23,053 nucleotides of DNA from a virus. Location: positions 1-23,053 of IMG/VR virus record IMGVR_UViG_3300028553_000178, one strand, 5' to 3'. A program made the position numbers and the translations under genes. Position 1 is the stretch's first letter. Every line of letters begins with the position of its first letter. Below the pieces are notes generated by a model that did not search any database, was not told the origin of the DNA, and was given only the letters and a program-made list of their open reading frames with translations. This document shows, one piece after another, positions 1 through 23,053 of the stretch.

Positions 1-1
1 A

Positions 2-103
2 AATGTTCCAACAGTTCCGTACAACGGTCAGGTCTGGTGTCCAGAAACCGAATATGGCAGCTTCGTTGCTCGTCGTAATGGCAAGGTCTATCTGACTGGC
101 AAT
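2..103 (+). mobile_element. C-terminal end of an intein inserted in gp55
   Basis: The segment carries the intein C-terminal blocks F and G: VWCPETEYGSFVARRNGK followed by VYLTGN, then Thr as the first extein residue. The splice junction is predicted between Asn (bases 101-103) and Thr (104-106). The penultimate residue is Gly rather than the usual His, an accepted variation in phage inteins. The N-terminal splicing domain and any homing nuclease domain lie left of the window, so whether this is a full or mini-intein is unknown. The insertion falls next to the conserved Ser/Thr-aromatic pair that starts the sigma region-2-like helix (SW in T4, TY here). Confidence 0.85.
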
Positions 104-394
104 ACCTACAATGAAGAAATGCGGGGACAAGCCTTGTTACAGTTGAGTCAGATTGGCCTACAGTTCGACGAATCAAAATCACAGAATCCATTTGCCTACT
201 ACACCGCGGCCATTACTAACTCGTTTACTCGTATTTTAAATTTAGAAAAGAAAAATCAAAACATTCGTGACGATATGTTAGAACAGGCCGGATTGAATCC
301 ATCGTGGACTCGTCAGAACGCTGGTAAGAAGAATCCTAACTTTGGCGCTGTGGTTACTAATATTGACATCTCTGAGTATAACAACGAGACTTAA
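2..394 (+). CDS. gp55: late-transcription sigma factor gp55, 3' part, with the tail of an intein
   Basis: The 5' end lies outside the window. Frame 2 is open from the first base to TAA at 392-394. Residues after base 104 (TYNEEM, FDESKSQNPFAYYT, SFTRILNLEKK) match the region-2-like core of T4 gp55 (compare SWKQEM, FDETKYKNPHAY, FVQRIKKERK in T4). In T4, gp55 with the co-activator gp33 and the sliding clamp gp45 directs host RNA polymerase to TATAAATA late promoters. The 34 codons before base 104 are not gp55 but the C-terminal end of an intein, so the functional sigma factor must form by protein splicing. It is followed by a free-standing endonuclease and then gp47, resembling the T4 neighbourhood of 55, 47 and 46. 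Identity is from recalled family sequences; no alignment was run. Confidence 0.85.
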   Translation, partial: NVPTVPYNGQVWCPETEYGSFVARRNGKVYLTGNTYNEEMRGQALLQLSQIGLQFDESKSQNPFAYYTAAITNSFTRILNLEKKNQNIRDDMLEQAGLNPSWTRQNAGKKNPNFGAVVTNIDISEYNNET

Positions 395-443
395 CCAGAT
401 GGGTTGCAAATACAAAATCTTATGTTACTATGTAGTTTCAATC

Positions 444-457
444 GCCTAATAATAGGC
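444..457 (+). other. small hairpin downstream of gp55
   Basis: GCCTA at 444-448 and TAGGC at 453-457 form a perfect 5-bp stem with an ATAA loop, 50 bases after the gp55 stop. There is no T tract after it, so it is not a standard intrinsic terminator. It might be an RNA processing site or a weak terminator. It is short enough to occur by chance. Confidence 0.3.
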
Positions 458-461
458 AATT

Positions 462-469
462 GATAAATA
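462..469 (+). promoter_or_regulatory. late-promoter-like box GATAAATA
   Basis: GATAAATA differs at one base from the T4 late consensus TATAAATA, the site recognised by gp55-type sigma factors. With T4 spacing (box at -13 to -6) the transcript would start at 475, the A of the ATG of the following endonuclease gene, giving a leaderless message. Only the pattern match supports it. Confidence 0.4.
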
Positions 470-474
470 AACAT

Positions 475-1146
475 ATGATTTACAATAAAGATTATTACGG
501 ATTTGTTTATCGCTGGTACGACAAGAAACGCTTGATGTATTACATTGGAAGTCATCACGGATCACTTGATAGCGGTTATGTGTGCTCTAGCGAGCGCATG
601 CTTCGAGCTTACAAGCGGCGACCTGAAGATTTTAGTAGAGAGATTTTAGAGTTCAATACAACTCATAATGATTGCAACATATCGAAAGAACTAGAACAAG
701 TTTGGCTAGACTCGGTTCCTAATATTAAAGACGATCCTAGGTATTACAATAGGAAGAACGAAGCCGAAGGTGGTTGGTCGTTTATTAAATCAACACACGT
801 AAAAAAGAGGGCCAGCACATTGGTGACGAAACATAAAAAGCAAGGGTTATCCGAAGCTGAGAAGAATAGTTACAAAACAAAAATAGACACTCGCTTAAAG
901 CGAATCGAAACTATTGGGTTTACACAAAAAGAAATAGATCAACACACTGCGTACGGCTACAAAGTTAAAGTAAGTTTACCGGATGGCACTGAAAGAACAT
1001 ATCCGTCTATGGCAAAAGCATCAAAAGACTTGCATATTGATTGTCAATATGCTAGAATAGTAACGATGCAGAATAGAACACACAAAGGATATCAAGTGCA
1101 TTTATTAGAAGAACCTAAAATTGACTGCCGTGGAATACTAAAATGA
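475..1146 (+). CDS. GIY-YIG homing endonuclease (Seg-like)
   Basis: A 223-residue protein with an N-terminal GIY-YIG nuclease domain: GFVY at residues 9-12 and YYIGSH at 22-27, then a conserved stretch with SSERML, REIL and a downstream LEQVW that should hold the catalytic Glu. The C-terminal third (DGTERTYPSMAKASKDL) looks like a NUMOD-type DNA-recognition motif. Free-standing GIY-YIG enzymes of this kind (T4 Seg family) cut a phage lacking the gene and spread by repair. It sits between gp55 and gp47, and its TGA overlaps the gp47 start (ATGA), so it is embedded without disrupting the operon. ATG at 475 is preferred over an in-frame TTG at 460 because the recognisable domain begins soon after it. 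Neither start has a clear Shine-Dalgarno site. Confidence 0.8.
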   Translation: MIYNKDYYGFVYRWYDKKRLMYYIGSHHGSLDSGYVCSSERMLRAYKRRPEDFSREILEFNTTHNDCNISKELEQVWLDSVPNIKDDPRYYNRKNEAEGGWSFIKSTHVKKRASTLVTKHKKQGLSEAEKNSYKTKIDTRLKRIETIGFTQKEIDQHTAYGYKVKVSLPDGTERTYPSMAKASKDLHIDCQYARIVTMQNRTHKGYQVHLLEEPKIDCRGILK

Positions 1147-2156
1147 ACTTATTTAAAAAAGCTGCGGTATTCACTGACATTCATTGGGGCCTTAAGTCTA
1201 ATAGTATCATACATAATCGCGACTGCGAAGCATTTATTGATTGGGCTATCTCTAAAGCTAAAGAAGAAGGATGCGAGACGGGCTTCTTCTTGGGAGATTG
1301 GCACAATCATCGAGCTTCGATTAATTTACAAACTCTACAGTTTAGTTTACAAGCCCTTGAAAAACTATCTGCCGCTTTTGAAAAGTTTTACTTTATTCCA
1401 GGAAACCACGATTTATATTATCGCGACAAGCGCGATATTCATGGTGTAGAGTGGGCAAAACACTTATCTAACATTACGATCTGTAATGACTGGTTTAAAC
1501 AGGATGATGTTATTATTGCTCCGTGGCTAGTCGGAGATGATCATAAGAAGTTACATAAAATGAAGGCCAAATACATGTTTGGCCATTTTGAACTTCCTCA
1601 CTTTAAAATGAATGCCATGGTAGAAATGCCAGATCACGGTGAGATCAAGGTTGAGAGCTTTGGCGGTATCGAAAGTGTGTTTTCTGGGCACTTCCATTTG
1701 CGACAACAGAAAAAGAATATTAACTATATTGGTAACTGTTTCCCTCATAACTTTGCTGATGCCGGTGATGCCAATCGCGGCATGATGGTACTAGAGTGGG
1801 GCAAGGAAGAACAATATTTCTCTTGGCCAGGACAGCCCTTGTATCGTGTGCTTAAACTAAGTCAGGTCATCGACAACGCACCCAACATACTTGTGCCCAA
1901 TATGCACGTTCGCGTAGAACTAGACATTGACATCAGTTACGAAGAAGCTAATTTTATCAAAGACACATTTGTCAAGGATTACAATCTGCGAGAAATGGCA
2001 TTAATTCCTGTTAAGAGTAGTACTGTAGATTTAGACATGTCTCCAGGAGAAGTCAAGTTTGAAAGTGTGGATCAGATTGTTACAGACCAGTTGACCAACA
2101 TTGAAAGCGACTTTTACGATCCTAAGTTATTGTTAAAGATCTATCAGAATCTCTAA
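1143..2156 (+). CDS. gp47: recombination endonuclease subunit gp47 (Mre11-like)
   Basis: A 337-residue calcineurin-type phosphoesterase with all metal-binding motifs in order: TDIHWG near residue 11, FLGDWHNH near 49, PGNHD near 86, FGHFELP near 146 and SGHFH near 181. In T4, gp47 is the nuclease subunit that pairs with gp46 and resects DNA ends for recombination-dependent replication. Length equals that of T4 gp47 (about 339). ATG at 1143 overlaps the stop of the upstream endonuclease, and the TAA stop shares a base with the next ATG (TAATG), so the three genes are probably translationally coupled. gp46 follows about 3 kb later, separated by three inserted genes. Confidence 0.93.
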   Translation: MNLFKKAAVFTDIHWGLKSNSIIHNRDCEAFIDWAISKAKEEGCETGFFLGDWHNHRASINLQTLQFSLQALEKLSAAFEKFYFIPGNHDLYYRDKRDIHGVEWAKHLSNITICNDWFKQDDVIIAPWLVGDDHKKLHKMKAKYMFGHFELPHFKMNAMVEMPDHGEIKVESFGGIESVFSGHFHLRQQKKNINYIGNCFPHNFADAGDANRGMMVLEWGKEEQYFSWPGQPLYRVLKLSQVIDNAPNILVPNMHVRVELDIDISYEEANFIKDTFVKDYNLREMALIPVKSSTVDLDMSPGEVKFESVDQIVTDQLTNIESDFYDPKLLLKIYQNL

Positions 2157-3736
2157 TGCGTCAATTTGATAATGCCATTGCCAATCAACAAAATCTTTAC
2201 GACACCGTCGGGCCTTACTACTTGTCTAATGTTTTTCAACCCAACGGGGACAAACATTTACATGATTTTTTAACATCTGTCTATCAGACTGAATACCCTC
2301 CTGACTTTCGCATACTCATAATTCAAGATTGCGTAGATACGTATGATTATGCAGATCTGCCAGGTAGTGCCATTTGTGCTTTACAGAAATGTGCTAGCCA
2401 AATTGATATTAGTAATTTTTTTATTTTGGTCATCACTGGTAACAAAAACATATCAGCAGAACTTGAGCAAGTTCGACAACTGTATTCTACTGATTCTAAT
2501 GCTATACAAAGTTGTGTTGTAGAAGGCATTGAATACACCGAGATACATAAAAAACAAGATACTTTTTGTGTATTGCCTTGGATGCATCTATATGTAGGCA
2601 CTGACGGAAATGTTTTGCCTTGTTGTGTAGCCGATTATCAATACCCAATGGGCAATATTGAAGAACAACAAGTGGATAGTATTTTAACATCTCCTGCATT
2701 TAATCAATTACGAAAAAACATGCTGTCTGGGGTACGTAGTAAAGAATGCAACAGGTGTTATGCTCAAGAAGATGCCAACTTGAAAAGTAGTAGACTAGGT
2801 CACAATAATCAATGGAAAAACATCAAACAGTATAATCTTAATGAAGATGGATCGATTGACAAAGTCAACCCTGTGTATCTTGATATTCGATTAAATAATA
2901 TCTGTAATCTTAAATGTCGTATGTGTAGCGGATACTTTAGCAGTGCTATTGCTCAAGAAGAAGTTGTATTGTTTGATAAAAAAGAATCAGTGCAGTCGTC
3001 TCTAAAATTTCAACAACGAAATTTAGGATTAAAAAAAATTATAGAATATGTACCAACAGCTGAAAAAATATATTTTGCTGGAGGAGAACCGTTACTACCC
3101 GCGGAACATTATGAAATTTTAGATGCGTTGATTGCGTGTGGCAACACTGATTTAGAAATTACATACAATACTAATTTTACAACATTAAATTATCAAGGCC
3201 GTAGTGTCCTAAATCTTTGGAAGAAATTTAGTAATATTATCGTTGGCGCAAGCCTAGATGCCGAAGGTTCTGTGGCTGAATATGTCAGGCACGGCAGCGA
3301 CTGGAATATAATCAAATCAAATGTAGAATTAGTCAAATCTCAATGTCCACATGTAAATTTTACTGTAACATCAACCGTGGGGTTGTTAAATGTACACAGT
3401 TTGATTAGATTGCAACAAAATTGGCACAACACCAAAACTTTAGACATTTCAAAGTTTTCTCAATCTATTATGATTGGGCCAAATCACTTGACTGTATGTG
3501 CGTTGCCGTTAGAGTACAAACAACAGTTAGAGCAAACAATCAATCATCATATCGTTTGGTGTGAAGAAAATAATGCCAATGGTCTTGCAAAACAGTGGAA
3601 AGATGTGTTAAACTACATGTGGTCCAAGGACAACAGTCATTATATGTCGGAATTTAAAAGATTAACAAATCTAATGGATGTCCACAGAAAAGAATCATTA
3701 GCACACGTATTACCGGAATTACAAAATTTATTATGA
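2156..3736 (+). CDS. radical-SAM protein with N-terminal twitch/SPASM-like domain
   Basis: A 526-residue protein. Residues about 135-205 hold FCVLPWMHLYVGTDG, VLPCC and a later CNRC, the pattern of a twitch/SPASM auxiliary iron-sulfur domain, here placed before the core. The radical-SAM cluster motif CxxxCxxC is C250-NLK-C254-RM-C257, followed by the SAM-binding FAGGEPLL. The first ~130 residues are of unknown fold. Enzymes of this architecture cleave SAM to make a 5'-deoxyadenosyl radical; many SPASM/twitch members modify peptides or proteins, others small molecules. The substrate cannot be read from the sequence. It shares a TAATG junction with gp47 and overlaps the SGNH-like gene by 4 bases. 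A second radical-SAM gene lies at 6923. Base composition is more AT-rich than in gp47, consistent with later acquisition. Confidence 0.85.
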   Translation: MRQFDNAIANQQNLYDTVGPYYLSNVFQPNGDKHLHDFLTSVYQTEYPPDFRILIIQDCVDTYDYADLPGSAICALQKCASQIDISNFFILVITGNKNISAELEQVRQLYSTDSNAIQSCVVEGIEYTEIHKKQDTFCVLPWMHLYVGTDGNVLPCCVADYQYPMGNIEEQQVDSILTSPAFNQLRKNMLSGVRSKECNRCYAQEDANLKSSRLGHNNQWKNIKQYNLNEDGSIDKVNPVYLDIRLNNICNLKCRMCSGYFSSAIAQEEVVLFDKKESVQSSLKFQQRNLGLKKIIEYVPTAEKIYFAGGEPLLPAEHYEILDALIACGNTDLEITYNTNFTTLNYQGRSVLNLWKKFSNIIVGASLDAEGSVAEYVRHGSDWNIIKSNVELVKSQCPHVNFTVTSTVGLLNVHSLIRLQQNWHNTKTLDISKFSQSIMIGPNHLTVCALPLEYKQQLEQTINHHIVWCEENNANGLAKQWKDVLNYMWSKDNSHYMSEFKRLTNLMDVHRKESLAHVLPELQNLL

Positions 3737-4503
3737 TATCAACTAAAAACCTACTTGTTTATTCTAACTCTTGTAGTTTTGGGGCGAGTGGCCAAGGGCA
3801 TAAAATTTATCCAGAAGTGGTGGCTGAAAATTTTTCAGCACAGTTAATTAATTGCGGATTACCAGGATCGTGCAATCGACGCATTATTAGAACCACTTTA
3901 AGAGATCTAGTTGAATTAAAAAATCAACATAAAAATATATTAGTGTTACTTGGGTTAACATTTATTTCAAGAACCGAATTATGGCAGCCCTGGGTAACAC
4001 CTATAAATAACGACGGACACTTTTTGTCTATAACAGTTGATCATAAAAAAATAGATTGGAGTGTTGATGGGCTAATAGATACTATTGTACCCGATATTTC
4101 AAACTTGGCCGATAGACAACTACAAGAATACTATAAACAGTGGTTAGATCATTATCACCCAGAAAGTGCAATGACCGACTTGTTAACAGACCTTATAATG
4201 TTTACTGGCTGGGCAAAAAATAATAATATACAATATATTATTTTTTCAAATGTTGATATGTTGCTAGGGGATGATAAGGTTGGATACAATTCTCCATTTA
4301 TAAAAAGTTTAAAACACGAAATTGAAAATGACAAATGTGTTATTAATCCCTGGACTTTTAGTTTTGGTAGTTATGCATTAAATTCTGGGTTAGTCCCAAA
4401 GGATTATCACTTGTACAAACAACACGGCCACCCGGGCGAGGAAGCACATACATTATTTGCAAATTTTATATTAAAACATTTAACAAATAATCAACCCCTA
4501 TGA
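3733..4503 (+). CDS. SGNH/GDSL-like hydrolase family protein
   Basis: A 256-residue protein with the SGNH block order: N-terminal SNSCSFGASG (nucleophile Ser in CSFG, about residue 15), then GLPGSCNRRI (oxyanion Gly/Asn region), LLGLT (block III position) and C-terminal HGHPGEEAHTLFA (catalytic His). The family covers esterases and acyl- or acetyl-transfer enzymes on glycans and lipids. Many phage and marine bacterial members are uncharacterised, so the reaction is unknown. The ATG overlaps the stop of the radical-SAM gene (ATGATATC context), suggesting coupled expression. It is strongly AT-rich. The 8377 gene has the same set of blocks, so the pair may be distant paralogs. Confidence 0.65.
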   Translation: MISTKNLLVYSNSCSFGASGQGHKIYPEVVAENFSAQLINCGLPGSCNRRIIRTTLRDLVELKNQHKNILVLLGLTFISRTELWQPWVTPINNDGHFLSITVDHKKIDWSVDGLIDTIVPDISNLADRQLQEYYKQWLDHYHPESAMTDLLTDLIMFTGWAKNNNIQYIIFSNVDMLLGDDKVGYNSPFIKSLKHEIENDKCVINPWTFSFGSYALNSGLVPKDYHLYKQHGHPGEEAHTLFANFILKHLTNNQPL

Positions 4504-4542
4504 TCCATATTAAGATTAAATTTAAAAATAATACAGCTAATA

Positions 4543-4550
4543 GGTAAATA
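4543..4550 (+). promoter_or_regulatory. late-promoter-like box GGTAAATA
   Basis: GGTAAATA resembles the T4 late consensus (TAAATA core intact). T4 spacing puts the start at about 4556, which is the first A of the AAGGAG Shine-Dalgarno of the HNH endonuclease gene. The box overlaps the 5' arm of the hairpin at 4544-4568, so a late transcript would lack that arm. Confidence 0.5.
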
Positions 4551-4568
4551 CTGCGAAGGAGTATTTAC
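4544..4568 (+). promoter_or_regulatory. hairpin over the ribosome binding site of the HNH endonuclease
   Basis: GTAAATACT (4544-4552) and AGTATTTAC (4560-4568) are perfect reverse complements separated by the 7-base loop GCGAAGG. A G-T pair can extend the stem at 4543/4569. The Shine-Dalgarno AAGGAG at 4556-4561 lies half in the loop and half in the 3' arm, and the ATG follows at 4570. Read-through RNA from upstream would therefore hide the ribosome site. RNA started from the late-promoter-like box inside the 5' arm would not. T4 I-TevI is known to be controlled by this arrangement. Confidence 0.75.
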
Positions 4569-4569
4569 T

Positions 4570-5166
4570 ATGAGAGTTAAAGAACACATTTATACAAATA
4601 ACGAATTGATACTATTACAAGATACCAAATTAAGCACCAAAGAATTAAGCGTATTGCTTGGGCTTCGCGTTGGCACAATAAAAAGTAAGCGTATTAAGTT
4701 AGGAGTAAGGTTAACTAAAGGTGCTAAACAAGGTAAACCAAATGTTAATAAAATTAGAAATGAAGTAAGAGTTTGCTTAAACGAAAAGTGTTTAAAAGAG
4801 TTTACAGTCAAACCAGCTATGATTAAAAAGTTTTGTTGTAAGTCATGTTCTACCACGGTAAACAATCCTGCTCCAAAAGGTAGAGGTAGTCGCCCTTATC
4901 GTGTTAAAGATACTACACCCAAATACACACGCTATGCTCAGCTTGTGCATAATTTAAGTCATAAGATTTATTTAGAGAATATTAACACAATAAATCCTAA
5001 CGGATATCCTCGGACACGATGTGGTGTAGAGGGCGGATATCAGTTAGATCATGTTACTCCTATTAAAGAATGTTTTAATAAAGGACTAACAGCAGAACAA
5101 GCAGCGTCTTTAGAAAATCTAAGAATGCTCCCGTGGAAAGAAAATTTAATGAGGAATTATAGTTGA
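4570..5166 (+). CDS. HNH homing endonuclease
   Basis: A 198-residue protein in three parts: an N-terminal helix-turn-helix-like segment (about residues 18-46, STKELSVLLGLRVGTIKSKR), a treble-clef-like zinc site with C69-x4-C74 and FCCKSC at about 88-93, and a C-terminal HNH nuclease core with YQLDHVTPI (D160, H161) and LENLRMLPWKENLMRN. Such proteins are free-standing homing endonucleases or relatives of intron-encoded ones. AAGGAG lies 8 bases before the ATG but inside a strong hairpin. The TGA overlaps the TTG start of gp46, so the element is inserted directly upstream of a core gene without breaking the operon. Its cleavage target is unknown; gp46 or its flanks are the natural guess. Confidence 0.82.
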   Translation: MRVKEHIYTNNELILLQDTKLSTKELSVLLGLRVGTIKSKRIKLGVRLTKGAKQGKPNVNKIRNEVRVCLNEKCLKEFTVKPAMIKKFCCKSCSTTVNNPAPKGRGSRPYRVKDTTPKYTRYAQLVHNLSHKIYLENINTINPNGYPRTRCGVEGGYQLDHVTPIKECFNKGLTAEQAASLENLRMLPWKENLMRNYS

Positions 5167-6926
5167 TAAGCATAAAAAATCTTACCGTTAAAAATTTCAT
5201 GAGTGTGGGCAACGCCACTCAGGCCATTGACTTTGACCGCAAGGACTTGACTTTGGTCTTGGGCGAGAACTTAGATCTAGGTGGTGACGGATCAAGAAAC
5301 GGCACAGGTAAAACCACAATTATCAATGCTCTTAGCTACAGTCTATACGGGCAAGCACTCAGCAATATCCGCAAAGATAATCTCGTAAACAAAACCAATA
5401 ATAAGAACATGTTAGTTAGTTTAGATTTTAGTGTAGGTGGCAAGGATTACAAAATTGAACGTGGGCGCAAACCTAACTTACTTAAATTTTTTGTAAACAA
5501 TCAAGAACAAGTTATTACAGACGAAGCACAAGGTGATAGCAGAGAAACACAAGATTCTATTGAACAAACACTGGGACTTAGCCATGATATGTTCAAACAT
5601 ATTCTAGCACTTAATACCTATACAGAACCATTTTTGAGTTTAAAAGCCAACGATCAACGTACAATCATTGAGCAGTTACTGGGCATTACCTTGCTGTCAG
5701 AACGCTCTGACCGTATTAAAGAACTTAATAAACAAACCAAAGATGGAATAACCCAAGAAGAATTTCGTATTCGTGCTGTTCAGGAAGCCAACAAACGTAT
5801 CGAAGAACAAATCGAATCGTTAAAACGTAGGCAAACATTATGGGTCACTAAACATGGCGAAGATATCCAGGAACTTGAGAAAGCCCTTGCGGCGTTACAG
5901 AATATACAGATTGAAAGTGAGATCCAAGCGCACAAAGATCACAAGGCATGGGATCAAAAGCGCAAGGATATCAACGAACTATCAGTTCAGATCTCGCGAG
6001 TCAAACTGGATATCGGTCGGGAGGAAAAGCTGGCAGCCAAAATATCAAAAGAAATTGAAACGCTCGCTAACCATGAATGTCATACGTGTGGTCAGCCCTT
6101 CCACGATAGTAAGCACCAACAAGTTATGGAAACGAAACAGAGTGATTTGGATGCGGCTAGAGAGAGCTGCACAACGTATAGCACCCTCTTATCAGAATTA
6201 CAGACTGCCCACGACAGCCTGGGCCCGTTAGGTAAAGCACCCAAAATGTTCTACGATAAGGAGTCGGATGCTATTCAACATCAAGCTACATTGGCTAACT
6301 TAGAAAAACAAATTGCCGCAAAACAAGTAGAAACAGATCCGTATGCAGAACAGATTGAAGAAATGCAACAACAAGCCTTACAGGAGGTAACATATGACGC
6401 ACTTAATGAACTTACTCGCTTACAAGAACATCAAGAGTTTTTACTCAAATTACTCACCAGCAAAGATTCGTTTATCCGTAAAAAGATTATTGAACAAAAT
6501 CTTAGCTATCTAAATGCTAGACTCACACATTACTTAGATCGTGTGGGCTTGCCGCACACAGTGGTATTCCAAAACGACTTAACTGTCAGCATCGAAGAGC
6601 TCGGACGTGAGTTAGACTTTGATAACTTGAGTAGAGGTGAACGCAATCGTTTAATCCTAAGTATGAGCTGGGCATTCCGTGATGTGTTTGAGAGTTTATA
6701 TCAGCCTATCAATCTGTTGTTTATAGACGAAATGATTGACAATGGCTTAGACACACAAGGTGTAGAAAATGCCCTGGCATTACTAAAGCACATGAGTCGT
6801 GAACGACACAAGAGTATTTGGCTAGTAAGTCACAGAGATGAACTTGCTGGTCGGGTAGAAAACATCCTTAAAGTTGTTAAAGAAGGTGGATTTACAAGTT
6901 ACAACACGGATGTCGAAATATCGTGA
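5163..6926 (+). CDS. gp46: recombination endonuclease subunit gp46 (Rad50-like ATPase)
   Basis: A 587-residue SMC/Rad50-type ATPase, partner of gp47. The Walker A region at about residues 34-53 reads GENLDLGGDGSRNGTGKTT, an extended version of the GRNGGGKST type of T4. Coiled-coil segments flank a zinc hook CHTC at C306/C309. The C-terminal head carries the signature LSRGERNRL, Walker B LLFIDEM and the His switch LVSHRDE. The start must be TTG at 5163: a TAG stop lies directly upstream in frame, and the first ATG falls inside the conserved NFMSVG segment. AGGA at 5152-5155 is well placed for it. The TTG overlaps the TGA of the HNH gene, and its own TGA overlaps the GTG of the next gene, so expression is likely coupled. 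Length is close to T4 gp46 (560). Confidence 0.93.
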   Translation: MISIKNLTVKNFMSVGNATQAIDFDRKDLTLVLGENLDLGGDGSRNGTGKTTIINALSYSLYGQALSNIRKDNLVNKTNNKNMLVSLDFSVGGKDYKIERGRKPNLLKFFVNNQEQVITDEAQGDSRETQDSIEQTLGLSHDMFKHILALNTYTEPFLSLKANDQRTIIEQLLGITLLSERSDRIKELNKQTKDGITQEEFRIRAVQEANKRIEEQIESLKRRQTLWVTKHGEDIQELEKALAALQNIQIESEIQAHKDHKAWDQKRKDINELSVQISRVKLDIGREEKLAAKISKEIETLANHECHTCGQPFHDSKHQQVMETKQSDLDAARESCTTYSTLLSELQTAHDSLGPLGKAPKMFYDKESDAIQHQATLANLEKQIAAKQVETDPYAEQIEEMQQQALQEVTYDALNELTRLQEHQEFLLKLLTSKDSFIRKKIIEQNLSYLNARLTHYLDRVGLPHTVVFQNDLTVSIEELGRELDFDNLSRGERNRLILSMSWAFRDVFESLYQPINLLFIDEMIDNGLDTQGVENALALLKHMSRERHKSIWLVSHRDELAGRVENILKVVKEGGFTSYNTDVEIS

Positions 6927-7933
6927 CCTTAGCAACCTGGCATTTTCACATAGAAGTCAGTAGTAAGTGTACTTTGCGTTGTCCTCGATGCGCTCGTCAA
7001 GAAGTTCCGGACACATTAATTAACACTGAATTAGACTTAGAATTCTTTAAACGTAACTTTACAGAACAATTTGTTTTAGATAGTGTAGAGAAGATTACTT
7101 TTTGTGGTGACGACGGTGATCCTATATATGCACACGATCTTATACCTGTAATAGAATATATTAAAAAGATTAAACCTGTTGAGATTGTTATTATTACCAA
7201 CGGCAGTTATAGGAAACCAGAATGGTGGCAAGGACTAGGGAGTGTTCTAACTTCGCAAGATACTGTGCATTTTAGTATTGATGGGTGGGATAATGAATCT
7301 AATAACTTGTATCGTGTTAATAGCGACTTTAATAGCATACTCGAGGGTGTGGTTAATTTAAGATCTGCTAGTGCCTGTCGACTTATTTGGGCCGCAATTG
7401 CGTTTAAGTTTAACGAACATAATCTTAATAAAATTGCAAGCATAGCAGAAAGCTGCGGCTTTGATGCTGTACAATTTACTAAGAGTACCAAGTTTGGTAG
7501 CATTTATCCCAGCTACGGTAATAATGACGAACTTGAACCAAGTAGTCAGTTAGTAAGCGGCTCGCATAGATTTGAAAGAGATGTTATACTGTTAAGCTCA
7601 CGTGGACTTACTTCACAAAATGTAAAGAATATAGAACTGTATAAAACAGTAAAAGAAATTAACAATGTTAAACCGTTGTGTGAAATTGGTAATAAAGGGT
7701 TGTATATAGATGCACGTGGTCGATTGTTTCCATGTTGTTGGGTGGCTAATCGATACACCCATAATACAGAATGGCAAGAGTTGGCAGAACAGTTTAACTT
7801 ACATACCCGAACATTATCAGATGCAGTAACTGATGATTTTTGGGACACAAAATTTAGAACTTTTAAGTGGCAAGAATGCCAAACAAAGTGTGCAGCCTCC
7901 GGGGTTAATGAAAAATATGCAACTGAGTGGTGA
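6923..7933 (+). CDS. second radical-SAM protein with C-terminal twitch-like domain
   Basis: A 336-residue protein. The cluster motif is near the N-terminus: C16-TLR-C20-PR-C23, followed by ITFCGDDGDP, which replaces the usual GGEP element. The C-terminal part has CEIGNKGLYIDARG, LFPCCW and later ECQTKC, a twitch/SPASM-like auxiliary cluster domain in the standard C-terminal position, unlike the protein at 2156. The start is GTG at 6923, overlapping the gp46 stop (GTGA). Substrate unknown. Members of this superfamily with auxiliary clusters often modify peptides or carry out dehydrogenation or epimerisation, but nothing here fixes the reaction. It is followed after 18 bases by a GIY-YIG-like gene and then by an SGNH-like gene. 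Confidence 0.82.
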   Translation: MTLATWHFHIEVSSKCTLRCPRCARQEVPDTLINTELDLEFFKRNFTEQFVLDSVEKITFCGDDGDPIYAHDLIPVIEYIKKIKPVEIVIITNGSYRKPEWWQGLGSVLTSQDTVHFSIDGWDNESNNLYRVNSDFNSILEGVVNLRSASACRLIWAAIAFKFNEHNLNKIASIAESCGFDAVQFTKSTKFGSIYPSYGNNDELEPSSQLVSGSHRFERDVILLSSRGLTSQNVKNIELYKTVKEINNVKPLCEIGNKGLYIDARGRLFPCCWVANRYTHNTEWQELAEQFNLHTRTLSDAVTDDFWDTKFRTFKWQECQTKCAASGVNEKYATEW

Positions 7934-7951
7934 AATGATAACTACTAGTCC

Positions 7952-8380
7952 ATGGTATGGTTGCACGAAAACACTCAAATTCAAGAACTACCCGAAGATT
8001 GTGTCGGATTCGTTTATCTAATCACAAATAAACAGTCAGGCAGGAAATACATTGGAAAAAAATTAGCAAAATTTAGTAAAACAACGTACAAGGTAGTAAA
8101 ATTAAAAAACGGCAACAAGAAACGCAAGAAAATCAAATCAAAAGTAGATTCAGATTGGCAAACTTATTGGTCTAGTTCTGATGAACTTAATAAAGACATC
8201 GAGTTGTTGGGAGAGGATAATTTTACAAGAGAAATATTATTCTATTGTGGTAGTAAAGCAGAATGTACCTATGTTGAGGCCAGAGAACAGTTCTCAAGAA
8301 AAGTATTAGAAAGCGACGACTGGTACAACGGACAGATAGTTTGCCGTATACACGGTAGTCACATTAAAAATAAGATATGA
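7952..8380 (+). CDS. GIY-YIG domain protein (Seg-like)
   Basis: A 142-residue single-domain protein: GFVYLITNKQSGRKYIGKK at about residues 19-37 is a clear GIY-YIG motif, followed by SDWQTYWSSS, the REILFYC strand and YVEAREQF with the probable catalytic Glu. A lysine-rich insertion (KNGNKKRKKIKSK) lies between the motif halves. Similar short proteins occur widely in marine T4-like phages with the signature ending in YNG and CRI, as here. Their steady presence hints at a phage function rather than only homing, but this is from memory. No separate DNA-binding domain follows the nuclease. The ATG at 7952 is 18 bases after the radical-SAM stop, and its TGA overlaps the ATG at 8377. Confidence 0.75.
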   Translation: MVWLHENTQIQELPEDCVGFVYLITNKQSGRKYIGKKLAKFSKTTYKVVKLKNGNKKRKKIKSKVDSDWQTYWSSSDELNKDIELLGEDNFTREILFYCGSKAECTYVEAREQFSRKVLESDDWYNGQIVCRIHGSHIKNKI

Positions 8381-9379
8381 AAAAAATTACTTTATTTGTG
8401 GGTGATTGCGACGAGTCTCTTGCCATTGCTGCCAAACAGCTTGACGGTGCGGCCGTGCTCATCGACAGCACCAATTACAAAAAATTTCAAACAGCAATCA
8501 GTGAATACACCGCTTATACTTCTTTGGCCGATTTGCCAAAAGACCCTAAAATATTATATGAGGTGTTGCTAACTGCCGACCTAATCTATTATTGTCCGCC
8601 ACAACAGTGGAGTGACCAAAAGAACATAGACCTTGAAAATTTCACCAATTGCATGCAGGCTCTTACAGAATTTTATCTTCATGCAGTTAACAAAATTAAA
8701 AACAATGTAATTGGTTTAAATTTTTCTTTGTGCAAGCCGGAAGATTACTTGAAGTTGTTGGATCTTCGTAAATCATCCAACAGTCAATTATGGGTGGTTG
8801 GATGCAGTACTACCGCCGGTGTTGGAGTAGAAAAAAAACAAACCTATGGATATTTGTTGAGTCAAAAGTTAAATTTACCAATTAGCACGTTGGCAACTCC
8901 CGGCTCATCCATATCCTGGGCAGCAGATCAAATTCTAAGATCCGACATACAAGAAAACGACATAGTTGTTTGGGGATTAACAAGTGAGAATAGGTTGACT
9001 TTCTGGGACGAAGATACAAAATCTGTGAGCCATTTACTTCCTAATATTCCTAATAACCACAAGCTCAATACTGATTTACCCAAGTCCTTGCTTGAAAAAT
9101 TACTTGTACATAAGACCAATTTTTTTACATCAGTTCAAAGAATTTTTGAAGTAGTAAACTTTTGTAAAAAAACAAAAGCCAAACTTTTAATGTTTAATAT
9201 TCATTCATCACATCTTCTTAATATTAGTCTTTGCAATACAAAAGAATTTTTTTATCTATGTCCACGAACCTTACACCTACGCAGATACAGGAACAGACAA
9301 CCAACACCCTGGTCCTATACAACACAAACTTTACGCAGACTTTTGTCAACAACAACTTAAAAATCTCAACTACATTTAA
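8377..9379 (+). pseudogene. SGNH/GDSL-like hydrolase, one-base frameshift near the 3' end
   Basis: The zero frame from ATG 8377 runs to TAA at 9358-9360 (327 residues) and shows SGNH blocks WVVGCSTTAGVGV (nucleophile in GCST), ATPGSSISW and VVWGLTSENR. The last block is absent from that frame but present in the +1 frame: DTGTDNQHPGPIQH, with LYADF, ending at TAA 9377-9379. The two frames meet at a run of seven T at 9247-9253. Removing one T gives a smooth reading KEFFIYVHEPY into the catalytic Asp/His block. The base is either an indel in the phage population or a homopolymer error in the assembly. The N-terminal ~135 residues are an extra domain of unknown function. The start overlaps the GIY-YIG stop (ATGA). 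If intact it would be about 333 residues. Confidence 0.75.
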
Positions 9380-9403
9380 CAAACATTATTTTGACTCTGT
9401 TTG

Positions 9404-9419
9404 GTCGAGGTAGCTCGAC
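9404..9419 (+). other. hairpin with GTAG loop
   Basis: GTCGAG (9404-9409) and CTCGAC (9414-9419) are perfect complements around a GTAG tetraloop, 25 bases after the end of the SGNH-like gene. A G-T pair may extend it at 9403/9420. No T run follows, so it is not a classic intrinsic terminator. It lies just upstream of the AGGAGG at 9425. Confidence 0.5.
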
Positions 9420-9434
9420 TCGCAAGGAGGAACG

Positions 9435-9482
9435 GTGAGATACCCGGTCCGGATGATCTTGTGTGTCAAAGGCAATTGCTAA
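9435..9482 (+). CDS. possible 15-residue peptide after a strong Shine-Dalgarno
   Basis: AGGAGG at 9425-9430 is the best Shine-Dalgarno in this region. GTG at 9435 lies only 4 bases after it and opens a frame reading MRYPVRMILCVKGNC with stop TAA at 9480-9482. The short spacing is not ideal. It could be a leader peptide, a mini-protein, or a chance frame in a structured RNA. There is no homology to support it. Confidence 0.25.
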   Translation: MRYPVRMILCVKGNC

Positions 9483-9509
9483 CTTAAGGCAACAAATGGT
9501 TTGAGCTCT

Positions 9510-9575
9510 GTGAAAAAGATACAACTCATGCTCGTAGGACTTGGATTTATTATTGGGTTACTAGGGTTCCGTTGA
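9510..9575 (+). CDS. possible 21-residue hydrophobic peptide
   Basis: GTG at 9510 opens a short frame: two Lys, then a mostly hydrophobic stretch LMLVGLGFIIGLLGF and a final Arg before TGA at 9573-9575. This is the composition of a single membrane-spanning mini-protein with a positive N-terminus. No good Shine-Dalgarno is seen (GAG at 9503-9505 only), so translation is uncertain. Confidence 0.3.
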   Translation: MKKIQLMLVGLGFIIGLLGFR

Positions 9576-9660
9576 TTTGTGAAGCTAGAGTAAGGGGTAC
9601 CGGTCAACCGCCTCTGCGTATGTAAATACAATCTCTTTATAATAAATGACAGCTACACTC

Positions 9661-9725
9661 AGATAATGTAGAGTCAGTTCACCGTGCATACGGTGAATTG
9701 TGACCGCGTAATCTAGATAATGCAG
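9661..9725 (+). repeat. direct repeat AGATAATGyAG flanking a hairpin
   Basis: AGATAATGTAG at 9661-9671 and AGATAATGCAG at 9715-9725 match at 10 of 11 bases with a 54-base offset. They bracket the hairpin at 9673-9704 closely. They could be protein or RNA binding sites, or traces of a duplication. Confidence 0.5.
9673..9704. ncRNA. stable hairpin, possible small RNA element
   Basis: TTCACCG (9678-9684) pairs perfectly with CGGTGAA (9691-9697) around TGCATA. The outer GTCA (9673-9676) and TGAC (9701-9704) continue the stem across a 2-base bulge with a G-T pair at 9677/9698. This is one of the strongest stems in the window and lies in non-coding sequence. No RNA family is recognised. Confidence 0.4.
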
Positions 9726-9731
9726 TAAAAG

Positions 9732-9802
9732 ATCTACTAAAAAAATTGTTTCTGAGCTAGAGCGAAAGAAACAGATTAGCGTTAGCTAATCTTTTAGTAG
9801 AT
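9732..9802. ncRNA. branched inverted-repeat structure at the end of the minus operon
   Basis: The outer arms ATCTACTAAAA (9732-9742) and TTTTAGTAGAT (9792-9802) are a perfect 11-bp stem. Inside are two hairpins: GTTTCT/AGAAAC (9748-9753 with 9767-9772), and GATTAGC/GCTAATC around GTTA (9774-9780 with 9785-9791). Together they form a three-way junction. The right outer arm overlaps the last codons and stop of the minus-strand gene ending at 9794. On the plus strand the third hairpin is followed by TTTT, a weak terminator signature. It could be a bidirectional terminator, a 3'-end protecting structure or a small RNA. Confidence 0.5.
9739..9772 (-). terminator. intrinsic terminator of the minus-strand operon
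   Basis: Read on the minus strand, GTTTCT (9772-9767) and AGAAAC (9753-9748) form a stem followed, two bases later, by seven T (complement of A7 at 9739-9745). It begins about 20 bases after the stop at 9794, the expected place for ending the operon that starts with gp26. The stem is short (6 bp) with a 13-base loop, so strength is moderate. Confidence 0.6.
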
Positions 9803-10840
9803 AGCAGGAACCGTATGTATATTTGGTTCTAAGAGTTTATGTAAATCTTGTGTATTAGATGGAAACTTTTCTAACTGCCACGTCCTTAAATTTAACCCAT
9901 GTTGATAAATTAAACAGTGTTGTATAATAACTTCTTGTTCAAACGTCAAACTTCCTATTTCGTAATACCAGTTGTTAACAATGGAATTCATTATGTGTTC
10001 AAATTCCAGATCAAAGTTTAGTATTTTCAATTGTAGCTGTTGCCATGTATAATATATGTCTACCCATTGAGTCCACGCTGTTTCGTTGATAGCAAGGTTT
10101 AAAAAGTCCATTATTTTTTTCATAACATGGGTACCGTTGTACCACAGTGACTGAGCATCTATTAGACAGTATTGTCTAGATCGATTGATTTCTAGATCCT
10201 CCATAATTCTAGTAGTATCAAATGGTCTAGTACATAGTGCCAATCTTTCTCTTAGATCCCACGTGTTAGTTAATCCAGCACGGGTCCACTGATCGATGCT
10301 ATCAGCAAAAAACAACTGGTCTATATGGTTTAATAATTCAGACATAGAGTCAGGTCGTTTCTCTTCAAAGTATAGTCTACCCAGAGACCGATTTTGGCAA
10401 GTGTACAATATATTATGCCGGTTCATGGATATGTACACAACTTTTATATCAGACTCGATAACCGAATTAATTAGTTTTGCATAATCGTTTTTCTGATACA
10501 GTTGTATTTGTTTGTGTTTTTCACTGTTGAGACTACCGGTAATATTTAATGCTTTGCTAGCAAGATCTGCGTGTATCGGGGATGGGTATAGTGACAATAG
10601 TTCAGAGTTAGAAACGTTTGCTAACTGATTAATATATTGTTGCGAACGGTCATGACCGGAAGGATGATTTTTTTTGTGGCCATGAGCATTTATTTTTAAA
10701 ACAGGATTAGAAGAAAGTGCAATCCAGTCTGAATTTTTAACAGAATAAAATTTATTTTTTCCTGATAAAAAATGCACACTCCAGTCCACGAACGTGCATC
10801 CTAGACTCACTGGACTAGTTACACAGACAATATTATTCAT
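9794..10840 (-). CDS. protein of unknown function, weakly sulfotransferase-like
   Basis: A 348-residue protein. The N-terminus NNIVCVTSPVSLGCTFVDW is a beta strand followed by a Ser/Gly/Thr loop, faintly like the PAPS-binding loop of sulfotransferases. VVYISMNRHNILYTCQNRS near residue 133 could match the second PAPS-contact strand of that fold. Neither is decisive. The C-terminal half is rich in Trp and Tyr. No signal peptide or membrane helix is seen. It is the last gene of the minus operon: its ATG overlaps the stop of the DUF6614-like gene (ATGA), and a terminator follows. AT content is high. It could equally be a glycan- or nucleotide-related enzyme of another fold. Confidence 0.7.
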   Translation of the reverse strand: MNNIVCVTSPVSLGCTFVDWSVHFLSGKNKFYSVKNSDWIALSSNPVLKINAHGHKKNHPSGHDRSQQYINQLANVSNSELLSLYPSPIHADLASKALNITGSLNSEKHKQIQLYQKNDYAKLINSVIESDIKVVYISMNRHNILYTCQNRSLGRLYFEEKRPDSMSELLNHIDQLFFADSIDQWTRAGLTNTWDLRERLALCTRPFDTTRIMEDLEINRSRQYCLIDAQSLWYNGTHVMKKIMDFLNLAINETAWTQWVDIYYTWQQLQLKILNFDLEFEHIMNSIVNNWYYEIGSLTFEQEVIIQHCLIYQHGLNLRTWQLEKFPSNTQDLHKLLEPNIHTVPAIY

Positions 10841-11172
10841 AAATTTGTATCAGGCCAATCTCTAAACAATGCATGCTGGATGTCTCCACTAACAAACTGA
10901 TTAAATGACTTGTGTTTCTGTTCAAGTTCGCCTTCTAATGGAGCAACACGCTTAAATGCATCGTCCATTTGACCCATATCTTTAAATTCCATCATGATGT
11001 GCCATTCAGGCATATCTGCTATACTTCTGAAACCCATTTTACAACGAGTAATTCTAAACGATTCCATTTTGCCTTCGTTTTGAAGATGTTGTAAGAATCC
11101 ACGCATTCCGTTTACAAAGTCTAAATCAGAGATGTCGCCTTCTTTGTTTGCCCAAATGTGATAAATGTCCAT
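10837..11172 (-). CDS. DUF6614-like small protein
   Basis: A 111-residue protein beginning MDIYHIWANKEGDISDLDF, with TRCKMGF, EWHIMMEFKDMGQMDDAF and a C-terminal LFRDWPD. This matches my memory of the DUF6614 family, small single-domain proteins in marine bacteria and T4-like phages with a probable ferredoxin-like alpha-beta fold. The function is not known. Its ATG shares a base with the stop of the preceding gene (TAATG), and its TGA overlaps the next ATG. The family number is recalled, not searched. Confidence 0.72.
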   Translation of the reverse strand: MDIYHIWANKEGDISDLDFVNGMRGFLQHLQNEGKMESFRITRCKMGFRSIADMPEWHIMMEFKDMGQMDDAFKRVAPLEGELEQKHKSFNQFVSGDIQHALFRDWPDTNL

Positions 11173-11603
11173 TATAGTGGTCCTAGTAGTTCAAAGCCCG
11201 TGATGCCTTGTTTGTATAAGTGTGCTTGATCCAAGTACAAATACTTAAATCCTCTTTCACGGTAGATAGCACATTCGGTTTGTAAACTTCGTATGCCCAG
11301 TCTAGTCTTTGGATTATGATAAGTCCAAGCAAACTGAGCGCACAACGCATTTTCATTGTCGTAGCGTTTGATCAGGCTAAACGCTACTAACTTGTCAGCG
11401 TCATAGTAGCCAAGTACATCGGTATCAGGGTCAGTAAATTGGCTATCAAACAGGGGCATGACGCTGGCAAAGTGTTTGTATATACAGTAGGTTCTGTAAA
11501 TGTCTTTTAATAAAGGTATGTCAGGATCCTGCAGGTATGCCCAGGACAACGATGCTTGATCGTTATTTTCTGTTAAATTGATTCTGGCAAATTGATAAGT
11601 CAC
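11172..11603 (-). CDS. GNAT-fold protein resembling the arginyltransferase (ATE) C-terminal domain
   Basis: A 143-residue protein. DVLGYYDADKLVAFSLI, then FAWTYHNPKTRLGIRSLQTE and GFKYLYLDQAHLYKQG, GFELLG follow the order of the acyl-CoA-N-acyltransferase-like fold in aminoacyl-tRNA protein transferases (strand, Pro-x-x-x-x-G-SL loop, YLYL strand, YK). The standard family is longer and has an N-terminal cysteine-rich domain that is missing here. It may transfer an acyl or aminoacyl group, or be an inactive relative. The start is GTG at 11603, overlapping the TGA of the upstream gene; the TAA stop shares a base with the following ATG. Confidence 0.6.
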   Translation of the reverse strand: MTYQFARINLTENNDQASLSWAYLQDPDIPLLKDIYRTYCIYKHFASVMPLFDSQFTDPDTDVLGYYDADKLVAFSLIKRYDNENALCAQFAWTYHNPKTRLGIRSLQTECAIYRERGFKYLYLDQAHLYKQGITGFELLGPL

Positions 11604-12106
11604 TGTCTAGGGTCCTTGCGATGCTGGAACAACATAGTTAGGTATTCTTCAGGCCACGCATTATAAAACCCCTGTCGCGCCATTGCCTTTGCTTTTTTGT
11701 CTAAGTCGCCCAGGCTCTGTACTAACGCTAGAGCATAGGTACCTTGATTCATGCAAACACCATTGACAATTTCTGGATCACCGGGATGATCCTCTAATAC
11801 AATAATATCGGCTGGCAGCAAAAAATCAATGTTAGCCTGCTCAAGAATTTTGCTAAACTGTTCATGCGGCCATAGTGCAGGATCATAGGCAATAACCACA
11901 ACACTTTTGCCTCCTACTCCTTGCCAGGCAATTTCCTTGAGATCGGTTTTGGGATCAGTGCCGATTCTTACACTAAAGTCTTGATCTAGTCGAGCTTTAC
12001 GTGCATACGGGCACGGTGGCCAATTGCCAAGTGCAGGGTTAGGAACCTCTACAAAATTGATAATCCACTGCTCTATATCGTGTTTAACGGTTTCTAAATT
12101 TAACAT
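11600..12106 (-). CDS. conserved hypothetical protein with NWPPCPYA motif
   Basis: A 168-residue soluble protein. Near the N-terminus, VEVPNPALGNWPPCPYARKA looks like a conserved binding or catalytic segment, with one Cys in a Pro-rich context. Then comes an alternating strand/helix region (SVVVIAYDP, DIIVLEDHPGDPE) ending in QHRKDPRQ. I recall relatives in marine phages and bacteria but no function. It overlaps both neighbours (TAATG upstream, GTGA downstream) and so belongs to the same transcript as gp26. Together with the following two genes it forms a small accessory block. Confidence 0.75.
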   Translation of the reverse strand: MLNLETVKHDIEQWIINFVEVPNPALGNWPPCPYARKARLDQDFSVRIGTDPKTDLKEIAWQGVGGKSVVVIAYDPALWPHEQFSKILEQANIDFLLPADIIVLEDHPGDPEIVNGVCMNQGTYALALVQSLGDLDKKAKAMARQGFYNAWPEEYLTMLFQHRKDPRQ

Positions 12107-12294
12107 TAAAAGTGCGGTAGTCCTGATTTTTTAGTTGTTTCGTAGTTGTCTTTGACAATGTCGTTGATAATAGTACGCTCGACTTGGCTCATCTGCATGG
12201 CTTCTTCGTATGTTACGCCGCCTCTCATATACCAACACATTTTTAAAACATCAAGCCGAATGTTGCGTGTTTCTTTTTCCATAGCATCGACCAT
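12106..12294 (-). CDS. 62-codon frame downstream of gp26, probable frameshift extension
   Basis: ATG at 12294 would give a 62-residue helical protein (VLKMCWYMRGGVTYEEAMQMS, ending KKSGLPHF). I recall close matches just after gp26 in marine T4-like phages. No Shine-Dalgarno precedes the ATG, which also sits in the loop of an 8-bp hairpin. The frame is open upstream, through the end of gp26, and lies in -1 relative to gp26. A T-TTT-TTC heptamer there would let ribosomes enter it, adding 76 residues (14 before the ATG plus these 62). It may be made as a fusion, as a separate protein, or both. The stop shares a base with the next ATG. Confidence 0.7.
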   Translation of the reverse strand: MVDAMEKETRNIRLDVLKMCWYMRGGVTYEEAMQMSQVERTIINDIVKDNYETTKKSGLPHF

Positions 12295-12308
12295 ATTGGA
12301 GATGCTAT
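12281..12308 (-). other. 8-bp hairpin downstream of the slippery site
   Basis: ATAGCATC (12281-12288) and GATGCTAT (12301-12308) are perfect reverse complements with a 12-base loop that holds the ATG of the 62-codon frame. On the minus-strand transcript it lies 27 bases after the slippery heptamer, further than the usual 5-9 bases of a frameshift stimulator. It may instead hide the internal start. A CTAGTACTAG palindrome at 12316-12325 lies between. Confidence 0.5.
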
Positions 12309-12320
12309 CGGAGTCTAGTA

Positions 12321-13163
12321 CTAGGAGGCGTTCCCGAAAAAATTGGACATATCTAGTGTAAACAACTGTTTATACTCTTCGGAACATTCTTCACAGGTTA
12401 CACTAATAGGGGTTATGTCGGTTGCTTCTCGAAGTTTAACAGTGTGATCACGGATCTGATCAAAAACATGTTTTGGACAATTTTGTAAAAACTCTAAAAT
12501 GTTGGGCTTGTCGTTTACAATAGCATCCATGGTTTTGATTGTTGCAATTGACTCCGATATGGACTTAATAGTAAGTTCGGTTATTTTTCTAAAAGCATTG
12601 CCTAATTCCTTTAGTTTTTCTTCTTCGGTTAGCTCAGAGTTACTCAACGCCTGCATAATTTTTTGATCTTCGAAGTTAGTTCTACTAACTTCGTTAACCT
12701 GGCGATATGTCATTGGTGCAAAATAACATGTCAAGTCCCCGGCACTAACAGACTCGTTATAATCAGGACTTCTAAGAGTGTCGAGCACAGTTCTTAGATC
12801 TATAGTTAATGCATGATTATGGCCACATTTTGGGCAGGTACTACTAATTTCCATTTCGTGACCATAACTAGCTAGTCTAATAGAAACCAGTAACGTATTA
12901 AAGTCAATCATGGGCATTTGCCACGGATCTTTAATTGCCGGAGCACAGCTAGCCATAATATCCATAACAGCCGACCCGTTAAACAAGGCATCTGGCGTTC
13001 TGCTAGTAATTTCGTCAATGGCAGTCATTGGTAAAATTGGTATTTCACCGTTGGGCGGCATGTCCAACGTGCCTGCAGGGTAGTATTTTCCGCCACTGGG
13101 CAAGCGCACATGAATTGCCGGTTGTCGAAAATATCGACGTAAAGGGTTGTTAGTTTGGGTCAT
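12321..13163 (-). CDS. gp26: baseplate hub/tail assembly protein gp26
   Basis: A 280-residue protein of the T4 gp26 type (Pfam T4_baseplate as recalled). It has the N-terminal VRLPSGGKYYPAGTLDMP, then ILPMTAIDEI, TPDALFNGSAV and DFNTLLVSIRLASYGH, a strongly conserved series in cyanophage gp26. A zinc-ribbon-like set is present: CPKC near residue 128 and CEEC near 262. The reading frame extends upstream to a TTG at 13187, but ATG at 13163 is preferred since the conserved region follows it and GGTGGA lies just before. It is transcribed divergently from the tape-measure-like gene, 44 bases apart. The 3' end holds a -1 slippery heptamer that would extend it by 76 residues, consistent with a tail-assembly-chaperone role. 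Confidence 0.85.
   Translation of the reverse strand: MTQTNNPLRRYFRQPAIHVRLPSGGKYYPAGTLDMPPNGEIPILPMTAIDEITSRTPDALFNGSAVMDIMASCAPAIKDPWQMPMIDFNTLLVSIRLASYGHEMEISSTCPKCGHNHALTIDLRTVLDTLRSPDYNESVSAGDLTCYFAPMTYRQVNEVSRTNFEDQKIMQALSNSELTEEEKLKELGNAFRKITELTIKSISESIATIKTMDAIVNDKPNILEFLQNCPKHVFDQIRDHTVKLREATDITPISVTCEECSEEYKQLFTLDMSNFFGNAS
12336..12342 (-). promoter_or_regulatory. candidate -1 ribosomal frameshift site T-TTT-TTC in gp26
   Basis: The minus strand reads AAT TTT TTC GGG in the gp26 frame, so the heptamer T-TTT-TTC is in the correct register for simultaneous tandem slippage. It comes four codons before the gp26 stop (GGG, AAC, GCC, TCC, then TAG). After a -1 slip, translation continues RERLLVLDSDSISN into the 62-codon frame with no stop until 12106. 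Predicted products are 280 residues (no slip) and 352 residues (slip). Long-tailed phages commonly use this device in tail assembly chaperone genes next to the tape measure gene. Confidence 0.65.
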
Positions 13164-13173
13164 TTTTGTCCAC

Positions 13174-13181
13174 CATAAATA
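13174..13181 (+). promoter_or_regulatory. late-promoter-like box CATAAATA
   Basis: CATAAATA in the short divergent gap before the tape-measure-like gene differs from TATAAATA at one position. T4 spacing puts the transcript start near 13187, leaving a 21-base leader before ATG 13208. No strong Shine-Dalgarno follows. Confidence 0.5.
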
Positions 13182-13207
13182 TAACAATACTTATCGGATA
13201 ACAAAGC

Positions 13208-15484
13208 ATGGCTGACGAAAATCAAGAACTACAACGAATAGCAGATGAACTGCGAAATTCCTTCCAGGGCCTTGACGCCGCTACCAAAAATGCCAATGTT
13301 GGACTAGGTGCGTTTAATAAAGAACTTAAAACAGTACCCGGACAATTGGCCAAAGGGTTAGGCGGCCTAGCTTCTAGCGTAGCCAAAGGGGATACTAGCC
13401 TTAAGAGCATGAATTCAGTAGTTGATGTTGCTGCAAATGCTATTAGTGGACTGGCAAAAACAGTTCCTATATTTGGCGAAGCAATATCAGCGGCAACTAA
13501 AGCTCTTGCCGAAGGTGCCAAAATAGTAGTCGAACAACTTGACGCTACTGCTAAAACATTCAATGCCATGTCGGCAACAGGAGCTCTTGTTGCCGATGGT
13601 ATGACAGGCCTGTCTCGTCAGTTTACCACAGCAGGTTTAAATTTACAGCAGTTTCAAAAAGTTGTCGGGCAAAACTCCGTAGCACTAGCACGGTTCCGTG
13701 GTATGGCCGGCGAAGGGGCTGAAGATTTTAGCAAGGCAGTTGGCGCATTAACACAAGGGCAAGACCTTAGCTTACGTAAACTAGGTATGGGCGCAGAAGA
13801 TATTGCATCCACAGCCGGCGCATTTATAACACAACAAACAAGACTTGGTAGATCACAGTCGATGTCTACCGAGCAACTAACTGCTGGATCTAAACAATAT
13901 GCAATAGAATTAGATCAGTTAAGCAAAGTAACAGGCTTAAGTCGCGAAGCAATACAAAAACAACAAGATGCTGCATTAAGCGAAAGTAAATTCCGCGCTA
14001 ATTATGAATTGGCAATGCAAAGCGGCAACGAAGAACAAATCAAGGGTGCTCAAGGCATGATGACTCTGCAGACCCGCATGTCATCATTTGGCGCAGAAAT
14101 CGGTCAAGGGGTGAGAGATTTATCCTCGGGCGTTGCCAACACCGAAGCTTCACAAAAACTGCTTAATAGCACCGGTGGTGCTGCATTAGACATCATTAAC
14201 CGATTAAAATCAGGATCGATAGATCAAGATCAAGCACAGCAAGAATTAAACGATGCCTACCAAAGAAATAAACAAGCACAATTGCAAATTGCCAGCCAAA
14301 TAGGTGCAACCTCAAACACTTACATTGATACAGCTCAGATGGCAGATTTTGGCAATGCAATGCAAAAAGGCGCCTGGGAAAAAGCTAAAAAAACTCAAGA
14401 TGCTCAAATTGATAAAACTGATGACCTAACAAACTCCACAGTCGCTGCTCAGAAAAATCTTGAAAGGATGAATGTTGAATTTAGTAAAATGGCCATTAAA
14501 CTAATGCCCGCAGCTGCTAAAGCAATTGAGTTAATGACTGATAACATGATGAAAATGGTTAAGTGGGTTAACAAAGAGCTCGGCCGTGAGGATGTAGATA
14601 CACAAGAGCAAGATACCGCAAACTGGAAACAGATGACAGCTAGTGAAAAACTTGAAAGTGGTATTGCACGTGGGCTAGAGAAAGCAGTAGGATTAGTAAG
14701 TAATAAAGGCAAAAGTCTCCTACAAAGTCAGCGTGTTGAAACCGAGTCGGAATATTTACAAAAACAAGGTCGTCCGGGTGTTGTCTCGCCTAAAGGGTCG
14801 GCACCAGCCGGCACTTCCGGAAGTCCACAAGCTGGCCCACCTGCGCCGGTCTCGCCTAAAGGGTCGGCACCAGCCGGCACTTCCGGAAAGCTCGAGCCTA
14901 CAACTCAATCTGATTTAAAGAATATGGGCCTTAAAATTAAAGAAGGTGATGTCCAAGGACAAGACAACGGTATTAGTCCGACACTAATCGAGTTGGCCAA
15001 AAAAATTCAAGAAAGTATTCCAGGATTTGCATATTTTTCAGGATTTAACGACAAGTACCATCAAGAAAATTCGCCGTCTAGCGAACACACAAAAGGACTA
15101 GCATTAGATTTTGCTTTAGGAAAAAAACCATCTAAAGAAGAAGGAGCACAGATAGCTAGCATTCTTAAAGGGCTCGGGGCATCGTACGTGCAAGACGAAT
15201 ATAATAATGCCAGTGCTAAGGCCACCGGAGGGCACTTTCACGCCGCAGTATCTGCTGCCAATGGTGCAATTTTAAGCGGCCCTACTAGTGGATATCAACC
15301 TAATCTAACCATGCACGGTACTGAAGCAATTGTTCCACTAAACAGCCCAGCGGCACAAAGCATGGGCATGGGCAGTGACAATTCGGGTATTATGGCCGCA
15401 CAGTTAGAGAAGCTAGAAGAAATGGTTTCGGTAATGAAGAGTCAACTATCGGTAAGCACAAAAATAATGCAGTATGCTAGCTAG
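13208..15484 (+). CDS. tape-measure-like tail protein with M15-type peptidase domain
   Basis: A 758-residue protein. Residues 1-500 are Ala/Gln/Lys-rich helix-forming sequence with a hydrophobic Gly/Ala stretch near 75-110 (ISGLAKTVPIFGEAISAAT), typical of tail tape measure proteins. A Pro/Gly/Ser linker follows at about 520-565 and contains a perfect internal duplication. Residues about 595-685 carry the zinc site of M15 (VanY/endolysin-like) peptidases: SSEHTKGLALDF with H627 and D634, and GGHFH with H676 and H678. The tail end (HGTEAIVPL) resembles the C-terminus of many tape measure proteins. It would set tail length and open peptidoglycan during DNA entry. It sits beside gp26 and upstream of the portal. 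Identity as T4 gp29 counterpart is inferred from composition and neighbours. Confidence 0.75.
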   Translation: MADENQELQRIADELRNSFQGLDAATKNANVGLGAFNKELKTVPGQLAKGLGGLASSVAKGDTSLKSMNSVVDVAANAISGLAKTVPIFGEAISAATKALAEGAKIVVEQLDATAKTFNAMSATGALVADGMTGLSRQFTTAGLNLQQFQKVVGQNSVALARFRGMAGEGAEDFSKAVGALTQGQDLSLRKLGMGAEDIASTAGAFITQQTRLGRSQSMSTEQLTAGSKQYAIELDQLSKVTGLSREAIQKQQDAALSESKFRANYELAMQSGNEEQIKGAQGMMTLQTRMSSFGAEIGQGVRDLSSGVANTEASQKLLNSTGGAALDIINRLKSGSIDQDQAQQELNDAYQRNKQAQLQIASQIGATSNTYIDTAQMADFGNAMQKGAWEKAKKTQDAQIDKTDDLTNSTVAAQKNLERMNVEFSKMAIKLMPAAAKAIELMTDNMMKMVKWVNKELGREDVDTQEQDTANWKQMTASEKLESGIARGLEKAVGLVSNKGKSLLQSQRVETESEYLQKQGRPGVVSPKGSAPAGTSGSPQAGPPAPVSPKGSAPAGTSGKLEPTTQSDLKNMGLKIKEGDVQGQDNGISPTLIELAKKIQESIPGFAYFSGFNDKYHQENSPSSEHTKGLALDFALGKKPSKEEGAQIASILKGLGASYVQDEYNNASAKATGGHFHAAVSAANGAILSGPTSGYQPNLTMHGTEAIVPLNSPAAQSMGMGSDNSGIMAAQLEKLEEMVSVMKSQLSVSTKIMQYAS
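14783..14888 (+). repeat. perfect 40-bp direct repeat in the linker of the tape-measure-like gene
   Basis: Bases 14783-14822 and 14849-14888 are identical over 40 bases with a 66-base (22-codon) offset. Both are in frame and encode VSPKGSAPAGTSG. The repeat lies between the helical part and the peptidase domain. Its identity at third codon positions points to a recent duplication or continuing recombination; linker length may vary between relatives. Confidence 0.95.
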
Positions 15485-15489
15485 GTCAC

Positions 15490-15497
15490 ACTAAATA
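15490..15497 (+). promoter_or_regulatory. late-promoter-like box ACTAAATA
   Basis: CTAAATA is the form of late box reported for T4-like cyanophages. It lies 7 bases before ATG 15505. T4 spacing would start RNA at about 15503, two bases before the ATG, and no Shine-Dalgarno exists there. It may drive the endonuclease gene and the portal gene behind it. Confidence 0.5.
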
Positions 15498-15504
15498 TAC
15501 TACC

Positions 15505-15987
15505 ATGGCATTTTACGTATATCAATATATTACAGAATCAGGAACTCCTTACTATATAGGAAAAGGATGTGGTCGTCGCATCCATGTAGAGCATACTAAA
15601 ACAGATTTACCGCCAATAGAGCGTAGAATCATTATTAAAGATGGACTTACAAACGAAGAAGCAAAACAATTAGAAGGCAAACTAATTACCGAATACGGAC
15701 GTAAATTAGATGGCGGAATTTTAGATAATATTAAGATCAATCAATGGGCTTGTCACACAGGATGGACGCATTCAGAAGATGCAAAGCGCAAGATAAGCAA
15801 CGGTAATAAAGGAAAAGTTCGCACCGAAGAACATAAAGCTAACTATCGTAAACCGAAAACAGCAGAACACGCCGAAAAAATTAGACAAGCAAATTTAGGG
15901 CGTCCGTATGATCCGGTTAGATCGGCTAAAATATCGGCTACTCTTAAAGCAAGAAACAAAGCACTCAGGGAACAATTAAATGGCTGA
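15505..15987 (+). CDS. GIY-YIG homing endonuclease with NUMOD3-like repeats
   Basis: A 160-residue protein. YVYQYITESGTPYYIGKG at residues 4-21 is a GIY-YIG motif, followed by GRRIHVEH and LEGKLITEYGR with the probable catalytic Glu. The C-terminal half has NUMOD3-type DNA-binding repeats: HSEDAKRKISNGNKGK, then TAEHAEKIRQANLGR and RSAKISATLKAR. This is a standard free-standing homing endonuclease. It is placed between the tape-measure-like gene and the portal gene, and its TGA overlaps the portal start by 8 bases, so insertion preserved the downstream start. No Shine-Dalgarno is visible. The portal gene next to it carries an intein, so two kinds of homing element meet at this locus. Confidence 0.85.
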   Translation: MAFYVYQYITESGTPYYIGKGCGRRIHVEHTKTDLPPIERRIIIKDGLTNEEAKQLEGKLITEYGRKLDGGILDNIKINQWACHTGWTHSEDAKRKISNGNKGKVRTEEHKANYRKPKTAEHAEKIRQANLGRPYDPVRSAKISATLKARNKALREQLNG

Positions 15988-18900
15988 ATCAACAAACGGG
16001 CGTAATGGTCGTAATGGCGGATGGCGCAAGTATTTTAAAGTCGCTAGCCCAGGCGGCCAACTTAGCCCAATTTCGGGTCAGAATCAATTTGGACTCAACG
16101 GCTACCCTAAGCAAAACGGTCCAGGCTTTGATAACCAAACCGGCGGTACACCGAACGACTTTGCCTTCCGCAACTATGCAAGTCGCTTGCCAGAAGTATA
16201 TTCCGGCCATCCTAATCGTATCGAACGCTATAATCAATACGAAAATATGGATTGCGATTCAGAGGTAAATGCCTGCTTGGATATTATTGCCGAGTTTTCC
16301 ACGCAGGTCAACGACGACAATCAAACACCGTTTGATATTAATTTTACTGACAAGCCCACCGATCACGAAGTAGAGATTGTTAAAAAACAACTACAACAAT
16401 GGACCAAGCTAAACAAGCTAGACCAGAGAATATTCAAACTATTCCGCAATACAATCAAGTACGGCGATCAAGTATTTGTTCGTGACCCAGAAACATTTGA
16501 AATGATGTGGGTTGACATGGTCAAGGTTGCCCGTGTTATTGTCAACGAAAGCGAAGGCAAACGTCCTGAGCAGTATATTATTCGTGACATTAATCCTAAC
16601 TTCCAAAACATGAGCGTAGCTCAAAAAACCACCAGCGATTACTATGTAAGTCGTGCTACCGGCAGTTCCGGCCAAAGCAACTATACATCACCCGGCGGTG
16701 GCGGTGCAGGTGGTGGTACTGGCAACGGCGGTGTTGGCAATAGCCGTTTTACACAGGCCATGAACGAAACCTGCTTAGATGCTCGCCACGTGGTGCATCT
16801 TAGCCTAAACGAAGGACTTGACTTTTTCTGGCCATTTGGACAAAGTATCCTGGAAAACATATTCAAAGTTTACAAGCAAAAAGAATTGCTGGAAGACTCT
16901 GTGTTGATCTATCGTGTTCAACGTGCTCCAGAGCGCAGAATTTTCAAAATTGACGTGGGCAATATGCCTAGCCATATGGCCATGCAGTTTGTGGAACGTG
17001 TTAAAAATGAAATGCATCAACGTCGTATTCCTACCAATGCAGGTGGTGGCGCCAACATGATGGATGCCAGTTATAACCCGTTATGTTTAGATCTAAGCAC
17101 ACAAATTCCGTTACTTGACGGCCGCACACTACCACTTGCTGAGATCATTTCAGAATTCAATGCCGGCAAAGAAAACTGGATCTACAGTTGCGATCCGGTA
17201 ACCGGCGAAATCATGCCCGGTGTAATTGACTGGGCAGGTATCACCAAACGCAACGCCGACGTGATTAAAATCACCTTGGACAACGGCAAGGAACTCGTAT
17301 GTACCCCTGAACATAAAATTCCTGTACTAGGCCGAGGGTTTGTGGAAGCCAAAGATCTTACACCCCAGGACAGTTTAATTGCATACAACACACAAGATAA
17401 AAAAATATCAGACAACTCGTCTGAGTACCAACAAGTTTGGGATCACAAAACCAAGTCTTGGGTATGGACTCATAGAATGGTTGGAGAATTTTTTAGAAAC
17501 ATTGAAAAACACCAAGAGTTTACATATCTTGAAGAAAATATCGGTAAAGCCAAGGCAGTAATTCATCACAAAGACAGCGACCGATTTAATAACGATCCAC
17601 GCAATCTTGCTTACATGAACAAGGCCGACCATATTTTATATCATGCGGCCCAGAAAAAAACATTCTGGGAAGATATGACTCCAGAATATCGTGCCCGGAT
17701 GATAGGAAAAATTTCTGCCACTGCCAAAGACAATTGGAATAATTTAACAGAGCAACAGCGGTTATTGGCCATGTATAACATAAGAAACGCACAGAAAAAG
17801 TCTGTGTGGATGCGTAAAAATGATCCTGACACCACGGCAAGTTACAAGAAAAACGCCGGCACCGCCAGACGCAGATATATTCAAGACAATCCTGCATTTA
17901 AACAGCAACTACTTAAAAATTTAGATAATCGGGTATTTTTAAAAAATCAACCGTTAAATCTAACACAAGACATGCTAGGCATCGTGGTAAACATTGTAAA
18001 AACACAAACAAAGAATAAAAGCAAGGCCTTGTCCTTGTGTGATCAACACAGCGAATTACTGAATCTGGTCAAAGAAGCTAACCCTAGAATAGCTGGTCTT
18101 GAGTGTAAAATTGATTACAGCAAGTGGGGATACAGTAAAATGGATCGTTTGCTGGCTAACTTTGGATATAAAAATTGGAAAACATTTGTTAAAACAGTTG
18201 ACCTATACAATCACAAGATTATCAGCATAGAAACAGTGGAATCTCGTGATGTAGGGACTATCACGGTTGACGGACAAGAAAAATGGCATTCGCATCACAC
18301 ATTTGCTATTGACGCTGGAATATTTGTTAAAAACTCAATCAACGAAGATTACTTTTTTCCTGTGACTAGCGAAGGTCGCGGCAGTGACGTTACTACCTTG
18401 CCCGGCGGTTCAAACCTAGGCGAAATTGACGATTTAAAATACTTTAATAACAAAATGGCCCGCGGTCTACGTGTGCCAAGTAGCTACTTGCCCACAGGTC
18501 CAGACGACTCAGACCGTGCAATGAATGACGGCAAAGTAGGCACAGCACTTATTCAAGAATACCGATTTAACCAGTATTGCATGCGTTTACAACGCTTAAT
18601 CATGCAGAAATTAGACGACGAATTCAAGATGTTCCTGCGCTGGAGAGGCTTTAATATTGACGCAGGATTGTTTAGTATAGCCTTGTGCGAGCCACAAAAC
18701 TTTGCCAGCTATCGTCAAAGCGAGCTAGACGTAACACGTATCTCGGCGTTTACACAGTTAGAACAAATGCCTTACATGAGCAAGCGTTTTATGATGAAAC
18801 GTTACCTGGGATTAACCGAAGAAGAAATTCAAGAAAACGAAACACTATGGGCTGAGGAACGCGACGAGCCCGAGTTAACCACCACACAAGGTCAAGATCT

Positions 18901-19072
18901 ACGGTCAATTGGGGTTACCCCTGCGGGGCTAGAAGCAGACATTGCCACTGGCGAAGAACTAGCCGGAGCAGAAACTGGCGCCGTTCCGGGCGGCCCCGAA
19001 GGCAGTATGCCAGGAGCACCTACATCAGTGCCAGGCGCTCCAGCCGGTGCCCCACCGATACCGACAATTTAA
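15980..19072 (+). CDS. gp20: portal vertex protein gp20, interrupted by an intein
   Basis: The 1030-residue precursor contains an intein at residues 369-785. Removing it leaves 613 residues, compared with 524 in T4. Conserved portal segments are seen on both sides: RIERYNQYENMDCDSEVNACLD and YGDQVFVRDPE upstream, and SINEDYFFPV, TTLPGGSNLGEIDDLKYF, ARGLRVPSSYL and NDGKVGTALIQEY downstream. The portal is the dodecameric DNA gate at one capsid vertex and nucleates prohead assembly. A Gly-rich stretch at about 236-250 (PGGGGAGGGTGNGG) looks like an added flexible loop, and the C-terminus is Pro/Ala/Gly-rich. AGGGA near 15967 precedes ATG 15980 by about 9 bases; the start lies inside the end of the GIY-YIG gene. 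Active portal requires protein splicing. Confidence 0.93.
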   Translation: MAESTNGRNGRNGGWRKYFKVASPGGQLSPISGQNQFGLNGYPKQNGPGFDNQTGGTPNDFAFRNYASRLPEVYSGHPNRIERYNQYENMDCDSEVNACLDIIAEFSTQVNDDNQTPFDINFTDKPTDHEVEIVKKQLQQWTKLNKLDQRIFKLFRNTIKYGDQVFVRDPETFEMMWVDMVKVARVIVNESEGKRPEQYIIRDINPNFQNMSVAQKTTSDYYVSRATGSSGQSNYTSPGGGGAGGGTGNGGVGNSRFTQAMNETCLDARHVVHLSLNEGLDFFWPFGQSILENIFKVYKQKELLEDSVLIYRVQRAPERRIFKIDVGNMPSHMAMQFVERVKNEMHQRRIPTNAGGGANMMDASYNPLCLDLSTQIPLLDGRTLPLAEIISEFNAGKENWIYSCDPVTGEIMPGVIDWAGITKRNADVIKITLDNGKELVCTPEHKIPVLGRGFVEAKDLTPQDSLIAYNTQDKKISDNSSEYQQVWDHKTKSWVWTHRMVGEFFRNIEKHQEFTYLEENIGKAKAVIHHKDSDRFNNDPRNLAYMNKADHILYHAAQKKTFWEDMTPEYRARMIGKISATAKDNWNNLTEQQRLLAMYNIRNAQKKSVWMRKNDPDTTASYKKNAGTARRRYIQDNPAFKQQLLKNLDNRVFLKNQPLNLTQDMLGIVVNIVKTQTKNKSKALSLCDQHSELLNLVKEANPRIAGLECKIDYSKWGYSKMDRLLANFGYKNWKTFVKTVDLYNHKIISIETVESRDVGTITVDGQEKWHSHHTFAIDAGIFVKNSINEDYFFPVTSEGRGSDVTTLPGGSNLGEIDDLKYFNNKMARGLRVPSSYLPTGPDDSDRAMNDGKVGTALIQEYRFNQYCMRLQRLIMQKLDDEFKMFLRWRGFNIDAGLFSIALCEPQNFASYRQSELDVTRISAFTQLEQMPYMSKRFMMKRYLGLTEEEIQENETLWAEERDEPELTTTQGQDLRSIGVTPAGLEADIATGEELAGAETGAVPGGPEGSMPGAPTSVPGAPAGAPPIPTI
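17084..18334 (+). mobile_element. 417-residue intein with HNH endonuclease domain in gp20
   Basis: Cys1 (bases 17084-17086) begins CLDLSTQIPLLDGRTLPLAE (block A). Block B is GKELVCTPEHKIPV with the TxxH motif. The nuclease part carries TKSWVWTHRMVGEFF, then VIHHKDSDRFNNDPRNLAYM (H529, H530 and the Asn of HNH) and DHILYH. A Lys/Arg-rich region that may bind DNA follows. Block F has HSHHTFAIDAG and block G ends FVKN, with the last Asn at 18332-18334 and Ser as the first extein residue. The penultimate residue is Lys, not His. The joined extein reads ASYNPL-SINEDYF, restoring a portal sequence between two conserved regions. Its position inside the portal gene and the complete nuclease motif suggest it is still mobile. 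Confidence 0.92.
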
Positions 19073-19080
19073 TATAAATA
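19073..19080 (+). promoter_or_regulatory. late promoter box TATAAATA (exact T4 consensus)
   Basis: TATAAATA directly follows the portal stop and lies 7 bases before ATG 19088. With T4 spacing RNA would start near 19086, two bases before the ATG. No Shine-Dalgarno lies between the box and ATG, so the message may be nearly leaderless, or the box may serve the head genes further downstream. Confidence 0.65.
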
Positions 19081-19087
19081 TTGTATT

Positions 19088-19309
19088 ATGATCCTAAACG
19101 AAATTTACGAACGTAGCCCAGAAGCCTATCAAGATCTTAGTCAGGATAACAGCCAACCTCGGCTGAATAACCTACGCAAAACACGATTGACTCTACGCCA
19201 GCTTAATAAACTACGTCAGATGCAAGATGTAAGAAGTTTTGAATACAAAGAAAAACTCAAGAAAGTTAAAAAGCAGTACGCACCTCCTCCGGCTGCACCT
19301 GGACTATAA
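19088..19309 (+). CDS. small basic head protein, gp67-like by position
   Basis: A 73-residue protein with a helix-rich basic middle (LRKTRLTLRQLNKLRQMQDV) and a Pro/Ala tail (APPPAAPGL). It occupies the slot of T4 gene 67 between portal 20 and protease 21, where T4 encodes small prohead core proteins. I recall similar RKTRLTL proteins at this place in cyanophages. T4 gp67 is acidic at its C-terminus, so homology is not certain. No Shine-Dalgarno; an exact late promoter box lies just before the ATG. Confidence 0.75.
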   Translation: MILNEIYERSPEAYQDLSQDNSQPRLNNLRKTRLTLRQLNKLRQMQDVRSFEYKEKLKKVKKQYAPPPAAPGL

Positions 19310-19417
19310 TTAGTTGTAACAGAATAGTCAAATACACCCAGTTTTCCACCTCAAACCAACTAATATTATCATAATGGCGTAAGTAATATACGAGCCATAA
19401 CCTATGAAGGAGATAAT

Positions 19418-20215
19418 ATGACATCGAAATTTGAACAATTGATCGAGTTTGTGATCAATGACGAAGAGGCGAAAGCCAAAGAACTATTCCACGATATCGT
19501 GGTAGAAAAATCCCGTGAAATCTATGAAAACTTAATGGACGAATCCGAAGAAGTTGACGCTGATGAACTTGATGCTGAAGATGATGCTGAAGAACTCGAC
19601 GAAAACTTTGGCGACGACCGTGGTTTAGAAGCCGACGTTGAAGCTGAAGAAGAAGGCATGCAAGAAGACGAAGAGTCCGATGTTGAATTTGACGATGCTG
19701 CTGAAGAAGATGGCGAAGATTTAACACACGACATTGAAGCTGACGGCGACGACAGTATTGAAGATCGTGTAGTTGACTTAGAAGACAAACTTGACGAACT
19801 CATGGCTGAATTTGAAGCCATTATGGGCGGTGACGATAGTGGTGATAGTGTATCCGATATCGACGGCGGTGACGCTTTAGAAATGGACGACACAGATACA
19901 GCGGAATTCAGCGACGAATTAGCAGAAAATGTTAATTTAGCAGCTGCTCCAAAACCTGTAACAACAGAACCAGCAGGCACAAACACAAGAAGTATCAACG
20001 CTAACAACAGTGGCGCTAGAGGTGCTGTAGCAAGCCCAGTTAGAACAACTGGTGCAGAAGCTAAAGGCCGTCCAGCACCAACAACTGGTAGCATTAGTAG
20101 CGACAAGTTCCAAAACGAACCCGCAACTGGCAGTAAGAAATTATCCCCAGCACCAAAGCCAGTAACGGCCCAAGCAGCTGGTGTTAATACAAAAACTCCA
20201 TTTCCAAAAGGTTAA
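19418..20215 (+). CDS. acidic prohead core protein, gp68-like by position
   Basis: A 265-residue protein in two halves. The N-terminal FVINDEEAKAKELFHDIVVE leads into a very acidic region (about residues 43-175, long Asp/Glu runs with a DRVVDLEDKLDELMAEFE coiled coil). The C-terminal ~90 residues are Pro/Thr/Ala/Gly-rich and less charged, with the near-repeated APKPVT and AGTNT/AGVNT motifs. Its place between gp20 and gp21 corresponds to T4 gene 68, a core component that is cut by gp21 during maturation. Acidic scaffolds are usual for prohead cores, but sequence similarity to T4 gp68 is not evident. AAGGAG at 19407-19412 gives a strong ribosome site 5 bases before the ATG. The 108-base gap before it holds no clear promoter. 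Confidence 0.78.
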   Translation: MTSKFEQLIEFVINDEEAKAKELFHDIVVEKSREIYENLMDESEEVDADELDAEDDAEELDENFGDDRGLEADVEAEEEGMQEDEESDVEFDDAAEEDGEDLTHDIEADGDDSIEDRVVDLEDKLDELMAEFEAIMGGDDSGDSVSDIDGGDALEMDDTDTAEFSDELAENVNLAAAPKPVTTEPAGTNTRSINANNSGARGAVASPVRTTGAEAKGRPAPTTGSISSDKFQNEPATGSKKLSPAPKPVTAQAAGVNTKTPFPKG

Positions 20216-20224
20216 TGGTTAGAT

Positions 20225-20881
20225 ATGTCTCGTAACACTTATCTTAAAGAACATCTAAGCTTCACTCAGGCAGGACTTGAAATTCTGTCTGAGGAAGCCC
20301 AGGATGGTTCCGGTAAAGGTACCTTGAAGTTAAAGGGCATCTGTATCGAAGGTGGCGTTCGTAACGCCAATGAGCGAGTATATCCTGTAAGTGAAATTGC
20401 CACAGCAGTAAACACCATTAACGAACAAATTAAAACAGGTCATTCTGTACTGGGAGAAGTTGATCACCCAGATGATTTGAAAATTAATTTGGATCGTGTA
20501 AGTCACATGATTGAAAAAATGTGGATGGAAGGCCCTGCTGGAATGGGCACATTAAAGATACTACCTACACCGATGGGCGAACTAGTGAAAACTATGTTGA
20601 CTAACGGTGTTAAACTAGGTGTTAGTAGTCGTGGATCAGGTAATGTAAACGACGCTAATGGACATGTCAGTGACTTTGAAATCGTCACTGTAGATGTGGT
20701 TGCACAGCCAAGTGCTCCAAATGCTTATCCTCAAGCAATTTATGAAGGCCTGCTTAATATGCGTGGCGGACAAAGATTGTTGGATATGTATAAAGACCCT
20801 GGCTCAAGCAACAAAGCACAGAGATTTTTGAAAAGCGAAGTAATTCGCCTAATCGATGATCTCAAGATTAGAGGGAAATAA
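20225..20881 (+). CDS. gp21: prohead protease gp21
   Basis: A 218-residue serine protease of the herpesvirus-assemblin-like U9/U35 type. The expected catalytic residues are visible: His81 in GEVDHPDD and Ser134/Ser135 in GVSSRGSG, with VYPVSEI upstream and FEIVTVDVVAQPSAPNA downstream. It digests the core (gp22 and small core proteins) and trims gp23 before DNA packaging. Length is close to T4 gp21 (212). The ATG at 20225 lies 9 bases after the preceding stop with only a weak ribosome site, so coupling to the upstream acidic protein is likely. The stop is one base from the gp22 ATG. Confidence 0.93.
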   Translation: MSRNTYLKEHLSFTQAGLEILSEEAQDGSGKGTLKLKGICIEGGVRNANERVYPVSEIATAVNTINEQIKTGHSVLGEVDHPDDLKINLDRVSHMIEKMWMEGPAGMGTLKILPTPMGELVKTMLTNGVKLGVSSRGSGNVNDANGHVSDFEIVTVDVVAQPSAPNAYPQAIYEGLLNMRGGQRLLDMYKDPGSSNKAQRFLKSEVIRLIDDLKIRGK

Positions 20882-20882
20882 T

Positions 20883-21983
20883 ATGCTAGATGCTATTAAA
20901 CCGTTACTAGATAGCGAACTCTTAAGCGAAGAAGCTCAGACAGAAATTACTGAGGCTTGGGAATCCAAGTTAAATGAAGCCCGCGAAACAGTACGTGCAG
21001 AACTCCGCGAAGAGTTTGCACACCGCTATGAGCATGATAAGACAGTGATGGTGGAAGCCCTGGATCGTATGGTAACAGAAGGTCTTAAAGCAGAACTTGA
21101 GCAAGTACAAGCTGAAAAGCAAGCACTTGTAGAAGATCGCGTTAAGTTTCAAGGTAAGATGAAAGAATCAGCAACGAAGTTTAACTCGTTTATGGTTACT
21201 AAACTTGCTGAAGAAATTGGCGAACTGCGTAAAGATCGCAAGATGCACACAGAAGGAGTTGCTAAGTTAGAATCCTTTGTAGTACATGCACTTGCACGTG
21301 AGATTCAAGAATTTGCAACAGACAAACAAGATGTCGTAGAGACTAAAGTTCGTTTGGTGCGCGAAGCTCGCCGTCAGTTAGAAACATTAAAAGGTAAATT
21401 CGTTACTGAATCTGCTAAGAAACTTTCTAACTCTGTTGGCACACACCTTAAGGCTGAACTCGGTCAGTTACAAGAAGACATCAAAGTTGCTCGCGAGAAC
21501 AATTTTGGTCGTCGTATTTTTGAAGCATACGCAAGTGAATTTGGCGCAACTCATTTAAATGAGAAAGCAGAAGTTCGCAAATTGCATGATACAATTGCTG
21601 CAAAAGATCTTAAACTAGCTGAAGCCATCAAACTTACCCAGAAAGCAAAAGTTCTGGTTGAGTCAAAAGAACGTGAAATGCGTATGCTTAAAGATTCTAA
21701 TGAGCGTGAAAACGCCATGGAAGAATTGCTGAGTCCTTTGAACAAGGAAAAGCAAGAAGTTATGCGTAGTTTACTCGAAAGTGTACAGACCAAGAGATTG
21801 GCCGGTGCCTTTGAAAAATATCTACCAGCTGTTTTGGAAGATCGTTCCGCAAAAGCCCATAAAGTGATTGTAGAATCATTATCCACGGCAACTGGCGATA
21901 AATCTGCCCGCAGTCCAGATGCAGATCAATTAGCTGAGAATACCAGCAACGTGATCGATCTAAAGCGTTTGGCAGGGCTGTAA
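20883..21983 (+). CDS. gp22: prohead core scaffold protein gp22
   Basis: A 366-residue, highly charged, helical protein beginning MLDAIKPLLDSELLSEEAQTE, matching the start of T4-type gp22 in marine phages. Long coiled-coil heptads run through most of it, and the end is NTSNVIDLKRLAGL. It is the major scaffold of the prohead core and is degraded by gp21. ATG at 20883 is chosen over an upstream in-frame ATG at 20856 inside gp21: GAGGG at 20871-20875 is correctly spaced, and the conserved N-terminus begins here. The gene follows gp21 directly. Confidence 0.9.
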   Translation: MLDAIKPLLDSELLSEEAQTEITEAWESKLNEARETVRAELREEFAHRYEHDKTVMVEALDRMVTEGLKAELEQVQAEKQALVEDRVKFQGKMKESATKFNSFMVTKLAEEIGELRKDRKMHTEGVAKLESFVVHALAREIQEFATDKQDVVETKVRLVREARRQLETLKGKFVTESAKKLSNSVGTHLKAELGQLQEDIKVARENNFGRRIFEAYASEFGATHLNEKAEVRKLHDTIAAKDLKLAEAIKLTQKAKVLVESKEREMRMLKDSNERENAMEELLSPLNKEKQEVMRSLLESVQTKRLAGAFEKYLPAVLEDRSAKAHKVIVESLSTATGDKSARSPDADQLAENTSNVIDLKRLAGL

Positions 21984-22009
21984 CCAAGATATAAAATAAG
22001 GAGACTTAA

Positions 22010-23053
22010 ATGTCACAAGAATTATTAGAAGGTCGTTGGACTGAAACTAAAGATGCACTCTTGGAAGGTTTATCCGGATCCAAGCGTACTTCGATGTCAG
22101 TTATCCTCGAAAATACAAAGAAATACTTGCGTGAGAATGCAAGTTCAGGTTCTACAGTTTCTGGTAACGTAGCTACACTTAACCGTGTAATTCTGCCAGT
22201 TATTCGACGTGTTATGCCAACCGTTATTGCTAACGAATTGGTAGGCGTACAGCCAATGACAGGTCCAGTAGGCCAAATCCACACATTACGTGTTCGCTAT
22301 GCACAAAGTTTGAATGACCAATCCGCAGCCGCTACTTCAGTTGCAGCTGGTTCTGAAGCTTTGAGCCCATTCACTATTGCTACAGCTTACTCTACTGTTC
22401 CACAGGGCACTACAACTGCTACTGGTTACACTGGTAACAACACAGCAACAATGGAAGGCACAGGCGGTAAGCAAATTTCCGTACAAATCTTGAAACAAGC
22501 TGTTGAAGCTAAGACACGCAAGTTACAAGCTCGTTGGACATTTGAATCCGCTCAAGATGCTCAAGCTATGCACGGTATCGACGTAGAAGCTGAAATCATG
22601 GCTGCTCTTGCACAAGAGATTACAGCTGAGATTGATCAAGAGATCTTGTTATCCTTGAGTACATTGGCTGCTACAGAGTACACATACAACCAAGCTACCG
22701 TTTCAGGTACAGCTACATTCGTTGGTGACGAACATGCCGCATTGGCAGTTTTGATCAATCGTGTTGCTAACTTGATCGCTCAGCGCACACGTCGTGGCGC
22801 TGGTAACTGGGCAGTAGTAAGTCCAGCTAGTTTGACAGTATTGCAATCAGCAACAACTAGTGCTTTTGCTCGCACAACAGAAGGCACATTCGAAGCACCT
22901 ACAAACACTAAGTTTGTTGGTACATTGAACGGTGCAATGCGTGTGTTTGTAAACAGCTATGCTTCAGACACAGCAAGTGTATTGGTAGGTTACAAAGGCA
23001 CATCAGAAGCTGATGCTGCTGCGTTCTATTGCCCATACATTCCTTTGATGAGC
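22010..23053 (+). CDS. gp23: major capsid protein gp23, 5' part
   Basis: 348 codons are present; the stop lies beyond the window. The N-terminus MSQELLEGRWTETKDAL leads to VILPVIRRVMPTVIANELVG and VQPMTGPVGQIHTLR, the most recognisable gp23 motif series, and then ISVQILKQAVEAKTRKLQAR and RRGAGNWAVVSP. It forms the hexamers of the capsid after gp21 removes an N-terminal piece. The AAGGAG at 21998-22003, 6 bases before ATG, is strong. TATAAAAT at 21990-21997 is near a late box, but would start RNA inside the ribosome site, so it may be chance. Codon use is rich in GCT, ACA and GTA, as expected of a highly expressed gene and unlike the AT-rich accessory genes. Confidence 0.96.
   Translation, partial: MSQELLEGRWTETKDALLEGLSGSKRTSMSVILENTKKYLRENASSGSTVSGNVATLNRVILPVIRRVMPTVIANELVGVQPMTGPVGQIHTLRVRYAQSLNDQSAAATSVAAGSEALSPFTIATAYSTVPQGTTTATGYTGNNTATMEGTGGKQISVQILKQAVEAKTRKLQARWTFESAQDAQAMHGIDVEAEIMAALAQEITAEIDQEILLSLSTLAATEYTYNQATVSGTATFVGDEHAALAVLINRVANLIAQRTRRGAGNWAVVSPASLTVLQSATTSAFARTTEGTFEAPTNTKFVGTLNGAMRVFVNSYASDTASVLVGYKGTSEADAAAFYCPYIPLMS

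Follow-up and report, generated by a model that had tools for sequence, protein, structure and literature searches.

In long-tailed phages the frameshift that joins tail chaperone frames G and T is widely conserved, and a 2016 review excepted T4 from this pattern (PMC5009743, through which we cite Xu, Hendrix and Duda 2004 for conservation of a -1 frameshift among the tail assembly genes of phages). T4 gp26 and gp51 have been listed among the hub assembly chaperones (PMC3004832), and Vladimirov, Gautam and Davidson (Virology 2022, 566:9-15), as cited in PMC10885494 and PMC12846349, identified gp26 and gp51 as the tail chaperone genes of T4-type phages. The PRFect paper reports from that study that some T4-like phages have one short gene and one fused long gene (PMC10885494), and the paper on Pseudomonas phage Adele refers to it on poly-T signals for frameshifting within T4-like TAC-N genes (PMC12846349), so the T4-type frameshift may be partly published. 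We found no description of a -1 frameshift in jumbo-phage or cyanophage gp26 in the literature, in which the 2022 study was represented by the papers that cite it.

We analyzed a stretch of 23,053 nucleotides, IMG/VR record IMGVR_UViG_3300028553_000178, referred to here as the window. It contains a gp26 gene whose 3' end carries a slippery heptamer, and we consider it highly probable (about 0.88) that this one gene makes both a short and a long tail assembly chaperone by -1 frameshifting at T_TTT_TTC. The locus is solidly a member of the known class described above, and its evolutionary pattern is informative.

The gp26 locus and its -1 frame

Table 1. Features of the gp26 locus, in positions of the window.
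Feature	Coordinates	Strand	Remarks
gp26	12321..13163	-	ATG at 13163, TAG at 12321-12323; 280 aa; PF12322, phrog_150
Slippery heptamer T_TTT_TTC	12336..12342	-	in the gp26 frame; exact TTTTTTC in 203/205 loci
-1 frame after the slip	12106..12342	-	78 codons plus stop; predicted helical C-terminal domain
62-codon ATG frame	12106..12294	-	inside the -1 domain; lacks a ribosome site and a conserved start
Candidate tape measure protein	13208..15484	+	758 aa; phrog_14121, virion structural protein, E=5.5e-7

The gp26 protein scored 60.9 bits against PF12322, above the curated cut-off of 24.5, and matched phrog_150 with E=1.2e-17. When profiles were compared with each other, that of the gp26 group matched one of cyanophage, Aeromonas and T4 gp26 (E=4.5e-20). 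On these matches it is a protein of the T4 gp26/PF12322 family. It has four cysteines, arranged in two CxxC pairs, that were invariant in 15 relatives. A structure model (pLDDT 86) found no Foldseek match in the PDB at E<=0.001, with middling Z-scores to unrelated folds, and a search of the PDB with sequence profiles found no match. A structure comparison of gp26 with chaperone G proteins had been proposed as a check, and no solved tail chaperone in the PDB matched the model. The model did resemble predicted structures of uncharacterised proteins of about 500 aa from the phiKZ-like phages RSF1, PhiEaH2, PaBG and Special G (E 1e-4 to 1e-7), and these may be the tail chaperones of their phages.

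The 3' end of gp26 reads AAT TTT TTC GGG AAC GCC TCC TAG, which confirms that T_TTT_TTC, as the initial annotation placed it, is in frame with gp26 and is separated from the stop by four sense codons. An X_XXY_YYZ element thus lies in frame close to the end of gp26, and the -1 frame is open across it. The -1 reading continues as FF-RERLLVLDSDSISNMVDAMEK... and, as had been claimed, runs straight into the 62-codon frame, with no stop until 12106-12108 and with 78 codons counted from the slip. The window held 14 heptamers against 12 expected from shuffles. As this count is at chance level, heptamer frequency was dropped as evidence, and the case rests on comparison with relatives. Among 21 larger genes of the window, a T-run heptamer near the stop was found in gp26 only; two others combined AAATTTA with an open -1 frame, which is open because the next gene overlaps.

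Past the gp26 stop, substitutions fell mainly on the third codon position as read in the -1 frame. The pN/pS of this frame was 0.11 in close pairs and 0.19 in wider pairs, while that of the other two frames exceeded 1, and by this measure the -1 frame is under purifying selection. Zero-frame tails past the slip ranged from one to eleven codons depending on the lineage, whereas the -1 frame kept FFRxxLL. The model of the -1 domain (mean pLDDT 81) has predicted helices at 11-40, 45-49 and 53-73, and its fold gave no match among viral models at E<=0.001.

A tape-measure-like gene had been described as the next neighbour. It does adjoin gp26, but it is divergent, on the plus strand, unlike the arrangement of lambda, where the tape measure gene follows within one operon. 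Its C-terminal GAILSGPTSGYQPNLTMHGTEAIVPL stretch is reminiscent of tape measure proteins, and its assignment as a tape measure protein is only suggestive. The gene that follows the -1 frame in S-SM2 and in pf16 weakly matched tape measure proteins; the gene order in these two phages would correspond to the G-T-H order of lambda, which is supportive but not decisive.

Elsewhere in the window, all on the plus strand, a gp20-type portal gene of 1030 aa (15980-19072) apparently carries an intein of about 400 residues in its middle, as read from the translation. Three small genes (460-1146, 7952-8380 and 15505-15987) resemble GIY-YIG homing endonucleases, the last of them matching phrog_314 (homing endonuclease). 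Radical-SAM-like cysteine motifs were seen in the translations of 2156-3736 and 6923-7933, in a T4-type replication and structural region.

Conservation of the slip site

All 23 IMG/VR relatives of gp26 (31-100% identity) kept T_TTT_TTC, one or four codons ahead of the gp26 stop, together with a -1 frame that stayed open for about 215-224 nt beyond that stop. Heptamer and open frame were also kept in 11 isolated jumbo phages (Phosso, Atu_ph07, BF, Munch, XbC2, GAP32, PA5oct, Vibrio 2.275, SCTP-2, RaK2 and 121Q). A search with the -1 domain alone, leaving gp26 out, returned 80 loci, every one of which had TTTTTTC in an upstream gp26-type frame of about 280 codons, unless cut by a contig end. 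A search with a cyanophage gp26 likewise returned 80 loci, all with the slip site 10 nt ahead of the stop and with an open -1 frame. The site was present as well in the cyanophages S-SM2 and Sf-FS3, in Aeh1, phiAS5 and EniLVp02 (Straboviridae), and in IC12, RL38J1 (TTTTTTG) and pf16 (TTTTTTT), so that 19 isolated phages have both the slip site and an open -1 frame. The initial annotation had named relatives lacking the heptamer, or with stops between the two frames, as evidence that would speak against a frameshift; the 23 relatives, the 80 loci found with the -1 domain and the 19 isolates keep both heptamer and open frame.

Altogether the slip site was found at the same place in 205 loci from lineages down to 35% identity (203 TTTTTTC, 1 TTTTTTG, 1 TTTTTTT), many of them near-identical, which formed 83, 47, 22 and 14 clusters at 90, 70, 50 and 35% identity. 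The residue ahead of FF varied (S, N, D, H, T, Y, R or G), and its codon ended in T always. Given the codon use of gp26, the probability of the codon choice at the slip site was ~1e-13 (14 clusters) to 1e-20 (22 clusters), with clusters taken as independent and the two heptamer variants counted as matches. Synonymous conservation was highest at the slip codons.

A downstream stimulatory RNA structure was not significant in the window (z -1.4). Strong hairpins lay directly past the slip in Atu_ph07 (z -7.5; L025 3338-3419), Phosso (z -4.1; L024 3328-3409) and a 561-kb contig (z -3.4; L022 3823-3904), and these are good candidates for frameshift stimulators. Several cyanophage, Aeromonas and Rhizobium loci were also seen by eye to have a purine-rich, Shine-Dalgarno-like stretch immediately ahead of the slip.

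Relation to T4 gp51 and distribution of the gene pair

T4 gp51 matched T4 gp26 by blastp (2e-6) and has a C-terminal extension; on this similarity gp51 is a paralogue of gp26. The -1 products of cyanophages, Aeromonas, Vibrio and related phages aligned to gp51 200-251 (probability 96%, E=1e-8) and matched phrog_150 from position 231, where the gp26 match ends. These alignments clearly point to the -1 product in related lineages being the C-terminal extension of T4 gp51. For the window-type C-domain, the direct profile match to gp51 was weak (E=0.11, or 7e-4 with a mixed alignment); through intermediates the two were connected at 1.2e-4 and then 1e-8, in the same register and at the same genomic place. 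It had been suggested that gp26 may be a hidden homologue of the tail assembly chaperones. The homology is supported by sequence, through the match of the related -1 products to the gp51 C-terminus, and again by the finding that the genomes checked with a separate gp51 gene are without the slip site. The word hidden does not hold, because Vladimirov et al. (2022) had already recognised gp26 and gp51 as the tail assembly chaperones of T4-type phages. T4 gp26 also weakly matched the gp28 family phrog_1140 (E=9e-4; T4 gene 28, L036 5849-6382), and gp28 may be a third relative of these chaperones.

Out of 25 complete genomes, only T4 and Aes508 had two full-length family members, and neither of them had a slip site. 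The other 23 had one full-length member, and 19 of these had the slip site. Together with the homology to gp51, this distribution makes it very probable that one gene makes both forms in slip-site phages. In the record of the window, which is the 23-kb window itself and probably a fragment, gp26 was the only gp26-type protein found. In Cygsa01, K469, HMGUkp5 and Mutine (L040, L046, L048 and L050), the C-domain frame adjoins gp26 in the -1 phase; a canonical X_XXY_YYZ heptamer is absent from these four, which have ATTTTC or CTTTTTG near the stop, and in Cygsa01 and K469 stop and start overlap as TAATG. With T4 and Aes508 aside, the two frames were not joined in any of 23 annotated records, and in current genome records of slip-site phages the long chaperone is thus missing or split.

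A further case was seen in an uncultured 484-kb phage (LR756508, L035), where a gp26 relative at ~3170-3500 is without the heptamer and has an open +1 frame behind it, not a -1 frame. This +1 frame holds a C-domain-like stretch, YYSNGGYSWYNVYHHMPVHHRKF, and the relative possibly uses +1 frameshifting.

Phages that carry gp51 as a gene of its own grouped together in the gp26 tree (100/100), the four phages without the heptamer formed another (99/98), and the slip-site phages made up the remainder, giving two changes in all. From this unrooted tree we infer as the simplest reading that an ancestral frameshift was lost twice. The slip site occurs in most T4-type lineages sampled outside the clade of T4, and T4 is probably derived. 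A wider scenario, which we put forward tentatively and hold at somewhat under even odds, is that the frameshift was the ancestral source of the long chaperone across the T4 superfamily, jumbo phages and cyanophages included. It would then have given way to genes 26 and 51 in the T4 clade, and in a second clade to a frame that overlaps or is re-initiated. If that were true, the textbook exception T4 would be a derived state, and this view may not yet have been stated in print. The family would offer a test case for the replacement of a translational ratio switch by a gene pair.

Mechanism, alternatives and described systems

We propose that gp26 serves a large T4-type phage as its short tail assembly chaperone, and that a minority of ribosomes would slip one base back at T_TTT_TTC, the P-site tRNA-Phe re-pairing with TTT and the A-site tRNA-Phe moving from TTC to TTT. 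The long form would then consist of 276 gp26 residues and 76 from the -1 frame, 352 aa in all, and its extra helical domain would correspond to the C-terminus of T4 gp51. On the lambda model of gpG and gpGT (PMC5009743), the two forms would act together in loading the tape measure protein, which the short form would coat, and tail tube or baseplate parts would be brought in by the long form. The occurrence of slippage, its ratio and the partners of both forms are inferred.

Many records annotate the downstream frame as a gene of its own, and the TAATG overlap of Cygsa01 and K469 comes without a heptamer; both observations would fit an incidental heptamer and a small protein in its own right, whose translation re-initiates after, or is coupled to, termination at the gp26 stop. 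We consider such a protein improbable. The claim that the 62-codon frame has no ribosome site proved correct, with no Shine-Dalgarno-like motif ahead of its first ATG, and none was found ahead of the first -1-frame ATG in any of the 68 distinct checkable 78-codon sequences, the window included. Within the window group this ATG shifts between codons 4 and 39 and is not conserved, while conservation of the -1 frame begins with FFRxxLL at the slip, ahead of any start codon. An independent start of the 62-codon frame was rejected on these grounds, its translation on its own being unlikely, and a separate protein would also leave the synonymous conservation of T_TTT_TTC without a reason.

The fusion could also come from ordinary translation if RNA polymerase slipped on the T run and produced mRNAs one base longer or shorter, a six-T run being a known kind of transcriptional slippage site, as discussed in PMC5009743. 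Against this, the conserved element keeps the phase X_XXY_YYZ: the preceding codon ends in T, C (once G or T) follows the run, and all but one of the 205 loci have a run of exactly six. A fixed phase and a six-T run suit tandem tRNA slippage, whereas polymerase slippage would favour longer runs with no fixed phase, and we regard it as very improbable here. As for chance, a frequent heptamer could happen to lie close to a stop and be followed by an open frame, or one gene could have been split by faulty assembly. The heptamer count of the window would agree with the former, but the arrangement recurs in 205 loci from many independent assemblies, finished isolate genomes included, and selection acts on the -1 frame. 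Conservation has already refuted this last explanation.

Programmed -1 frameshifting in gp26, the reading we prefer, shares with lambda gpG/gpGT a slippery heptamer near the 3' end of the chaperone gene, a -1 frame that adds a C-terminal domain, and a tape-measure-like gene nearby. It differs in having a poly-T site and in having the tape-measure-like gene on the opposite strand. Lambda G/GT uses another heptamer than poly-T. We detected no sequence or solved-structure link of gp26 to lambda gpG/gpGT in this analysis.

Closer in its slip motif is Pseudomonas phage Adele (Vandenendeviridae), a myophage whose tail chaperone has a conserved poly-T slip motif, GTTTTT, and whose downstream frame is usually misannotated as a separate gene (PMC12846349). 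Adele belongs to a different phage group, and its likeness to gp26 noted here is one of arrangement. T4 gp26 and gp51 are of the same family as the window's gp26, with gp26 as the short form and gp51 as the long form with a C-terminal extension. In T4, however, the long form comes from a separate in-frame gene, 51, whereas here it would apparently come from one gene and a slip site.
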